From assembly GCA_019638675.1 (NCBI GenBank), contig JAHBTE010000001.1:590605-654604 (forward strand): a stretch of 64,000 bases of DNA, given 5' to 3'. Each line of letters opens with the position of its first letter. The first letter of the stretch is position 1. This document shows positions 1-64,000 of this stretch, piece after piece. The notes under the pieces are model-generated. The model worked only from the letters and a program-made list of their open reading frames with translations. It was not told the DNA's origin and did no database searches. Source of the stretch: Fimbriimonadaceae bacterium (lineage in GTDB: Bacteria; Armatimonadota; Fimbriimonadia; Fimbriimonadales; Fimbriimonadaceae). A program made the translations under genes and the position numbers.

Positions 1-638
1 TAGATCGGGATGATCTTGTGAGTGCCGGCGTTATTGGCCTCATCAAAGCCGTAGATCAATACGATCCAACTCGCGACGTTAAGTTTGAAACATACGCAAT
101 TGCGCTTGTTCGCGGGGCCATCTTGGAAATGCTCCGGGATGAAGACTGGGTTCCTCGGTCAATCCGCGAAAAGCTCAAAGCTCTTGATAAAGCTAACCAA
201 AAGCTAGAGACCGAATACGGTCGTCCTCCTAGCCACCGTGAGCTAAGCGACTACCTTGGATATTCCGAACAAGAAGTTTCCGACCTCCTCGTTCGAGTTG
301 GCCGCACCAGTGTTTACTCGCTCGATGACATCGTTGGGGGCGGCGGTTCTGAAGGCGACGACAATATCCATTTCGTCGAAATGATCGTAGACGAAGATGC
401 TGACACCGATGGTCAGATTGAGGGCCAAGAACTTCGCCGCGCAATGGCGGCGGGTGTAGACCGGCTTCCAGAACGCGAACGACTCGTAATCGCGCTTTAT
501 TACTTTGAAGGTTTGACATTCAAAGAAATCGGCAAAGTGTTAACCGTGAGCGAAAGCCGCGTTTATCAACTTCATACTCAAGCGATGGGAAGACTCCGAA
601 ACTTCTTGAAAGATGAAGGAGTCCCGCACGTCGCATAA
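1..638 (+). CDS. FliA/WhiG-like sigma factor, 5' truncated by window edge
   Basis: Alternative sigma-70 family factor that directs RNA polymerase to its own promoter class. The reading frame is open from the first bases (codons begin at position 3), and the residues before the first GTG (DRDDL) continue the region 2 motif DLVSAGVIGLIKA, so the true start lies left of the window. Region 2 is followed by VPRSIREK (region 3 entry) and a C-terminal region 4 (LPERERLVIALYYFEGL, then ESRVYQLHTQAMGRLR), which resembles FliA and WhiG more than RpoD. A small charged protein follows after 12 bases. Family assignment is firm; whether it serves motility or development cannot be told from here. Confidence 0.9.
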   Translation, partial: DRDDLVSAGVIGLIKAVDQYDPTRDVKFETYAIALVRGAILEMLRDEDWVPRSIREKLKALDKANQKLETEYGRPPSHRELSDYLGYSEQEVSDLLVRVGRTSVYSLDDIVGGGGSEGDDNIHFVEMIVDEDADTDGQIEGQELRRAMAAGVDRLPERERLVIALYYFEGLTFKEIGKVLTVSESRVYQLHTQAMGRLRNFLKDEGVPHVA

Positions 639-650
639 CCCCAAAGGGGG

Positions 651-911
651 ATGCCCATGGGCGACATCCGTGAAATTAACCGAAGCTACCGAATAGAAAC
701 GAGATCAACTCTCGAAAATCTGGTCAAGCGCAATCACAAAGATGACCAGCGCAAGCGGGAACATCCCGAACGTGACGAAAAAGGTCACCAAACGCCCCAC
801 GATGAGGTGGAAATCCATCACGTAGAAGATACTGATGAATTAAAGCCAAAACCTTCTATAGATCGTAAACCGATCACACCAGAAGAAGGCAGTCTCGATA
901 TCTCCGCGTAA
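651..911 (+). CDS. small charged protein of unknown function
   Basis: An 86-residue, very hydrophilic protein rich in Lys, Arg, Glu, Asp and His, with no membrane segment or cysteine. The ATG sits a few bases after a purine-rich AAAGGGGG, a good ribosome binding site, and only 12 bases after the sigma-factor stop, so the two are probably co-transcribed. I do not recognise a family. Small hydrophilic proteins next to FliA-type sigma factors are sometimes anti-sigma factors, but no FlgM motif is visible, so that is only a possibility. Confidence 0.55.
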   Translation: MPMGDIREINRSYRIETRSTLENLVKRNHKDDQRKREHPERDEKGHQTPHDEVEIHHVEDTDELKPKPSIDRKPITPEEGSLDISA

Positions 912-999
912 GTTTGTGGCACACTTTGTGCATTCAGAGTGTTGTATTCACTCAGGAGCGGGTGTTTTGTACGCCTGCGTGAAAATGTCGGAAAAAACC

Positions 1000-2034
1000 A
1001 TGAAATCCAAAGGACTGTATCTGCTTGCTTCAGCCCTTGTTGCATTTACCATTGTCGGATGCAACAAAGATAAAGGCGAAATTGCAAAAGTGAACGGAAT
1101 CGCGATCACGAATTCTGAACTTATCGAATATCTAGAAGCCAAACCAACTGTACGCGTTGTTATTCAAGGACAAACTGTAGACGTACCCGTTCAAGACACT
1201 CTTGGCTTCCAAGCTATGCAAGACCTCGTAGTTCGCAAGCTTGTCCAACAAATGGCAAAGGAAGAAGGCGTAGCCCCAACTAAAAAGGAAGTAGACGAAG
1301 AAATCTCACTTCGAGGCGAGATCAATCCGGGATACGTGAAGAATCTGCAAGCACGCGGACTTTCTATGACTGGTATCCGCGCTCAGGTCGAAGTTGAACT
1401 CGCTCAGCAATTGTTGGTTTCTAAAGGAATTACCGTTACTGATCAAGAAGTAGAAGACTACATCAAGGCTAACAAAGCAGAGTTCCAAGATCCCGCTAAG
1501 GTTGAAATGTACTGGATTCTTGCAACTAGTGCGAATAAAGCCGCGATCGATTCGGAACTAGCAACTGGAGCTAAGTTCCAAGATGTTGCCGCACGTTTAA
1601 GTATGGATCCAGAAGCGAAAGCCTCAGGTGGAAAATTTGGTGCCGTACGATTCCCCAGCGGAGTTCCGATCAACGCTCTTGATGAAAAAATTAGAAACGC
1701 TGTTTCGGCGGCACCTATCGGCAAAGGTACTGATTGGGTTTCTTTGCCTCAAGCTGGTCAAGTCGCTAAGTTTTACGTGATCCGACGAACCGAAGCTCGC
1801 GACATCGAAATGACAGCTGCCCGCAAAAAGCTGATCAAGCGCGGAATCGCAGTTGCCCGCGGACAAGAAACAAAAGACATCAAAGAATCAATCCAGAAAC
1901 GACTAAAGGACGCAAAGATCACAGTTAGTGACAGCAACCTTAAAGGCCTTTGGGAAGCTTTTGAAAAGAACTTGAAGAAAGCAGCAGACGACACAAAGAT
2001 GCCGTCTGAAAACACTCCTCCGGCAGGAAATTAA
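1000..2034 (+). CDS. SurA/PrsA-like peptidyl-prolyl isomerase lipoprotein
   Basis: A periplasmic or surface folding factor of the SurA/PrsA type, 344 residues from the chosen ATG. The start is placed at 1000 rather than upstream because it directly precedes a lipoprotein signal: Lys-Ser-Lys, a hydrophobic stretch, then the lipobox IVGC. An N-terminal SurA-like chaperone region (about residues 30-165) is followed by a parvulin-like domain (about 170-280, with the AKASGGKFGAV segment typical of PPIC domains) and a helical charged tail. It ends just before a strong hairpin terminator. Whether the isomerase active site is functional cannot be judged from sequence reading. Confidence 0.85.
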   Translation: MKSKGLYLLASALVAFTIVGCNKDKGEIAKVNGIAITNSELIEYLEAKPTVRVVIQGQTVDVPVQDTLGFQAMQDLVVRKLVQQMAKEEGVAPTKKEVDEEISLRGEINPGYVKNLQARGLSMTGIRAQVEVELAQQLLVSKGITVTDQEVEDYIKANKAEFQDPAKVEMYWILATSANKAAIDSELATGAKFQDVAARLSMDPEAKASGGKFGAVRFPSGVPINALDEKIRNAVSAAPIGKGTDWVSLPQAGQVAKFYVIRRTEARDIEMTAARKKLIKRGIAVARGQETKDIKESIQKRLKDAKITVSDSNLKGLWEAFEKNLKKAADDTKMPSENTPPAGN

Positions 2035-2048
2035 ACAAGTCCGACACG

Positions 2049-2084
2049 AAAACGCCCGCTACTGATGAAAGTAGCGGGCGTTTT
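2049..2084. terminator. bidirectional terminator hairpin
   Basis: A perfect 15-bp inverted repeat (AAAACGCCCGCTACT and its complement) with a six-base loop, ending in T runs on both strands. It lies between the convergent PPIase gene and the small minus-strand gene. Confidence 0.9.
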
Positions 2085-2096
2085 ATTTGAACAAGG

Positions 2097-2414
2097 TTAT
2101 TTATTTGCGACGAAGTTGCGAAGATCGGAAACAAGCTGCAAGCAACTGGGTTCATCGAATTCGCCAGTAGCAACAAATTGATGCAGGTCATTTTCCATGC
2201 CTTCAAAGCCGGGGGAGGCCCAGCTTCCGAGGGGTTCGGCCGCACTATCTAGCTTGACAAGTGACACTCTAAATCCCTCGGTTTTTGGTTGGCCTTCCAG
2301 CCACTTAATGCCTTTCGCCCGAATATCGAAAATGGATGTGTAAACGCCCATCACTGATGATGAACCGTCTTTGTCGATTTGCTCCGTGACCCAATATAAC
2401 TTCCGAAACTTCAT
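2097..2414 (-). CDS. conserved-looking hypothetical protein, 105 aa
   Basis: A soluble 105-residue protein with no signal peptide or membrane segment; I do not recognise the family. It is the last gene before the bidirectional terminator and lies 55 bases downstream of the aminopropyltransferase on the same strand, so they may share a transcript. The composition (aromatic-rich N-terminus YWVTEQ, balanced charge) looks like a real folded protein. Confidence 0.6.
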   Translation of the reverse strand: MKFRKLYWVTEQIDKDGSSSVMGVYTSIFDIRAKGIKWLEGQPKTEGFRVSLVKLDSAAEPLGSWASPGFEGMENDLHQFVATGEFDEPSCLQLVSDLRNFVANK

Positions 2415-2469
2415 TGTTCCAACCTAAATTGTTCGCTGATTTTACCAGTCATTCTTTTGTACCCAAGCC

Positions 2470-3411
2470 TTATGCATCCCAAATAAACGGTTCCGCATCG
2501 GTCAAGATTCGTCCGTGCTCTTCAATAGCTCGAAGCATATATTCTGGCAATGTGAACATGGAACTGTGGAATCGCGGAGTGTAGTAGCGATTCTCGACTC
2601 CACGTGCCGCAAGTCGTTTGGCGATTTCTTCGGCAGTAAGTTCCAGAGGATCATGCTTTTTGCTGGCGAGAATGAAGCCCCATGGCATCTGGAATGTGGT
2701 TACCAGACCGTAATAGCCCCGTACGTACGGAAACTCAGCTTTGAGCGACTCAAGAGTCTTGTGAACGCAAGCAAAGCAGTAAGGATAGGTTTCGTTGCAA
2801 GCTCCAGATTGAAGAACAAAAATGCCATCTTCGCTCAACGCCTCAGCGACGTGCTTAAAGTACTCTTGGGTGTAAAGATAAAGGGCTGGGCCACCTTCGA
2901 TCGGGCCAGGAAGATCGCTCAGAATAACGTCGTATCCTTCGCCTTTGTGATCCTCAACCCATTTGCGGGCATCCTTGTGAATCAATGTTGTTCGAGAATC
3001 ATCGAAGGCTCCACGATGCCATTCCGGCATATGAATCTTCACCATGTCGATGAGCTCTTCGTCAAGATCCACCATCGTCGCAGATTCAACTGTATTGTGG
3101 GAAAGTGCGTGCCACAGCGTGCTACCCTCGCCCCCACCGCAAACTAAGACTTTCTTAGGATTCGGGTGGAGAGTCATGGCTGGCTGAACCATGCTTTCGT
3201 GATACACATATTCGTCGAGAAGGCTGGACTGAATCTTGTAATCCAAAAACAGCGTTTTACCGAATGTCGGCATATCTACAATTTGATATTGCTGATACTC
3301 GGTCTTCCCTTCAACAAGGAATTTATCAACCGAAAAGTGCCAAGTTACGGCGTCTGTGTGGGTTTCGGCAATAAACATGCCGGTGCTTTGAGAAAAAAGA
3401 CGATCTGCCAT
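2470..3411 (-). CDS. polyamine aminopropyltransferase (spermidine/thermospermine synthase family)
   Basis: Transfers an aminopropyl group from decarboxylated S-adenosylmethionine to a diamine or polyamine; cytoplasmic. The 313-residue protein has an N-terminal beta domain and a Rossmann methyltransferase-like fold. The nucleotide-binding motif is GGGEGST (residues 92-98), as in ACL5-type thermospermine synthases, rather than the GGGDGG of usual spermidine synthases. The catalytic-loop sequence DLPGPIEGGP (166-175) also resembles the ACL5 form, but the second Asp of the DxxDP motif is Gly169. speD, which makes the aminopropyl donor, lies about 1.6 kb further on the same strand. Product specificity is uncertain. 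Confidence 0.85.
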   Translation of the reverse strand: MADRLFSQSTGMFIAETHTDAVTWHFSVDKFLVEGKTEYQQYQIVDMPTFGKTLFLDYKIQSSLLDEYVYHESMVQPAMTLHPNPKKVLVCGGGEGSTLWHALSHNTVESATMVDLDEELIDMVKIHMPEWHRGAFDDSRTTLIHKDARKWVEDHKGEGYDVILSDLPGPIEGGPALYLYTQEYFKHVAEALSEDGIFVLQSGACNETYPYCFACVHKTLESLKAEFPYVRGYYGLVTTFQMPWGFILASKKHDPLELTAEEIAKRLAARGVENRYYTPRFHSSMFTLPEYMLRAIEEHGRILTDAEPFIWDA

Positions 3412-3590
3412 CGAACCAGTTCAGGATGCTACCCATTCTGTTTTGTAGTCCCCTTTACCGTATACTTACTGGAACGTGCAGGACAATTTTGGAGTTCTGG
3501 ACAGGTAAGGACCTAGCTCAGGTTCTAATCCCAGCAGAGGGCGTTACAAAGTGAGTACCCTGAAAATATTCCCTTTGAATTGATATTACA

Positions 3591-4544
3591 ATGAACGAAA
3601 CAATGACTAAGCTGGTGAACCACTCAGGTTGGGAGGAGATCACCAGCGAACTGACTGCATACCGAGACCACCTTAAATTATTAGGGGCTCAGGCATTTCA
3701 AGCCGAAGATCCGAGATTGGTTGAAAAACTTACTGATCAGTGGCGAGAAGTGGAACTTGCAATCCTTTCTATAAAGGATACACGCAATAAAATTGCGAAA
3801 CTTGCCGCAACTGCACCCAGCGATATCAGCAGTACACCGTTGACAAAGGAAGAAAGAATTGGCATTGTAAGCCAATCGATAGAAGATGCTCTGAATGTCA
3901 CCGATGATCTGTTTAATCTCGAAAACTGGAAAGCAGTCGACACTTGCCTTTGCAAATCTACAGTGTGCGATTTGAGAGGCTATCTGCTTACAGCAATTGA
4001 ACTCGAAATTGATTCGGCGGAAATAGTTGATGCTTTGCGCGACCTGAAAGAACGGTTTGAGGAAGAAAATCCAGAAGTTCCTTTCTACGGCTTCTCGATG
4101 CGACGGCAGCACCCGCCAGAGGTGTGGTCGCAACTGGCAGAAGCTTATAAGCTGATGTCGGTAGCCGCAGACGCACTCGACTGGGCAGAAGCGAACAACA
4201 ACGCGGAAGAAGAATCTTTCCGCGACCTGGTGATCTCGATTTCCTCTGTTGAAACCTGGCTCTACCGAGTATTCGGCGATTACGATCTGAAAGTTGGCGA
4301 TGATCAACAACGATCGTTTAACGCCCGAGTCCGAGCTCTCTCAGAAGGTCAATTCTATGTACCCTGGTGGAACATGGATCCAAGTGCGAAGGTTGAGACA
4401 TGGCAAATTGCTGAAGCTGCACGCAGACTTCCAGCAATTCTTGAAGCGACAAAAGAACTTCAAGCAAGTGGGCCGAAAGAGAAAGATTCAGAGTCAGCTA
4501 AAGAAGAAACTGAAGCTGTTGCTGAAGAATCCAGCCTGAACTAA
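3591..4544 (+). CDS. hypothetical protein, 317 aa, helical and acidic
   Basis: A soluble, largely alpha-helical 317-residue protein without signal peptide or membrane segments. The C-terminus (from about residue 290) is a low-complexity Glu/Lys/Ser tail. I do not recognise a family. An alternative start at 3603 (MTKLVNHS) has a TACAAT box about ten bases upstream and could be the start of a leaderless message. A strong terminator follows at 4558, so this is probably a single-gene unit. Confidence 0.65.
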   Translation: MNETMTKLVNHSGWEEITSELTAYRDHLKLLGAQAFQAEDPRLVEKLTDQWREVELAILSIKDTRNKIAKLAATAPSDISSTPLTKEERIGIVSQSIEDALNVTDDLFNLENWKAVDTCLCKSTVCDLRGYLLTAIELEIDSAEIVDALRDLKERFEEENPEVPFYGFSMRRQHPPEVWSQLAEAYKLMSVAADALDWAEANNNAEEESFRDLVISISSVETWLYRVFGDYDLKVGDDQQRSFNARVRALSEGQFYVPWWNMDPSAKVETWQIAEAARRLPAILEATKELQASGPKEKDSESAKEETEAVAEESSLN

Positions 4545-4557
4545 ACCCTTAGTAAGC

Positions 4558-4599
4558 AAAAACATGAGATTTTCTTAAGTGAAAATCTCATGTTTTTTT
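4558..4599 (+). terminator. Rho-independent terminator
   Basis: A 17-bp inverted repeat (AAAAACATGAGATTTTC and its complement, six-base loop) runs straight into seven T residues, 11 bases after the preceding stop codon. Confidence 0.9.
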
Positions 4600-4607
4600 C
4601 ATTTTCT

Positions 4608-4635
4608 TTGAATCCCAACGTTCTTTAGATACAGT
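4608..4635 (+). promoter_or_regulatory. probable promoter (TTGAAT-16-TACAGT)
   Basis: TTGAAT at 4608-4613 and TACAGT at 4630-4635 with a 16-base spacer, between a terminator and the next start codon. It predicts a leader of only about ten bases for the gene at 4653. Confidence 0.5.
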
Positions 4636-4652
4636 ATTAAGAATATAAGGAA

Positions 4653-4979
4653 ATGGGAAGAGGAAAGTTGGGGTCAGCACTCAGTGCACGTGGTATGACT
4701 GTGCAAGCTTGTTCTATGGGCACAGGTATCGTCGTTCGGCAATCAACAAGTGACGGCGAAGATATTGTTGTCCATTTGAGTGTTGCTGAAGCCAGGGAGT
4801 TAGCAGGTTCTTTGGTGGTTGAAGTTCAGCGCCATCATGCAATTCAAAGTCAAATTTCGATTTCATCGCTCTACGTGCAAGGGTTGCCGCTTGAAGAAAT
4901 CGCATTGCGGTTAGACCTCACCACAAAAGATGTATTAAATGAGTTAACCCTTCGTGGGTTTATCAAACTTGAAAAATAA
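4653..4979 (+). CDS. hypothetical protein with HTH-like C-terminus, 108 aa
   Basis: A small soluble protein of unknown family. The C-terminal 45 residues (LYVQGLPLEEIALRLDL, then VLNELTLRGFIKLEK) read like a helix-turn-helix, so DNA binding is possible but unproven. Start choice is unclear: the ATG at 4653 has AAGGA very close upstream, and in-frame ATGs at 4695 and 4716 are alternatives. Flanked by terminators on both sides, so it is monocistronic. Confidence 0.6.
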   Translation: MGRGKLGSALSARGMTVQACSMGTGIVVRQSTSDGEDIVVHLSVAEARELAGSLVVEVQRHHAIQSQISISSLYVQGLPLEEIALRLDLTTKDVLNELTLRGFIKLEK

Positions 4980-4980
4980 A

Positions 4981-5015
4981 AAAGTGGGCACCTCAATGAG
5001 GTGCCCACTTTTTTT
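4981..5015. terminator. bidirectional terminator hairpin
   Basis: The inverted repeat AGTGGGCACCTCA / TGAGGTGCCCACT is flanked by A and T runs and separates the convergent 4653 gene and speD. Confidence 0.9.
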
Positions 5016-5022
5016 GTATTGT

Positions 5023-5634
5023 TTATTTTCCTTCGACGTCGCCCTGTAACCCACGGCGAACGACCAAGAACTTCATACGGCCAGGCTTGAAGCGTTCTCG
5101 CAGAACTTCAATCGCCCGATCTACGTAAATCGTGCCGCCGCAATAGAATAAATCTACCGCCGCATATTTGTGTTCTGGCCAAGTGTGAATGGTGTAGTGC
5201 GATTCCTGAATGATGACCGCGCCAGAAACTCCGTACGGCTTGAACTCATGGAATGAATCAGTGACAACGGTTGCTTCGCTAGCGACGGCCGCATCCTTCA
5301 TTGCCCCACCGACTGAATTCTCAAGCTCCAACGCTTGTGGATCGCAGTCAAAGAGTTCGATAAGGATATGGCTGCCAAGTGAAGGCTCTTCACCTTTTAA
5401 GCGAGGAAGGCCATCTGGATCGCGTGAAATCCAATCTTCAAATGCTTGGACATTCTCACTGTGGATCAAAGACCAACCAGCATCGTTATCAATAAGTGGT
5501 GGTGCCGCATGGTGAACAGAAGGTCGGCGGAATTTCGCCATGAGGCGAGAAATCCAAGAACGTTGCTGGCGGTCTGCCAACGGAATTGCAACTGCGGCAA
5601 GCGCAGTAATCAGGAGCGCATTTAATGTAACCAA
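5023..5634 (-). CDS. speD: S-adenosylmethionine decarboxylase proenzyme with N-terminal extension
   Basis: Self-cleaving pyruvoyl enzyme that decarboxylates S-adenosylmethionine to provide the aminopropyl donor for polyamine synthesis. The C-terminal half is a clear prokaryotic class 1B SpeD: the ESHYTIHTWPE motif contains the predicted cleavage/pyruvoyl Ser145 and catalytic His150, and Cys165 lies 20 residues after the serine, as in Thermotoga SpeD. Unusually, about 85 residues precede the domain, beginning with a hydrophobic segment (residues 2-20) followed by Arg-rich sequence, as in a signal anchor. The TTG start is supported by AAAAGGG about nine bases upstream. An internal ATG (residue 32) is the alternative. 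A structured leader lies upstream. Confidence 0.9.
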   Translation of the reverse strand: MVTLNALLITALAAVAIPLADRQQRSWISRLMAKFRRPSVHHAAPPLIDNDAGWSLIHSENVQAFEDWISRDPDGLPRLKGEEPSLGSHILIELFDCDPQALELENSVGGAMKDAAVASEATVVTDSFHEFKPYGVSGAVIIQESHYTIHTWPEHKYAAVDLFYCGGTIYVDRAIEVLRERFKPGRMKFLVVRRGLQGDVEGK

Positions 5635-5639
5635 TCAAG

Positions 5640-5880
5640 TTTCCCTTTTGGGTTGTGTGTTTCCTGTACCAGCCTAAAATAGCCGGCCCTGGGAGAAACC
5701 CGACCGAACGGATAAAGATGAGGCCCTGCGAGCCGTTCGTGTAACCCGACAGATATCAACACCCCCGCACGTAACCGCACCAGTGTTCAAACCTGCTCTT
5801 CGCTCGAATAAGCAAAGATGGCCCCCACCTTTCGGCGCCAGCTCCCGAATCTACGTTCGCTAACGCGCAATGCAGATGAT
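5640..5880 (-). ncRNA. structured RNA of unknown class upstream of speD (leader or sRNA)
   Basis: About 240 bases without a plausible gene. Read on the minus strand they contain several stable hairpins: CTTTGCT/AGCGAAG with a 6-base loop (about 5803-5822), CGAACGG/CCGTTCG (about 5706-5739), CCGGCT/GGCTGG with loop ATTTTA, and two copies of CAGGGCC. UCUGU near GGGGGUGUUG can pair with ACAGG just before the speD ribosome binding site, which would close the domain. A TATCAT box at about 5877-5882 could be its -10 element. I could not match it to tmRNA, SRP RNA, 6S RNA or a SAM, T-box or guanidine riboswitch. The position suggests a speD leader, possibly sensing SAM or polyamines (inference). Confidence 0.5.
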
Positions 5881-5982
5881 ACCAAACCTGTGGAAAACTT
5901 TTGACTTTCCGGGTCCGGTCCCGTCTGCATTTCTTATGACTGCAAAAACCGCGCCACCGTTTTGAAAAATAGGCGAGATGTA

Positions 5983-6627
5983 CTAATTCTTTATCTCGCC
6001 ATCCTCCATGCGGATAATCCGATCTGCCCCTTCTAGCATCACAGGGTCGTGAGTGACCACTACCAAGGCTCCTTGGCCTCGGTTTTGAATTAGCAAATCC
6101 ATCACTGCTCGACCTGATTTATGATCAAGCGCGGCGGTGGGTTCATCGGCAAAAACGACCTTCGGCGAACCAAGCAAAGCCCTTGCCACACATACCCTTT
6201 GCTTTTGCCCGCCGCTCATTTGGTAGGGGTAGCGATGCATCTGATCCTGTAGTCCAAGCTCAATTAGGAATTTCTCGGCATCTGCTCTACGATCTTCTGC
6301 CGGAAACGCCAGCAATACATTTTCAAGAGCGGTTAAGTAGCCGATCAGAAACGGGTACTGGAACACAAACCCAAATTCTCGTAATCGGATGTCAGCCCGC
6401 TCTTGGTCGCCCATTTTGCCGAGGTCACGATTTAGCCATTCCACCGACCCTTTTGTTGGCACTTTTAAGCCGCTCATCACATACAGCAGACTGCTTTTGC
6501 CAGATCCGCTCGGCCCAAGAATTCCAAGAAATTCACCCGGCTGGACGCCTAAATCAATTTCTTTGCAAGCAAATACTTCTTTGCCGTGATCCTGATAGAT
6601 CAGCGAAACCGATTTGAGATCAATCAA
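5983..6627 (-). CDS. ABC transporter ATP-binding protein (LolD/MacB type)
   Basis: The ATPase subunit of a membrane exporter or lipoprotein-release type ABC transporter. The 214-residue protein has a complete nucleotide-binding domain: Walker A GPSGSGKSS, signature SGGQKQR, Walker B VVFADEPTAALD and the switch histidine in VVVTHDP. Its start overlaps the stop of the FtsX-type permease gene by four bases, so the two are translationally coupled and form one transporter. The substrate is unknown; the family includes LolD, MacB and FtsE. Confidence 0.92.
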   Translation of the reverse strand: MIDLKSVSLIYQDHGKEVFACKEIDLGVQPGEFLGILGPSGSGKSSLLYVMSGLKVPTKGSVEWLNRDLGKMGDQERADIRLREFGFVFQYPFLIGYLTALENVLLAFPAEDRRADAEKFLIELGLQDQMHRYPYQMSGGQKQRVCVARALLGSPKVVFADEPTAALDHKSGRAVMDLLIQNRGQGALVVVTHDPVMLEGADRIIRMEDGEIKN

Positions 6628-7784
6628 ACGAGCCTCCTTTCCACAACTCCAACAGGATCGAAGTTTTTGAATTTCGCAAATACCGTGAGGATTGAAACCG
6701 CAAAGATGGCTATCGGTACGGGCAAGCTATACAGATACGCCCACTGATCAAATGTATCCAGCGCAAAGGATCTAGGATCCATGAGCGTAACTTTGACAAT
6801 GTTGAGGAGCCCCCAAGCAACCAATACGCCTAACACCCATCCTCCGACGACAAAAACGGTTGTCTCCCAGAACACGCGCATGATCAGGCTTCGTTTTGTG
6901 TATCCGAGCGCTTGAAGGAGACCAAACTCTTGAACTCTCTGGCTGAGAAAGATATTCATCAGCATGCCCATCATCAGCGTAATGACAACGACTAGGGTGC
7001 CGATGACAACATTCAGAATCTGATACAAGATGTTGAACATCGTATCTGCTTGGTTTTCAAGTTCTTGGTAGGTAAAAACTCGCGCGTTTTCGCCTTTCAA
7101 GGTCGCCGTTGTCCAATCGTCAAGCTTTTTTTGATCCGTCGGATTTTTAGCAAAAACCAGAAGCGCATCAATGGGAGGGAAATGGTTTTCGCGCTGATAC
7201 TCCACTGACCCAAACGCAAACCAAAACTCACTATCTGCAATTCCGACAACTTTCACTTCTTGTGGAGAGTAATTATCCGAGTCCGTCGGTTTTTGGATAA
7301 CTGAGCCAAGTTTCAGATTCAAATTGCGAGCAAGCTTCTCGCTGATCATCACCTCAGGTTCACCAACCGCAGGTTTTCGCCCATTCAAAACCTTGGCTTT
7401 CATTCGCATGAGGTAGTAATCCATATCGGACTGCTCTAAGCCCAAAACAACAAACGGCCAATTACCGACGATGCTTTTGACTTCAATGTCGGTTCCGCGA
7501 ATAACCATAAGGCGGTCAATTTCGACCGGGGAACCCTGCTCAATAGACTTGCGCAAGAGTGGGGTCAATAAAGCGTTGCCTCGTGGAGTGACAGCTACGT
7601 AATTTCGGCTGTACGAATAGATTGTTTTGATCGAAAGAGGAATCGAGTTGATAAGCGAAACAATGCCCGCGATCAGCATCACAGCGAGGATGATCACCCC
7701 GATGAGGGGCATTGTTTTTCCAAGGTTGCGGCGCAGATAAACCGTCGCCCCAAGCTTGCTTTTAACTTTGTTTGCTCCCTCCAT
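6624..7784 (-). CDS. ABC transporter permease, FtsX/MacB family
   Basis: Inner-membrane partner of the adjacent ATPase. It has one N-terminal transmembrane helix (about residues 25-48), a large extracytoplasmic domain (about 50-255) and three C-terminal helices (about 260-370), the MacB/DevC arrangement. The C-terminus KNFDPVGVVERRLV is a common ending in this family. It is 386 residues long and lies 22 bases downstream of the RibD-like gene. The substrate cannot be inferred. Confidence 0.9.
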   Translation of the reverse strand: MEGANKVKSKLGATVYLRRNLGKTMPLIGVIILAVMLIAGIVSLINSIPLSIKTIYSYSRNYVAVTPRGNALLTPLLRKSIEQGSPVEIDRLMVIRGTDIEVKSIVGNWPFVVLGLEQSDMDYYLMRMKAKVLNGRKPAVGEPEVMISEKLARNLNLKLGSVIQKPTDSDNYSPQEVKVVGIADSEFWFAFGSVEYQRENHFPPIDALLVFAKNPTDQKKLDDWTTATLKGENARVFTYQELENQADTMFNILYQILNVVIGTLVVVITLMMGMLMNIFLSQRVQEFGLLQALGYTKRSLIMRVFWETTVFVVGGWVLGVLVAWGLLNIVKVTLMDPRSFALDTFDQWAYLYSLPVPIAIFAVSILTVFAKFKNFDPVGVVERRLV

Positions 7785-7806
7785 GGTTGGCTCTCATGCT
7801 ACGCGG

Positions 7807-8475
7807 TTAGATGCGGCGATAGCGTAAAAACAGTTCGTTTGCCTCTTGTTTGATGCTGAGCAGTTCGAAATCTTGGATTGCCTCTCGTGGCAATGGGTTT
7901 CCATCCGCCATCGTTGGCGTTTCGGCTCCCAATTTGATTTTGGCGGCAAAAGTTAAAAATATTTCATCAATCAAACCAAGTTCAAATAGCGATGCGTTAA
8001 GTTTGCTTCCGCCTTCACAAAGAAGCTTTTCAATGCCCATATCTTGCCGCATGATTCGCAGAAGTTCGCGCCAATCAATCTCACCGTTACCGACACCGAT
8101 GGTCTGTACTTCGTCGGTCATGGCTTGCGCACCTTCTACTGTGCTGATGACATAGGCGATTTCGGGCGAATCCTGGAAGAACCGAGTGAACACCGGAAAG
8201 TCGCCGCTTACCGAAACCAAAAACCTTGGCACATGGGCGGGATAGTGCATTCGCGGAGTGGCTCGCAAAGTAGCCGCACCCACCATGATTCCATCCGCCG
8301 CCGATTCGATTTGCCGCATCGTTGCGTGATCCAAATCGGAACCCAAGTCACCGACTCCTTCATCACGCTCACCGGAAATAATTTTCCCGTCAATCGTGCT
8401 GACCATATTGATGAAAATATGGGGACGATCAGCAGGAGCGGGGGGGAATTCTAGTTCAGGGTAAACGCCGTTCAT
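7807..8475 (-). CDS. RibD C-terminal/dihydrofolate reductase-like oxidoreductase
   Basis: A 222-residue stand-alone RibD-C domain protein, expected to reduce a pterin- or pyrimidine-like substrate with NADPH. Typical features are STIDGKI near the N-terminus, SAADGIMVGAATLR, and the nucleotide-binding stretch KLLCEGGSKLNASL. There is no deaminase domain, so it is not a full RibD. It overlaps the FrnE-like gene by four bases, which suggests a common transcript. Whether it acts in riboflavin synthesis is not shown by the neighbours. Confidence 0.85.
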   Translation of the reverse strand: MNGVYPELEFPPAPADRPHIFINMVSTIDGKIISGERDEGVGDLGSDLDHATMRQIESAADGIMVGAATLRATPRMHYPAHVPRFLVSVSGDFPVFTRFFQDSPEIAYVISTVEGAQAMTDEVQTIGVGNGEIDWRELLRIMRQDMGIEKLLCEGGSKLNASLFELGLIDEIFLTFAAKIKLGAETPTMADGNPLPREAIQDFELLSIKQEANELFLRYRRI

Positions 8476-9068
8476 TTTAATGCTTCGTAAACTGCTTCGC
8501 GTAGAACCGCCGTGGGTTGCTCAGCGTACCGCTCTCCACCGATAAAGAATGTCGGCACGTTGTAAACACCGGCTGCGTAAGCGTCGCTATCGAACTTCAC
8601 GACTTTAGATTCAAACTCTTTTGATAGAACAGAATCAACCAGAGCCTCAGGATCATCAACAATGCCTTCTGCTAACAATCTCAGATTTTCTAATGCATTG
8701 ATTTCGATCCCTTCTAGCCAATAAGCATCGTACAGACGCCGGACGAATTCGCTCTGCTTGCCAACGCTCTTCGCATATTCGGTGGCGAGCAAAGCGTTGT
8801 GGGTTCGCATGCGTTTGGGTTGGATACCCTTGGGCGGTCGCTCAACGTTGGAGGCGAGATACGCCAAGTCCATACGGCTCGGGGTTTTAGGGCGGTTTGT
8901 TGTGACTTCAGGTACAGGCGGCGATTCACCCCAAGGTAACTCTTCCGGCATCAATTCATAACCCATAAATTCAAACTGCACCCCGAACTCCTTCTCCAAA
9001 TAATCGGCCTGATGGATGCCAATCCAGCACCAAGGGCAGTTGTAGTCGTGGGCAACTTCAATAATCAC
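8472..9068 (-). CDS. DsbA-family oxidoreductase, FrnE-like
   Basis: A thiol-disulfide oxidoreductase of the cytoplasmic FrnE/2-hydroxychromene isomerase branch of the DsbA superfamily. The active site CPWC is at residues 12-15 in DYNCPWCWIG. The cis-proline loop is YNVPTFFIGG near residue 170. No signal peptide is present, so it probably works in the cytoplasm, for example in oxidative stress protection. It is the first gene of a five-gene minus-strand run that includes the RibD-like protein and the ABC pair. Confidence 0.88.
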   Translation of the reverse strand: MIIEVAHDYNCPWCWIGIHQADYLEKEFGVQFEFMGYELMPEELPWGESPPVPEVTTNRPKTPSRMDLAYLASNVERPPKGIQPKRMRTHNALLATEYAKSVGKQSEFVRRLYDAYWLEGIEINALENLRLLAEGIVDDPEALVDSVLSKEFESKVVKFDSDAYAAGVYNVPTFFIGGERYAEQPTAVLREAVYEALK

Positions 9069-9178
9069 TGATCAATTCTGACGGAGAAACTTCGGGTGGT
9101 ATTGCCGTTGCAGAATGAATTGGGCACTCTTGAATAAATCTTATGAACAGTTCTCGGTGCTCAGAACACTTACACTTA

Positions 9179-9670
9179 ATGATTCACAGAATTCTTTGTT
9201 TGCTATGTTTGATCACATTAGTTGCGTGCTCGAAAACTAAAGCTCCGACCGCCAAAAGTTCGGATGGCGTGAGTATGTCAATTAGAGTGAAAGGTGCGGC
9301 CATTGAATTCTCAATTAGGAATAACTCAAGTTCACCTAGATACATCTACACATCTTACGCTTCACTGGTCGCCGAAGTGCCTTCCGATGAACCCGATTAT
9401 TACAAGCGAAAAATAATTACTGATGACGGGCGGGAAGTTGATCAAGTTATTCCGCAACCAACTTCGCTGATAAGAATAGCGGCAGGCTCAACCTGCAACA
9501 TTACAAAAGGATTTCGATACTGTAAACCTGTTTCTGGAGAGACTATTACTGCTCGACTTGGGCCGGTTAACCCAAGATGGTTTGAAGATAAATTTCCCGA
9601 GTTTTTGAAAGATCACAAAGATCATTTACTAAGTGGCGAAGTCATCGCTCCCGCGATTATCTGTCCCTAA
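9179..9670 (+). CDS. small lipoprotein of unknown function
   Basis: A 163-residue lipoprotein from the chosen ATG. The sequence Ile-His-Arg, then a Leu/Cys-rich core ending in the lipobox LVAC at residues 14-17, predicts lipid modification and export. The mature part looks beta-rich (ISMRVKG-like strands, Asn-Arg-Asn-Ser turns). An in-frame start at 9143 would add 12 residues before the signal; neither start has a clear ribosome binding site. I do not recognise the domain. Confidence 0.65.
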   Translation: MIHRILCLLCLITLVACSKTKAPTAKSSDGVSMSIRVKGAAIEFSIRNNSSSPRYIYTSYASLVAEVPSDEPDYYKRKIITDDGREVDQVIPQPTSLIRIAAGSTCNITKGFRYCKPVSGETITARLGPVNPRWFEDKFPEFLKDHKDHLLSGEVIAPAIICP

Positions 9671-9674
9671 GTAC

Positions 9675-9706
9675 AAAAAAGCCCGAACACCTCACGGTGC
9701 CCGGGC
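9675..9706 (-). terminator. terminator of the sigma-GGDEF gene
   Basis: On the minus strand, GCCCG/CGGGC and CACC/GGTG form an interrupted hairpin followed by six T residues, about 25 bases after the stop of the sigma-GGDEF gene. Confidence 0.65.
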
Positions 9707-9730
9707 CAGTTGTTCAATGGTTTCGAAATC

Positions 9731-11005
9731 CTATGCCGCTTCGCTTTGACCCGCTTCGTTCATGCGATTCATCGCAATCTTGATCAAGTCCGCGCCACCG
9801 CGAGCTTCATCAGGCGTGGTTGCGTAGCCGAACTTAAGTTGAACCGAACCAGAACCCGACATGCGAGTGACTAGCCACTTATCAACTTTGGCTTGCAGGC
9901 GAGCGCAAACCATGTTTGCGTTCGGGCCAGTACCGGGCAAGATCACTCCGAACCCAGTTGAACCGTTGCGGCAAACAATGTCGAGCGCACGAACGCTGTT
10001 CTTGAGGAACGCAGAAACGTCCACCAGGAAGTCGCGAACGGTTTCGTCGCCATAGAATCCGCGAAGTCCGCTCAAGCCTTCCACGTCAACCAGAATCACA
10101 CTGCAGGTGCCTTCGGTTGAAACAGCTCGGTGAGCTTCTTCGCTCAATCGAGCGCGGAAGTAGTCTTCATCGTAGATGCCAGTTTCTGAATCGATGACCG
10201 ATCTTTCTTCTGGGCTTTCGCTTCGGAGAGCGATTTCTTCCCGTACATCTTGCGAAAGAATCTTGCGAAGCTTGCTCAGCGACTGTCGGAGAATGTGCGA
10301 AACATAATTGCAGGAAATTCCGAGTCGGTTGGCAATTTCGGTTTGATTCAACGCATCGAAGTGGAATAGACAAAGAACTTCTCGTTCCAGGTCGCGTAGT
10401 TGCTCCATTGCAGATTCAAGCAGAACGCGGTCTTCTACGCTGACTTGCTCAACACTCGAAAGAGCTGCGTCAAGTCGGTCAATATCGCTGTCTCCGCCTT
10501 CACCGTCATCGCCCGGAGTGGTATCCAAAGATGCGATTTTAACTGTTTCTTGGCTTGCTTGTACTTCGGCAACCGCGGTTTCGCTGATTCCACATCGTTC
10601 TGCGATTTCGCGCGTCGTTGGAACGCGTGCGAGTTCTCCTTGCAGAGCTTGTGTTGCCTTGTTCACCTTGTGGCGCAGTTCCTGCAACCAGGCCGGGTGG
10701 CGAATTGTTTGCGCCCGATCTCGCAGATAGTGCTTGATTTCGCCTGCGATCAGGTGCGTTGCGTAAGTATTAAATTGTACGCCCACCGTTGCATCGAACT
10801 TACTGAGCGCATTCAGCAGCCCAATAAACCCAACTTGGGTGAGATCATCAAGCGGTTCAGTTCCACTGTACCGACGAGCAATCCTCTCTACCATGCCTGA
10901 GTAATGAACGATTACCAGGTCTTTTAAGTCAGGACGAGGATCAGCGAGATACCGTAGTACCAGTGCTTCTGCGTCACCCTGATTTTTAGCTAATGCTTCC
11001 GACAT
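9731..11005 (-). CDS. SigB/SigF-like sigma factor fused to a degenerate GGDEF domain
   Basis: One uninterrupted 424-residue protein. Residues about 28-255 form a sigma-70 factor: region 2 with PLDDLTQVGFIGLLNAL and GEIKHYLRDR (close to the SigB/SigF/SigG type), region 3 with PTTREIAERCGIS, and region 4 with LNQTEIANRLGIS and HILRQSLSKLRK. Residues about 270-415 form a GGDEF domain: DSETGIYDEDYF matches the family N-terminus and VDVEGL carries the metal Asp307. The signature GGDEF reads GSTGF (348-352), so cyclase activity should be lost, but the inhibitory-site RxxD is intact as RALD (339-342), exactly five residues before it. Start at ATG 11005 is supported by GGAG five bases upstream. Confidence 0.9.
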   Translation of the reverse strand: MSEALAKNQGDAEALVLRYLADPRPDLKDLVIVHYSGMVERIARRYSGTEPLDDLTQVGFIGLLNALSKFDATVGVQFNTYATHLIAGEIKHYLRDRAQTIRHPAWLQELRHKVNKATQALQGELARVPTTREIAERCGISETAVAEVQASQETVKIASLDTTPGDDGEGGDSDIDRLDAALSSVEQVSVEDRVLLESAMEQLRDLEREVLCLFHFDALNQTEIANRLGISCNYVSHILRQSLSKLRKILSQDVREEIALRSESPEERSVIDSETGIYDEDYFRARLSEEAHRAVSTEGTCSVILVDVEGLSGLRGFYGDETVRDFLVDVSAFLKNSVRALDIVCRNGSTGFGVILPGTGPNANMVCARLQAKVDKWLVTRMSGSGSVQLKFGYATTPDEARGGADLIKIAMNRMNEAGQSEAA

Positions 11006-11026
11006 TTTCACTCCATTGAACAGTTT

Positions 11027-11073
11027 TGAGAGAAATCCTTTCTCTCACCCTCTGCCGTTTTATTGGCGGAGGG
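11027..11073. repeat. two adjacent hairpins upstream of the sigma-GGDEF gene
   Basis: TGAGAGAAA/TTTCTCTCA (perfect 9 bp, three-base loop, 11027-11047) is followed directly by CCCTCTGCC/GGCGGAGGG (one G-U pair, 11048-11073). Both lie in the leader between pilC and the sigma-GGDEF gene and could terminate or control readthrough. Their role is unknown. Confidence 0.5.
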
Positions 11074-11154
11074 ACGGGTTGCGTGATCATCCTGATCGTG
11101 CTTCCCAAATACGCGATATTCAGTTGTAGTCTGGGGCGGCCGCAGCCGCCAGGT

Positions 11155-12357
11155 TTATTTAACGCTGTTGACCAGTTTGAAGATCGGGGTCATAACCGAG
11201 ATGGCGATGAAACCAACAATCACACCGAGGAAGATAATGAGCAGAGGTTCAATCATTGAGGTCAATCCTTTAACGGTTTGCTCGACTTCACTATCGTAAA
11301 AATCTCCAACTTTGACGAGCATGTCGCTCAAACGACCGGATTCTTCACCGATGTCGATCATTTGAGTAACCATCGCCGGGAAGAGGCCTGAGTTTGCCAA
11401 TGGCATACTGAGCTTGTTCCCTTCGCGGATGCTGAGGCGGGTTTGATCAACCGCTTGGCAAAGCACTTGGTTGCCCAAGGTTTCGCTGACGATCTCCAAA
11501 CTGCGCATCATTGGAACACCTGAGTTGATCAAGGTTCCTAAAGTGCGGCAGAACCGCGCGACGCTCATCTTGAGGCTCAACTCACCCATGATTGGGAATT
11601 TGAGCTTCAGCCAGTCCATTTGATAGCGACCTTTTGGAGTCTTGGAATAGCTCTTGAGACCAAACAGCATTGCGCCGAGCGCTACCAGGATCATCCACCA
11701 AGACTTCTGCATGAAGTCGCCCATTGCAAAAAGAGCGGCGGTGACGGCCGGAAGTTCAACATCCATCCCGTCGAAAATCTCTTTGAACTTAGGCAAAACA
11801 AAACTGAACAATACAAACAGCATGATCTGGGAGAATCCCAAAACCAAGATCGGATACATCATCGCACTCTTGATCTTGCCTTTGACCTCGGCTTCGTATT
11901 CCAAGAATCCGGAAAGGCGGTCAAGAATCGTATCCAAAATCCCGCCGATTTCTGCGGCTCGGATCATGTTGACGTACAGCTTGCTGAAAATCGTTGGATG
12001 CTTTGCCAAAGCTTCGTTCAAACTCAAACCACCCTTAACATCTGAAGTGATTGTTTCGAGTGCTGGCTTCAAAGCTTGGTCTTTACATTGAGATGTGAGA
12101 ATTTCGAGGCAGCGGAGAATAGGGATACCTGCATCGATCATCGTGGCAAACTGCCGGCTAAACACAACCAAAGACTTCATCTTGAGCTTGTGCTTGCCAA
12201 CCGTTACGGCTTTCTTCTTCTTGAGCTCTTTGATATCTACGACTTGTAATTGCTGCTCACGAAGGCGCCCCAGAACAAGAGCTTCATGTTCTGCCTCCAT
12301 GACCGCCTTGACCTGTCGGCCAGTCGAATCCATTGCTGTGTATGCGAAATAAGGCAT
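11155..12357 (-). CDS. pilC: type II secretion/type IV pilus inner-membrane platform protein
   Basis: Polytopic platform protein of type IV pilus or type II secretion assembly (PilC/GspF). It carries two T2SF domains (about residues 60-185 and 265-390), each with the FSRQFATMIDAGIPIL or FCRTLGTLINSGVPMM segment and GGIL- or ESGRLSDML-type loops, and three transmembrane helices. At 400 residues it has normal length. ATG 12357 gives the family N-terminus MPYFAYTAMDSTGR and has GAGGAGAA upstream, so it is preferred over an in-frame codon 36 bases earlier. No other pilus gene lies beside it. Confidence 0.92.
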   Translation of the reverse strand: MPYFAYTAMDSTGRQVKAVMEAEHEALVLGRLREQQLQVVDIKELKKKKAVTVGKHKLKMKSLVVFSRQFATMIDAGIPILRCLEILTSQCKDQALKPALETITSDVKGGLSLNEALAKHPTIFSKLYVNMIRAAEIGGILDTILDRLSGFLEYEAEVKGKIKSAMMYPILVLGFSQIMLFVLFSFVLPKFKEIFDGMDVELPAVTAALFAMGDFMQKSWWMILVALGAMLFGLKSYSKTPKGRYQMDWLKLKFPIMGELSLKMSVARFCRTLGTLINSGVPMMRSLEIVSETLGNQVLCQAVDQTRLSIREGNKLSMPLANSGLFPAMVTQMIDIGEESGRLSDMLVKVGDFYDSEVEQTVKGLTSMIEPLLIIFLGVIVGFIAISVMTPIFKLVNSVK

Positions 12358-12597
12358 TCTGCCGGTTCTCCTCGAAGCTACTGTTATCAGCACTCCGACC
12401 CAGGGAAGATTGTCGGCAACCCAGCATGCCCGCCATTAGTGAAAACTCGTAAAAATAGCTGGAAAATCGAGAAAAACTGGTAACTCGGCCCGAGCCTAAA
12501 CTCAAACTTAAAGTGGACTGTTAACTTTGCCAGTGGGTATCTCCGTTTTTCCCACCCGTTGAGTCAGAATTTCTCCGCCATGTCACAATAGAGCAAT

Positions 12598-13341
12598 ATG
12601 GCTGGGCACAGTAAATGGAAAAACATTCGGATTCGGAAAGGCAAGCAAGATGCAATCCGAGGAAAGATTTTTACCAAACTTGGACGGGAGATTATTGTCG
12701 CTGCAAAAATGGGCGGGGGCGACCCAGCAACTAATGCCCGCCTGAGAGTCGCGATTGACAAAGCAAAAGAGAACTCAGTCCCCAAAGAAAACATAGACCG
12801 AGCCATAGCAAAAGGCACTGGTGGATTGGAGGGCGAAAACTACGAAGAATTGTTGTACGAAGGCAAAGGCCCGGGCGGAATCGGGGTTTTAGTCGAAGTT
12901 TATAGTGAAAATCGCAACCGTACAGTAGGTGAACTTCGCCACGCTTTCGTCAAAAACGGGGGAGCTTTGGGCGAAAACGGATCCGTTTCATGGCAGTTCA
13001 ATCACTGCGGCAATATTTCAGTAAGTAAGGATATCGCCGACGAAGAAACTGTGACGATGACAGCGATTGATGGCGGTGCCGATGACGTGGTGGATGATGG
13101 AGACACCTTTACGATCATCACACCGATTGCCAACCTTCATGCTTGTAACGATGCTCTGAACTCGGCTGGCATAAAAACCACTGATCAATCTTTGGTTTAT
13201 ATGCCAACCAACATTGCAGAACTTGACCGAGAAGACTTGAAAAAAGTGGTCAAGCTCATAGATGCCCTTGATGACCTTGACGACGTGAAGGAAACCTATA
13301 TCAATGTCGTCATTCCGGACGACTTGTTCGACGACGAGTAA
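12598..13341 (+). CDS. yebC: YebC/TACO1 family protein
   Basis: Member of the YebC/PmpR family, described as DNA-binding regulators in some bacteria and as translation factors relieving ribosome stalls in others. The 247-residue protein begins with the invariant AGHSKWKNI segment and has the GGGDPATNARLR motif and the three-domain length of the family. A CACAAT box eight bases upstream of the ATG suggests a very short or absent leader. The rhomboid gene begins two bases after its stop, so they are likely co-transcribed. Confidence 0.93.
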   Translation: MAGHSKWKNIRIRKGKQDAIRGKIFTKLGREIIVAAKMGGGDPATNARLRVAIDKAKENSVPKENIDRAIAKGTGGLEGENYEELLYEGKGPGGIGVLVEVYSENRNRTVGELRHAFVKNGGALGENGSVSWQFNHCGNISVSKDIADEETVTMTAIDGGADDVVDDGDTFTIITPIANLHACNDALNSAGIKTTDQSLVYMPTNIAELDREDLKKVVKLIDALDDLDDVKETYINVVIPDDLFDDE

Positions 13342-13343
13342 AA

Positions 13344-14438
13344 GTGAAAGACGAACGCAAAATTCCTGGCGTGACCGTTGCGCTGATTGCCGCAAACTTG
13401 CTGGTTGCGTTCGCTCTTCAGTTTGTTCCGACCTTGCTCGATCAAATCTCTTTTAACCCAACTCGCCCGACCGCGCTTGGAATCGTTGGATGCCTGTTTG
13501 CCCACACGAACCTATTGCATTTGCTCGCCAATATGGTGTTTTTAGCCGCGGTCGGCCCATTGATTGAATTTACTCGTGGTTGGTGGCGTTACCTGACGAT
13601 CTATATTTTCGGCGGATTATTCGGTGTCTTGGCTCACTGGCTCATCTCACAACAAGCTCCTCCAGGATCGCTTTTGCTCGGCGCAAGCGGAGCTATTGCC
13701 GCATGTGTCGGCTACTGCAGTATTCGGTTTGCTAGAACTAAGGTTCCTCTTGCCCCGAACTTTGGCGTTCCAGTTGGCGCGATCGCTCTGATTTGGGTGT
13801 TGGTGCAAGCCGCCGGAATGATTGTGCGGATCGGCGATGTGACTCGCGGCGGAGTGGCGTATTGGGCGCATCTTGGCGGGTTCTTTGCCGGTCTGATTTT
13901 TGCTTTTATTTTTGGCGGACTAAAAGAAGCTCGTTTCCAATACGGTCACGAGGTTTTGGAGCGAATGAACGATCGTGGCCCAGCCGCAACTTTGGCCGCG
14001 GCCGAAGCGATCCTCACTCAGCAACCAAAAAGTCGAACCGCCCTCTGGCAAAAAATTGAGGCGTTGCACGACCTCGCGGAGCCAGAAAAGTGTGCCACCG
14101 CAACCATGCAGTTTTTAGAAGATGCGAGCGACGAAGAAACCGTTTCCGGGCTAAAAATGCTGGTTTCTATCAAGCGGTTAGAAGTGATTCCAGCGGTTAA
14201 GCGCCTGAAATATGCCGACAAACTGGGCGAATCACACCAAGCACTCACGGCAAGTATTTTGCGATCCATTGTTGATTCTAAAAATGAGCCTCGCCGACCA
14301 GACGCTTTGTTATCGCTCTCTGATCTTCTGCAGCCAACCGATCCTGTGCAGTCTGAAACGCTTGCGAAGATTTTGAACGAGGAATTCCCCCTTCACCCCG
14401 CGACTGAACTTGCTAAACAAAAAGGGCTCCTTGCATGA
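13344..14438 (+). CDS. rhomboid-family intramembrane serine protease with C-terminal helical extension
   Basis: An intramembrane protease that cleaves transmembrane substrates. About six membrane helices fill the first 200 residues. The catalytic serine lies in GASGAIAAC and the histidine in YWAHLGGFFAGL, with HTNLLHLLANMVFL as the family's N-terminal loop/helix signature. The remaining 165 residues are a soluble Ala/Leu-rich helical region, perhaps TPR-like. It starts with GTG two bases after yebC and overlaps the acyltransferase gene by four bases. Confidence 0.88.
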   Translation: MKDERKIPGVTVALIAANLLVAFALQFVPTLLDQISFNPTRPTALGIVGCLFAHTNLLHLLANMVFLAAVGPLIEFTRGWWRYLTIYIFGGLFGVLAHWLISQQAPPGSLLLGASGAIAACVGYCSIRFARTKVPLAPNFGVPVGAIALIWVLVQAAGMIVRIGDVTRGGVAYWAHLGGFFAGLIFAFIFGGLKEARFQYGHEVLERMNDRGPAATLAAAEAILTQQPKSRTALWQKIEALHDLAEPEKCATATMQFLEDASDEETVSGLKMLVSIKRLEVIPAVKRLKYADKLGESHQALTASILRSIVDSKNEPRRPDALLSLSDLLQPTDPVQSETLAKILNEEFPLHPATELAKQKGLLA

Positions 14439-15127
14439 AGCAAAAGTGGCGCGACGTTCGACCATATATTCTTGCGCCGCTCGTGTATGGCATTGTGAGT
14501 TCACTGCTCTCCACCCTTCGGTTAGAAGTACGTGGATGGGATCAATACAAAAAACTGGACAAGGCGTACATCTTTGCCGGATTTCACGGTCGAGTTGTGT
14601 TCGGCGCGAAATTCTTTCGGGGCAAGGGCCTGTGGACACTCATCAGTCATTCGCGCGATGGTGAAATGCAAAACCGTATCTTCACCAGATTCGGATTCAA
14701 TACTATTCGTGGATCCACTGGTCGCGGTGGAGCAAAGGCTTTGATTGAAAGCATCAAAGTGCTAAAAGCGGGCGAAAGCATGACCTTTCCACCTGATGGT
14801 CCGCGAGGGCCGAGTGGGATTGTTCAGCCAGGCATCATGCAGATGGCAAAAAAAACTGGTGCTTTGCTTGTCCCAGTTGGAGTTTCAGCAAATCGAAGGT
14901 GGCTGTTCAAAAGTTGGGATCGGTATCTGATCCCTAAACCGTTCAGTAAAGGGATTATGATTTTTGGCGATCCGATCGAAGTTCCGGCTGATTCATCTGA
15001 CGATCAGTTGGAGCAAATCCGCCAACAATTTGAGTTAGAACTTCATCGGTTAGAAACAGAAGCGGAAGCCCATTTCAGCCACCCAAAACCGAACTGGCAC
15101 GCACCGGAAGCGAAAACCAATCCATAA
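14435..15127 (+). CDS. DUF374/lysophospholipid acyltransferase-like protein
   Basis: Probable membrane-associated acyltransferase of the DUF374 branch of the LPLAT superfamily. Diagnostic segments are TLISHSRDGE, RGSTGRGGAKAL, FPPDGPRGPSG and a GALLVPVG strand. The 230-residue protein has a hydrophobic N-terminal segment. Its ATGA overlap with the rhomboid gene shows coupling. In outer-membrane bacteria such proteins have been linked to lipid A or phospholipid acylation; the exact acceptor is not evident here. Confidence 0.85.
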   Translation: MKQKWRDVRPYILAPLVYGIVSSLLSTLRLEVRGWDQYKKLDKAYIFAGFHGRVVFGAKFFRGKGLWTLISHSRDGEMQNRIFTRFGFNTIRGSTGRGGAKALIESIKVLKAGESMTFPPDGPRGPSGIVQPGIMQMAKKTGALLVPVGVSANRRWLFKSWDRYLIPKPFSKGIMIFGDPIEVPADSSDDQLEQIRQQFELELHRLETEAEAHFSHPKPNWHAPEAKTNP

Positions 15128-15136
15128 TAAATATCC

Positions 15137-15859
15137 ATGAAGGACGAGCGACTTTACCGCCTTTACAAACTCCATAAAATAGACGCTCGCCTAATTGACA
15201 TCAAGAGCAAAGCCGAGCACCTCGACTTAGGCAAAAAAGAAGCCACCTTTGCAAAAAAACTGCAGGAAGAGAACGCAGATGCCTTAGCTCGGCATAAAGA
15301 CTTGAAGTCGGAGATCGAAGAGCTCAAAGTCAAAAACGAGCAGACTGAGGCCAAGATCGCGAAATTCAACAAGGATTTGTACGACGGTACTATTGTTAGC
15401 GCAAAAGAGGTCGAGAACCTTCAGAAAGAAATCTCAATGTTGGAAGACCTTGCGATCAACAACGCCCTGCGCATAGAAGAACTTGAAAACGAACTCGCGC
15501 CCCTTTCTCAAACCGTCAAAACAGTAATGGCTCATGTAGAGGAACTCAAAAAGCGAATCGTAAAAAAACGAGCGGATGCAGAGGTTCTTCATAAGGAGCT
15601 TCAGGCGGCGTTCAAAGAAACCGGCGCAAAGCGTGGCCCGCTTGAAGCAGAAGTCGAACCAGAGCTGATTACGGTTTACAACCAAGTTCGCAAAAAAACC
15701 GGAAGCACCGGCATGGCACTTGTAACTGAGGCTCAACGATGTGCCGCTTGCGGAATAGATATTCCTGAAAAAGTACGGGACGCCATTCAATCAGGTCGCA
15801 CCCAGCAGTGCGAAAGCTGTCGGCGAATCTTATTTATTCACAAAGAGGCGGAAGAATGA
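15137..15859 (+). CDS. coiled-coil protein with C-terminal C4 zinc ribbon (CT398-like)
   Basis: A 240-residue protein: a long antiparallel coiled coil (about residues 10-165, heptads rich in Lys/Glu/Leu) and a C-terminal zinc ribbon with CAACG and CESCRR (two CxxC pairs). This is the DUF164/zf-RING_7 architecture, represented by Chlamydia CT398, which has been reported to interact with sigma-54 and secretion components. The function here is unknown. The next gene's start overlaps its stop (ATGA). Confidence 0.82.
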   Translation: MKDERLYRLYKLHKIDARLIDIKSKAEHLDLGKKEATFAKKLQEENADALARHKDLKSEIEELKVKNEQTEAKIAKFNKDLYDGTIVSAKEVENLQKEISMLEDLAINNALRIEELENELAPLSQTVKTVMAHVEELKKRIVKKRADAEVLHKELQAAFKETGAKRGPLEAEVEPELITVYNQVRKKTGSTGMALVTEAQRCAACGIDIPEKVRDAIQSGRTQQCESCRRILFIHKEAEE

Positions 15860-16557
15860 TTCGAGCCCTGCTAGTCGGGCTGATGGTGCTCTGTGTGGCA
15901 GGGTGCGCTAAGTTCCCAAGCGGGGGAGTTATTGGCGACACCAAGCGGCTTGTCTTCCGCATGAGGGTTGATGGTCAGCTGCGAACGGGTCAGGGAGCCG
16001 GTCAATCGGGATTACCCTACGTTTACATCATCGCGTTGAACGTATCTACAGAGGACACGCCTACAACCACTGGGCCAATTCCTATCGTTGTGCCAGGTGG
16101 GAACGGAATGGTGGATGGGACAGTCACCCACTTTATTCTTTGGAATCCACTCGCTTCGCCTCAGTTCCAGATTTACAAATTCCGTGATGCAACGCTGAAC
16201 GAATGGTTCCAAACGGGAATTCCGGTGAACTACACACCGACCAACGAAGGTGATCGGGAGTTCACTTTTGAAATTGATTTATCGCAATTGGTTGCCGCAG
16301 TTGATGTGCCTAATCAACAATCGGTACAGGTCAACTTTTTGACAATGAACAACACGAACACTTCCGGCGGAGGTCGAATATGGGATGCGCTGGGGAACGC
16401 CAATATTCCCTCACAGGTCAATTCTCCGCTCACGGTTCGTTTGAATTCCAGCCAGATTTACAACAACCAAAACCAAATCATTACCGAGCCGCAAGGTGAT
16501 ACGGTTGACCCTGATTTGGATATTGTAGACTGGTCGGTCGAAGTGAGAATTCAGTAA
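15856..16557 (+). CDS. lipoprotein of unknown function
   Basis: A 233-residue lipoprotein. The start at 15856 overlaps the previous stop as ATGA, has AGAGGCGG upstream, and places a signal peptide (MIRALLVGLMVL) with lipobox VAGC at once. The mature protein looks beta-rich with many Thr, Asn and Gly residues (TEDTPTTTGP, NNTNTSGGGR). No family recognised. It is followed five bases later by a glycosyltransferase. Confidence 0.78.
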   Translation: MIRALLVGLMVLCVAGCAKFPSGGVIGDTKRLVFRMRVDGQLRTGQGAGQSGLPYVYIIALNVSTEDTPTTTGPIPIVVPGGNGMVDGTVTHFILWNPLASPQFQIYKFRDATLNEWFQTGIPVNYTPTNEGDREFTFEIDLSQLVAAVDVPNQQSVQVNFLTMNNTNTSGGGRIWDALGNANIPSQVNSPLTVRLNSSQIYNNQNQIITEPQGDTVDPDLDIVDWSVEVRIQ

Positions 16558-16562
16558 CCCTC

Positions 16563-17477
16563 ATGCCACGTGTTTCTATCCTATTTACTTGCTATAACCA
16601 CCTCGAATACCTTCCAATCGCTTGGCAAAGCATTTTTGACCAAACGTTCCAAGATTACGAGATTATTGCTCTGGATGATGGATCAACAGATGGCTCACGA
16701 GAATGGCTGAGCGACCATTCCGACCAAGCAAAAATTATCTTTAACGAGAAGAATTTAGGAACGTACGCGACGCTTAACGTGGGACTGGAGCATGCAAGCG
16801 GGGAGTACGTAGCTGTCTTCAATGACGACGACCTCTGGGCACCAACGAAGTTAGAAAAACAAGTCGCAATGCTTGATGCAAATCCTAAGATTGGGCTAGT
16901 ACACACAGACGGTTACTTTATTGACGGGGAAGGAAACGAGCGACGCGATTCTCCCCTTGGTTTTGACTTTCCGCGCACTGAAACAGGCGATATTTTGCTC
17001 GCGTTGATCTATGCGAACTCCATTATTGCCAGCGCGGTTATGGCGCGAAAATCGTGCTTGGATGAACTTGGCGGTTTCAACTCCAATTATTTCGGATCAG
17101 GGGACTGGGAGATGTGGTACCGAATTGCAGAAAAGCACGATGTCGGATACCTCAGCGATCCGCTGACCATGTACCGAGTACACGGAGCGAACGCAAGCCA
17201 TAAGTTAGAGCGCATCTGGCGCGACGACGAAAAGCTCCGTGAGTGGATTGAGCCGAGAATCGCATCGTATCAAGGCAGATTTCCAGAGCAAGAACTCATT
17301 GCCGCCGAAGCGCATAACTTCGCCTGCCTGGGCACTGTGAAAGTTTTAAACAATCAACCTGCCGCCGGACGCGATTACTATAAAAAATCTCTTGCTTTGA
17401 ACCCGGGCCGCTGGCAAAGTCGGGCAAGAATCCTGGCAAGCTACCTTCCGAGATCAGTCTTCCAAAAGCTCCTCTGA
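16563..17477 (+). CDS. glycosyltransferase family 2
   Basis: An inverting GT-A fold glycosyltransferase acting on the cytoplasmic side. It shows SILFTCYNHLEYLP at the N-terminus, ALDDGSTDGS for the nucleotide-sugar site, and the metal-binding DXD as FNDDDLW near residue 90. A C-terminal region of about 70 residues follows the core domain. Last gene of the run from yebC; its end overlaps the convergent SpoIIM-like gene by 24 bases. Sugar and acceptor unknown. Confidence 0.88.
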   Translation: MPRVSILFTCYNHLEYLPIAWQSIFDQTFQDYEIIALDDGSTDGSREWLSDHSDQAKIIFNEKNLGTYATLNVGLEHASGEYVAVFNDDDLWAPTKLEKQVAMLDANPKIGLVHTDGYFIDGEGNERRDSPLGFDFPRTETGDILLALIYANSIIASAVMARKSCLDELGGFNSNYFGSGDWEMWYRIAEKHDVGYLSDPLTMYRVHGANASHKLERIWRDDEKLREWIEPRIASYQGRFPEQELIAAEAHNFACLGTVKVLNNQPAAGRDYYKKSLALNPGRWQSRARILASYLPRSVFQKLL

Positions 17478-18470
17478 TTCGGGCGGCAAGCCAAGAGTGA
17501 CGGGATCAATGTTTCGTCCGTAACCCATCAGGAAAGCCGTCCAGCCAGCAAAAGCCACCAAGGCAAAAATTGTTTTGGCTATCTGCGGAACAGCCGGATT
17601 GAAGCTAAAAAATCCTTCAATCGGAGCCGCGGCAAAGATCAATACCAGAGCTAATACGGTCAGAACAAAGGCATCTTTTCCTGCATGCTTCAGCGAATCA
17701 CCCCACCTTCGTCGCCCAGGGAAAAGTAGTCCTGCAACAATCACATACCCAGCCGCGGCGGCGACAAATATCCCCCCAATTTCGCTGACTCCGTGTGGCG
17801 CAACTGAACTGAGCAAGAATCCGAGCTTGCCAACCGTGTTCATTTCGTAGCCTAAGGCACCGATCAGACTTCCGTTTTGCCAGACCATCATCGTGGAGCC
17901 GATTCCCGCCGTGCCGGCGGCGATGCCGATCGTCATGATTCCAACTCTGGGGTTGTTCGTGGCGTACATTCCGGTTGCCATCAATCCTTCGTCAGATGTC
18001 CGTCCTTCGTGCTGACCGGTTTTCCACTGTTCAAAGGTTTCTTCCCAACCTGGCTGGATAAAGTATGCCCTCGTTTGCGGATAAGCGGTCATCATCCCAG
18101 CGGCATAGAACGCGGCAATAAAAAACAATGCGGCTGATAACAAAAACCACTTGATTTGACGCCGGAACGTGGTGGCGCTCAGATATAGCCCTTGTTTGAT
18201 CACCTGCTGAAATTTGCTTGTCCGGGATCGATACAGCTGAGCGTAAGCCTGACTCACCAAAGCGTTGAGATAAGTCACGACATCCTGGTTTGAAGAATGC
18301 GTCACCAAATAGGCGAGGTCGCCCGAAGCTTGCCTATACAGCCGCACGTATTCGATAATTTCTGTACCGGTGAGGTCTCGAAACGTTCGATCTGCCTTGG
18401 TGCAGAGGGCGGCGAGACGGTGCCAACCATTGATTCTCTGAGCTAGATATTTTTCTTCATTGAGAATCAT
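17454..18470 (-). CDS. SpoIIM/DUF95-like integral membrane protein
   Basis: A 338-residue polytopic membrane protein of the stage II sporulation protein M family. A soluble helical N-terminus (about residues 1-110) precedes five or six transmembrane helices. The family signature is seen in MTIGIAAGTAGIGSTMMVWQNG and SVAPHGVSEIGGIF. In Bacillus SpoIIM works in septal peptidoglycan remodelling, but the family also occurs in non-spore-formers, where its role is unclear. No sporulation gene is nearby. Confidence 0.85.
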   Translation of the reverse strand: MILNEEKYLAQRINGWHRLAALCTKADRTFRDLTGTEIIEYVRLYRQASGDLAYLVTHSSNQDVVTYLNALVSQAYAQLYRSRTSKFQQVIKQGLYLSATTFRRQIKWFLLSAALFFIAAFYAAGMMTAYPQTRAYFIQPGWEETFEQWKTGQHEGRTSDEGLMATGMYATNNPRVGIMTIGIAAGTAGIGSTMMVWQNGSLIGALGYEMNTVGKLGFLLSSVAPHGVSEIGGIFVAAAAGYVIVAGLLFPGRRRWGDSLKHAGKDAFVLTVLALVLIFAAAPIEGFFSFNPAVPQIAKTIFALVAFAGWTAFLMGYGRNIDPVTLGLPPESEELLED

Positions 18471-18599
18471 GCTTGCACCTCGGAAGTAAACTACCCCAAA
18501 TTAAAAAGTTAGGTTGCTTTGTGGAGAGAAGCGAGAACATCACGCTCCTCAAGGCGTCAGAATATAAAGAAGTTAAGAACTCTTACCAATTCACTTGAA

Positions 18600-18615
18600 T
18601 TGGCATAGGGATTGC
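18600..18615 (+). promoter_or_regulatory. sigma-54-like promoter element upstream of a sigma factor gene
   Basis: TTGGCAT-AGGGA-TTGC places GG and GC exactly 12 bases apart, as in -24/-12 promoters (consensus TGGCAC-N5-TTGC). It lies about 63 bases before the sigma-factor ATG. Seen by eye only; rpoN and an activator site are not in this window. Confidence 0.35.
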
Positions 18616-18677
18616 CAGGATGGCCTATTAGGAGTGAAACCTCCATCAAGTTCCTCCGTGTTCAAAAACAAGGGTCA

Positions 18678-19523
18678 ATGCACCGAGAATCCGCCCGCCA
18701 CGATACTAGCTCTGCCAGTTACTTGAGTCGATTGACTCAGGCACCCCTTCTCACGGCTGAAGAAGAGAAGGTGCTCACGGTTGAAGCTCAAAACGGTTGC
18801 GCGGAAGCAAAAGAACGGCTTGTCGAATCAAATATACGCCTAGTTATCAATATCGCCAAATCTTATCAATCCCGAGCGATTCCCCTTGAAGATCTAATTC
18901 AAGAGGGTGTCATCGGACTGATTACGGCAATCGAAAGGTTTGATCCCACCAAAGGATTCCGATTCTCAACTTACGCTACTCACTGGGTTAAGCAAGCCAT
19001 CGGTCGCGCGGTGGATTGCAAAGCGAAAACGATTCGACTTCCTGCCCACATCAGCCAAACCTTGAGGAAAGTCGAAAAAACCCGGAGCGACCTCACTCAC
19101 AGCACTGGTGCAGAGCCAACTCCCGAACAGCTTGCCCGCGAAATGGGAATGAGCCTGAGGAAACTAAATTCCCTGCTTCAAGCGTCTCAAGAACTTATCA
19201 GCTTAGATGTCCGTGTAGGAGATGGCGAAAATACAACCCTCGGGGCAATGATTCACGATTCAGGTGCTCACGATCCCGAAGCGCTCGTGCTACAAAGCGA
19301 AATCATTGAAGAACTACAAGAGGTTCTGTTGTTGCTTACGGATCGAGAACGACGCATCGTGACCTATCGTCTACGCAACGACGACGGAACCACCAATTTC
19401 CGCGACGACCTCAGCGAAGAACTACATATCACCCGTGAGCGAGTTCGCCAGATAGAAATCCAAGCGATAAAGAAACTACGACAGATCGCCACTCGGCGTA
19501 AATCTAAGGAATATTTCGCTTAA
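18678..19523 (+). CDS. RpoD-like (group 2) sigma-70 factor
   Basis: A 281-residue sigma factor close to the housekeeping type but without region 1.1. It begins at region 1.2 (YLSRLTQAPLLTAEEE), has region 2 with LVINIAKSYQSRAIPLEDLIQEGVIG and FSTYATHWVKQAI, region 3, and region 4 ending in TRERVRQIEIQAIKKLRQ. ATG 18678 is preferred because AAGGG lies five bases upstream; a TTG at 18612 would add 22 residues. It is probably a non-essential stress or growth-phase sigma factor (inference), the third sigma factor in this window. Confidence 0.9.
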   Translation: MHRESARHDTSSASYLSRLTQAPLLTAEEEKVLTVEAQNGCAEAKERLVESNIRLVINIAKSYQSRAIPLEDLIQEGVIGLITAIERFDPTKGFRFSTYATHWVKQAIGRAVDCKAKTIRLPAHISQTLRKVEKTRSDLTHSTGAEPTPEQLAREMGMSLRKLNSLLQASQELISLDVRVGDGENTTLGAMIHDSGAHDPEALVLQSEIIEELQEVLLLLTDRERRIVTYRLRNDDGTTNFRDDLSEELHITRERVRQIEIQAIKKLRQIATRRKSKEYFA

Positions 19524-19590
19524 TTCAGGTCCTTTGCAACGTTCAACAACGGCATAACGTTCAATATCAAAAGCGGATTGAACACACCCC

Positions 19591-20277
19591 ATGGGCGGCT
19601 TTCTCGACATCATTCTCCACCTGGATAAATACCTCCAAGATCTGATTAATCAGTACGGAACGGTTGTCCATGGATTTTTGTTCCTTGTCCTGTTTTTGGA
19701 AACGGGTTTGGTCATCATGCCGTTTCTTCCCGGCGATTCACTCTTATTTGCGGCGGGATTATTTGCGCATCCAGGAAAGGGCTTGAGCCTCCCTCTACTG
19801 TTGTTCGGGCTTCCTTTTGCCTCGGTACTCGGCGATACGGTGAATTTCCACATTGGGAAATGGTTAGGAACTCGATTCCTGTTCAAAGCAAAATTTTTCA
19901 AGCCGCAGTGGCTAGATAAAACTCGGCACTTTTACGAAAAGCATGGGACAAAAACTATTATCTTGGGTCGGTTTGTGCCCATCGTGCGCACGGTTGCCCC
20001 ATTCGTTGCGGGAATGGATGCCATGCCATTCTCCAAATATCTTCCACGCTGTATTTTAGGAAGCTTTATTTGGGTCTGGGTTTGCGTTGGCGCAGGCTAT
20101 TTATTGGGGGAAATCCCTTGGGTGAGAGAGAATTTTGAACTCGTCATTCTCGGCGTTGTTATCCTGAGCGTGATCGGCATTGCTCTGGAACTGTATCGAG
20201 AAAAAACCTCACACAAACGCAACCCCAAACCTGCAAAAACAGAAGATGTCGTTGCGGACCCCGTATCCGGTGAATAA
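19591..20277 (+). CDS. DedA/VTT family membrane protein
   Basis: Integral membrane protein of the DedA family, implicated in lipid-carrier or phospholipid flipping. The 228-residue protein has the family signatures FLETGLVIMPFLPGDSLLF and GRFVPIVRTVAPFVAGMDAM, with re-entrant and transmembrane helices throughout. A charged tail (from about residue 205) is cytoplasmic. It lies just upstream of fabZ-lpxA, consistent with an envelope role. Confidence 0.92.
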   Translation: MGGFLDIILHLDKYLQDLINQYGTVVHGFLFLVLFLETGLVIMPFLPGDSLLFAAGLFAHPGKGLSLPLLLFGLPFASVLGDTVNFHIGKWLGTRFLFKAKFFKPQWLDKTRHFYEKHGTKTIILGRFVPIVRTVAPFVAGMDAMPFSKYLPRCILGSFIWVWVCVGAGYLLGEIPWVRENFELVILGVVILSVIGIALELYREKTSHKRNPKPAKTEDVVADPVSGE

Positions 20278-20306
20278 GCTGACATAATCAAACAGTTTTG
20301 ACACAA

Positions 20307-20735
20307 ATGCAGATTCACGACATCCTGAAGTATCTGCCTCACCGGTATCCCATTTTAATGGTTGACCGAATTATAGAGGTGGTTCCAGGCAAAAGTTGCG
20401 TTGGCATTAAAAATGTCACCGTCAATGAACCCCACTTCCAGGGCCATTATCCCGGTATGCCGATCATGCCTGGCGTTTTAATCGTCGAATCTATGGCGCA
20501 AGCTGGAGCTGTAATTCTGCTCAGCGATCCGCAATTTGAAGGCTTAGTTCCAGTAATTGGTTCAATTGATGCCGTTAAATTCCGCCGCCAGGTTATCCCA
20601 GGCGACGTTCTCCGGCTGGAAGTTGAACTTTTGAAACTAAAAGGAACCGTCGGAAAAATACACGGAACTGCATCAGTTGATGGAGATGTGGCCGCGGAGA
20701 TGGACATGATGTTCAAACTCCTCCCGAAAGGGTAA
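20307..20735 (+). CDS. fabZ: 3-hydroxyacyl-ACP dehydratase FabZ
   Basis: Dehydrates 3-hydroxyacyl-ACP in fatty acid elongation. The 142-residue hot-dog fold protein has the N-terminal LPHRYPILMVDRI and the active-site stretch GHYPGMPIMPGVLIVESMAQ with catalytic His and Glu. ATG 20307 is chosen; a TTG nine bases upstream is possible. It sits 12 bases before lpxA, the classic pairing in which both enzymes compete for hydroxyacyl-ACP. Confidence 0.95.
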   Translation: MQIHDILKYLPHRYPILMVDRIIEVVPGKSCVGIKNVTVNEPHFQGHYPGMPIMPGVLIVESMAQAGAVILLSDPQFEGLVPVIGSIDAVKFRRQVIPGDVLRLEVELLKLKGTVGKIHGTASVDGDVAAEMDMMFKLLPKG

Positions 20736-20747
20736 TTAGGAAAATCA

Positions 20748-21536
20748 TTGGCGAATATCCACCCGACCGCACTTGTAAGCCCACAATCTCACATTGCAGA
20801 AAACGTTGAGATTGGGCCTTATTCTATTGTCGACGCTAAAGCGGTGATTGGTGCTGGATGTATTTTGGAAAGCCATGCCACAGTGCACGGCAACGTGGTG
20901 ATGGGTGAGCGCAACCGTGTTTGTCAAGGCGCGATTATTGGCGGTAACCCACAAGATAAAAAATACCAAGGCGAGGAAACTTTTCTTGAAATTGGCGATG
21001 ATAACTTTTTTGGTGAATACGTAACCGTACATCGTGCCACTGGCGCAGGTTTGAAAACCGTTATTGGCAATCGTAATTATTTGATGGCCTTTGTGCATAT
21101 TGGCCACAACTGCCACATCACCAACGATGTCACGATCACCAACAACGTCGGAATTTCGGGACATGCCACGATTGAAGAAATGGCGGTGATCGGCGGCATG
21201 GTGGGCATTCACCAATTTGTCCGAGTTGGCAAAATGGCGATGGTTGGCGGAATGTCGCGAATTGTTAGAGATGTCCCTCCCTTTATGATCGTCGAAGGAC
21301 GTGACCAAACGGTTTACGATATCAATGCCGTTGGCTTGCGACGGATTGGCATCAAACCTGAAGCTCGCATGGCTCTGCACAAAGCTACAAAGCTCATTTT
21401 TAAGTCTAAATTGTCGCTTTCTAACGCGATGGAAGTGGTTCGCCGCGAGGTCACAATGACAGAAGAAGTCGAGTACCTGCTGGCCTTTATGGAAAGGCTC
21501 TACAAGGGTAAGAACGGTCGTGGAGACCAGAGGTAA
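20748..21536 (+). CDS. lpxA: UDP-N-acetylglucosamine acyltransferase LpxA
   Basis: First enzyme of lipid A synthesis: transfers a hydroxyacyl chain to the 3-OH of UDP-GlcNAc. The protein starts at TTG with TTAGGA upstream and is 262 residues long. It shows the left-handed beta-helix hexapeptide repeats (ALVSPQSHI, VEIGPYSIV) and the catalytic-His segment FVHIGHNCHI, then the C-terminal helical domain. Its presence implies an outer membrane with lipid A or a related glycolipid. lpxB, lpxC and lpxD are not in this window. Confidence 0.95.
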   Translation: MANIHPTALVSPQSHIAENVEIGPYSIVDAKAVIGAGCILESHATVHGNVVMGERNRVCQGAIIGGNPQDKKYQGEETFLEIGDDNFFGEYVTVHRATGAGLKTVIGNRNYLMAFVHIGHNCHITNDVTITNNVGISGHATIEEMAVIGGMVGIHQFVRVGKMAMVGGMSRIVRDVPPFMIVEGRDQTVYDINAVGLRRIGIKPEARMALHKATKLIFKSKLSLSNAMEVVRREVTMTEEVEYLLAFMERLYKGKNGRGDQR

Positions 21537-21545
21537 AATAGGTTC

Positions 21546-21878
21546 ATGGCAAAGCTCACAGAAGGCGATCGAGTACAAGTGGTCACTCGACCAGTTACGG
21601 AAGAAGATCGCTCAGTCCACAAGTTCTTTGAGCACATGCAAGGTTTAACTGGAACAGTCTCCAATTACTATAACAAGGATGAGGTCGCAGTCAATATTGA
21701 CCTCGACTGCCTTACCGATGTCCCCAAAGACGTTCACAAAATTGCGACCGAGCGAGTAAGAGAGCGATTTAATGAAAATGTCAGCGAAGAGTTGAAGAAA
21801 CTTCTCGAAAAAGATGAGCAGAATTTCACGCCGCACTATGTACTTTTATTGCGCGAACAAGATCTCAAGAAAATCTGA
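21546..21878 (+). CDS. hypothetical protein with SH3/KOW-like N-terminus, 110 aa
   Basis: A 110-residue soluble protein. The first 55 residues (LTEGDRVQVVTR, then LTGTVSNYYNKDEVAVNID) look like a KOW or SH3-like barrel that binds RNA, DNA or protein; the rest is charged and helical. It begins nine bases after lpxA, so it is probably in that operon. The family is not recognised. Confidence 0.65.
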   Translation: MAKLTEGDRVQVVTRPVTEEDRSVHKFFEHMQGLTGTVSNYYNKDEVAVNIDLDCLTDVPKDVHKIATERVRERFNENVSEELKKLLEKDEQNFTPHYVLLLREQDLKKI

Positions 21879-21901
21879 TTCTGAATCTTTCGTAAGCATC
21901 G

Positions 21902-21907
21902 TATAAT
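21902..21907 (+). promoter_or_regulatory. TATAAT box eight bases before a start codon
   Basis: A perfect TATAAT ends eight bases before the ATG at 21916, so transcription should begin at or next to the start codon (leaderless message). No convincing -35 was found. Confidence 0.5.
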
Positions 21908-21915
21908 TTCGATAC

Positions 21916-22758
21916 ATGATAGGTGAAACCCTTGAAATGGTCATTACTTTGGCCTTTCTGTTCCCCATTTTTATGGTGTGTTTAGTTCGTGTGCTGTGGT
22001 GGACAGTCGCTGGAGATATTGACGCCGCGCCGGGCATCCTCACAATGATCTTGCTCATAGTGGCGTTTGCATTTGCCGCGGGAACTAAGAATCCAGTCGC
22101 CCAAGGAGCGACGATTATTGCGACCCTTTCCCTCATGGTGATGTTTCCATTTGCGAGCAACTATTTGGATCGCCATGATCTGAGAGAAATCAATGCCGAG
22201 CACATTGACCGGGCATTTTTAGAGCTTTCACTCCATCCTGACAATTTTCCAGCCTGGTTTAAGCTATGCGACAGCTTGTTTCAGGCTGGTTATCACGGTC
22301 ACGCAATTGCCCTGGGTGAACAAACAATCAACCGCCTGCCCGTTGAACGTGACCCGTTCAAAAACGTTTCCTTGCGAGATATGTATTTGAGCGAAGAACG
22401 CATGATTAAGCAATGGCGCGTGGATAGTCGTGATCCGAAGCGGCACAAACCAGTTGCATGCCCTAAATGCGGAGCTATGAATCAGCCGGGCACGATTAAC
22501 TGCGTCAAGTGTGGAATCCCATACCTTTTGTTGCTCAGCCGCAAGATGGGGACACGAAGTAGAGCCTTCACCAAGCTTGTAATCGGTTGGGCTCTCATCT
22601 CGGGAATTATTCCTCTTGCGGCATTTTGGGGCACTATTGCGGGTGGGCCAGGATTGTTTATGGGAATATTTGTTGGGTTAATCATTCTCGGCGGCGTTTT
22701 CTACTGGATATTCCGAGATCCATCGGGCCAGCCGGAAAGATTTACGCCGTTTTCCTAG
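21916..22758 (+). CDS. membrane protein with central zinc ribbon
   Basis: A 280-residue protein: three hydrophobic helices in the first 80 residues, a soluble helical, TPR-like segment, a zinc ribbon with CPKCGAMN and CVKCGIPY (about residues 180-205), and two C-terminal transmembrane helices. Function unknown. The zinc-ribbon style recalls the TPR proteins at 45.7-48.7 kb. The gene probably has its own promoter and is convergent with the metallo-hydrolase gene (four-base overlap). Confidence 0.7.
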   Translation: MIGETLEMVITLAFLFPIFMVCLVRVLWWTVAGDIDAAPGILTMILLIVAFAFAAGTKNPVAQGATIIATLSLMVMFPFASNYLDRHDLREINAEHIDRAFLELSLHPDNFPAWFKLCDSLFQAGYHGHAIALGEQTINRLPVERDPFKNVSLRDMYLSEERMIKQWRVDSRDPKRHKPVACPKCGAMNQPGTINCVKCGIPYLLLLSRKMGTRSRAFTKLVIGWALISGIIPLAAFWGTIAGGPGLFMGIFVGLIILGGVFYWIFRDPSGQPERFTPFS

Positions 22759-23561
22759 AATTCAACAACAACACCGTCGTAGCCGATGTTGATTCCGTGA
22801 GGAGTAAAGAACTTCAATAGTTCGTCATGGGTAGCTTCACCCTGATGACTGTGGTGAGTAGTCCAGATTTGAGTTCCCGCGTGGATTGATCCCTGCTTAT
22901 TCAAGCGCTCGATAACCGACATGAACTCGTTTGCATCCAAGTGACCGTCGTAATTGGTGCTGGCGAAGCCTTCAGAGCACTCCAGAATCAAGCAGTCTAG
23001 TTTGTGATCTTGCAGGGCTTCCCAAGTTGGCGGATCCCAAATTCCCGTATCTGTTCCGTACAGGAGTTTGCGGTCACCATCGGAAATCACGTAGTTATGT
23101 GCGTCCTCAGAATCTAAGTGGTGCGCTCGAACTGGCAAGATGTCGTAACCAGCATGTTTGAAAGTTTCAAAACTCTTGGTTGTGTGCATCTCAAACGGCC
23201 AATCTGGAAACTTGTCTAGAATGCGTCGGCAGATCGCCATGTTCGCATAGATCACAAACCCCACAAATTCGCAATCGTTGAATGGGTAAAGCGCGTACAT
23301 GAGCTCATCCGGCGCAAAATGATCCGCATCCGAGTGAGTGAACATCAGAGCGGTCCAATCGCGGGCATCCAAGCCATCCCGGACGATCTGCATCCACGAA
23401 TCTGGGCCGAGGTCAATCTTGATCGAGTCATCTACCAGAGCAGCACTGCGAGAACGAATATCCTTGCCGCCGTGTTTTCGAGCATAAACACTCACCCGGC
23501 TGTCGCTGTAAAAAGCGGGAACGCCGTCCGCGCCGCCCGTGCCCATCAGGCGGATTTTCAT
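22755..23561 (-). CDS. metallo-beta-lactamase-fold hydrolase (PhnP-like)
   Basis: A 268-residue MBL-fold phosphodiesterase-like enzyme. The metal-binding motif is FTHSDADHFAP (HxDxDH), with further ligands in GTDTGIW and the C-terminal TTHHSHQG. The N-terminus RLMGTGGADGVPAF matches PhnP and lipoate/tRNase Z-like hydrolases. The start overlaps the stop of the DUF1015 gene by four bases. Possible substrates are cyclic phosphates or RNA; not determinable from context. Confidence 0.85.
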   Translation of the reverse strand: MKIRLMGTGGADGVPAFYSDSRVSVYARKHGGKDIRSRSAALVDDSIKIDLGPDSWMQIVRDGLDARDWTALMFTHSDADHFAPDELMYALYPFNDCEFVGFVIYANMAICRRILDKFPDWPFEMHTTKSFETFKHAGYDILPVRAHHLDSEDAHNYVISDGDRKLLYGTDTGIWDPPTWEALQDHKLDCLILECSEGFASTNYDGHLDANEFMSVIERLNKQGSIHAGTQIWTTHHSHQGEATHDELLKFFTPHGINIGYDGVVVEF

Positions 23562-24844
23562 ACTTCAAAATCCTTGAGAGACCACATCACCATCCCGCTC
23601 AAGAGCTTGGGATAGTAATAGGTGCTTTTTTGCGGCATAAAATCGCCGCCCAGCGCGATGTAGCGCATGTCATCCACGGTTGGGGGATTCATGAGGAATG
23701 CGGCAGGAGAGCCTTCGCTTACAGCATCTAACGCTTCGTGTTCCAGCCGCGTGTAGGTAAAGAAGTCGTGACCGGTCAAACCGAGCAACTTGGCGAATAC
23801 ATAACCGTGAAGAATGCTTACATCGAGTCGTTTGAGGTCGTCTCCGCCAGGGCCAGCGATTTCGGCAACTAACGCATCAATGTTGCGAATCTCGGCGACT
23901 AATCCTTCGCCGCCCGGCAAAGCTACGCCTAGAGCACGTCCACCGTTAGCTTCAATTCGCTGCAATTCTCCCATGATGTGGTTGTTAGAAACTCCACGGA
24001 CATCAAATTGTTCGCTGAGCAGGGTTTTCAGCCTATCTGCATCAACGGGCATGGATTTAAGAATTCGGTGGGTTGGCAGAAGCACAAGACCAGGATCGCT
24101 GATGCTGCATAAAGCCATCATCATAAAGTCTTCGGCAATCAGCCCTGGCTTGTCGCCAAGAGCTTCGCGGAATCCAAGGGCGGTTTCGTACCGATGGTGA
24201 CCATCTGCGATCCAAACAGTTTTGGGATCCATGCCCGCGCTAATCTCAGCCAGCGCAGATTGGTCAACAATTCGCTCGAACTTGTGTTCGATGCCGTCGT
24301 CGCTGGTTTGAATATCGGCAATTAATTCTCCGGGGCTTCCAGTCACCAAATTGTGCAGGGCCGAGCCTTGGTCTTCATAAAGTCCAAAAATGCACTCGAG
24401 GTGGCTTCGAGTCGCTTCGAGCACTCGCAAACGATCTTCCTTGTGCTTTGGGAAGGTCTGCTCGTGCGGCAGAACGATTTTCTTTGAATAAGGCTCTACT
24501 TTAATCGTCGCTACCAGCTTGGTGCGCTCAAACATTTGGTTCGTGCCAGGCACAGCAAACTTCTGTGAATAACGATAATAAGCTGGTCGATCTTCCAGTT
24601 GGATTAAACCATCGCGTCGCCATTCTTCGAGGCGACTGGCACTGCGGGCATATTTAATATATTTACTGCGATCGTCGGGTTCAGATTCGGGCAAAGTCAA
24701 TCGAACAACGTTGTTTGCATCTTGAGCTGCTAAAGCTTCTCGTTCGGCCGGAGAAATCACGTCGTAAGGAGGTGCGACGATGTTTGCCAAGCGGCTTGGT
24801 TCTACGTTGAACCGCAGACCTCGGAAGGGTCGAATCGTTGCCAT
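23558..24844 (-). CDS. DUF1015 family protein
   Basis: A 428-residue soluble protein of the DUF1015 family, recognised by the N-terminus ATIRPFRGLRFN, the VAPPYDVISP motif, LPHEQTFPKHKEDRL, and WIADGHHRYETAL in the middle. No biochemical role is established for the family; it is sometimes found near serine or phosphate metabolism genes. Here it is coupled to the MBL-fold hydrolase. Confidence 0.9.
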   Translation of the reverse strand: MATIRPFRGLRFNVEPSRLANIVAPPYDVISPAEREALAAQDANNVVRLTLPESEPDDRSKYIKYARSASRLEEWRRDGLIQLEDRPAYYRYSQKFAVPGTNQMFERTKLVATIKVEPYSKKIVLPHEQTFPKHKEDRLRVLEATRSHLECIFGLYEDQGSALHNLVTGSPGELIADIQTSDDGIEHKFERIVDQSALAEISAGMDPKTVWIADGHHRYETALGFREALGDKPGLIAEDFMMMALCSISDPGLVLLPTHRILKSMPVDADRLKTLLSEQFDVRGVSNNHIMGELQRIEANGGRALGVALPGGEGLVAEIRNIDALVAEIAGPGGDDLKRLDVSILHGYVFAKLLGLTGHDFFTYTRLEHEALDAVSEGSPAAFLMNPPTVDDMRYIALGGDFMPQKSTYYYPKLLSGMVMWSLKDFEV

Positions 24845-24915
24845 AAGTCGAGCGAAGTTACCGCACCAAAGTTATTGACCAATGGGCGGGACCTTACACA
24901 AATCAACTATCCAGC

Positions 24916-25836
24916 GTGAACTATGGTGACGTTATTGCCACTGGTAGACTCGAATCCGTGTCCAGCGAATCAATCATCGACCAATATCGGGAAAAAGTCG
25001 ATGCGCGATTGATCAACTTATTACCGAGTGAAGCGACTCTTCCGACCGAACTCCACCAAGCAATCCGCTACTCTGCGCTGGGAACTGGAAAACGGCTTCG
25101 TCCAGCTATCACGATGGCGGCGGCTAAGGCATGTGGTGCTAACCCACTACTCGCTCTTGATGCAGGGTGTGCCACCGAGTTGGTTCACTGTTTTTCGCTG
25201 ATTCACGACGATCTGCCCGCAATTGATAACGATGATCTCCGCCGTGGGCAACCGACCTGCCACAAAGCTTACGGAGAGGCAATCGCGATCCTCGCCGGAG
25301 ACGCTCTGTTTGCCCTCGCCTTTGAAATTCTAGCGAACTCCATTGCCGACCCGACCAAGGCACAGAAATCTCTTCTCTGCCTCGCCCGGGCAAGTGGCTC
25401 ACAAGGTCTGGTGGGAGGTGAAGTGCTGGATATCCAGGCAGAAGGTCAATCGGGCGATATGGCGTTATTGCAGACCATTCATGCTCGGAAAACCGGGGCT
25501 TTGCTTGGAGCATGCTGTGAAATAGGCGCAATCATTGCGGGAGCTTCATCAGAACACCAAGCGAATCTCAAACAGTTCGGCGAGCAAATCGGCTTGGCAT
25601 TCCAGGTTGCAGATGATGTCCTGAACGAAACATCTACGCCCGAACAGCTTGGAAAGGCCGTAGGCAGTGACTCAGCAATGGCAAAGCTCACCTATCCAAG
25701 CCTCATTGGGCTCGAAAGCTCAAAGGCTCTTGCCTCGGAGCTAGTGAATGAAGCCTTAAAGTTGATCGAAGGATTGCCCGGAGATACAAGCGAGCTAAAA
25801 GGGCTCGCCGAATACGCGGTCATTCGTGATTGGTAG
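24916..25836 (+). CDS. ispA: short-chain polyprenyl diphosphate synthase (IspA-like)
   Basis: Condenses isopentenyl diphosphate with allylic diphosphates to make farnesyl or geranylgeranyl diphosphate. The 306-residue protein has GTGKRLRP, the first Asp-rich motif as HDDLPAIDNDDLRRG (bacterial DDx4D type), GGEVLDIQAE, and the second motif as QVADDVLN. In the second motif the last Asp of DDxxD is Asn. The GTG start at 24916 gives about 35 residues before the first helix; shorter starts are possible. Chain length is not certain. Confidence 0.88.
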   Translation: MNYGDVIATGRLESVSSESIIDQYREKVDARLINLLPSEATLPTELHQAIRYSALGTGKRLRPAITMAAAKACGANPLLALDAGCATELVHCFSLIHDDLPAIDNDDLRRGQPTCHKAYGEAIAILAGDALFALAFEILANSIADPTKAQKSLLCLARASGSQGLVGGEVLDIQAEGQSGDMALLQTIHARKTGALLGACCEIGAIIAGASSEHQANLKQFGEQIGLAFQVADDVLNETSTPEQLGKAVGSDSAMAKLTYPSLIGLESSKALASELVNEALKLIEGLPGDTSELKGLAEYAVIRDW

Positions 25837-25837
25837 G

Positions 25838-26752
25838 TTATTTATACAAATCGCCACTGAGATACTTCAATCCAGAGTCGGGAATGATCGTGACGATTTT
25901 TTTGCCCGCGCCGAGTTGTTTCGCTCTTTCAATAGCCGTCCAGACATTGGCTCCCGCCGTATATCCGCTAAAAATCCCTTCGACTCTCGCTAGTTTTCGG
26001 GCAGTTTCAGCGGCGTTTTGATCGGTTACGGCAATAATTTCATCCACTAAATCCGATCGGAATATGGAAGGCACAAATCCCGCCCCGATGCCTTCTAACT
26101 TGTGTTTGCCTTTGGTATTCCCGCCAGACAAGGCACGAACTTCGTCCGGCTCAATAGCAATGCAACGGATACGAAGATTTCTTTCTTTCAACACTTCAGC
26201 ATTGCCTGAAAAGCTTCCACCAGTGCCGACCCCCATGATGAACTCATCTATTTCTGAGCCCAGTTCATCCATGATTTCGTGCGCCATCACGTGATAAGCC
26301 CGGCGATTGTCGATGTTATTGAACTGGTCGGTCCAGAAAGTATTGGGGTTCATGCTGATCTCTCTCACTCTTTCAATCAGGTCTGCGATGAGTTGAGCCG
26401 TGATCTTGCCATCCTCTGTGTTAATGAGGTCAAGTTCAGCCCCGAACGCACGCATTGTTTGCAGTTTCTCCTCGCTGAACGCATTGGATGAAGCAAATCT
26501 GGCTTTATATCCCTTCACCGCGCAAACCATAGCCAGCGAACTGCCAGTGCTACCGCCCGTGTAATCTACAACCGTTCCACCTGGTACGAGTTCACCGCGT
26601 TCCTCGGCGCCTTCGACCATCGCCAGAGCCATGCGATCTTTCATGCTTCCGGTCGGATTTGCGCCTTCGTATTTGACATAGATATCGGCACAACCAGGCA
26701 GGGCGAGCCGTTCTAGTTTGAGTAACGGTGTATTCCCGATCTTCAGCATCAA
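25838..26752 (-). CDS. PLP-dependent cysteine synthase/cystathionine beta-synthase family enzyme
   Basis: Fold type II PLP enzyme of 304 residues. The PLP lysine lies in PTGSMKDRMA, the phosphate-binding loop in GVGTGGSFSG and the substrate loop in TGGSTGSSLA. Sequence and length fit the cysteine synthase family, though the usual TSGNTG is TGGSTG, so the acceptor substrate may differ from O-acetylserine. Convergent with ispA, with one base between stops; three bases after the M48 gene. Confidence 0.88.
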   Translation of the reverse strand: MMLKIGNTPLLKLERLALPGCADIYVKYEGANPTGSMKDRMALAMVEGAEERGELVPGGTVVDYTGGSTGSSLAMVCAVKGYKARFASSNAFSEEKLQTMRAFGAELDLINTEDGKITAQLIADLIERVREISMNPNTFWTDQFNNIDNRRAYHVMAHEIMDELGSEIDEFIMGVGTGGSFSGNAEVLKERNLRIRCIAIEPDEVRALSGGNTKGKHKLEGIGAGFVPSIFRSDLVDEIIAVTDQNAAETARKLARVEGIFSGYTAGANVWTAIERAKQLGAGKKIVTIIPDSGLKYLSGDLYK

Positions 26753-26755
26753 AGC

Positions 26756-27625
26756 CTATATTACTTTTGGATAATTTCCGCTAAGAATCCGACCGTAATT
26801 ACCGCTTTCGTACCAATGTTCCAGGTGCTGAACCCGGTGAACTGGCATCGGGTGAGTTGAACCCATTCCGTAAGTCATAAAGATCAGCATTTTTCCGATG
26901 CTGTCAAAAAAGTTCATATCCTGATAGGTTCTCGCTTGATCCAGAAACTCATCGGTGCTTGCTTCATGAGAAAGGCGGTTAGGGCCGCCTGTCAGCATCA
27001 AATTGGCACTAGCCGAAGTACGGAAATTCTGTGAGCAGAGCAATCCGGCTCGGTCGGCGGTGATTTCAGCCTGCCGTGACCATTCAAAAAATGCCGCAAC
27101 CAACGCCAGTTGAGCCGCATCGCCCAAACCAAGAGTCCGGCGAGCAAGCATTTCCATGAGTGGCATAAGTAACGTCGCGACTTCTTGGTAGAGAATATGC
27201 CCGGCTTTAATGTGCCCGAGTTCGTGACCGATGAGGTGGTAAAGCTGTTCGTCGTCCAGCGTTTCCACGATTGCACTGCGGAGTGTGATGTAAGGTCGTT
27301 CAACACCACCCGCGTGGGCATTGGGAAACGGGTTGCTAGAAAGATAAAGTTCTGGCTCCGGCATATCCAAAATAGCGCAACATTCTTTTAGAATTTTATG
27401 GAGCGAGCCATACTGCTTGGGCCCGCATCGCACGCTCATCGCCATATTCCAGCAGTAAATCCAGCGATCTAACCCTGATTCGTGGAATTTTCGAATCACC
27501 ATTGGAAGTAGCGGCACTTTTTTCAAAGCTTCCAACGCTTTACGGTCGGTATCCGCTAAAAATGCGTCAACTGAGATATCCGGAAACTGCTTGCGCTGGG
27601 TCGTGGTTGCTTGTTTGCGTGCCAT
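26756..27625 (-). CDS. M48-family metallopeptidase
   Basis: A zinc metallopeptidase of 289 residues with the HExxH motif in LIGHELGHIKAGH and a downstream third ligand region (EITADRAGLL) as in HtpX/Ste24-type M48 enzymes. It lacks the strong N-terminal transmembrane helices of HtpX; a hydrophobic stretch follows the active site (about residues 150-180). Probably membrane-associated proteolysis. Co-directional with the downstream PLP enzyme, three bases away. Confidence 0.85.
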   Translation of the reverse strand: MARKQATTTQRKQFPDISVDAFLADTDRKALEALKKVPLLPMVIRKFHESGLDRWIYCWNMAMSVRCGPKQYGSLHKILKECCAILDMPEPELYLSSNPFPNAHAGGVERPYITLRSAIVETLDDEQLYHLIGHELGHIKAGHILYQEVATLLMPLMEMLARRTLGLGDAAQLALVAAFFEWSRQAEITADRAGLLCSQNFRTSASANLMLTGGPNRLSHEASTDEFLDQARTYQDMNFFDSIGKMLIFMTYGMGSTHPMPVHRVQHLEHWYESGNYGRILSGNYPKVI

Positions 27626-27683
27626 GGGCTAATCTTCATTACGGAGATTCGGCAATTGAGTTGCTTAATCCCTGGATCTGACT

Positions 27684-28478
27684 ATGGCAAAACTCGCACC
27701 ATTCGCGCTTGTGGAAGCGTTTTGTACCGATCAAGCTCATTCCGGCAACCCGGCAGGAGTGGTGATTCTTGATTCATGGCCAAGCGACACAGTATTGCAA
27801 GGATTAGCCTCTACGATCAACCAAGCCGAAACCGCATACGTTGTGGCCAATAGCCAGGGTTATGATTTGCGCTGGTTTACACCGGGAGTCGAGGTTCGTT
27901 TGTGCGGGCATGCAACGTTGGCAACCGCGACCTACCTTAATAAGCTGAATCCAGCTTTGAACGACTTTGAGTTTTCCACTTTGTCAGGAAAGCTCAGTTG
28001 CCGAATCGAAAACGGAGTCGGCGAATTGAATTTCCCAGTAGCTCAGCAAATTCCAGATATGGTTGCACCTGGCTATTTGCGCGAGCTATTTCCTGATGCT
28101 CAAGCGATCCACGCCAAGGGCGATGATTGGTTCGTAGAATTGAAGTCCGAGGCAGAGGTTATTGCTTTTCAACCAGATTTCGCTAAAATTGCGACCTGTG
28201 GGTTACGAGGGCTGAGCATCACGGCTAGGGGCTCGCAAACCGATTTCTGCTACCGATTTTTTGCCCCGCAATCCGGAGTGGACGAAGACCACGCAACTGG
28301 TTCGGCTCAAACTTACCTCGTGCCTTATTGGGCAGAAGTTCTTGGAAAGAGTCAACTCACTTCACTCCAACTCTCGAATAGAAAAGGAGCGTTTGAATCA
28401 ACTTTAGCGTGCGATCGGGTTCAAATCCGAGGGAAATCTAACCTCTTGGTTGAAGGATCAATCACGATCCAAGAATGA
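27684..28478 (+). CDS. PhzF family isomerase
   Basis: A 264-residue PhzF/diaminopimelate epimerase-fold protein. Features: GNPAGVV near residue 25, the catalytic Glu in NQAETAYV, RWFTPGVEVRLCGHATLA, and C-terminal DEDHATGSAQ. The family catalyses proton-shift isomerisations; the physiological substrate of most stand-alone members is unknown, and no phenazine genes are present. Single gene, convergent with the CheX-like gene. Confidence 0.9.
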   Translation: MAKLAPFALVEAFCTDQAHSGNPAGVVILDSWPSDTVLQGLASTINQAETAYVVANSQGYDLRWFTPGVEVRLCGHATLATATYLNKLNPALNDFEFSTLSGKLSCRIENGVGELNFPVAQQIPDMVAPGYLRELFPDAQAIHAKGDDWFVELKSEAEVIAFQPDFAKIATCGLRGLSITARGSQTDFCYRFFAPQSGVDEDHATGSAQTYLVPYWAEVLGKSQLTSLQLSNRKGAFESTLACDRVQIRGKSNLLVEGSITIQE

Positions 28479-28487
28479 CATTGTTAG

Positions 28488-28967
28488 TTAAGCGGCAGCT
28501 TCTTTAGCCGATCTCAAACTCACATAAATCTCAATTTCACCGACGCCTTCTATTAAAATCGGGATCACCAGAGTTGGAGTGTCAATTCTGGACATACGGA
28601 TGTTTGCGCCCTTGATAATGGTTTGAGATGCCATGTCCGTCGGAAAGCCTTCGGCTGCTAGGAGTTTGAGAGAGCTATCACTCAGTCGTTGCCCAAGTTC
28701 GGCAATCGCAACATCGGCCTCAGCCGTGATATCCGAAAACTGCTTATCTCTCAGCTTTCCCGCGAGTTTTCGGGCTGTGCCTGAGTCCATTCCATAAATG
28801 ACCTGCCCTTCAATTTCGCCCGAAATGGCGCACAAAATATTGATTTGCTGAGATGTGAACAATTCAGGTCGCGCTGAAAGTTGCCCACGTTCGGGCGTGA
28901 TGCCGAAGATTTCTTCGATCACCAAGATCGAACCGGATACGAATGGTGTGATGTACTCAACTTTCAT
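28488..28967 (-). CDS. cheX: CheX-like protein with altered phosphatase motif
   Basis: A 159-residue CheX/CheC-family domain, normally a phosphatase for phospho-CheY. The fold is recognised from TPFVSGSILVIEEIFG, GEIEGQVIYGM, and the catalytic helix VAIAELGQRLSD. In that helix the usual ExxN is Glu90-x-x-Gln93, so the catalytic Asn is replaced. It is the last gene of a cheD-HDOD-cheX operon. It could be a weak phosphatase or a binding domain only (inference). Symbol is by family. Confidence 0.78.
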   Translation of the reverse strand: MKVEYITPFVSGSILVIEEIFGITPERGQLSARPELFTSQQINILCAISGEIEGQVIYGMDSGTARKLAGKLRDKQFSDITAEADVAIAELGQRLSDSSLKLLAAEGFPTDMASQTIIKGANIRMSRIDTPTLVIPILIEGVGEIEIYVSLRSAKEAAA

Positions 28968-28990
28968 AGTGAATCATCACTCACCGGGGT

Positions 28991-29854
28991 TTATGCGGCG
29001 AGTTCCTTGAATAGAGATTCGTACTCTTCGTACTGGGAGACAAATTCGTCGGTTAGTGCTTCGATATCTTCTGGTTTGATGTTCAGTCTAACTAAACTCT
29101 CTTCATCAAATCTGTAAAGCAGGCCGTCTCCGCCAAGCCCGTAACCCATGGAAGAGCAGATATAGTCACCGACATGAACGCAATCAACTAGTTCTTGGAA
29201 TTCCGTTGCGTTGCTCGGTTTGTGGTGAAACAAGTTGCAGGCACAGATTTCTTCTGGTAAGTTCCAGTTGGTCGCGAGGTGGTATCCCACTTGGCAGTGA
29301 TCGTAGCCCAGAACTCTGCGCTCGGCTTCATCGTAAGAAATTCCTTCCCGGCCGGCATAGAGCAGAATCGCGCCCATCTTGTTTTCAAGCCAAACGCTGA
29401 GAGCAACTTTGCCTAAATCGTGGAGAAGTCCAGCTGTAAATGCAACATCCTCTAATGCTTTTCGGGTTGCTCGTGCAACTAATTGGCTGGCGACCGCAGT
29501 TCCAAAAGCGTGACGCCACATTTCCTCTGGCCCAAGGCAGTAGCCAGTGAGAGGTCGTTGCATCCAAGGGTAGGTTCCTGCCACGAGCGCAAGGTTCTTA
29601 ACCGATTTCATCCCGAGAACAACAACTGCCTCACCAAGATCGGTGATTTTTCGCGAAAGGCCGTAAAACGCGCTGTTGGCCAACCGCAAAACTTTTGCGC
29701 TGAGAGCTTGGTCGGTAACTAAGATACGAGCAACTGTCGCAGCACTCGCCTTAGAAGACTGGGTTTCCCGCATGACTTTGATTGCAGCGGCAGGAATGGT
29801 GGGAAGATCGGATGTTTTTTGAACAATCTGTTCGATGGATACGGTGTGGCTCAT
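28991..29854 (-). CDS. HDOD domain protein
   Basis: A 287-residue HDOD protein: helical HD-related output domain, common in bacterial signalling and often near chemotaxis or c-di-GMP genes. Typical segments are LPTIPAAAIKVM, DQALSAKVLRLANSAFYG and GLLHDLGKVALS. An HD pair remains (LLHDLG) but HDOD proteins usually lack full phosphohydrolase ligands. ATG 29854 has GGAGG six bases upstream and overlaps the cheD stop (ATGA), so the two genes are coupled. Confidence 0.9.
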   Translation of the reverse strand: MSHTVSIEQIVQKTSDLPTIPAAAIKVMRETQSSKASAATVARILVTDQALSAKVLRLANSAFYGLSRKITDLGEAVVVLGMKSVKNLALVAGTYPWMQRPLTGYCLGPEEMWRHAFGTAVASQLVARATRKALEDVAFTAGLLHDLGKVALSVWLENKMGAILLYAGREGISYDEAERRVLGYDHCQVGYHLATNWNLPEEICACNLFHHKPSNATEFQELVDCVHVGDYICSSMGYGLGGDGLLYRFDEESLVRLNIKPEDIEALTDEFVSQYEEYESLFKELAA

Positions 29855-30378
29855 GCTGCCTCCAGTTGGGTTCGTTTTAAGATGCAAAGGGTTCTTTCGC
29901 CGCCGTTCGTTGTGCGGACTCGGACTTCACCGGATGCGCTTTCCACGATGAGAGTTCTTCCGTTATTGCCACCAAGGTCAGCGGCGAGCGTTCGGAGTTC
30001 AAGGCTATGAAGTTGGTCGGAAACCGCCGCGACGTTTCGAGTTCCGATGTTAAATTGCTGATTCCTTTCGGCACCAAAAGTAAAAACTTCCGCTCCGCCC
30101 ACGTATGCGATAACTAATCTTGATGCTAAGGCACCTTGTTCTTGCATCTGTCGCACGAGTTCAGCAATACCTGTGCTGACGTATCGGCCCGGTTTATCAA
30201 GAGAAGATTTGTTGAGTACTTTAGGAAGCATCATGTGGACTGTTCCTGTCACACCCGCGACTTCATCCATGGCCACCAGCCCGATGGAAGAACCGATACC
30301 AGGGCAAATCATCGTTGTTTGACCATTTGAGACTCTGATAGTGGCGGCTCCCACTAGAATCTGACTAGGATTTGACAT
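29851..30378 (-). CDS. cheD: CheD-like protein lacking the catalytic cysteine
   Basis: A 175-residue CheD homologue. CheD normally deamidates glutamines of chemoreceptors using a Cys-His pair. Alignment by eye with Thermotoga CheD (GLGSCVAV and 17 residues on to AHVMLP) is unambiguous: here GIGSSIGL and VHMMLP, so Cys27 is Ser while the His is kept at the right spacing, and the position of Thr21 is Cys. C-terminal conserved parts (NIGTRNVAAV, LGGNNGRTL) are intact. ATG 30378 has GAGGGGA upstream. Deamidase activity is doubtful; binding to CheX/CheC-like partners may remain. Confidence 0.85.
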   Translation of the reverse strand: MSNPSQILVGAATIRVSNGQTTMICPGIGSSIGLVAMDEVAGVTGTVHMMLPKVLNKSSLDKPGRYVSTGIAELVRQMQEQGALASRLVIAYVGGAEVFTFGAERNQQFNIGTRNVAAVSDQLHSLELRTLAADLGGNNGRTLIVESASGEVRVRTTNGGERTLCILKRTQLEAA

Positions 30379-30819
30379 ATCTAAAAGTCCCCTCTCATTA
30401 GATTCGAGTGTGTTGAATCTCTTCTCACCGCTGAACTCTGATGGTCGCGACTTTGTCCAGACACGGAAAATCTCATGGCACCAGTGCAAATAATCGGTAA
30501 GAAACTGCCTTTCCATTACACGTATCAGCTAACAAAAATGAGATTTTGAGTTAGGCGACTGAATTCAGACGCAGAAAGTTCGTTGCTATTAAAACTTTTT
30601 ACACTTTTTGATTAAAACATGGTTAAACTACGAGAGTAAGTCAAGGGTCATGACAGGTGCCGGATGTGCATCAGGACATGCCTAGAAAGACTTCTCCCAA
30701 AATTTGGGACGCAACGTTGCTCCTCTCCAGTTGTGTCCCACTTTTTTATTTCTGCATCACCATTTTTAGCTGCCAAAGGTCTAAGCTAGAACCAGCGGTA
30801 AAATGAAGGTTGGCAACTC
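30379..30819. other. intergenic region between divergent cheD and accB-like genes
   Basis: About 440 bases with no convincing gene. The left part, AT-rich, must hold the cheD promoter. The right part (about 30600-30750) has a hairpin series ending in a terminator upstream of the accB-like gene (listed separately). A short frame at 30650 (11 codons, AAGGG just upstream) could be a leader peptide but is not well supported. Confidence 0.5.
30636..30747 (+). promoter_or_regulatory. candidate attenuator/riboswitch leader of the accB-like operon
   Basis: AAGTC (about 30638) can pair with GACTT (about 30688), enclosing GTCATGAC and AGG/CCT-bounded hairpins. It is followed by a terminator: TGGGACGCAAC/GTTGTGTCCCA (11 bp with one G-U, 30705-30740), then six T residues. 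The terminator ends about 70 bases before the accB-like start codon, which fits transcriptional attenuation or a short separate sRNA. No known riboswitch class recognised. Confidence 0.45.
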
Positions 30820-31218
30820 ATGGATCAGCTCAATACCGAAACCATTAGAAAAGCGATCTCCACGGCGAGGGATTCAGGATTCCGGAGCATCAAGCTTAGC
30901 GCGGGCACATCGTCGTTTCAGGGTGTGCTGAGCGAAGAAGCCTTGACATGGGGTGATGAGTGGGAAGATGACACTCAGGCCAGTGGCCCGGTAACAAAGG
31001 CGATCAATTCGCCAGTAGTGGGCTATCTCAAGTTGATTGCCGACAAAGCCAAAGTGGGCGAGACAATATCAGAAGGAGACCAGATCGGCGACATCATTGC
31101 GCTTGGCATTGCCAATGAATTTCTTGCAACCTGCTCAGGAAAAGTTATCGCCGTCCACGTTAACGATGGCGAACCGGTGGAATACGGTCAAACGATTTTG
31201 GAGATTGAACAAAAATGA
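30820..31218 (+). CDS. AccB-like biotin-carrier-domain protein lacking the biotin lysine
   Basis: A 132-residue protein with the shape of the acetyl-CoA carboxylase carrier AccB: helical N-terminus, acidic linker, and a C-terminal biotinyl/lipoyl barrel (about residues 62-131). Family features around the attachment site are kept (SPVVGYL, GDIIALGIANEF, SGKVIAVHVNDGEPVEYGQ), but the EAMKM tetrad reads IALGI, with Gly96 where the biotinylated Lys should be. It lies 0.4 kb upstream of accC in the usual accB-accC order. It could be a regulatory, non-carrier subunit, or a true AccB may lie elsewhere. Confidence 0.8.
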   Translation: MDQLNTETIRKAISTARDSGFRSIKLSAGTSSFQGVLSEEALTWGDEWEDDTQASGPVTKAINSPVVGYLKLIADKAKVGETISEGDQIGDIIALGIANEFLATCSGKVIAVHVNDGEPVEYGQTILEIEQK

Positions 31219-31592
31219 GGCGAATTCGAGGAAATAGCTTAGTCGGGATGCTTGCGGCAGTTGCAGTCCTTATTCTCGCAACTGTGTTTTTCGTGACTGG
31301 TGGAAAGTTCATGGGAGGCAAGAGCACAGCTCGAGCTGATGGAAAAGGTGAAACACTCATTGGTCAATCCATGTACCGAGGCAAAGATGCCAAGTGTATG
31401 AGCAACATAGGTCAGGTTCGGTCATCCATCAGCATCAACACTGATCCGGTCGAAAACACATTTCCGCAATCTATAGAAGAAACCAAACTCGGGCAAGATT
31501 TCTACAAATGCCCGGTTGGTGGCGAACCGTACGAGTACGATCCCACCACTGGCAAGGTTCGATGCGTTCATAAGGGGCACGAGAAATACTGA
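31215..31592 (+). CDS. pilin-like protein with single N-terminal membrane helix
   Basis: A 125-residue protein. A basic N-terminus and GNSLVGMLAAVAVLIL resemble a type IV prepilin leader and helix (Gly, then Asn-Ser-Leu-Val), but position 5 is Gly rather than Glu. The remainder contains CMSNIGQVRSSI and a FYKCPVGGEPYEYDP segment like small major-pseudopilin proteins of related phyla. The start overlaps the accB-like stop (ATGA) and its stop abuts accC. Function uncertain; a pseudopilin or membrane-anchored accessory protein. Confidence 0.65.
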   Translation: MRRIRGNSLVGMLAAVAVLILATVFFVTGGKFMGGKSTARADGKGETLIGQSMYRGKDAKCMSNIGQVRSSISINTDPVENTFPQSIEETKLGQDFYKCPVGGEPYEYDPTTGKVRCVHKGHEKY

Positions 31593-32953
31593 TGTTTAAA
31601 CGAATTCTCATCGCCAACCGTGGCGAAATCGCCTGCCGTGTCATCCGTGCCTGCCATGAACTGGGAATTGAAGCCATCGCCGTATACAGCGAAGCAGATA
31701 AAGGCAGTCGCCACGTTGCTATGGCTGATCGAGCAATCTGTATTGGTGCTGGCACAAACACGGAAAGCTATCTAAACCTGCCAAACGTTTTGATGGCTTG
31801 CGAAATAACTGGAGCAGAGGCCGTCCACCCAGGATTTGGCTACTTCAGCGAACGTCCAAGCTTCGCCGCCGCATTGGAATCCATGGGGATCACCTTTATT
31901 GGCCCGTCAATCGCGGCCATCGAAGCAATGGGGGATAAAGCCAAAGCCAAAGAAGCTGCGATTAAAGCCGAGTGCCCCGTCGTTCCAGGTTCAACTGGAG
32001 CGGTTCCGACCGATCAAGATGCTCTTAAGTGGGCGGAAAAAATCGGATACCCCGTTCTGCTCAAGGCCGTAGCAGGTGGCGGTGGACGCGGCATCCGACG
32101 AGTGGATTCAGCCGACGAGCTCGTTCACCAATTCAAAACCGCGCAGGCGGAAGCACAAGCAAGTTTTGGTAACAGCGATATGCTGGTCGAAAAGTGTGTT
32201 GTGGAACCTCGACACGTTGAAATCCAGATTCTAGCCGACGAACATGGAAAAGTTCTGCACATCGGAGAACGCGAATGTTCGGTTCAAAACCTCCGACACC
32301 AAAAGATTGTCGAAGAAGCTCCGTGCGCAGTCTTGACGCAAGAATTAAGAGACAAGATGGGGTCGGCGGCGGTTAGAGTTGCCAGCGAAGTGGGTTACAC
32401 GAACGCAGGAACTGTTGAATTCTTACTTGATTCGAGCGGCGACTTCTACTTCCTTGAAATGAATACTCGGATTCAAGTCGAACATCCCGTTACGGAGCAG
32501 GTGAGCGGACTCGATCTTGTTCAATGGCAAATTCGGATTGCGTCAGGCGAGCCTTTGCCATTTTCGCAGGAGCATATTCAACTGCGAGGCCACGCGATTG
32601 AAGCCCGAATCACCGCTCAAGATCCAGACAAAGACTTTGCTCCGTGTACCGGAAAAATCACTAGGTGGGATGCGCCAGGTTTCCGAGGTGTACGACTCGA
32701 CACCCACGCGTATGCAGGGTTCGAGGTTTCGCCTTACTACGATCCGATGATCGCAAAACTCATCGTCACGGCTGAAGACCGAGCGACCGCAGTCCGACGG
32801 CTACAAGTAGCACTTGATGAATTCAACGTCGAAGGAATTCAAACCAACATCCCATTCCTTCGCCGTATGGTTCGCCACCCGGATTACATCAAGGGCGAAG
32901 TCAGTACAGCGTTTGTTGGTCGGTTCTTGCAGGAGGCACCTACTAGTGCCTGA
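31592..32953 (+). CDS. accC: biotin carboxylase subunit of acetyl-CoA carboxylase
   Basis: ATP-grasp enzyme that carboxylates biotin on a carrier protein in fatty acid synthesis. The 453-residue protein has FKRILIANRGEIACRVIRAC, the ATP-lid AGGGGRGIR, ECSVQNLRHQK, FLEMNTRIQVEHPVTE and a C-terminal biotin carboxylase domain. Length is normal. The adjacent AccB-like protein cannot be biotinylated at the usual site, so AccC must use another carrier protein or another residue. It overlaps nusB by eight bases. Confidence 0.94.
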   Translation: MFKRILIANRGEIACRVIRACHELGIEAIAVYSEADKGSRHVAMADRAICIGAGTNTESYLNLPNVLMACEITGAEAVHPGFGYFSERPSFAAALESMGITFIGPSIAAIEAMGDKAKAKEAAIKAECPVVPGSTGAVPTDQDALKWAEKIGYPVLLKAVAGGGGRGIRRVDSADELVHQFKTAQAEAQASFGNSDMLVEKCVVEPRHVEIQILADEHGKVLHIGERECSVQNLRHQKIVEEAPCAVLTQELRDKMGSAAVRVASEVGYTNAGTVEFLLDSSGDFYFLEMNTRIQVEHPVTEQVSGLDLVQWQIRIASGEPLPFSQEHIQLRGHAIEARITAQDPDKDFAPCTGKITRWDAPGFRGVRLDTHAYAGFEVSPYYDPMIAKLIVTAEDRATAVRRLQVALDEFNVEGIQTNIPFLRRMVRHPDYIKGEVSTAFVGRFLQEAPTSA

Positions 32954-33551
32954 TGTGGCTGGGCCTGCGCCGAGCCATTCCCGTCGTCTTGCTCGCGAAG
33001 TCGCCTTCCAAGCCATCTACATGAGCATGGTCGGCGGAGTAGAAATCGAGCGAGCATTAGAAGTCGCTCTCAGCCGTCACACTCTTGCCGAAGACGCAGA
33101 AAGTTTTGTTCACGATCTCGTGACGGGCGTTCGAGCCAACGTTCAGGAACTTGATGACGCATTCTCTCCATGTTTAGCAACTGGCTGGTCGATTGATCGG
33201 CTAGTAATCAGCGATTTAGTAACCTTGAGGCTTGCGACTTTTGAATTGCTGAGGCTTCCGGATATGCCGCCGAAAGTGACTATTTCGCAGGCAGTAGATT
33301 TAGCAAAGCGTTTCGGTACCAAAGATAGTGCCAGCTTCATTAATGGCGTTCTTGGTTCACTGCTCAAAGAAACAGATAAAGCCGAATGGGAGTCTCCGAT
33401 AGTAGTTGACCCAGACCCACCCGAGCCTGAATTCCTTGAACTCGTTGATCAAGATGAAGACGACGATCAAGCTGAGCCAGTAGAGGAAGGAGTCAAGGCG
33501 GGAAGCTGGGTGATCAAACGAGATTCGGAAGAACCAACTGCTTCTGAATAA
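32946..33551 (+). CDS. nusB: transcription antitermination factor NusB with acidic tail
   Basis: RNA-binding antitermination factor acting in rRNA transcription complexes. The all-helical NusB domain spans about residues 15-145 (SRRLAREVAFQAIY, WSIDRLVISDLVTLRLATFE, DLAKRFGTKDSASFINGVLG). A tail of about 55 residues, rich in Asp, Glu and Pro, follows. GTG 32946 is chosen because AGGAGG lies about ten bases upstream; it overlaps accC. Eleven bases before rarA. Confidence 0.88.
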   Translation: MPDVAGPAPSHSRRLAREVAFQAIYMSMVGGVEIERALEVALSRHTLAEDAESFVHDLVTGVRANVQELDDAFSPCLATGWSIDRLVISDLVTLRLATFELLRLPDMPPKVTISQAVDLAKRFGTKDSASFINGVLGSLLKETDKAEWESPIVVDPDPPEPEFLELVDQDEDDDQAEPVEEGVKAGSWVIKRDSEEPTASE

Positions 33552-33562
33552 TCGAGGCAACA

Positions 33563-34879
33563 ATGAGCCTTTTTGAATCTGGAGCACCGCCGCAACCCAC
33601 CGAACTTCTGCCGCTCGCTTCCCGAATGCGCCCCACCACACTTGATGAATATGTGGGGCAAGAGCACTTACTCGGACCAGATTCTCCGACAACCCAAGCA
33701 ATCAAGGCTGGCAAGCTTGGGAGCGTTGTACTTTGGGCACCTCCAGGATGCGGAAAAACCACATTGGCGAATATCATCGCCCACTATTCCAAATCGCAGT
33801 TGGTTGCTTTAAGCGCGGTGACGGCAGGAGTTGCAGATATTCGCAAAGCCGCCGCAGAAGCTAAATCTCGCTACCAGTTTCACAAAACGCCTACTTTGCT
33901 GCTGGTGGATGAAATTCACCACTTTAACAAATCACAGCAAGACTCGCTCCTTGGATTTTTAGAAGACGGCACTTTCCAGTTTATTGGGGCAACCACTGAA
34001 AATCCGTTCTTCGCCTTGAACAACGCGTTACTTTCACGGGCGAGAGTTTTGCCGCTTCAACCTCTCACGCCGGAAAGTTTAACGGAGCTTCTTCACCGTG
34101 CCCTTACCGATGAAGAACGTGGAGTTGGCAAACAAAAATGCACCATTTCGACAGAAGCCGAAACGTTTTTACTGACGATGGCAAATGGCGATGCCCGGCT
34201 CCTGCTGAATGCACTCGAAACCGCAGTTTTGATGTCACCGGCTGACTCGGAAATCCAAGTTGAACTTCTGGAGCAAATTCTCCAGAAGAACCAAATCCGC
34301 TACGACAAAAAAGGCGACAACCATTACGACACCATCAGTGCGTTTATCAAATCTATTCGTGGCTCTAACAGCGATGCGGCCCTTCACTATCTTGCGCGCA
34401 TGATCAAAGCCGGCGAAGATCCTCGGTTTATCGCCCGGCGGCTGGTCATCCTGGCTAGTGAAGATGTGGGAAACGCAGAACCGCAAGCTCTTGTGATCGC
34501 CAGTTCAACTCTGCGAGCAGTCGAAATCGTAGGGATGCCAGAGAGCCGAATTATCCTTGCTCAGTGCGTCACATTTCTTGCCGAGGCTCCGAAGAGCAAC
34601 CGTTCCTATCTTGCGATTAACAAAGCTCAGGCCGACGTCGAAGCGGGATTAGTTGAGCCGATCCCCATGCATTTGCGGAACGCACCCCATTCTGGAATGA
34701 AAGAACTCGGACACGGAGAAGGCTACCAATATCCGCACGATGATCCAAGCGGTTGGGTGGACGTTGACTACCTGCCGGAAGCTGACTTATCGGTTCCTTA
34801 TTACGAACCATCTACTCATGGTTATGAGGCAAAAATAGTGGAGCGACGGAAAGGCCGTCAATCAAATTCTAAGGGTTAG
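33563..34879 (+). CDS. rarA: replication-associated recombination protein A (MgsA/RarA)
   Basis: AAA+ ATPase of the RarA/Mgs1/WRNIP1 family acting at stalled replication forks. The 438-residue protein has Walker A GPPGCGKTT (as APPGCGKTTLA), Walker B LLLVDEIHHFNK, sensor 1 (IGATTENPFF), the arginine-finger region and the C-terminal tetramerisation domain (RGSNSDAALHYLARMI, RRLVILASEDVGNA). Length and order are typical. Likely in one transcript with accC and nusB. Confidence 0.95.
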   Translation: MSLFESGAPPQPTELLPLASRMRPTTLDEYVGQEHLLGPDSPTTQAIKAGKLGSVVLWAPPGCGKTTLANIIAHYSKSQLVALSAVTAGVADIRKAAAEAKSRYQFHKTPTLLLVDEIHHFNKSQQDSLLGFLEDGTFQFIGATTENPFFALNNALLSRARVLPLQPLTPESLTELLHRALTDEERGVGKQKCTISTEAETFLLTMANGDARLLLNALETAVLMSPADSEIQVELLEQILQKNQIRYDKKGDNHYDTISAFIKSIRGSNSDAALHYLARMIKAGEDPRFIARRLVILASEDVGNAEPQALVIASSTLRAVEIVGMPESRIILAQCVTFLAEAPKSNRSYLAINKAQADVEAGLVEPIPMHLRNAPHSGMKELGHGEGYQYPHDDPSGWVDVDYLPEADLSVPYYEPSTHGYEAKIVERRKGRQSNSKG

Positions 34880-34967
34880 TAGCGATAAATATTGCTCTGA
34901 CAGCAAAGAATCCAACAATCACAAAAAATAAGAGCACCCAGAGGGTTCGCCGTGTAAACCGATCCAT
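34869..34967 (-). CDS. possible 32-aa single-helix membrane peptide
   Basis: A frame of 32 codons encoding a basic N-terminus (MDRFTRRTLW) and one hydrophobic helix (VLLFFVIVGFF). It begins directly after the T-run of the rpsI terminator, without a ribosome binding site, and its end overlaps rarA by 11 bases. The strong signal-anchor pattern is the only support. Confidence 0.25.
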   Translation of the reverse strand: MDRFTRRTLWVLLFFVIVGFFAVRAIFIATNP

Positions 34968-35012
34968 AAAAAAATAAGACGCAGGTTGACCAATTAAATG
35001 GTCAACCTGCGT
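34968..35012 (-). terminator. terminator of the ribosomal operon
   Basis: A perfect 14-bp hairpin ACGCAGGTTGACCA/TGGTCAACCTGCGT followed on the minus strand by CTTATTTTTTT, 27 bases after the rpsI stop. Confidence 0.9.
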
Positions 35013-35038
35013 TCTGAATTGGAAAGGAAAATAAACGC

Positions 35039-35443
35039 TTAGCGTTTGACGAACTGGAAGCCGCGACGTGCTTTCTTTCGACCGTACTTCTTTCGTTCTT
35101 TTACGCGTGCGTCGCGAGTAAGGAATCCACCAGCGCGGAGACCTTTTCGCAGATTTTCATCGCGTTCTACCAAAGCGCGAGCAATTCCAAGCTTGATTGC
35201 ACCAGCTTGACCAACGACTCCACCACCCTTAACGAGGGCGCGAACGCTGTAGCTGCCATCAATATCCAGGGCAACGAGCGGACTCTTGACCAAGATTTCG
35301 AGAACTGGTCGGCAGAGGTAAGCCTTGAAGTCTCGACCGTTGATGTTGATGCTGCCGTCACCTGGTTCAAGCCAAACACGAGCGATTGCGCTCTTGCGTC
35401 GACCGGTGCCGTAAGATTGATTCGGGTTTGCTTTGCGTCGCAT
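35039..35443 (-). CDS. rpsI: 30S ribosomal protein S9
   Basis: Small-subunit protein whose C-terminal tail reaches the P-site tRNA. The 134-residue protein has [34 protein letters not shown], and the basic [14 protein letters not shown] ending with the conserved terminal KR. Two bases after rplM; last gene of the run, before a strong terminator. Confidence 0.97.
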
Positions 35444-35445
35444 GA

Positions 35446-35880
35446 TTATTTATCCATCTCCAATGTCGCCGGATTTTGTGCGGCATGGGGATGCTCGCTA
35501 CCTGCATAAACTTTGAGCTTCTTGACAATCTGTCGTCCAAGGCGGCCCTTAGGCAACATGCCCCAAACGGATTTTTCGATCAGTCGGACAGGATTGTTTT
35601 CAAGGAGGTCAGCTTTGCTGATGTTGCGGATTCCGCCTGGCCATCCAGTGTGCCAGTACAGAAGTTCTTTGCCTTTGCTACCCGTGAGCAGAGCTTGTTC
35701 AGCGTTGATCACGATAACAAAGTCGCCAGTATCGATGTGATACGAAAATGTTGGTTTGTGCTTTCCGCGAAGCACTTGAGCTACCTTAGCAGCCAATCGC
35801 CCGACTGGAACGCCAGCGGCGTCAATAACGTGCCACTGTCGATCCAAAGTGTCTGGCTTTGGGGTTGTTGTTCTATTCAT
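35446..35880 (-). CDS. rplM: 50S ribosomal protein L13
   Basis: Early-assembly large-subunit protein, 144 residues. Recognised by [37 protein letters not shown] and [11 protein letters not shown]. It overlaps the truA stop by eight bases and is followed by rpsI, the usual rplM-rpsI pair. Confidence 0.97.
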
Positions 35881-36730
35881 TTACCTTTCCTTTTTCTAAA
35901 TTCGTACTCGTCGAGTCCGAATCCAAAATCTCTTTCCTATGATCAGAGGGATGCCTGCCGTAGGTGACTTTAATCAGTGTCAATCCATTTGCCGGTAGAA
36001 CCGGGGGCCAATCCATCCCACTCCGAAATGTTTCAGTAAAGAGTTGAGCTGTATATTCGGGCTTGCGGGCTCCTCGCCCGACTTCCAGCAAACCTCCTGC
36101 GATGCGCCGCATCATTCCGCGGACAAATGCGGTTCCAATCACTTGTAAAACCACTTCATCTCGCACTTGATTGAGTTTCACTTTGAACAAAGTACGAACT
36201 GTGTTCTCGTGGCCTTCAAGTTGCTGGCTATACGCCAGAAAATCGTGTTCACCGAGTAAGTGCGTGGCGGCTTGCTTCATCGCACTGACATCTAATGGTC
36301 GCCCGTAGTAATGGGCAAACCTCATGCGGTGCGGATCGCGTTCTCCCATCAAAATCCGGTAGTGATATTCGCGATGCTTAGCCATAAAACGACTATTGAA
36401 GTCGTTTGAAACTAATCTTGCATCAAGAACCGAAATGTCTTTCGGAAGAATTTTGTTTAGGATACGGGGCCATCGTTCTACCGGAACCGGATGCATGCAA
36501 TCAAAATGGCAAACCTGCCCTTTCGCATGCGCTCCGCTATCGGTGCGACTCGCGCCCCAAAGCTCAACATCTTCGCCTAAAACCTGACGAAGTCCTTCTG
36601 TCAATGTGCCGTGAACAGTTCTCTGTTCCGCTTGCGACGCCCAGCCGCAAAAGTCAGTACCGTCGTAAGCGACGGTGAGTTTAATTCGATGTTTAGTCAA
36701 CAAGCTCGAGGACTGCAGTTTCGGCCGCAT
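35873..36730 (-). CDS. truA: tRNA pseudouridine synthase A
   Basis: Forms pseudouridine at positions 38-40 of the tRNA anticodon arm. The catalytic Asp lies in GASRTDSGAHAKGQ; LTVAYDGTDFCGW and GTAFVRGMMRRIAG are further signatures. From ATG 36730 the protein is 285 residues and overlaps rplQ by 38 bases; a TTG at about 36700 would begin nearer the conserved domain and next to the rplQ stop. Placement after rplQ is common in bacteria. Confidence 0.93.
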   Translation of the reverse strand: MRPKLQSSSLLTKHRIKLTVAYDGTDFCGWASQAEQRTVHGTLTEGLRQVLGEDVELWGASRTDSGAHAKGQVCHFDCMHPVPVERWPRILNKILPKDISVLDARLVSNDFNSRFMAKHREYHYRILMGERDPHRMRFAHYYGRPLDVSAMKQAATHLLGEHDFLAYSQQLEGHENTVRTLFKVKLNQVRDEVVLQVIGTAFVRGMMRRIAGGLLEVGRGARKPEYTAQLFTETFRSGMDWPPVLPANGLTLIKVTYGRHPSDHRKEILDSDSTSTNLEKGKVNE

Positions 36731-37148
36731 CTCCTCGGCGTTGGCCGGTTCGGGTTAACCGAGTGTAGCCACCTGGTCGCTTTGAATAACGTGGAGCCAC
36801 GTTGTCAAAGAGGTGCTGCACGAGGTCTTCGCCTTTCAGTTGAGAAGATTCGATCAGGATTTCAGTCTTTTCAGCCGCGGTTTTGCCAGCGAGCTTTTTC
36901 TTCTTTTCCTTGATATCCATGCTAGCGGAATGGCCAACAAGGATTTTGCGAGCTTCGCGTCGAGCTTGGATAGTATCGGTTTTGCCCAAAGTGATGAGCT
37001 TTTCTACGATCCGTCGCAAATCCTTTGCTCGGCCCAGTGAAGTGTGAACATAACCATGTCGCACGAACTGACGAGCGAGGTTGGTCAAGAGTGCGCGGCG
37101 CTGATCGCTCGGCAGTCCAAGTTTACGTCGGTCAATCTTATGTCGCAT
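36693..37148 (-). CDS. rplQ: 50S ribosomal protein L17
   Basis: Large-subunit protein near the exit tunnel. The 151-residue protein starts with MRHKIDRRKLGLPSDQRRAL, followed by LTNLARQFVRHG, and ends in YTRLTRTGQRRGDAAETAVLELVD. A lysine-rich insertion (DIKEKKKKLAGKTAAEK) in the middle makes it longer than the E. coli protein. Twelve bases after rpoA. Confidence 0.96.
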   Translation of the reverse strand: MRHKIDRRKLGLPSDQRRALLTNLARQFVRHGYVHTSLGRAKDLRRIVEKLITLGKTDTIQARREARKILVGHSASMDIKEKKKKLAGKTAAEKTEILIESSQLKGEDLVQHLFDNVAPRYSKRPGGYTRLTRTGQRRGDAAETAVLELVD

Positions 37149-37159
37149 GCTCTAGCTCC

Positions 37160-38143
37160 TTAAAAGTCCTCATCCTCAAGGGCATCGAGATTAATGTAGC
37201 CGCCCTTGCTCGGCTTGAGATCAACTCCGTGTTCGGCAAGTCGATCGCGCACTTCTGTGAGCGATTTTCGACCGAAGCCACGAATCCCGTTCAGATCCAT
37301 CTCAGTCACCAACGCCAACTGGCGAAGGTTCAAAATTCCTGCTCGTCGCAGGCAGTTGAAAGTGCGTTGACTAAAGTCAAGCTCTTCGATTTTAAGATCA
37401 GGAACGCTGCTCACTTCTTCCGAAATGCTCACGCCTTCTTCCATAACATCTTCAACGCTGGCTCGGCCAAGGTCAAAGAACATGCGGAAGTATCGATCCA
37501 AAATTTGTGCTCCTTGGGTCACGGCGTCGTTTGGAGTCAAAGCTCCGTTTGTCCAGACTTCCAAGATCAGGCGTTCGTAGTCGGTTCGCTGACCAACCCG
37601 GGTTGCCTCAACCATGTAGTTGACTTTGGTAACCGGGGTGTGTTGGCTACCCACGGTCAAAATTCCGATCATGCCCTTGTACTTTTCTTGCTTTTCTGGG
37701 AGGATGTATCCTGCACCAAAGCTTGCATAGAATTCAGCGGTGAGGGTAGCACCCTTTTCGCTGATGGTTGCCAAGTAGCAATCTGGGTTGATGATCACAA
37801 CGCCTTCTGGGCATTGGATATCCGCACCGGTCACACGACCAGGGCCTTTCACATCGACCTTCAGAACGATTTCATCAGGAATCGTCATGTCTGGGTCAAC
37901 TCGAATCGCCAAATCTTTCAGGTTCAGCAAAAGCTCGGTTGTATCTTCTTTGAGTCCAGGAATTTCCGCGAACTCGTGGAACACCTTTTCGATACGCACC
38001 GCGTTGATTGCCGCACCTTGGATGGAGCTGAGCAATACACGGCGAAGAGCGTTACCGATGGTTTGACCGTAACCGCGTTCCAGCGGCTCAAGCACAAACT
38101 TCGCGTAATCGTTTTCAAGTTCCAGGGTCTGGATGTAAGGCAT
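37160..38143 (-). CDS. rpoA: RNA polymerase alpha subunit
   Basis: Assembles the polymerase core and contacts UP elements and activators. The 327-residue protein has the N-terminal dimerisation domain (FVLEPLERGYGQTIGNALRR, LSSIQGAAI) and the C-terminal domain (SQRTFNCLRRAGILNLRQL, FGRKSLTEVRDRL). Normal length. It directly follows rpsK; rpsD, normally between them, is absent. Confidence 0.97.
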   Translation of the reverse strand: MPYIQTLELENDYAKFVLEPLERGYGQTIGNALRRVLLSSIQGAAINAVRIEKVFHEFAEIPGLKEDTTELLLNLKDLAIRVDPDMTIPDEIVLKVDVKGPGRVTGADIQCPEGVVIINPDCYLATISEKGATLTAEFYASFGAGYILPEKQEKYKGMIGILTVGSQHTPVTKVNYMVEATRVGQRTDYERLILEVWTNGALTPNDAVTQGAQILDRYFRMFFDLGRASVEDVMEEGVSISEEVSSVPDLKIEELDFSQRTFNCLRRAGILNLRQLALVTEMDLNGIRGFGRKSLTEVRDRLAEHGVDLKPSKGGYINLDALEDEDF

Positions 38144-38167
38144 AAGGGTTTTTCAGTTCTCCAAAAA

Positions 38168-38560
38168 TTAAACGCGGCGCTTTTTCGGTGGTCGGCAACC
38201 GTTGTGTGGAACAGCTGTGACGTCTCGGAGAGTTTTTACGTCGAGGCCGTTTTGGTTCAGCGAGCGGATTGCGGTTTCGCGACCGCCGCCAGGACCAGAA
38301 ACAAAAACGTCAATGGATTGCATGCCGTGCGCTTGGGCTTTCTTCGCCGCACTTTCTGCAGCAAGTTGAGCGGCAAACGGGGTGCCTTTTCGGCTTCCTT
38401 TGAACCCAACGTGACCAGCACTTGCCCAGCAAAGCGCATTGCCTTGAGGATCGGTAATGGTAACGATTGTGTTGTTAAAAGTTGCGTGAATGTAGGCTTG
38501 ACCGTGAGCGACTTGTCGCTTTTCTTTTGCCTTACCGCGCGAAGTTTGTTTTCTTGCCAT
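38168..38560 (-). CDS. rpsK: 30S ribosomal protein S11
   Basis: Platform protein of the small subunit, 130 residues. Signatures: [15 protein letters not shown]-like segment ([20 protein letters not shown]), [30 protein letters not shown], and the C-terminal [13 protein letters not shown]. Sixteen bases after rpsM. Confidence 0.97.
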
Positions 38561-38576
38561 TTCTTCTTAAATCCTC

Positions 38577-38954
38577 TTACTTCTTGGCCTTCTTCTTACC
38601 GGCAACGGTCTTGGCCTTACCTTTTCGGGTTCGTGCATTGGAACGAGTTCGTTGACCGTGAACTGGCAGACCCCGTCGGTGGCGCAAACCGCGGTAGCAA
38701 CCAATTTCCATCAGTCGTCGAATGTTCGAGAAGATTTCTCGGCGAAGATCACCTTCTACTTGGTAATCGGAATCAATAATGTTGCGGAGTTTTGCAACAT
38801 CTTCTTCACTCAAATCTCGAACCTTGACCCGAGGATCAAGCCCAGACTTTTCGATGATTTCCTCAGCCTTAGCCGGGCCAATACCGAAAATGCTTTGAAG
38901 GCCGTAATAAACGCCCTTATCTCGAGGAAGGTCTACACCAGCAATACGCGCCAT
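38577..38954 (-). CDS. rpsM: 30S ribosomal protein S13
   Basis: Head protein forming bridges to the 50S subunit. The 125-residue protein begins [20 protein letters not shown] and has [20 protein letters not shown], then a Lys/Ala-rich tail. It follows rpmJ, the standard order. Confidence 0.97.
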
Positions 38955-38986
38955 ACTTCTTTACTCTTTGTTCTCCGAAACCTTGT

Positions 38987-39100
38987 TTAGCCCTGCCGCT
39001 GTTTGTGCTTGGGGTTGATACAAATGACCCTGACAACGCCTTTGCGTTTAATGATCTTGCACTTGTCGCACATTTTTTTTACACTGGCCCGAACTTTCAT
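38987..39100 (-). CDS. rpmJ: 50S ribosomal protein L36
   Basis: A 37-residue zinc-finger ribosomal protein: [15 protein letters not shown], then RRKG-like [21 protein letters not shown]. The Cys/Cys/Cys/His ligands (CDKC, C, H) are all present, so this is the zinc-binding form. Located between infA and rpsM as usual, with its own promoter just upstream. Confidence 0.95.
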
Positions 39101-39200
39101 AATTGCTCACCCTTCCACTGAATCGTTTTCACTGACGGTTGCGTCCTGAAATGCAAGCGGGTAGGTACACGTTCAAACAAATGCCTAAACGCAAGAGAAA

Positions 39201-39209
39201 ATTATACCA
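39201..39209 (-). promoter_or_regulatory. extended -10 promoter for the rpmJ-rpoA segment
   Basis: On the minus strand TTGGTATAAT is a perfect TATAAT preceded by the extended -10 TG, in the 220-base gap between infA and rpmJ. No good -35 is visible, as expected for extended -10 promoters. Confidence 0.6.
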
Positions 39210-39321
39210 ATCACAGGGGTTATTCGTCGGGTTCGATTGAATATCGGGATGAAGGACCCGTATTTTTGTGCCGGTACACCCGGATTCCTTCTTTGAACAG
39301 CCGCGCCAGCCGGAAAATGAC

Positions 39322-39603
39322 CTAGGTGCGGTGCCGATACACGATTCGGCAACGTTCCATATCGTACGGAGAGAAAGCAACGCGAACCTTATCGCCCGCC
39401 ATGATCTTGATCCAGTGTCGGCGCATTTTTCCGCTGACGTAGGCCAAAACCTCTTGCTCGGTTTCGTCTAGCTTGACACGGAACAAAGCGTTCGGCAGAT
39501 TCTCAACAACCACACCTTCGAGCTCAATGCCCTCTTCTTTAGTGTTTTCTTCCGACTTCTTTTTTTGGTCGTTGTAACGATTTCTGCTGTACTTTCTTGC
39601 CAT
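39322..39603 (-). CDS. infA: translation initiation factor IF-1 with basic N-terminal extension
   Basis: Binds the ribosomal A site during initiation. The OB-fold core ([39 protein letters not shown], then [15 protein letters not shown]) is standard. The protein is 93 residues, about 20 longer than usual, because of an N-terminal segment rich in Lys, Arg, Asn and Glu. No in-frame ATG nearer the core exists. It lies seven bases after map. Confidence 0.93.
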
Positions 39604-39609
39604 AAATTG

Positions 39610-40365
39610 TTAATCTTCTTCAGATGTCAAAATGAGCGGGCCATCCGAAGTTACGACCACCGTATGCTCATAATGAGCTGATAGTTTACCGTCCGCTGTC
39701 ACAACTGTCCAGCCATCGCTTAAAGTCTTAACTCTATAAGTGCCTTCGTTCACCATTGGCTCGATGCAAAATGTCATGCCAGCGCGGAGGGGAACACCTT
39801 TGCGAGCTTTGCCAAAATTCGGAACCGAAGGCTCTTCGTGCAAGTTTTGCCCGATTCCATGTCCGACCAGATCACGCACGATGGAATAGCCGTTGCGCTC
39901 AACATAGTTTTGAACCGCAAACGAAATATCTCCGACCTTATTGCCAGCTTTGGCTTTGCCAATTCCTTGGTACAGCGATTCTTTGGTGACATTCATCAAA
40001 CGTTGAGCGTTTTGAGCGATTTCGCCAACTGCAAATGTCCAGGCTGAATCTGCGTGCCAACCTTGCCAAATCACTCCAAAATCCAACGTGACAATATCGC
40101 CTTTCTGGATGATGTAGTCAGTGGGAATTCCATGGACTACGCCATCATTCACTGCAATGCAAGCGGTCGCCGGGAATCCTTTATAACCTTTAAAACTAGG
40201 AATGCCACCCTCAGCCAGGATGATTTTTTCCGCCATTGAGTCAAGGTTAAGCAGAGAATGTTTGCCAGCTTCCATCGCCTCGCTGACTTCTCGCATGGTC
40301 TTGGCGATAATGCGCCCCGCTTGACGCATTTTAGCGATCTCCGATTCGTTTTTGATATAAATCAA
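39610..40365 (-). CDS. map: methionine aminopeptidase type I
   Basis: Removes the initiator methionine from nascent proteins. The 251-residue pita-bread fold has the metal ligands in TLDFGVIWQGWHADSAWTF, the His of GHGIGQNLHEEP, and E in FCIEPMVNEG and YEHTVVV. It starts with TTG overlapping the adk stop. Standard secY-adk-map-infA order. Confidence 0.95.
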   Translation of the reverse strand: MIYIKNESEIAKMRQAGRIIAKTMREVSEAMEAGKHSLLNLDSMAEKIILAEGGIPSFKGYKGFPATACIAVNDGVVHGIPTDYIIQKGDIVTLDFGVIWQGWHADSAWTFAVGEIAQNAQRLMNVTKESLYQGIGKAKAGNKVGDISFAVQNYVERNGYSIVRDLVGHGIGQNLHEEPSVPNFGKARKGVPLRAGMTFCIEPMVNEGTYRVKTLSDGWTVVTADGKLSAHYEHTVVVTSDGPLILTSEED

Positions 40366-41015
40366 AGCCCCAGCTTCTCCACGATTTCGGCGAAAACGAC
40401 ATCTGGGTCTTGGCTCGCATCCACTTTTATTAGTTTGCCTTTTGCTTCGTAGTAAGAAATCACAGGCTCAGTGTTTGCACGGAAAACTTTCAACCGCTCA
40501 AGAATCGTGCTAGGTTGGTCATCTTCCCGAACGAACAGTGGGCTGTTGCACTTATCACAAAATCCTTCTCTTTTGGGAGGTTTGTTTATCCGGTGGTAGA
40601 TTTCGCCGCATTTAGTGCAACCGATCCGGCCAGAAAGCCGCTCGACAATTACGCTTCCATCAACTTCAAGTGAAATCACCGCGTCGAGTTCAATTTTGGC
40701 TTTAGCAAGTTCCTCGTCAAGAGCTTCCGCCTGGCGAACAGTGCGTGGAAATCCGTCGAGAATAAATCCTTTCTGCTGGACTTCAGCCGATCGAAGCCGC
40801 TTCAGCATCATTTGAATCGTGACGCCATTCGGAACAAGCTCGCCACGGTCTATGTAGCTTTTTGCGAGTTCGCCGAGATCAGTTTCGGCTTCAATCTCAG
40901 CTCGGAAAATCATTCCCGAGCTGAGTGGTTTTGCCCCAAGCCGCTCCTCCATCATCGCCGATTGGGTTCCTTTTCCAACCCCAGGAGGACCAACGAGAAT
41001 GGTGCGGATGGGCAC
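40362..41015 (-). CDS. adk: adenylate kinase, zinc-lid type
   Basis: Interconverts 2 ADP with ATP and AMP. P-loop GPPGVGKGTQ, LDGFPRTVRQAE and the lid with CTKCGEIYH and CDKC (four Cys) show a zinc-stabilised long form. The GTG at 41015 is selected because it yields the family N-terminus PIRTILVGPPG, has GAGGG upstream and lies just after the secY stop. That gives 217 residues. Confidence 0.94.
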   Translation of the reverse strand: MPIRTILVGPPGVGKGTQSAMMEERLGAKPLSSGMIFRAEIEAETDLGELAKSYIDRGELVPNGVTIQMMLKRLRSAEVQQKGFILDGFPRTVRQAEALDEELAKAKIELDAVISLEVDGSVIVERLSGRIGCTKCGEIYHRINKPPKREGFCDKCNSPLFVREDDQPSTILERLKVFRANTEPVISYYEAKGKLIKVDASQDPDVVFAEIVEKLGL

Positions 41016-41019
41016 GAGT

Positions 41020-42372
41020 TTAACCCTCGTACTGCTTGGTGATAAGGTTGGCTTCGATCTGACGCATGGTTTCGAGCGCAACGCTGACCATGATCATCAA
41101 CGAAGTACCAGCAATAAGCCCAATACTTGGAATAGGAACAACAAGCGGAAGCAAGAATTGGGTCATTGCGGCAATTGCCAAGAACAACGCACCAATAAAT
41201 GTAATCCGCGAAATTACTCCGTTCAGGAAGTCTCTGGTTTGACGACCAGGCCGAATACCTTGAATGTAGCTTCCACCTCGTTTCAAGTTGTCCGCAATAT
41301 CGTCAACGTTGTACTGCATCGCAGTCCAGAAGTAGGTGAAGAAGAAAATCAAGCCCATATAGAACAAGGCACCGATCCAACCTTTCCATTCTGTGAAGTT
41401 CGGAGAGAGGAACTTGGCGACCTCGCCCAAAATTGTGTGAATTGGGCTTGTTGCAGGAAAAGCGGCCTGAAACTGAGCTGGCAAGTAAATCAGCGTGATA
41501 GCGAAAATGATCGGAATAACACCTGCCATTGCAACCGCAATCGGGAGGTAACTAACTTGCCCGCCAACAGCTTTTGTACCAAAATTCCGCCTCATGTGCT
41601 GAACAGGAATTCTACGCTGGGCAACTGTAAACATGACGATGAGCCAAGTCGTGATCAAGAACACAGCCGCGAGAATAACTACCCGCCAAATTTCGATTTG
41701 GCCATTCCTAATGTTCGCCGCAATTAGTTCGACGATGCTAGGAATTGAAATAATGATCCCGGCAAAGATCATTACGGAGATACCGTTTCCAATACCTCGT
41801 TCGCTGACTTGCTCACCTAACCAAAGAAGGAGCATCGAGCCAGCCATCCAGAACAATACAATCCAGAGTTGCTCAAACCACTGAAGTCCAACTGCGGCCG
41901 GACCCATGAGTTTGAGAAGGCCGAATCCCTGGAACAAGCAAAGGCCAATCGTGAGAATTCTTGTTCTACGGTTTTGCTGACGGCGCGCATATTCGCCACC
42001 CTCCTTCATTTCTTCCTTCCACTTGGGGTGACCCATTGTAAAGACCTGAAGAATGATCGAAGCGACGATGTAAGGGCCAAGGCCCAAAGCAAAAATTGAA
42101 ACTTTCTTAAAAGCACCGCCGCCGATTGTGTTCATCAGCATGAAGAACTGGTTGTTCTCCAAGAGTTGTCGCAATTCGGCGGGGTTGATTCCAGGCACGG
42201 GAACGGGCACGTTTACGCCTAACACGTAAATACCCAAGATCAACATGATGAACCGCAGGCGCGCGCGCAGATCTTCATCCGCCCACGCCAACCGCAACAG
42301 TTCAAACAGGGACTTGTTCAGCCCCTTGTCGCTCGCTGACCTCGGAGGGCCGCCCATGCCTATTTGGCTCAC
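41020..42372 (-). CDS. secY: preprotein translocase subunit SecY
   Basis: Channel-forming subunit of the Sec translocon; ten transmembrane helices in 450 residues. Signatures include the [10 protein letters not shown]-like plug-loop region ([11 protein letters not shown]), [17 protein letters not shown] and the cytoplasmic loop [17 protein letters not shown]. The N-terminus is slightly extended with Gly/Pro-rich residues. It overlaps rplO by four bases. SecA is encoded at 49.4 kb. Confidence 0.96.
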
Positions 42373-42809
42373 AGAGTTACGACCTCACCACCAGCTTTTT
42401 CAATTGCTGCGGCTGCTGTCTTGCTGAACTTATGAGCTTTCACGGTGAGCTTCTTACTCAGCTCACCAAAGGCTAGAATCTTCAATCCATCTTTCAAGTC
42501 GCTCATTACGCCGCGCTCGACAACGAGTTCGGGAGTAACGGTTTCGCCTGCCTTGAAGAACTTTTCCAAGTCATCCAGGTTCACGATTGCGAATTCTTTA
42601 TGATTGATGTTGCGGAAGCCCTTTTTCACTGGCAGTCGGCGGTGAATAGGGGTTTGACCACCTTCAAACCAGTTAGGGATTTGGCGTCGTGCCTTTTGCC
42701 CTTTGGTTCCTCGGGTTGCAGTCTTGCCCATACCGCTTCCAATACCGCGAGCGATTCGGCGCTTGCGTTTGGTTGAGCCAGTATTTGGCTTGAGATCGTT
42801 AAGATTCAT
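42369..42809 (-). CDS. rplO: 50S ribosomal protein L15
   Basis: Late-assembly 50S protein, 146 residues. [51 protein letters not shown] and the C-terminal [12 protein letters not shown] are diagnostic. Two bases after rpmD. Confidence 0.97.
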
Positions 42810-42811
42810 GT

Positions 42812-43228
42812 TTAAGCCTCTTCAGATTTCTTTTTGGTCGTGCGCTTTGGTTTTGCCTCTGCGGTAGTGGTTTTCTTAGCAGCTGCTTTTGCCGGAGCCT
42901 TTGCTGCAACTTCTTTCTTCGGTGCTTTTGCCTTTGGGGCAGTCACCGCAGAAGCGACAGCTTTTTTAGCTGGAGCTGGACGAGCCGCAGATTTCGCCGC
43001 TCGTTTTTCCGCCAAAGCCTTGCCGTCACGTCGGCGTCGGATGACTTCGCCACCTTCGATTTCTTCAACCTTTAGAAGATGCTTCACTTTGTGAATCATC
43101 CCGCGGATTGAAGCGGAATCATCAAACGTGTTGCTTGAACCGATTTTGTTCAGGCCCAAAGCCTTCACAGTAGCGCGGTTAGCTGGAGTGTTCGCAATTT
43201 TGCTTTTCACCAAGGTGACTTTAAGCAT
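42812..43228 (-). CDS. rpmD: 50S ribosomal protein L30 with long Lys/Ala/Pro-rich tail
   Basis: L30 core in residues 1-57 ([50 protein letters not shown]). The protein then runs on for about 75 residues rich in Lys, Ala, Pro and Thr ([23 protein letters not shown]), like a histone-H1-type tail. L30 is normally about 60 residues, so the length (138) is unusual. ATG 43228 overlaps the rpsE stop region; an earlier frame start gives only non-family residues. Confidence 0.92.
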
Positions 43229-43796
43229 GATCCACTTCCTCTTTTCGAGCCTTTGCCAACCAAGGCACAAGCTCGTTTACATCCGAACCTCGCTTGGTAG
43301 CGACATCTTCTGGAGCTTGCATTTCCTTGAATGCATTGATGGTTGCGTAAGCCAAGTTAACGCTGTTGCGTGAACCCAAGCACTTTGCAAGAACGTTGTG
43401 GACGCCAGCGGCTTCCAAGCATTGGCGAACCGCAGAACCAGCTTTAACGCCGGTACCTGGGGATGCTGGGCGAAGAATGATGCGAGCGGAACCGTGGTTC
43501 GAAGTGATTTCGTGAGGAATCGTGTCCCCAATTAACTGCACTTTGAACATGTTCTTTCGCGCGGCTTCTTCTGCCTTGCGGATTGCATCGGGGATTCCCC
43601 GAGCTTTACCGATACCCAAACCAACCAAGCCTTTGTTATCGCCAACGACAACAACAATTGACCAGGATGCGGTTTTCCCACCCTTGTGAGTCTTGAAAAC
43701 CTTGTTGGATCGGATAACCCGTACGTCGTACTGCGGCCCGTCTGTGGTTCGCATTGCCGACTGTCGTCGGCCTACAATTCGTGGTCCTCTTGCCAT
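43221..43796 (-). CDS. rpsE: 30S ribosomal protein S5
   Basis: Decoding-fidelity protein of the 30S subunit, 191 residues with an extended N-terminus. Signatures: FSIVVVVGD-like (SWSIVVVVGDNKGLVGLG), GIGKARGIPDAIRKAEEAA, GSARIILRPASPGTGVKAG and LGSRNSVNLAYATINA. Between rplR and rpmD as usual. Confidence 0.97.
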   Translation of the reverse strand: MARGPRIVGRRQSAMRTTDGPQYDVRVIRSNKVFKTHKGGKTASWSIVVVVGDNKGLVGLGIGKARGIPDAIRKAEEAARKNMFKVQLIGDTIPHEITSNHGSARIILRPASPGTGVKAGSAVRQCLEAAGVHNVLAKCLGSRNSVNLAYATINAFKEMQAPEDVATKRGSDVNELVPWLAKARKEEVDHA

Positions 43797-43797
43797 A

Positions 43798-44151
43798 TTA
43801 GAACTCCAGGCCTCCCTTTCGGGCGCCGTCTGCGAGGCCAGCTACCGTACCGTGGTACTGGAAGCCTCCTCGATCAAAGACCACTGCCTTAACACCCTTT
43901 TCGATTGCGCGCTTAGCCAGGGCTTCCCCAACCTTCGTCGCACCTTCAATGTTGTCTGTCGCCTTCAAATCTTTTTCCATCGTGCTTGCCGCAGCCAAGG
44001 TCACACCCTTTGAATCATCAATGATTTGTGCAGAAATGTGCTTTTGACTTCGGAAAACCGCAAGTCGCGGTCGCTCCGTGGTTCCAGCCATGTTCTTTCG
44101 GATGCGCACATGACGCGCTTTTCGCATTTCGCTTCGTGTTTTTACTGCCAT
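43798..44151 (-). CDS. rplR: 50S ribosomal protein L18
   Basis: Binds 5S rRNA. The 117-residue protein has [34 protein letters not shown], and [20 protein letters not shown]. One base between its stop and the rpsE start. Confidence 0.97.
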
Positions 44152-44163
44152 GGTGTGCTCCTC

Positions 44164-44718
44164 TTACTTACCGGCCCTCTTACCAGGTCGGGTTCGAACA
44201 ACTTCGCCTTTGTATCGCACGCCTTTACCCTTGTAAGGATCTGGCTTGCGGCTCTTGCGGATGTCGGCGGCCACTTGACCAACCAACGCCTTATCAATTC
44301 CGCGTACCCAAATGGTCAATGCTTGACCCTTTTCAGGCTGGGGAACATCAAAAGTGATGCCGTCTGGCGCTACGATTTCGACTGGGTGACTGTATCCAAG
44401 TGCCATGACAAGCTTGTTGCCTTGTACTTGAGCGCGGTAACCAACGCCGTGAACTTCGAGAGCCTTTACGTGGCCTTCAGTCACACCAACCACCATGTTG
44501 TGGATTAGGGTGCGCGCCAAGCCGTGTTGACTTCGGTTTTCGCGTTCGTTGTTTGGTCGCTCTACTCGGAGACCACCGTCTTCCTTCACCAAATTAAGAT
44601 TTGGGTGAATGTGTTGCTTTAATTCGCCTTTCGGACCCTTGACGGCCACGATGGAGTTTTCAACTTCCACCGACACCTTGTCGGGAACCGGAATGGGCTT
44701 TAGTCCAATTCTTGACAT
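44164..44718 (-). CDS. rplF: 50S ribosomal protein L6
   Basis: Large-subunit protein near the factor-binding site; 184 residues in two repeats. MSRIGLKPIPVPDKV and the C-terminal PDPYKGKGVRYKGEVVRTR are diagnostic. ATG 44718 is chosen over an upstream in-frame start because it gives the universal N-terminus. It overlaps nothing; rpsH ends 14 bases upstream. Confidence 0.97.
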   Translation of the reverse strand: MSRIGLKPIPVPDKVSVEVENSIVAVKGPKGELKQHIHPNLNLVKEDGGLRVERPNNERENRSQHGLARTLIHNMVVGVTEGHVKALEVHGVGYRAQVQGNKLVMALGYSHPVEIVAPDGITFDVPQPEKGQALTIWVRGIDKALVGQVAADIRKSRKPDPYKGKGVRYKGEVVRTRPGKRAGK

Positions 44719-44731
44719 TGTCTTGGTCTCC

Positions 44732-45127
44732 TTAGTGCACCAGGCACAACACTTCGCCACCGATTCGTCGGCGACGGGCCTCCCGGTCGGACATGACTCC
44801 CTGACTGGTGGTCAGAACCTGAGTTGCCAAACCACTGCGAATCGGTCGCAGTTCATTAGCCGCTCGGTAAACGCGCAGACCAGGAGTGCTCACACGCTTG
44901 ATGCTGTGAATCACTGATTTGCGTCGTGAGTCGTACTTCAAATGAACACGAATCATTGGGAATTTGCCTTCCGTGATGATTTCGTGGCCTTTAACAAAAC
45001 CTTCTTTTTCGAGGACTTTGACAACCTCGACCTTGATCTTGCTCATCGGGCAGTCAATGTGCATTTGGTGCGCATGAAGACCGTTCCGAATCCGCGTCAA
45101 GAGGTCAGCAATAGGATCGCTATGCAT
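44732..45127 (-). CDS. rpsH: 30S ribosomal protein S8
   Basis: Primary 16S rRNA-binding protein, 131 residues: MHSDPIADLLTRIRNGLHA, VHLKYDSRRKSVI, KRVSTPGLRVYR and TSQGVMSDREARRRRIGGE. In many bacteria S8 represses the spc operon. Seventeen bases after rpsN. Confidence 0.97.
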   Translation of the reverse strand: MHSDPIADLLTRIRNGLHAHQMHIDCPMSKIKVEVVKVLEKEGFVKGHEIITEGKFPMIRVHLKYDSRRKSVIHSIKRVSTPGLRVYRAANELRPIRSGLATQVLTTSQGVMSDREARRRRIGGEVLCLVH

Positions 45128-45144
45128 GAGTTATCTCCCTAGCC

Positions 45145-45447
45145 TTACCAGCTAGATTTCTTCACTCCTGGAAGCAGTCCGAGGTGAGCTTTTTCTCGCA
45201 ATACTTGGCGGCAAACGCCGAAGTAGCGGTAGTAACCTTTTGCTCGACCGGTTTCTGCACAGCGATTGTATCGCTGAGCTTTGAACAAGCGGTTCTTAAT
45301 CCGTTGTTGCTCTAATACTTCAAGGGCTTCTGCTCGCTTCTCCTTAGAGAGATTTGAGTTCGCCATTACTTCAGCAACCTTCTGCTCGTATTCCGCCCAA
45401 CGGGCTTCGAGCTTCTGATGCTTGACTTTCAAACATTCTTTGGCCAT
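45145..45447 (-). CDS. rpsN: 30S ribosomal protein S14, long zinc-independent form
   Basis: Head protein of the 30S subunit. 100 residues from ATG 45447, with a helical N-terminal half ([17 protein letters not shown]) and the C-terminal [23 protein letters not shown] and LPGVKKSSW core. The four-Cys zinc motif of the short form is absent, so this is the long (C-minus) type. It is the first gene of the run; rplE and rplX, normally upstream, are missing. Confidence 0.95.
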
Positions 45448-45567
45448 TGTTTCTCCCACCGTTCCCAGACCGGTTTGCTTGGGTGGCCTTATTGCTCCCT
45501 CACACCTAGCCTGTGGCTCAGTTGTCTGTGCCGATCAAGCGCTTAAGCGCAAGATAGACAGCTAACG

Positions 45568-45594
45568 ATAGTACCACTCCAAACCTCAATTCAA
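45568..45594 (-). promoter_or_regulatory. probable promoter of the ribosomal operon
   Basis: On the minus strand TTTGAA/TTGAAT (about 45589-45595) and TACTAT (45568-45573), spaced 15-16 bases, about 120 bases upstream of rpsN. The leader contains the palindrome GCGCTTAAGCGC (45539-45550), possibly an autoregulatory element. Confidence 0.5.
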
Positions 45595-45661
45595 ACGGAC
45601 CTGCATTTGAACTGAGTAAGGGGTCCCGGCAAAACCTTGCAAAAACGTCTTTATTTCCTTC

Positions 45662-45690
45662 TTGTTTAGGACCTCTGTTTCCTTTACAAT
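45662..45690 (+). promoter_or_regulatory. promoter of the TPR gene, predicts leaderless mRNA
   Basis: TTGTTT (45662-45667) and TACAAT (45685-45690) with a 17-base spacer; the ATG is nine bases after the -10 box, so the transcript should begin at or within a few bases of the start codon. Confidence 0.6.
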
Positions 45691-45699
45691 GTTAATGGG

Positions 45700-47676
45700 A
45701 TGCAAACACTAGAAGAAAAGATCGAGCAGGCACAAAATGCTCTAGATCAGGGGGATCACTCAACCGCCGGAAAGCTTTTTCAAGAAGTTTTGGATGAAAA
45801 CGGCGAAAAATGGATGGCCTGGAGGGGACTGGGCTTTGTCTATTTGAACGATAAGCGCGACGAGGATGCAGTTAAGGCATTCCAAAAAGCAAGAGTTATC
45901 CGTTCCGACGACGTGATGAGCCAATACGGCTACGGAATCGCACTACAAAACACCGGAGATCACGGTGCGGCAATCCGAGCATTTGAAGAATCGCTCCGCC
46001 ATGATCACAAACACGCCGATTCCAAGCGAGCGATTGCGATTTCTCTACTTGCTCAAGTTGACCACATGCGAGAAATCGGCAACTTAATTGCGGTTGAAGA
46101 GTATCTGGAAAAGGCGCACCGTTTTGACCCAGAAAATGAAGACACAACCGTCGCGTTGCTGAGTTATTACGAAAAAACGGGGCAAGCAACAAAAATTCAG
46201 AATGTCCTCATTGACCTTAAACGCCATGGGCATCCGATTCCGGATCGTTCTCAATACGGGTTGGAATCGCAGGCAGTAGAAAAGCAAGACATACTGCCCA
46301 CTTCCACGGCAGAGCTACGCGCTCTCGTCGCTGACCAACGTGAGAACTGGCGGGCTTGGCGGGCACTTGGTCAAAATCTGCTTGACGAAGGGGATGCGAA
46401 AGCAGCGGAAGAAGCATATAAGAAAGCGACTGTAATTCGATCTGATGATGTTGAATCTCAGCTTGGGCTTGGGCTGGCCCTTCAAATGCAAGGGGATCAT
46501 AACCATGCGATCCATGCTTTTGAAGCGGGCCTCGCCCACGATCGCACTCACCGCGCAACAAAAACGGCGTTAAACGTCTCGTTACTCGCCTACGTTGACC
46601 ACATGGAAGAAATCCGGAATCTCCTCGCTGTTGAGCAGTATCTGGAAAAAGCCCACAAAAACGACATTACCGATGAAGCGATTACAAAACGGCTCTTGCG
46701 TTACTACGGCCAAACGGGTCAGGCGGGTAAGAGTCAGCTAGTGGGAGCCGAGCTCGCTCGCCATGGACTAGCCGTGCCGGTTGTGGACGAAATCCCAGAA
46801 GTAGGAGCAGAAGTCGGCAGTGACAATAAAGAGGAAGAAGTCAATCTTGATTCACTCAGCGTAAGCGACCTCAAAGCGAAACTCGCTGAAAACGGCGAAA
46901 ACTGGCAAGCCTGGCGAGCCTTGGGATTTGCGCAAATCAAAGACGGTGATGCCCAAAGCGCGGCAGATTCGTTCAAGCGAGCCACGGTAATTCGTTTTGA
47001 CGATGCAGAAAGTCAATACGGGCTTGGGCTCGCCCACCAAAAGTTGGGTGACCACGCTCATGCAATCCACCCGTTTGAAGAAGCTCTCAACCACAATCCG
47101 CGCCACGATGAAGCAAAGAACGCGCTCAAAACCAGCCTTCTCGCTTACAGCGACCACATGAAGCAGATAGGAAACCTTCTTGCGGTTGAGCAGTTTCTTG
47201 AAAAAGCCTACAAATGCGATCTCACAGATATGGATGTGGCGAAGAGCCTGTTTGATTACTACAAAGAAACTGGTCAAGGAAACAAGGCTTCAAAGTTGGC
47301 TAATGACTTAGGCTACGGTGCGGATGAGCCAACGCCAACTGAACAGAGTGCATCGACCAGTGACGACCTGCTCATCACAACCACTTATCAAGAGGAACAA
47401 GCCACCCATCACGAGCAAGCGAACTACGGAAGCGGAGATTTGCTACCCGATCAGGGATATAAAAACACCGAAGATGTTTCTCCCCCTGCTCAGGCCGTTC
47501 AGGTTCCAATGGCGCGTTGCCCAGGCTGTAAGCAATTCATGCCAGGAACATCACGCCTTTGCCCACACTGCAGCGCAGTTGTTGACTTGGCTCGTGGAGT
47601 AGTGATTGGGGGGACTGCTCAAAATGCTGAGAAATCGGAAAAGAAACTGTTCGGTATTTTTAAGCGCAAAGACTGA
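45700..47676 (+). CDS. TPR protein with triplicated unit and C-terminal zinc ribbon
   Basis: A 658-residue soluble protein built from three copies of a roughly 180-residue unit (repeat phase markers at 45811, 46348 and 46903). Each has WRALG, a TPR hairpin with VIRSDD, SQYGLGLA, GDHxxAI, SLLAYxDHM, NLLAVEQYLEKA and a YYxxTGQ end. After a variable acidic linker, a zinc ribbon (CPGCKQFMPGTSRLCPHC) and a basic tail (FGIFKRKD) close the protein. Likely a scaffold. The next two genes encode shorter relatives. Confidence 0.75.
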   Translation: MQTLEEKIEQAQNALDQGDHSTAGKLFQEVLDENGEKWMAWRGLGFVYLNDKRDEDAVKAFQKARVIRSDDVMSQYGYGIALQNTGDHGAAIRAFEESLRHDHKHADSKRAIAISLLAQVDHMREIGNLIAVEEYLEKAHRFDPENEDTTVALLSYYEKTGQATKIQNVLIDLKRHGHPIPDRSQYGLESQAVEKQDILPTSTAELRALVADQRENWRAWRALGQNLLDEGDAKAAEEAYKKATVIRSDDVESQLGLGLALQMQGDHNHAIHAFEAGLAHDRTHRATKTALNVSLLAYVDHMEEIRNLLAVEQYLEKAHKNDITDEAITKRLLRYYGQTGQAGKSQLVGAELARHGLAVPVVDEIPEVGAEVGSDNKEEEVNLDSLSVSDLKAKLAENGENWQAWRALGFAQIKDGDAQSAADSFKRATVIRFDDAESQYGLGLAHQKLGDHAHAIHPFEEALNHNPRHDEAKNALKTSLLAYSDHMKQIGNLLAVEQFLEKAYKCDLTDMDVAKSLFDYYKETGQGNKASKLANDLGYGADEPTPTEQSASTSDDLLITTTYQEEQATHHEQANYGSGDLLPDQGYKNTEDVSPPAQAVQVPMARCPGCKQFMPGTSRLCPHCSAVVDLARGVVIGGTAQNAEKSEKKLFGIFKRKD

Positions 47677-47808
47677 TTTTTCTTCCTAGTGAACCTCCCA
47701 GCCCCTTTCAGCAGTGCCGCTGATTGGGGCATTAATTTTTACAGCACTATAAACCACGGTCAGGTGTAGAATCCGGGAGAATTTGAGCTATCTATTCGGG
47801 CGAACAGT

Positions 47809-48699
47809 ATGAGTACACAAGGTCAGAATCCATCTGATATTTTAAGTAAAGCGAAGATCGCTTATTCCCAAGGCCTCTATCCACAAGCAATGGTGATGTA
47901 CCGACAACTCCTGACCGACCAGCAGTTGGAAGGTGAAGGGTTAAAAGGGCTTGGATTCTGCTTACAAGCAACGGGCAGTCACGTTGAAGCCGCAGACATG
48001 TTTCATTCTGCCATCAGCCGATTCCCGAACGATCCTGATTTAGCCTTTGGACACGGGCTTGCATTGCAGTCACTTGGTCGACATTCTGAAGCGATTACAG
48101 CATTTGATTTCGCGTTAAAACAGTCTCCTAACCATACGGCGGCAAAACAGCACCGCGATGCTTCGAATCAGGCCCTAACCTCGGCGCAAAGTAATGCGGC
48201 GAATCAAGCGGCATCAGCTATCCCAGCAATGCTTCCTTGCCCGAAGTGCAAACAGCCAATGCCAGGACGATCGCGGCTTTGCCCCCACTGTGGCGTGATG
48301 GTTGACCCGATTGCCGGGCAAATCCTAAGTGGACGGGCTGAGCTTATTGCCGATACACCCGCGGAAAAGGTTTACAAGGTGATTTCTTGGTTGCGAATTT
48401 GCTTTGGCGCGCTTTGGATCATCGTAGGGATTTTTATCCCGATTCCGTTTGTGGGGGTTCTGCTCAGTATTATCGGATCGTGGTTCTTATTCACTGGTAT
48501 CGGCTTACTTATGGAAGTCGGCTGGGTTCAGTTCATCACCTATTGGGGAAGCTTGTTAGCCGCGCTCGGCAACTGCATGAGCCTTTTCAATGCATTTACT
48601 ATTGGCAACTACGCCGGAGTCCCGTTTGATTTGATTGCCCTTACGGTGCATGGCTTAACTATGTGGAGCATCTCCAAACTCTCCGATTACGGAGCTTAA
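47809..48699 (+). CDS. TPR, zinc-ribbon and transmembrane protein
   Basis: A 296-residue protein: TPR-like N-terminus (residues 8-125, with GLGFCLQATGSHVEAADMF), a zinc ribbon almost identical in style to that of the upstream gene (CPKCKQPMPGRSRLCPHCG), then three or four transmembrane helices (from about residue 195). Upstream and downstream relatives suggest a local duplication family. Function unknown; the membrane part may anchor a TPR scaffold. Confidence 0.75.
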   Translation: MSTQGQNPSDILSKAKIAYSQGLYPQAMVMYRQLLTDQQLEGEGLKGLGFCLQATGSHVEAADMFHSAISRFPNDPDLAFGHGLALQSLGRHSEAITAFDFALKQSPNHTAAKQHRDASNQALTSAQSNAANQAASAIPAMLPCPKCKQPMPGRSRLCPHCGVMVDPIAGQILSGRAELIADTPAEKVYKVISWLRICFGALWIIVGIFIPIPFVGVLLSIIGSWFLFTGIGLLMEVGWVQFITYWGSLLAALGNCMSLFNAFTIGNYAGVPFDLIALTVHGLTMWSISKLSDYGA

Positions 48700-48769
48700 C
48701 CATACATTAAGCCCAAAAACAAAACCCTCAGCCTCGCTTGAACGTTACTGCAGATAGGGGAAGATACAG

Positions 48770-49390
48770 ATGCAATCGCAATCTCTGCAAACGGCTGATT
48801 TATTGAATCAGGCAAAAATAGCTTATCTGAAAGGGCAATTTGAAGAAGCAATTCCATTGTTTCAAAAGCTGGTCTCTACGGCAAATCCAAATCCAGAAGC
48901 GTTTAGAGGATTGGGGTTCTCTTTACACGCGACTGGCAAACCTAGCGAAGCAGCAAAAGTATTTGATCGGGGACTGCAGTTATCGCGCGACGACGCGGAA
49001 CTGCATTTCGGCAAAGCCGTAGCATTGCAAAGCATCGGTGAATCACTCAAAGCGATCCATGAATTTGAACTCGTTTTGAAGCTGAATCCCAATCACACAA
49101 CGGCAAAAAAGTATCTGCAAACCGCTCTAGCTCAGCACACTAAGGAACTCTTCGCGCAAGGAAACTTCATCTGGGCGGAAGAAATGATCAACCGCCAACT
49201 AGAAAACGATCCCAAATGCGCTGACGCATTGGCTCTTAGCGTGGAGTTCGATGTTCAGATGTCCAACTATGAAGCGGCGAAACATAATTTCCGGATTCTT
49301 TCAGAATCTAAGCCCGATCACCCGGCTATCAATGATTTGGCAATGAAGCTGGGTTTGGTCAAGCATCGTGAACGCGGCTGGCTTTACTAA
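48770..49390 (+). CDS. TPR protein, 206 aa
   Basis: A soluble 206-residue protein with four to five TPR-like helical hairpins (LLNQAKIAYLKGQFEEAIPLF, FRGLGFSLHATGKPSEAAKV). The N-terminal half closely resembles the preceding gene; the zinc ribbon and membrane helices are absent. A strong terminator follows. Function unknown. Confidence 0.75.
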   Translation: MQSQSLQTADLLNQAKIAYLKGQFEEAIPLFQKLVSTANPNPEAFRGLGFSLHATGKPSEAAKVFDRGLQLSRDDAELHFGKAVALQSIGESLKAIHEFELVLKLNPNHTTAKKYLQTALAQHTKELFAQGNFIWAEEMINRQLENDPKCADALALSVEFDVQMSNYEAAKHNFRILSESKPDHPAINDLAMKLGLVKHRERGWLY

Positions 49391-49409
49391 AATTGCCAGA
49401 TATATAAAG

Positions 49410-49439
49410 ACGCCGCTCCAAATTGGAGCGGCGTTTTTT
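49410..49439. terminator. terminator between convergent TPR gene and secA
   Basis: ACGCCGCTCCA/TGGAGCGGCGT with a tiny loop and a following T6 on the plus strand; a shorter T run on the minus strand allows it to serve secA too. Confidence 0.9.
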
Positions 49440-49447
49440 GTAAGTGG

Positions 49448-52400
49448 TTACAACTTTCCTTCAGCTCGGAGCAAAGGATAGTGGCAAGACTTGAACTTCT
49501 TGCCGCTTCCGCATGGGCAGTTTTCGTTTCGACCCACACGCTTCCAATCAACTGAATCGAGGTCAATCTCTTTCGGAGCTTCTTCATCCAGGGCAATCAT
49601 TGCCATTTCTGGCTCAGCGGTTTGACCTTCTGGATACTCAGCCTGAGGCTGTTCGACTCGGATTTGAGCGTAGAACACCATCTTGACCGCAGTATCGCGA
49701 ATCTGTTTAAGCGTGTGCTGGAACAGATCGAACGTTTCCTTTTTGTAGGCGACCAGCGGATCGGTTTGACCATATCCGCGCAAGCCGATGCCTTCCCGGA
49801 TGTAGTCAATCATCTTTAGGTGCTCCATCCATGAATCATTTACCGCACGGAGCATCACCTGACGCTCGAGTTCAGCAAATACTTCCTCGCCGTGGCGAGC
49901 CCGTTTAGCTTCGTACTCTTCACTGGCGATTGAAGCCAATTCCGAGATCATTTCTTGACCGTAAGGCAATTCGGCGAACTCAGATGGGCTGATGTGGTCG
50001 ATCAATGGCATCATTTCATTCAGCCGCTCATAAACTTTTTCGCTGTCGAACTTGCGTTCGCCAGTTTCTGGATCGAAAGTGCGACCAGATTCTACGGTTT
50101 CGGTGATGAACTCACTGATTCCCTTAGTGATGTCCTCGCGGCACGATTTACCGAGCAGAACTTCCCGCCGCATAGCGTAAATATGCTCGCGTTGAGCGTT
50201 GAGAACGTCATCGTATTCAAGAATGTTCTTTCGAGCTTCGAAGAAGTGGTTTTCAATCCGCTCTTGAGTCTTCAAGATCATTCCGCTAATGAACTTAGCG
50301 CGAACTTCTTCCATTTCTGGCCAGGCTTTGAGCACTGGGTTTTCCATCATGTTCTTGTTGAAGATTCGCCACAGTTCGTCTTCTAACGAAACGAAGAAGC
50401 GGCTTTCCCCCGGATCGCCTTGGCGACCAGCCCGGCCCCGAAGTTGGTTATCAATTCGGCGGCTTTCGTGCCGTTCGGTACCAAGAATAAACAATCCACC
50501 AAGTTCACGGATTTCTTCCGCCGCGGCCCGTCGCTCTGTATCGTCGAGAGGTAGCGGAGGAGCAGCGCGTTCCTGCCCACCTCGTCGGTAGCTGAGGAAC
50601 GTGTCGTCGTAGTCGTTGATCATTCCGCCATCAACTGCGTCTTTTTCGCGAGCTTGGGCGACTTCGTCATCTTGAACTCGTCCACCGAGCAGAATGTCAA
50701 CACCCCGACCAGCCATGTTTGTGGCGATGGTCACCGCACCTTTCCTGCCAGCTTCGCTGATGATTAACGCTTCCTTTTCGTGGAATTTTGCGTTCAAAAC
50801 GTTGTGCGGAACCCCGTGCTTGAGGGCTTCTTCTAGATGCTCTGCATTCTTCGGCAAGCTGTTCTTGCTGAGGAACCAATCGGAAATTTCTTTCCCGAGC
50901 GGATCACTTGGCAAGCCTGCGCTGGACATCACGGTTTTGATCGTCTGCATTTTTAGTTCCTGCAGAGGAGTTTTGAACAGGACGTCAGATTCTTTTTTCA
51001 AACTGCCGGATGACTTTTCGTTCGTCACCTTATCCAACACGTAGTCGGTGAGGATGAGCTTTTGGAGCGCTTCTGGCTTTAGCCGCTCAGAAACAGTTTC
51101 TGTCATTTCGATGGATCGCGTACCGACCAACGTTGGCTGTTGCTTCGTGTAAAGGCGTAGGATTTCACGAGCGACTCCTCGGAACTTTGCGTCCATTGAT
51201 TTGAAGACAATGTCTTCTTGATCCTTACGGATCATCGGACGGTGGGTTGGGATCGCAACAACGTCAAGGCCGTAGATTTTGCGGAATTCGTCTTCTTCGG
51301 TCTTCGCCGTACCAGTCATCCCCGCCAGTTTGTTGTACATGCGGAACAAGTTTTGGAAAGTGATAACCGCAACCGTTTGGCTTTCGCGTTGAACCGTGAC
51401 GCCTTCTTTAGCTTCAAGAGCTTGGTGAAGACCGTCGCTGTATCGGCGACCGAACATCATCCGGCCAGTGTTTTCGTCGACAATAACAACTTCACCGTTA
51501 CGGACAACATAGTTCACGTCTTTTTCGAACAAGCTGTAAGCCTTGATCGCCGCACCTGCATGGTGGAACAGTAGCGGCTCTTCAGCGATGTTGTCGATGC
51601 CGAGGGCTTGCTCCAGGAAGTCCATTCCTTCTTCGGTAAAGCTTGCGCTATGGCTCTTTTTATCGAAGGTGTAATGCTCTTCCGGAGTCATTGTTTTGAC
51701 GATTGCGTCAACGTGCTTGTAAACGGAAACGTCTTCGCTGCTTGCACCGCTGATGATGTGCGGAGTTCGCGCTTCGTCAATCAAAATTGAGTCAACTTCG
51801 TCTATGAGCGCGTAATTGAGTTCGCGCATGCTGAGCTGTTCTTTTTCGAACGCCATGTTGTCGCGAAGGTAGTCAAAGCCGAATTCGTGGTTGGTTCCGT
51901 AGGTGACGTCGCAGAGATAGGCTTCACGGCGACTACATGGCCGCAGGTGGGTGTAACGAGGATCGTCGTGCCGGAATTTTGGATCGTAGATAAAGCTTCC
52001 ACCGAGTTCATCCGATTCGCTCTGACCCTGGACGATGCCAAGGCTCAAGCCCATCATGTGATAAATCGGGCCCATCCAAACTGCGTCACGTCGGGCAAGG
52101 TAGTCGTTTACCGTGACCAAGCACGCGCCTTTGCCGCCAAGTGCATTGAGCACAAGCGGGGCGACCGCAACAAGGGTTTTCCCTTCACCCGTTCGCATTT
52201 CGGCGATCCGCCCTTGGTGGAGAACAATGCCTCCGATGAACTGCACATCAAACTGGCGCATCCCAAGGGTTCGGCGCGAAATCTCACGTACGCAAGCGAA
52301 TACGTCAGGAAGAATTTTTTCCATCGTATCGCCATCAATGAGTTGTTGGCGGAACTTTGGGCCTTGTTCGCGGAGTTCGTCTTCGCTCATCACCTCGTAC

Positions 52401-52495
52401 TTCGGTTCGAGAGCGTTGATGTCTTCAATTATCGGTTGCAACGAAGCAATGTCTTTGTTGCTCGTATCGAGCAGTTTTCGTAAAAATGTCAGCAT
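49448..52495 (-). CDS. secA: protein translocase ATPase SecA
   Basis: Motor that drives preproteins through SecYEG. The 1015-residue protein has the Walker A loop in [11 protein letters not shown], the DEAD-type box [16 protein letters not shown], the helicase C domain with [13 protein letters not shown] and [25 protein letters not shown], and the C-terminal zinc motif [13 protein letters not shown]. It is longer than E. coli SecA (901) because of insertions, notably in the region between about residues 470 and 660. Transcribed alone. Confidence 0.97.
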   Translation of the reverse strand: [1015 protein letters not shown]

Positions 52496-52572
52496 GAGTT
52501 TTGGTCAATTTGGTTCGGGATGGGGCAGGATAAAGCCCAAAGTGGCGCCGCTAGGCGATCAGTAAAAGGTGA

Positions 52573-52872
52573 TCAATATTGGGCCTGCGGGCCATCTCTT
52601 GCTCGAAGAGTGCGTCCGAATCCCCAGCGAGCACCGCGCTCACCAGTAGTCGCAATTTCAAATTCAGTGCGGAATTCCCAGGTTGCTTCGGCTTCGTCAG
52701 TTGCAGAATCTTCCTCGGCAACAAATACGGAAATACGGCTAATGGAACCCGGTTCTTCCCAACAAACGACACTATTGAGGGCTCGGAGCATCGCTTGGGG
52801 ATGCACCGTTCCTGTTGGGCCAGTTGTACTGTGCGCCAACAAAATAATGAATGCGGGTAACCAGTTCAGCAT
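52573..52872 (-). CDS. possible small secreted protein, 99 aa
   Basis: Encodes a hydrophobic N-terminus (MLNWLPAFIILLAHS) like a signal peptide, followed by a short acidic, beta-like segment (RISVFVAEEDSATDEAEA). It lies 77 bases upstream of secA on the same strand. No clear ribosome binding site and other frames are also open here, so the assignment is tentative. Confidence 0.4.
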   Translation of the reverse strand: MLNWLPAFIILLAHSTTGPTGTVHPQAMLRALNSVVCWEEPGSISRISVFVAEEDSATDEAEATWEFRTEFEIATTGERGARWGFGRTLRARDGPQAQY

Positions 52873-52952
52873 AGAGCTGTTTCTTTATTATAGTCGTCAG
52901 ACCCACGATTCATTTGGGGCGCAACTTTTTTCAGGACAATAGCCGTACGTTT

Positions 52953-54938
52953 ATGATGCCATGTTGGAGACGATTGCCCTTAGCCACACTATTGTTGGTG
53001 GCTGCCACAATTACTAACGCTCAAGGCACGCAATCTAGTTCCGATCTGACCTCGCCGAACTTTCCAGCAGTCCTAGCCAAAACAAAACCAATAATTGACG
53101 GCAAAGTCACGCCTGAAGAATGGCCCGAAGAAGCCAGACGAGTCGGATTTGTAGATGCAGATACTAACCTGACTTCCGATGAGTTCGCCGAGTTCTGGAT
53201 CACTTACGACGAAACCTACATCTACTTTGCGGGTCGCGTAAAAACCGATCCCCGTAAAGTCATTCGCGATGAATATCGCCAGAACGTCAGCGTTGGTGGA
53301 AACGATAACTTTACGTTCCAGGTCAGCACAACAGGACAACCCAATAACTTCAACGGATTCAGCACAAACTCCAACGGTGCGACGGCTATTGGATTAGCGG
53401 GAGGGAGAGCCGCTAAAACTGAATGGCTGGGTGAAATCGTCGCCAACGGACGGTTAACCGAAACGGGATGGGAGTGCGAAATGCAAATCCCTTGGGCAAT
53501 TATGAGCGTGCCTTCGCCGGGAGTTCGCGACCTGAGGTTCAACGTTTACTGGTTTAGAACCAATAAACAAAACACATACACGTTTAAGTATTCGCGTAAC
53601 GATTCCACGTTATTTCCGACTTGGAAAAATGTCCAAGTTCCCGCTGTTGTTCAATCGCGCACCCTCAATTTGCTCCCTTACGGTTTTGGTGGTGTGCAAG
53701 AGGGGTCCGGATTACTCGCTAATGCCGGTCTGGATTTCAAAACTGGCCTCTCCAATCAACTCAACCTGGTTGGAACAATCAACCCCGATTTCCGCAATGT
53801 TGAAAGCTCGATTCTGTCCCTCGACTTTTCTTACTTTGAGCGGCTGGCCAATGAAAATCGTCCGTTTTTCCAAGAGGGTGCCAACTTCCTACGTACGGGA
53901 TTTTCAAACCGTCTTTTTGCATCCCAAAGAATTCCTACTTTTGATGCAGGCATCAACGTCTATGGGCAAATTGCGCCAACGGCAACTATTGGTGCTTTGA
54001 CCACAGTTGATTTTGGAAATCGCAGAGCTACGGCAATTTCAACGGTGATCAATCCCATACCAAACGACCGTTGGGAAATTGCTTATGTCGAAAACGATGA
54101 ATCTGGTCGCAATAACCAAGCAGGGATGCTGAACTTCCTCCAAAACACTGGCAAGTTCAATTGGTATTCAACCAACCAATATACAAACGACCAAGTTCAA
54201 GGTAGCGGCTGGCGAACCAACTGGGGTGGAGGTTATCAAGATGGTGGTTTCTCTACGGGCGTTGAATATCTCAATATCAGTGCTGATTATTTCCCTAGAC
54301 TGGGCTTTGCTCCAGAACGGGATTTACAAGGCTATATTTTTTCAGCCAATCAAGAAGTAACACCTGCTCACGGCCCGATCAACTCTTATGGAATCGGTAT
54401 TTTTGGACTGACCTACGATCGTTTAGACGGATCATTTTATCGGAATTCCATTGCTGGTTCAATTAACGCTTCAACACGCAGTCACATCGGCGGTGGAGTT
54501 GGGTTTGAATTTTCTAACTTCCAAGGGTCTTCAGATCACATCTTTAATGGCGGTATTGGCTTCGGCTCCGATCCTTACAGGGGTGGAGGAATCAGTTATA
54601 CAACTGGTGAGTATTCGGACATTCCATACGAAAAATTCTCTCTTGACTGGCGATACAAACCTGCTAGTCGGATTCAAATCAATGGCTCTAGTGAATTCGT
54701 AGATTTTGATGGGAACATGACTCAGCACATTTTGGCGGCCCGATACGATATAGGTCGGTATGAGTCGGTTGGCGGACGACTGGTGCTACAAGATGGTGAT
54801 ATCAACTGGTACCTTTCTTACCGATTGAGCGGTAAGCGGGGAGCCGAATACTTCTTGCTGATAGGGGATCCTCGCGCTAACGTATTCCAAAATCGGTTGG
54901 TACTCAAAGCGGTTTTGCCGATTGCGATCAAATACTAA
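52953..54938 (+). CDS. secreted CBM9-like/DUF5916 outer-membrane-type protein
   Basis: A 661-residue exported protein. A signal peptide (RRLPLATLLLVAATITNA) is followed by a CBM9-like beta-sandwich (about residues 45-230; KPIIDGKVTPEEWPE, FWITYDETYIYFAGRV). The rest matches the DUF5916 pattern (INPDFRNVESSILSLDFSYF, NENRPFFQEGANFL) and then amphipathic strands suggesting a beta-barrel. Such proteins are placed in the outer membrane, with unclear roles, possibly in polymer or peptide handling. ATG 52953 or 52956 is preferred over an upstream TTG. Confidence 0.8.
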   Translation: MMPCWRRLPLATLLLVAATITNAQGTQSSSDLTSPNFPAVLAKTKPIIDGKVTPEEWPEEARRVGFVDADTNLTSDEFAEFWITYDETYIYFAGRVKTDPRKVIRDEYRQNVSVGGNDNFTFQVSTTGQPNNFNGFSTNSNGATAIGLAGGRAAKTEWLGEIVANGRLTETGWECEMQIPWAIMSVPSPGVRDLRFNVYWFRTNKQNTYTFKYSRNDSTLFPTWKNVQVPAVVQSRTLNLLPYGFGGVQEGSGLLANAGLDFKTGLSNQLNLVGTINPDFRNVESSILSLDFSYFERLANENRPFFQEGANFLRTGFSNRLFASQRIPTFDAGINVYGQIAPTATIGALTTVDFGNRRATAISTVINPIPNDRWEIAYVENDESGRNNQAGMLNFLQNTGKFNWYSTNQYTNDQVQGSGWRTNWGGGYQDGGFSTGVEYLNISADYFPRLGFAPERDLQGYIFSANQEVTPAHGPINSYGIGIFGLTYDRLDGSFYRNSIAGSINASTRSHIGGGVGFEFSNFQGSSDHIFNGGIGFGSDPYRGGGISYTTGEYSDIPYEKFSLDWRYKPASRIQINGSSEFVDFDGNMTQHILAARYDIGRYESVGGRLVLQDGDINWYLSYRLSGKRGAEYFLLIGDPRANVFQNRLVLKAVLPIAIKY

Positions 54939-54939
54939 A

Positions 54940-55262
<323 letters not shown>

Positions 55263-55276
55263 AGCGAATTGTACCG

Positions 55277-56209
55277 CTAGCTTGTATAGCTCTCTAGCAG
55301 ACTCAAGCGACCAGCGGCGGCATCCAGCCTTGCTCCTACGCCCATCGGCAGGCTGAGCATCGTTTTCATATGCCCGAACGGGAAATTCACAACACTGGGA
55401 ATGCCTAGTGGTTTAATGCGGTCTTCCACGATTTCTCGCCAGGGCCAGGTTCCGATTTTCGGGTCGGCTCGCTCGTCTGTACCGGTCATTTCGCCAACCA
55501 CAATCCCCGCCGCTTGCTGAAGCTGACCGTTATTGATCAAGTTGGTGAGCATGGCATCTACACGGTGAGGGTCTTCATCCACATCTTCAATCACAACGAT
55601 CTTGCCTCGGCAATCAAGTTCGTAATCTGTGCCAAAGCTGTCGGTCATCAAGCAAAGGCATCCGCCAGTGATTTCTCCTTCGGCTGTACCGGAAACCAGT
55701 GTTTCAGCCGCCTTACTGCTGGCGGGGAACGGATTGCCTCCCTTCAAAATCTCTCGGAAGGAATCGTAAACCCAGTCCACTCGTTCTACGCTCAGGGTGA
55801 TCATCATCGGGGTGTGCAGGGTGACCAAGCCTCGCTTGTTAAGCGCAAGGTGTAGGGTGGTCACGTCGCTAAAACCGCATATCTGTTTGCCAGCATTTAC
55901 AATCCGATCTAAATCTAAGTACGGCATCAATCGAGCACAGCCATATCCGCCGCGTGAGCACATAACGCAGTCCACATCATCGTCATTCACTGCCGCCATA
56001 AAGTCTGAGGCGCGGGTTTCGTCACCCCCTGCAAGATAGTATTTGCGGTCAAACACGTGGTCGCCTAGGCTCACGCGATACCCTTCCGCTTCTAAAAACT
56101 TGATGCCGTCTTCAATCTGCTCCATTGTGAGAGCAGAAGCGGGTGTAACAACACGAACGTGAGAACCGGGCTTAAGCGCACGCGGTTTGATCTTCTCGGG
56201 CATGAACAA
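55277..56209 (-). CDS. LD-carboxypeptidase/MccF-like S66 peptidase
   Basis: Serine peptidase of family S66, cleaving L,D-peptide bonds in muropeptides or detoxifying microcin C-like compounds. The nucleophile Ser lies in VMCSRGGYGCARLMPYLD; the C-terminal His is in NFPFGHMKTMLSLPMG. 310 residues, no signal peptide, so cytoplasmic peptidoglycan recycling is likely. It begins just after the jag terminator and ends 14 bases before rnpB. Confidence 0.92.
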   Translation of the reverse strand: MFMPEKIKPRALKPGSHVRVVTPASALTMEQIEDGIKFLEAEGYRVSLGDHVFDRKYYLAGGDETRASDFMAAVNDDDVDCVMCSRGGYGCARLMPYLDLDRIVNAGKQICGFSDVTTLHLALNKRGLVTLHTPMMITLSVERVDWVYDSFREILKGGNPFPASSKAAETLVSGTAEGEITGGCLCLMTDSFGTDYELDCRGKIVVIEDVDEDPHRVDAMLTNLINNGQLQQAAGIVVGEMTGTDERADPKIGTWPWREIVEDRIKPLGIPSVVNFPFGHMKTMLSLPMGVGARLDAAAGRLSLLESYTS

Positions 56210-56225
56210 ACATTACCCAGCCCAT

Positions 56226-56261
56226 AAACAAAACTGCCCCGATAGAAGTCCATCAGGGCAG
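56226..56261 (-). terminator. terminator downstream of jag
   Basis: CTGCCCTGAT/ATCGGGGCAG (one G-U pair) followed by TTTTGTTT on the minus strand, 25 bases after the jag stop. Confidence 0.8.
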
Positions 56262-56285
56262 TAACTTATTACGACTGAAATTTTA

Positions 56286-57116
56286 TTAGCCAGCCGGAGC
56301 GATGACAACACAGCGATTTGGCTCTTCGCCTTCGCTGTATGTGCTGATGCCATCGATTTCGACCAGTGCTTGGTGAATAATGCGTCGTTCAAACGCTGGC
56401 AAGGCGTCGAGAACCGCTTCTTCGCCTCGTTCGATAACTTGAGCCGCGATTCGCTTCGCCATGTCGCCCAGGGCGTTAGCTCGTCGTTCTCGGTAGTTAT
56501 CACCTTCAACGACGACTCTTACTCCGTTGTTGAGCTGGCGAGCAGAAATGACGTTCATCAAGTACTGAATGGAGTTCAATACTTCGCCGCGACGACCAAC
56601 GAGGTAGCCAACTTCTTGGCCATCGATGTCAATGTGAACATAGCGACCGTTCAGAGCTGTGATCTTAGCTTCGGCATCCAGTTCGCTGGCTTTGAGTAGG
56701 TGATTGAGGATTCCTAGCAGCTTATCTGCATCCTCTTGACTTGCAACGACTTCTGGTTGAGTTTCTTCTTCACTTGCTTCGGCCTTGGTTGCTTCACCGT
56801 TTGATTCAGCGGCAGGCGCCGCATCTTTTTTGGTGCGTCGAGAAGGTCGCTTCTTTGGCTCTTCCGCAGGAGCGTCCGTTTCGACAACTGCTTCAGTAGG
56901 AGCCGCTTCAGCTTTTTCTTTCTTGGCTGCTTTAGGTTCAGCTTTTGGCTTAGCCTTCGACCAAATCTTGACGGTGACCTTGCCTGGCTTGCCGAAAAGA
57001 CCCTTGGTTTCGTCGGTGACCTCAGAGCCTAAATCGCTTACTGAAACGCCTAATTGAGCTGCTCCTTTTTCGAGCGCCTCATTCACATTTGCTGCAACAA
57101 TTTCTATTGTTTCCAT
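56286..57116 (-). CDS. jag: RNA-binding protein KhpB (Jag)
   Basis: Jag/KhpB, an RNA-binding protein linked to cell-wall and division control. 276 residues: Jag_N domain (1-50, IVAANVNEALEKGAAQLG), an Ala/Glu/Lys-rich linker (about 55-120), a KH domain with LVGRRGEVLNSIQYLMN, and an R3H domain with ERRANALGDMAKRIA. Located directly downstream of yidC, the usual partner. Confidence 0.95.
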   Translation of the reverse strand: METIEIVAANVNEALEKGAAQLGVSVSDLGSEVTDETKGLFGKPGKVTVKIWSKAKPKAEPKAAKKEKAEAAPTEAVVETDAPAEEPKKRPSRRTKKDAAPAAESNGEATKAEASEEETQPEVVASQEDADKLLGILNHLLKASELDAEAKITALNGRYVHIDIDGQEVGYLVGRRGEVLNSIQYLMNVISARQLNNGVRVVVEGDNYRERRANALGDMAKRIAAQVIERGEEAVLDALPAFERRIIHQALVEIDGISTYSEGEEPNRCVVIAPAG

Positions 57117-57146
57117 TTTCTTATCTCAAATCGAAGCTGGTTACGG

Positions 57147-58565
57147 CTATTTTTTCCGCTTTCGCTGCTTTTTCATTTTGGATTCATCGGTTTTGCCAAA
57201 GAAATCAGTTGAGATTTCTCCATTGGTTTTGCCATTCGATTTTCCGTTTGTGTGCCCATTTTTAGACGAAGTAGTGTCAACTACCTTGCCCCCCGGTACC
57301 GTTTGAATTTTTTTTAACTCTGGTACGGGTAACCGATAGCTCAGCAACGATTGAGCTGTCGATAAAACGTTTGTGAATATCCAGTAAAGGACGAACGCTG
57401 ATGGCAGCGTGTAGAAGAACATAAATACAGAGAACAGCACTGCCATTCCCACCCCGATCATGCGCTGCTGTTTCGCGTTGTTAGGGTCAGTGACTGGCAT
57501 CAAAAGTGTGCTCGCGATCATCGAGATCATGTAGAACACAACCAGAATGTAGTCTCGCTCGCCTAGGTTTGGCGCGAGAGGAATTCCCAAGAATCGGTCG
57601 GAAGCTGGGTTAACCCACAAGAACGTGCCCTTAACGAACTCGAACTTGTAGTGGTGCATAGATTGGTAAACCGCCAGGAAGAACGGCATCTGGATCAGCG
57701 CGGGTAAACAACCAGCGGCTGGATTAATCCCGTATTCCTTGTAAAGCCCCATAGATTCCGCTTGATAGGCGGCGGGGTCTTTGATTTGCTTGGTCTTCTT
57801 ATCTGTATGCTTCGCCTGGATTTCTTTAATCAATGGCTGAAGCTTGGACATCTGGCGACCAAACATGATCTGCTTTTGCGCAAGCGGCCAAATAATCGCG
57901 CGGACAACAAGAGCAAGCAATAGCGCCGCGAACCAATAACTGAACCCGGGAACCGCACCCGTGAGATTCACCAGCACTTCTATAAGTTGGTAGCCAGGAA
58001 TAAATCCGAATACTGGCTCCGCCTTTGCAAGCGGACTGAGGTCGGTGACAATTGTGTCGTAGACCTCCTTGGCCGTGTGCTCGGTGCCGGGGACAAGGTC
58101 AGTCGGGGTTACGGTAACTGAAGTTGTTGCCCACAAAGGGGTTCGGATATAAGCTTCGAATTTGGGCTTAAGGAAGGTGTAAGCCTTATCGAGCTTGCGA
58201 TAGCCGTAATCTTCCGCGACTCTGCCGTTTTTGAATAGCTCGTGGCGGTACAAGCCGCTCTTGTGCATAGTATCGGCAACAAGCAGGTACGCACGCAGGA
58301 TTTGACGATCCTTCTCGTCATGCTTAATCCCTTTGGTTTTTGCTTCTGCGTTGTATTTGTTTTCGTACTTGCGCAGCTCTTGTTGGATCGAAACATCTTT
58401 TAGGTCTCGATTCATTTCCACCATCTTTGCCCAAATCTCAGTCGAGGTTCGAGTGTCTTGGTTGGCCTGTTGCGGCCCCATGATGAGCTGGATTCCCAGG
58501 AAGACCATCGTGCCAAGCAGCAAGATGTTCATGAACTGATTGCGTTGTGGTGCGGGCTTGCTCAT
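57147..58565 (-). CDS. yidC: membrane protein insertase YidC
   Basis: Inserts membrane proteins with or without SecYEG. 472 residues: an N-terminal transmembrane helix, a modest extracytoplasmic region (much smaller than in E. coli), the conserved 60KD_IMP core (SYWFAALLLALVVRAIIWPL, GCLPALIQMPFFLAVYQSM), and a basic Lys/Asn-rich tail ending in KKQRKRKK. Operon rpmH-rnpA-yidD-yidC-jag. Confidence 0.95.
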   Translation of the reverse strand: MSKPAPQRNQFMNILLLGTMVFLGIQLIMGPQQANQDTRTSTEIWAKMVEMNRDLKDVSIQQELRKYENKYNAEAKTKGIKHDEKDRQILRAYLLVADTMHKSGLYRHELFKNGRVAEDYGYRKLDKAYTFLKPKFEAYIRTPLWATTSVTVTPTDLVPGTEHTAKEVYDTIVTDLSPLAKAEPVFGFIPGYQLIEVLVNLTGAVPGFSYWFAALLLALVVRAIIWPLAQKQIMFGRQMSKLQPLIKEIQAKHTDKKTKQIKDPAAYQAESMGLYKEYGINPAAGCLPALIQMPFFLAVYQSMHHYKFEFVKGTFLWVNPASDRFLGIPLAPNLGERDYILVVFYMISMIASTLLMPVTDPNNAKQQRMIGVGMAVLFSVFMFFYTLPSAFVLYWIFTNVLSTAQSLLSYRLPVPELKKIQTVPGGKVVDTTSSKNGHTNGKSNGKTNGEISTDFFGKTDESKMKKQRKRKK

Positions 58566-58586
58566 TCTTTTACTTTGTAAACTGAC

Positions 58587-58796
58587 TTATGGAACCGGGT
58601 CGTGACCGCCGGGCCGGAAGGGATGGCAACGGCTGATTCGTTTCAACCCCAACCATGAGCCTTTGATCAGGCCATATTTGTCCACTGCTTCGAGGGTGTA
58701 TTGAGAGCAGGAAGGAGTGTAGCGACAAGTTGGTGGAACCCATTTCGTTGATTTTTGGTAAAGCCGAATTAAGAAAACTCCGATTGCTTTTCCCAT
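58587..58796 (-). CDS. yidD: membrane protein insertion efficiency factor YidD
   Basis: A 69-residue peripheral membrane protein assisting insertion. The conserved sequence [20 protein letters not shown], with [13 protein letters not shown] and the [13 protein letters not shown] ending, is typical. Another open frame (58570-58812) overlaps but lacks these features. Start overlaps the rnpA 3' end by 28 bases. Confidence 0.95.
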
Positions 58797-59110
58797 CTCT
58801 GTTCCATTTCATCGATTAGTTCGCCCAACTGGTTGCAGATTTCCCTAAACTCAGCAAGAGAGGTAGGGCCTTTTGCAAGAACCACCATGTCCCAACTCAT
58901 CAGTCGTGGGAGAAAAGGTCGGATGGCCTCGCGGATTCGGCGCTTCACTCGGTTTCTTTGGGGTTTGGAGCCGATAGATTGCGATGTTGCAATACCTATT
59001 GCGCCATTTCCGGGGAGAACATATAGTCTCAGAAGTGGTCGGTTGGCCCGGAACCCGTCAGAAAAAATTTGCTGAAAACGGCCTTTTGAGGGGCCTTTTA
59101 GGCTCCCAAT
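58769..59110 (-). CDS. rnpA: RNase P protein component, non-canonical start (AUU candidate)
   Basis: Protein subunit of RNase P, which aids substrate binding by rnpB RNA. The frame translates to a clear Rnp[31 protein letters not shown], the signature [14 protein letters not shown], and a C-terminal helix. The frame opens after a TAA at 59138-59140 and holds no ATG, GTG, TTG or CTG before the conserved region. The best candidate start is ATT at 59108-59110, 113 codons, with AAAGGG nine bases upstream; ACG at about 59132 is a poorer alternative. It overlaps rpmH by 13 bases. A sequencing error is possible. Confidence 0.8.
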
Positions 59111-59232
59111 CTTTGTCGACCCTTTGTTCGACGTCGCTTAAGCACGTTGCGACCATCTGTGGTTCGCATACGAACGCGAAAGCCATGCTTCTTATGCCGC
59201 TTGCGGTTGTTCGGTTGAAATGTACGTTTCAT
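59098..59232 (-). CDS. rpmH: 50S ribosomal protein L34
   Basis: A 44-residue, highly basic ribosomal protein: [20 protein letters not shown], then [20 protein letters not shown] and final RLGA. Universal sequence. First gene of rpmH-rnpA-yidD-yidC-jag. dnaA is not beside it, so there is no evidence that this is the replication origin. Confidence 0.97.
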
Positions 59233-59365
59233 TTCCTAAGGTCCTTGACTCAAAACGAATCAATTAAATCTGAGCACGGAATATACCTCGCGTAAGGGAA
59301 AGCAGACGAACCAACTAGGCTCAAGCGGGCCTTCTGGCTAACGGAACTTTTCCTGAGTAAGTCGC

Positions 59366-59371
59366 TATACT
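59366..59371 (+). promoter_or_regulatory. TATACT box eight bases before a start codon
   Basis: TATACT ends eight bases before the ATG at 59380, predicting a leaderless message. The -35 region is weak. Confidence 0.4.
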
Positions 59372-59379
59372 CATAAATT

Positions 59380-61101
59380 ATGCCTTCACTGACTGGTTTG
59401 GCCCTTGCAATGATCCTCGGAACCAGTGGGCAAAATCCATCATGGAGTTCAACAATGATTCAACTTATGGAGCGTTATTCCGCCGATCTTTCTGCCTTAA
59501 ACCGACTCCACAACTTTCCGGAATCAAGCTCTAAAATAGCCGCGTTTTCAAAGTACTTAGATTCAACCGAAACGGAAGTGAACGCGAAGAACTTTAGTGC
59601 CTTGTCGCCTGCCGAACGTGCCGACTGGCATTTAATGAAAATTGAATTGGATGAGCGACGGTTTGAACTTACGGAACTGAAAAAGAATCTCGCAGAAAGC
59701 GGAGTTCTTGTGCCGTTTCTGCCTGAAATCGTTAAGTTTCATGACCACCGCATTTCTCGCTCCCTTCCCAACTCTGAGCAGTTCGCGGCTGACCTTGCAC
59801 ATCTGGAATCCTCAATCAAAGCGGCCCATGGCTCAGTGAAGGATCAGCTCAAAACGAAAAAACCTGCTGAGGTCGCGCCCGAGCACGTTGTCTTGCGAGC
59901 GGTGAACACGCTACGGAATTCAAAAACAGCTTTGGAGAGTTGGCACGAGCATTTTGCTGGCTACGATCCGATGTTCACATGGTGGACAAAGCGCCCTTAC
60001 GAGGACGTGGTCAAAGCTTTGGATTCCTATAGTTCGTTTTTGCGATCTGAACTCACAGGCCGAGATGCCGACCCGAACCGCATTGTCGGCGATCCAGTCG
60101 GACGAGAGGCACTTGTCGCCGCTCTCCGACGAGAGATGATTGACTACACGCCGGAAGAGCTGATTGCAATCGCTGAAAAAGAAATGACGTGGGTAGATGC
60201 TGAATTCAAGAAGGCGGCAAATCAACTTGGATACGGCGATGATTGGCGTGCGGCACTGGAGCACGTGAAGACTCTCCACGAAAAGCCCGGCGACCAACCT
60301 CGGCTTATCCGCGAACTCGCAGAAGAAGCGATTGATTACCTAGAGAAGAACGACCTTCTCACTATTCCGTCATTAGCCAAAGATGTTTGGCGCATGGACA
60401 TGATGTCACCCGAGCGACAACTTGTCAGTCCGTTCTTTTTAGGCGGGGAAAGCATCCTCATTTCGTTCCCGACCGATGAAATGACCCACGAGCAGAAGCT
60501 CATGAGCTTGAGGGCAAATAACCGGTACTTCGCCAAAGCAACGGTTCATCACGAACTCATTCCGGGTCACCACATGCAGTTTTTTATGACTTCGCGTTAC
60601 AACACACACCGAAGCGGGATTTCTAATACTCCGTTTTGGGTGGAAGGTTGGGCGCTGTACTGGGAGTTTCTGCTTTACAAACGAGGTTTCGCGGCGACTC
60701 CTGAAGACAAGATCGGATTCTTGTTCTGGCGTAAGCACCGCTGCGCACGAATTATTTTCTCGCTCAAGTTCCACCTCGGTCAGATGACCGCGCAGGAGTG
60801 CATTGATATGCTGATCAACCAAGTCGGGCACGAAAAAAGCACCGCCGAAGGCGAAGTCCGCCGTTCGTTTGGCGGTTCGTATCCACCGCTTTATCAAGCG
60901 GCTTATATGCTTGGGGCATTTCAGTTGTGGCAAATTCGTCGAGAATTGGTCGAATCGGGCAAGATCCCCGAAAAGCAGTTTCACGATGAAATTCTGAAGC
61001 TTGGAAACATGCCGTGGGCGGTTGTTCGTAAACTGCTAAGTGGCGAGGAAATCACCGAGGAACTCAAGCCTTGGAAGTTTTACAACGGCTCAATTAACTA
61101 G
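59380..61101 (+). CDS. DUF885 family metallopeptidase-like protein
   Basis: A 573-residue DUF885 protein, related to M32-like zinc carboxypeptidases. The metal site is VHHELIPGHHMQFF (HExxxGHH), with a downstream Glu in WVEGWALYWE. A short hydrophobic N-terminus (SLTGLALAMILGTSG) may be a signal peptide. The end overlaps selD by 12 bases on the opposite strand. The substrate is unknown. Confidence 0.85.
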   Translation: MPSLTGLALAMILGTSGQNPSWSSTMIQLMERYSADLSALNRLHNFPESSSKIAAFSKYLDSTETEVNAKNFSALSPAERADWHLMKIELDERRFELTELKKNLAESGVLVPFLPEIVKFHDHRISRSLPNSEQFAADLAHLESSIKAAHGSVKDQLKTKKPAEVAPEHVVLRAVNTLRNSKTALESWHEHFAGYDPMFTWWTKRPYEDVVKALDSYSSFLRSELTGRDADPNRIVGDPVGREALVAALRREMIDYTPEELIAIAEKEMTWVDAEFKKAANQLGYGDDWRAALEHVKTLHEKPGDQPRLIRELAEEAIDYLEKNDLLTIPSLAKDVWRMDMMSPERQLVSPFFLGGESILISFPTDEMTHEQKLMSLRANNRYFAKATVHHELIPGHHMQFFMTSRYNTHRSGISNTPFWVEGWALYWEFLLYKRGFAATPEDKIGFLFWRKHRCARIIFSLKFHLGQMTAQECIDMLINQVGHEKSTAEGEVRRSFGGSYPPLYQAAYMLGAFQLWQIRRELVESGKIPEKQFHDEILKLGNMPWAVVRKLLSGEEITEELKPWKFYNGSIN

Positions 61102-62088
61102 CCGAATGCCCGGTTCACCTTGTTGAACCGTGCCTATCTTCACGGATCCTTCAATTGCCTCAGGTGAGCAGACTGCGAGACCACCACTGGTTTGCGGATC
61201 AATTGCGACTTGCACCAGCCACTCTGGAACGTCATTGCCTATTTCGAGGGAGTCACCTAACGCGGCTCGGTTTTTCGCCGCTCCACCCGTGATGCAACCT
61301 TGGGCAATGAGTTCTTCAATTCCAGCGATAAGCGGTAATGACTTGACATCAATCTCAATTTGAACCCCGCTCTCGCGGGCGATGTTCCACAAATGACCTA
61401 CTAGTCCAAAACCTGTTACATCTGTTGCGCTTCTGGCATTTACTGCCTGCGCGGCTAACATTGCATCACGATTCAGTGTCGACATATTTTTGATTGCCTC
61501 CGCGATTTGCCCCTCCGATGCCTTATCAAACTTTGCCGCAGTCGTCACGATTCCCGTTCCAAGCGGTTTTGAAAGCCAAACACTCTGCCCCGGCTCAGCT
61601 GTAGAATTAGTGAACATTCGGTCTAAATCCACCCATCCGGTGACGCTCATACCGAATTTAGGTTCATCGTCCTCTACACTGTGACCTCCCACAACCATTG
61701 CCCCCGCTTCGGCGGTTTTATCCGCCATGCCCTGCAAAACCGCCGCCCAGACCTCAGCGGGTGCAGCAGAAGGGTCAAAACAAGCGATGTTCATCACCGT
61801 GATTGGTGATCCGCCCATTGCATAGATGTCGCTCAAAGCATTTGCCGCAGCGATTTGCCCATAAGCGTAAGGATCGTCCACCACTGGAGTAAAGAAATCC
61901 ATAGTCTGAACAAGCCCTTTGCCCGGCATGCTCGGCACACGAATGACCCCCGCATCGTCGCGCGTCGAAAATCCGATCAGCAAGTCAGGATGCGTTTGCG
62001 GCGGCAAAAGGCGGAGAACCTCCGCCAACTGGGTCGGGCCCAGTTTGCTCGCTCAACCGGCGCAGTTCACTAGATGAGTCAATCTCAT
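61090..62088 (-). CDS. selD: selenide, water dikinase, selenocysteine-containing
   Basis: Makes selenophosphate from selenide and ATP, the selenium donor for selenocysteine. The conserved frame from ATG 62088 reads MRLTHLVNCAG, TGA, ASKLGPTQLAEVL: the UGA at codon 12 (62053-62055) falls exactly at the active-site Cys/Sec of SelD, followed by the conserved Lys. Downstream are GFSTRDDAGVIR, VQTMDFFTPVVDDPYAYGQI and DVTGFGLVGHLWNI. An ordinary translation would wrongly begin at 62028. It implies that selA, selB and selC exist elsewhere in the genome. Confidence 0.92.
62027..62045 (-). promoter_or_regulatory. bSECIS-like hairpin after the selD UGA
   Basis: AACTGGG/CCCAGTT, a perfect 7-bp stem with a five-base loop (CCCGA), begins seven bases after the UGA codon, the place where SelB recognises the bacterial SECIS element. 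Confidence 0.6.
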
Positions 62089-62167
62089 GAATGTCCAGAT
62101 TACCGCGCACCATCAAAATGGAGCGTCAGGTACCCTCAATCGTCAGTTCTTTGGCGGAGCAAAAACG

Positions 62168-63595
62168 GTGGCAGAACAAAAAAATAGAATCAACTTGAAA
62201 GGAGCAATTCTTCTTGCCGCTTTCACCCTTCCGGGTATTTTGACCGCACAGTCTCAGTCCTGGGAAAAGTTGGTCACGCCCGGCCTCACCTACCGCATGG
62301 AGATTGATCTTGGTTTGCCTCGTGTGATTCACGCTTACCGTTACACGCCAGGATCAGGCAAGGTTTATTCCCGGCCCGAACTCGCTGGCCAATCCATCTA
62401 CGGGCCGAACGATGCCACTAAAGGTCGGCAGCCAATTACAACCACGATCCGAGAAGCGGGTGCGCTTGCCGGAATCAACGCTGACTTCTTTCCTTGGTCG
62501 GGTGACCCGATCGGGCTCATGATTCGAAGCGGCGAAATGCTCAGCCTGCCATATCCCAACCGAGCATCGTTTGCATGGGGAGCTAACTACAGCTACGCCG
62601 GGCCCGTCACAACCACGCTCACGTTTGGCACTGGTGCGGCGGCTAAGCCAATTCCAAATCTGAACCAAGACCTTGGCGACAATCAAATCGGCTTGTTTAC
62701 TTCTTCGGCGCTTATGGCGAAGTCCAGCGTGATTGGTAACTACGCTCTGATCGCGACCGACCAAACGCTCAAGTTCAATGGAAAAGTAACCGGACGGGTT
62801 GAACTCATCACACCTGACTTAACAGTCGCGGATATTAAGCCTGGTCAGATGATTCTTGCAGGGACAGGCAATAAGAAAACCGATATTGCGGCTCTTAAGC
62901 CGGGCGATACGATTACGATTACTGCGAAATCCACACAATTGAGTGAGAAAGCGATTCATGCGGTTGGTGGCGGGCCTTTGCTTGTGAGCAAAGGAAATGT
63001 GGTCTTGAATACCAAAAAAGAGAATTTTTCCGACTCTTTCAGTCTGACTATGCATCCACGCACCGCTATTGGTGCGACGAAAGAAGGTGACCTTTGGCTC
63101 GTCGTTATCGATGGTCGTCAAGCAATGAGTCGGGGGTCGAGCCTGGATGAACTCGCGAGAGTGATGCAGAGGCTTGGATGCCAAGAAGCGATTAACTTAG
63201 ACGGAGGAGGAAGTTCTACCCTGGCTCTAGGCTCGATTCCTCTTAACCGACCGAGCGACAGCGGAGTTGAACGAGCGATCTGCAATAGTGTCCTCTTGTT
63301 CGGTGAAATGCCGGTTCCCGATCCAAACGCGATATACGTGATCAAGGGTGTTCCCAACATCGAAGAAGGACAAAGCGCCACCTATGCAGTCATCAACCAA
63401 CTAGGCGAACGGGTTCCACTAAACGATGTGATTTGGGCAGCCCAAGGTTCCGCGTGGATTGACCAGTCCGGGGTTCTACGTACGCTCACTCCCGGGCCAG
63501 CTGTGATCTCAGCTTGGATCAAGGGCTCGGTTGTTTCAGTTCAAATTGATGTCAAAGCTCGTGGAACGACGCCTCCTCCTAAGGCTAACGGCTGA
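62168..63595 (+). CDS. exported phosphodiester glycosidase family protein (NAGPA domain)
   Basis: A 475-residue exported protein with a signal peptide (NLKGAILLAAFTLPGILTAQ) and a NAGPA/DUF2233 domain: AGALAGINADFFPW, AIHAVGGGPLLV, LHPRTAIGATK-like MHPRTAIGATKEGDLWLVVIDGR, and EAINLDGGGSSTLAL. Family members remove terminal GlcNAc from phosphodiesters or act on polysaccharide. A C-terminal beta domain (about residues 390-465) follows. GTG 62168, with GGCGGAG upstream, gives a proper signal peptide; ATG 62087 would add 27 residues. Confidence 0.82.
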   Translation: MAEQKNRINLKGAILLAAFTLPGILTAQSQSWEKLVTPGLTYRMEIDLGLPRVIHAYRYTPGSGKVYSRPELAGQSIYGPNDATKGRQPITTTIREAGALAGINADFFPWSGDPIGLMIRSGEMLSLPYPNRASFAWGANYSYAGPVTTTLTFGTGAAAKPIPNLNQDLGDNQIGLFTSSALMAKSSVIGNYALIATDQTLKFNGKVTGRVELITPDLTVADIKPGQMILAGTGNKKTDIAALKPGDTITITAKSTQLSEKAIHAVGGGPLLVSKGNVVLNTKKENFSDSFSLTMHPRTAIGATKEGDLWLVVIDGRQAMSRGSSLDELARVMQRLGCQEAINLDGGGSSTLALGSIPLNRPSDSGVERAICNSVLLFGEMPVPDPNAIYVIKGVPNIEEGQSATYAVINQLGERVPLNDVIWAAQGSAWIDQSGVLRTLTPGPAVISAWIKGSVVSVQIDVKARGTTPPPKANG

Positions 63596-63678
63596 TAATC
63601 TGAATTTAAGGTGAAACCGTAACCCTTTATCCCAGTAGTTAATACGGGAAGAGGCATTCGTGCCATAACAAAGAAGCC

Positions 63679-64000
63679 ATGTTGATATCAACCATTGCAG
63701 CAATGGCGCTGGGACAATCGCTTACCGACGAAGTGAGACTTCTGCGGTATCCGGACGTTCACGGTGACCAAGTTGTTTTCGTTTACGCATCCGATCTCTG
63801 GATTTCTAGCACTTCGGGAGGAGTTGCTCGGCGACTCACTTCGCACCCAGGTTTAGAGTCCAATCCGAAGTTTTCACCCGACGGCAAATGGATCGCATTT
63901 AATGCCGCATATGATGGCAGTAACGACGTGTTTGTCATACCATCTACTGGCGGGGAGCCGCGACGCCTGACTTACGAACCAACCAGTGAGGTTGTCAAAG
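63679..64000 (+). CDS. tricorn-protease-like protein, 3' truncated by window edge
   Basis: The frame from ATG 63679 is open to the end of the window (107 codons). A short N-terminal hydrophobic segment ([11 protein letters not shown]) is followed by [59 protein letters not shown] and [11 protein letters not shown], the six-bladed propeller opening of tricorn peptidases (S41). In full-length members a seven-bladed propeller, PDZ and S41 catalytic domain follow. Exported, likely periplasmic peptide degradation. Confidence 0.88.

Follow-up and report, generated by a model that had tools for sequence, protein, structure and literature searches.

Control of a sigma factor by c-di-GMP is known so far only through the WhiG-RsiG pair. 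In Actinobacteria (Streptomyces, Rubrobacter), this pair places a group-3 sigma factor under c-di-GMP control; in Rubrobacter it has been inferred to control type IV pilus genes, and a 2021 paper stated that no other sigma-anti-sigma complex was known to be a c-di-GMP target (PMC8325347). The c-di-GMP dimer is bound by a separate coiled-coil anti-sigma factor. Dead GGDEF domains that keep an RxxD I-site can act as receptors, as in PelD of Pseudomonas and PopA of Caulobacter (PMC10519070, PMC12564702). Their outputs are exopolysaccharide synthesis or proteolysis. Sigma factors that sense a ligand in their own polypeptide are also known, namely CorE for copper (PMC3107203) and OrbS for iron (PMC9023288). 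Both are ECF (group 4) sigma factors with small metal-binding motifs and without an anti-sigma factor for that signal.

We analysed a 64,000-nucleotide stretch of a Fimbriimonadaceae genome (the window), which contains a gene that joins a group-3 sigma factor to a degenerate GGDEF domain. We think it likely, without binding or transcription data, that the product is a one-protein c-di-GMP switch, in which a sigma factor linked to type IV pili is gated by c-di-GMP at the I-site. The fusion resembles WhiG-RsiG in its sigma group, its predicted ligand and a suspected link to type IV pili, but its putative receptor is a GGDEF I-site in the same polypeptide. Similar to PelD and PopA, it has a GGDEF fold, a dead catalytic site and a retained RxxD, whereas its output is a sigma factor. 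The domain shares its fold and I-site residues with PleD and WspR, which are active enzymes with feedback inhibition; the fusion domain lacks the signature and the metal ligands. The proposed sensing within the sigma factor recalls CorE and OrbS, but here a complete second-messenger-type domain is attached to a group-3 sigma factor.

A literature search found no published sigma-GGDEF fusion, although most subscription journals were outside its reach. The claim of the initial annotation to know of no described precedent needs a narrower form, as CorE and OrbS show that some sigma factors carry metal sensors of their own. If the switch is real, no wiring from messenger to promoter choice could be more direct than this sigma factor, which occurs phylum-wide and would contain its own c-di-GMP pocket; it would possibly also be a second, independent sigma-based route for c-di-GMP control of type IV pili.

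A group-3 sigma factor fused to a degenerate GGDEF domain

The fusion gene has the following features:

9731..11011 (-), sigma-GGDEF fusion gene, 426 aa; GTG start at 11011, alternative in-frame ATG at 11005 (ORF call, Pfam, orthologues)
10712..10909 (-), sigma-70 region 2, residues 35-100 (Pfam PF04542, E 2.6e-15)
10490..10681 (-), sigma-70 region 3, residues 111-174 (Pfam PF04539, E 2e-11)
10262..10411 (-), sigma-70 region 4, residues 201-250 (Pfam PF04545, E 7.6e-13)
9743..10198 (-), degenerate GGDEF domain, residues 272-423 (Pfam PF00990, E 2.8e-17; pLDDT 94; PleD Z 21)
10127..10129 (-), R295, equivalent of PleD R313, the second-subunit I-site arginine (kept in 93/94)
9980..9991 (-), I-site motif RALD, residues 341-344 (R and D invariant; aligns with PleD RAID)
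9950..9964 (-), GSTGF in place of GG[DE]EF, residues 350-354 (degenerate in every orthologue)
9899..9901 (-), R371, equivalent of PleD R390, an I-site arginine (kept in 89/94)

The initial annotation had read a complete sigma factor (regions 2-4) and a C-terminal GGDEF domain in one protein, starting from the ATG at 11005. The ORF call and Pfam bear this out: a single uninterrupted ORF, 426 residues long from the GTG, encodes the fusion, and the matches to Sigma70_r2, Sigma70_r3, Sigma70_r4 and GGDEF are all above the curated cut-offs. Its reading of the motifs was also exact, with GSTGF at the catalytic position and RALD five residues before it, separated by IVCRN.

By its Pfam regions 2, 3 and 4, the protein qualifies as a group 3 member of the sigma-70 family; it does not have the ECF architecture (regions 2 and 4 only), as region 3 is present. 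Its best NCBIfam family was SigB/SigF/SigG (TIGR02980), at 185.8 bits and below the cut-off of 234.35. The match to the FliA/WhiG subfamily (TIGR02479) was likewise below its cut-off (120.5 against 189.6 bits).

The fusion is widespread in Armatimonadota

The source genome (2.85 Mb, three contigs) is not alone in carrying the gene. A 99% identical copy is present in Fimbriimonadaceae bacterium CP075366.1, and nearly all of 61 relatives have a full-length homologue. With a profile built from 94 orthologues (29-82% identical to the window's protein), we found the fusion in about 188 of 291 Armatimonadota species genomes (E below 1e-85, counted from the table of matches); the survey covers this phylum only. 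Among the matches listed, alignments span both domains except at contig ends or broken frames. Because full-length matches occur in most of the 61 relatives and across the phylum, an assembly or frameshift artefact, which would have undone the initial annotation, is ruled out.

In a tree of the sigma part, the fused sigma factors form one clade (support 0.90), sister to SigF-like paralogues without a GGDEF domain. One early fusion followed by losses would be the simplest history. Weaker matches (E 1e-53 to 1e-67) were considered as orthologues without the GGDEF domain; most of them are the separate SigF-like paralogue, whose helix-turn-helix reads SQMHVSR where the fused family has SCNYVSH. 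Only one of the weaker matches, L153 in family f17, is a true orthologue that has lost the domain, and its genome retains two other GGDEF domains.

A frameshift breaks the fusion gene in L013 (genome G006, CP021423.1) and in L158/L170 (genome G274), either by sequencing error or by real loss. Genomes G128, G139, G141, G142 and G144 have lost the fusion and its cognate pilC, yet keep 4-11 GGDEF matches.

c-di-GMP signalling in genomes with the fusion

We assessed the other c-di-GMP-related domains in these genomes. Besides the fusion, the window's genome gave nine GGDEF matches, one of them under the cut-off, along with three EAL, four HD-GYP and four PilZ matches. Each of the about 188 fusion genomes has at least one further GGDEF match, and 16 of the 103 genomes without the fusion have no GGDEF at all. 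The genomes with zero are weak independent evidence, since the fusion itself guarantees its genome at least one match; what can usefully be said is that a second GGDEF is present in every fusion genome. Two relatives with 1.5 Mb genomes have exactly one canonical GGEEF cyclase besides the fusion, with two PilZ matches and no match to EAL or HD-GYP. The sole canonical cyclase of one genome (G164) is a receiver-PAS-GGEEF protein. Three relatives of Fimbriimonas (G129, G130, G137) gave no match to GGDEF, PilZ or HD-GYP, an apparent complete loss of c-di-GMP signalling, and the fusion and its pilC are also absent from them.

In the window's genome, RsbW-type matches sit in long ORFs of 529-694 aa and we saw no evident free-standing anti-sigma kinase of this type; the two 1.5 Mb relatives gave no RsbW-type match. 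This fits direct control of the sigma factor; it does not exclude another anti-sigma factor.

Predicted structure

The isolated GGDEF domain was modelled with a pLDDT of 94, and its best structural match was PleD with c-di-GMP (2wb4; Z 21.0, rmsd 2.0, 157 residues). In the full-length AlphaFold2 model (mean pLDDT 87, pTM 0.53), the domains are confident and their mutual arrangement is not. A fold search with this model also matched SigB and the WhiG-RsiG-c-di-GMP complex. In the model, a helix (residues 234-264) extends from region 4 towards the linker ahead of the GGDEF domain. By joining region 4 to the linker, it offers a path by which ligand-driven movement could reach the part of the sigma factor that meets the -35 element and the polymerase flap, an inference from the model.

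We aligned the domain with PleD, whose I-site residues we take to be R313, R359, D362 and R390. RAID of PleD falls under RALD, R313 under R295 and R390 under R371.

The I-site is conserved and the catalytic signature is lost

Random substitution of the RxxD residues among orthologues would have refuted the initial annotation. We observed the opposite: across the 94 aligned sequences, the C-terminal domain has just two invariant columns, R341 and D344, and a domain-only alignment likewise singles out these two alone. After clustering at 60% identity, RxxD is kept in 49 of 49 representatives. R295 and R371 are kept in 93 and 89 of the 94 orthologues, and all four I-site residues occur together in 88; a few lineages, the two 1.5 Mb genomes among them, lack R371. 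The catalytic signature exists in 79 versions, none of them GGDEF-like.

Other GGDEF domains do not share this pattern. We compared the fusions with 30 such domains from genomes of the phylum. The RxxD arginine is present in all 94 fusions and in 21/30 other domains, the R295 equivalent in 93/94 and 12/30, and the R371 equivalent in 89/94 and about 19/30. The metal aspartate runs in the opposite direction (11/94 fusions, 28/30 others). Fisher tests on these contrasts ignore the relatedness of the sequences. By the lack of the GG[DE]EF signature and metal ligands, the domain fails the criteria for an active diguanylate cyclase; its fold, lost signature and RxxD agree with degenerate receptors of the PelD/PopA type, with c-di-GMP binding itself inferred. 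As the initial annotation had proposed, catalysis is predicted to be lost and the I-site is kept. The conservation pattern is that expected of a domain selected for binding c-di-GMP and not for making it; this is a prediction from the alignments, and there are no binding data.

Three residues on helix alpha-1, R288, E291 and E292 (window about 10136-10150, minus strand), are 97-99% conserved in the fusions and variable in other GGDEF domains. They are a possible sigma-facing contact surface.

The I-site arginine and aspartate occur in many active GGDEF domains, and the aspartate at D344 can be structural. The domain could be a non-binding scaffold that dimerises or docks a partner. R341, D344, R295 and R371 would then be retained because the fold needs them, or because they touch the sigma domain or a partner protein. 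The conservation of R288, E291 and E292 without a known ligand role would suit a scaffold, as would the finding that D344 and R348 are conserved in ordinary GGDEF domains too. However, both fully invariant positions are the primary I-site pair, the set conserved in excess of other GGDEF domains includes the second-subunit arginine, for which we know of no folding role, and every fusion genome has another GGDEF. We regard a pure scaffold as unlikely, though not negligible.

Binding of GTP or (p)ppGpp is known for GGDEF folds (PleD entries 9g85, 9g86), and the domain could instead make the sigma factor responsive to GTP, ppGpp or another cyclic dinucleotide. The active site has lost its residues to random substitution, whereas the positions under conservation correspond to the c-di-GMP contacts of PleD, and a different nucleotide seems quite improbable to us. 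We give hardly any credence to a remnant drifting towards loss without a regulatory role. The domain loss in f17 and the frameshifts in G006 and G274 point that way, but drift is incompatible with an RxxD that is invariant in 49/49 representatives below 60% identity.

Linkage to pilC

The gene directly upstream of the fusion encodes a type IV pilus platform protein:

11155..12393 (-), cognate pilC (Pfam T2SSF, E 1.8e-62)

The conserved start of pilC is probably the ATG at 12357 (MPYFAY). In most loci across the phylum, pilC lies directly upstream of the fusion on the same strand. Other families have the orders pilB-pilT-pilC-sigma, pilT-pilC-sigma with a pilin-like gene beyond, or a divergent pilT-pilC. 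The fusion gene lies away from pilC in several families, e.g. f12 and f13. In those Fimbriimonas genomes from which the fusion is absent, the cognate pilC (E 1e-115 or better) is missing too, and a generic paralogue (about 1e-97) is all that remains.

A putative c-di-GMP-gated sigma factor

The c-di-GMP switch that we prefer rests on an observed fusion of single origin, lost catalytic residues, an invariant I-site, a predicted fold and linkage to pilC. That the ligand binds, how binding would act allosterically and with which sign, and which genes make up the regulon are all inferences. The N-terminal part would be a working group-3 (SigB/SigF-like) sigma factor. The GGDEF domain would not synthesise c-di-GMP and would bind it at R341, D344 and R371, as in PleD, with a second copy, or the ligand's partner side, supplying R295. 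Binding may move the domain, whose tether follows region 4 directly, or alter its oligomeric state, and this change would decide whether the sigma factor joins RNA polymerase. If WhiG-RsiG and ligand-bridged GGDEF dimers are a guide, a sigma factor held inactive at high c-di-GMP is slightly more likely. Type IV pilus functions are probably among the targets of the sigma factor, although this regulon is inferred. We counted the occurrence of the I-site pair in active GGDEF domains, the possible structural role of D344, the losses of R371, the domain loss in L153, the loci away from pilC and the unexplained R288, E291 and E292 as points against the switch.

We also favour, with more reserve, a wider account in which a cis-encoded c-di-GMP-gated sigma factor arose a single time, early in the history of Armatimonadota, and persisted across the phylum, linking messenger and pili in one polypeptide independently of WhiG-RsiG. 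A ligand dimer held between R341, D344 and R371 of one domain and R295 of another would then pair two sigma factors. The family supplies natural variants: domain-less orthologues, lineages without R371 and relatives without c-di-GMP signalling.

A promoter-like element upstream of pilC

Upstream of pilC, we observed a bipartite element:

12409..12417 (-), GCCGACAAT, conserved -10-like element of a sigma-28/WhiG-type promoter
12433..12441 (-), CACTAATGG, weaker -35-like element at a fixed spacing from the -10-like element

In Fimbriimonadales, it reads roughly CC(T/G)TGNGGAA and then KCCGANAAT, with fixed spacing, 14-70 nt before the start codon of pilC. It occurs in 53 of 61 upstream regions (46 distinct sequences) and is absent from shuffled upstream sequences. 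The -10-like part resembles the flagellar consensus GCCGATAA quoted in PMC8325347. In a search of 464 kb of the genome, leaving pilC aside, the best clear match that is followed by a gene precedes flgK (L199:18531-19916, plus strand). A weaker match in the window's genome precedes a gene for an MshEN protein, of a c-di-GMP-binding type (L201:15825-16463, minus strand).

The genome's own FliA/WhiG sigma factor (L003:1441-2226; 232.8 bits, above the cut-off) is encoded at the left edge of the window (1-638, plus strand), about 10 kb from the fusion, and similar sigma genes lie near the fusion in several relatives. We considered the pilC promoter as proof that the sigma-GGDEF protein reads its own operon; this is unproven. 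Because the element also precedes flgK and is flagellar-like, the simpler reader is FliA, whose gene lies about 10 kb away. The operon is probably read by FliA and possibly also by the sigma-GGDEF protein itself. Because the pilC promoter looks like a FliA promoter, it says nothing about what the sigma-GGDEF protein transcribes. Reading by FliA would place the sigma-GGDEF protein in a surface-motility hierarchy.

Elsewhere in the window, a further sigma factor is encoded at 18612-19523 (plus strand), which the tree places with RpoD-type sigma factors. At 28488-30516 (minus strand), adjoining genes for a CheX-like protein (below the Pfam cut-off), an HDOD protein and CheD form a chemotaxis-type cluster.
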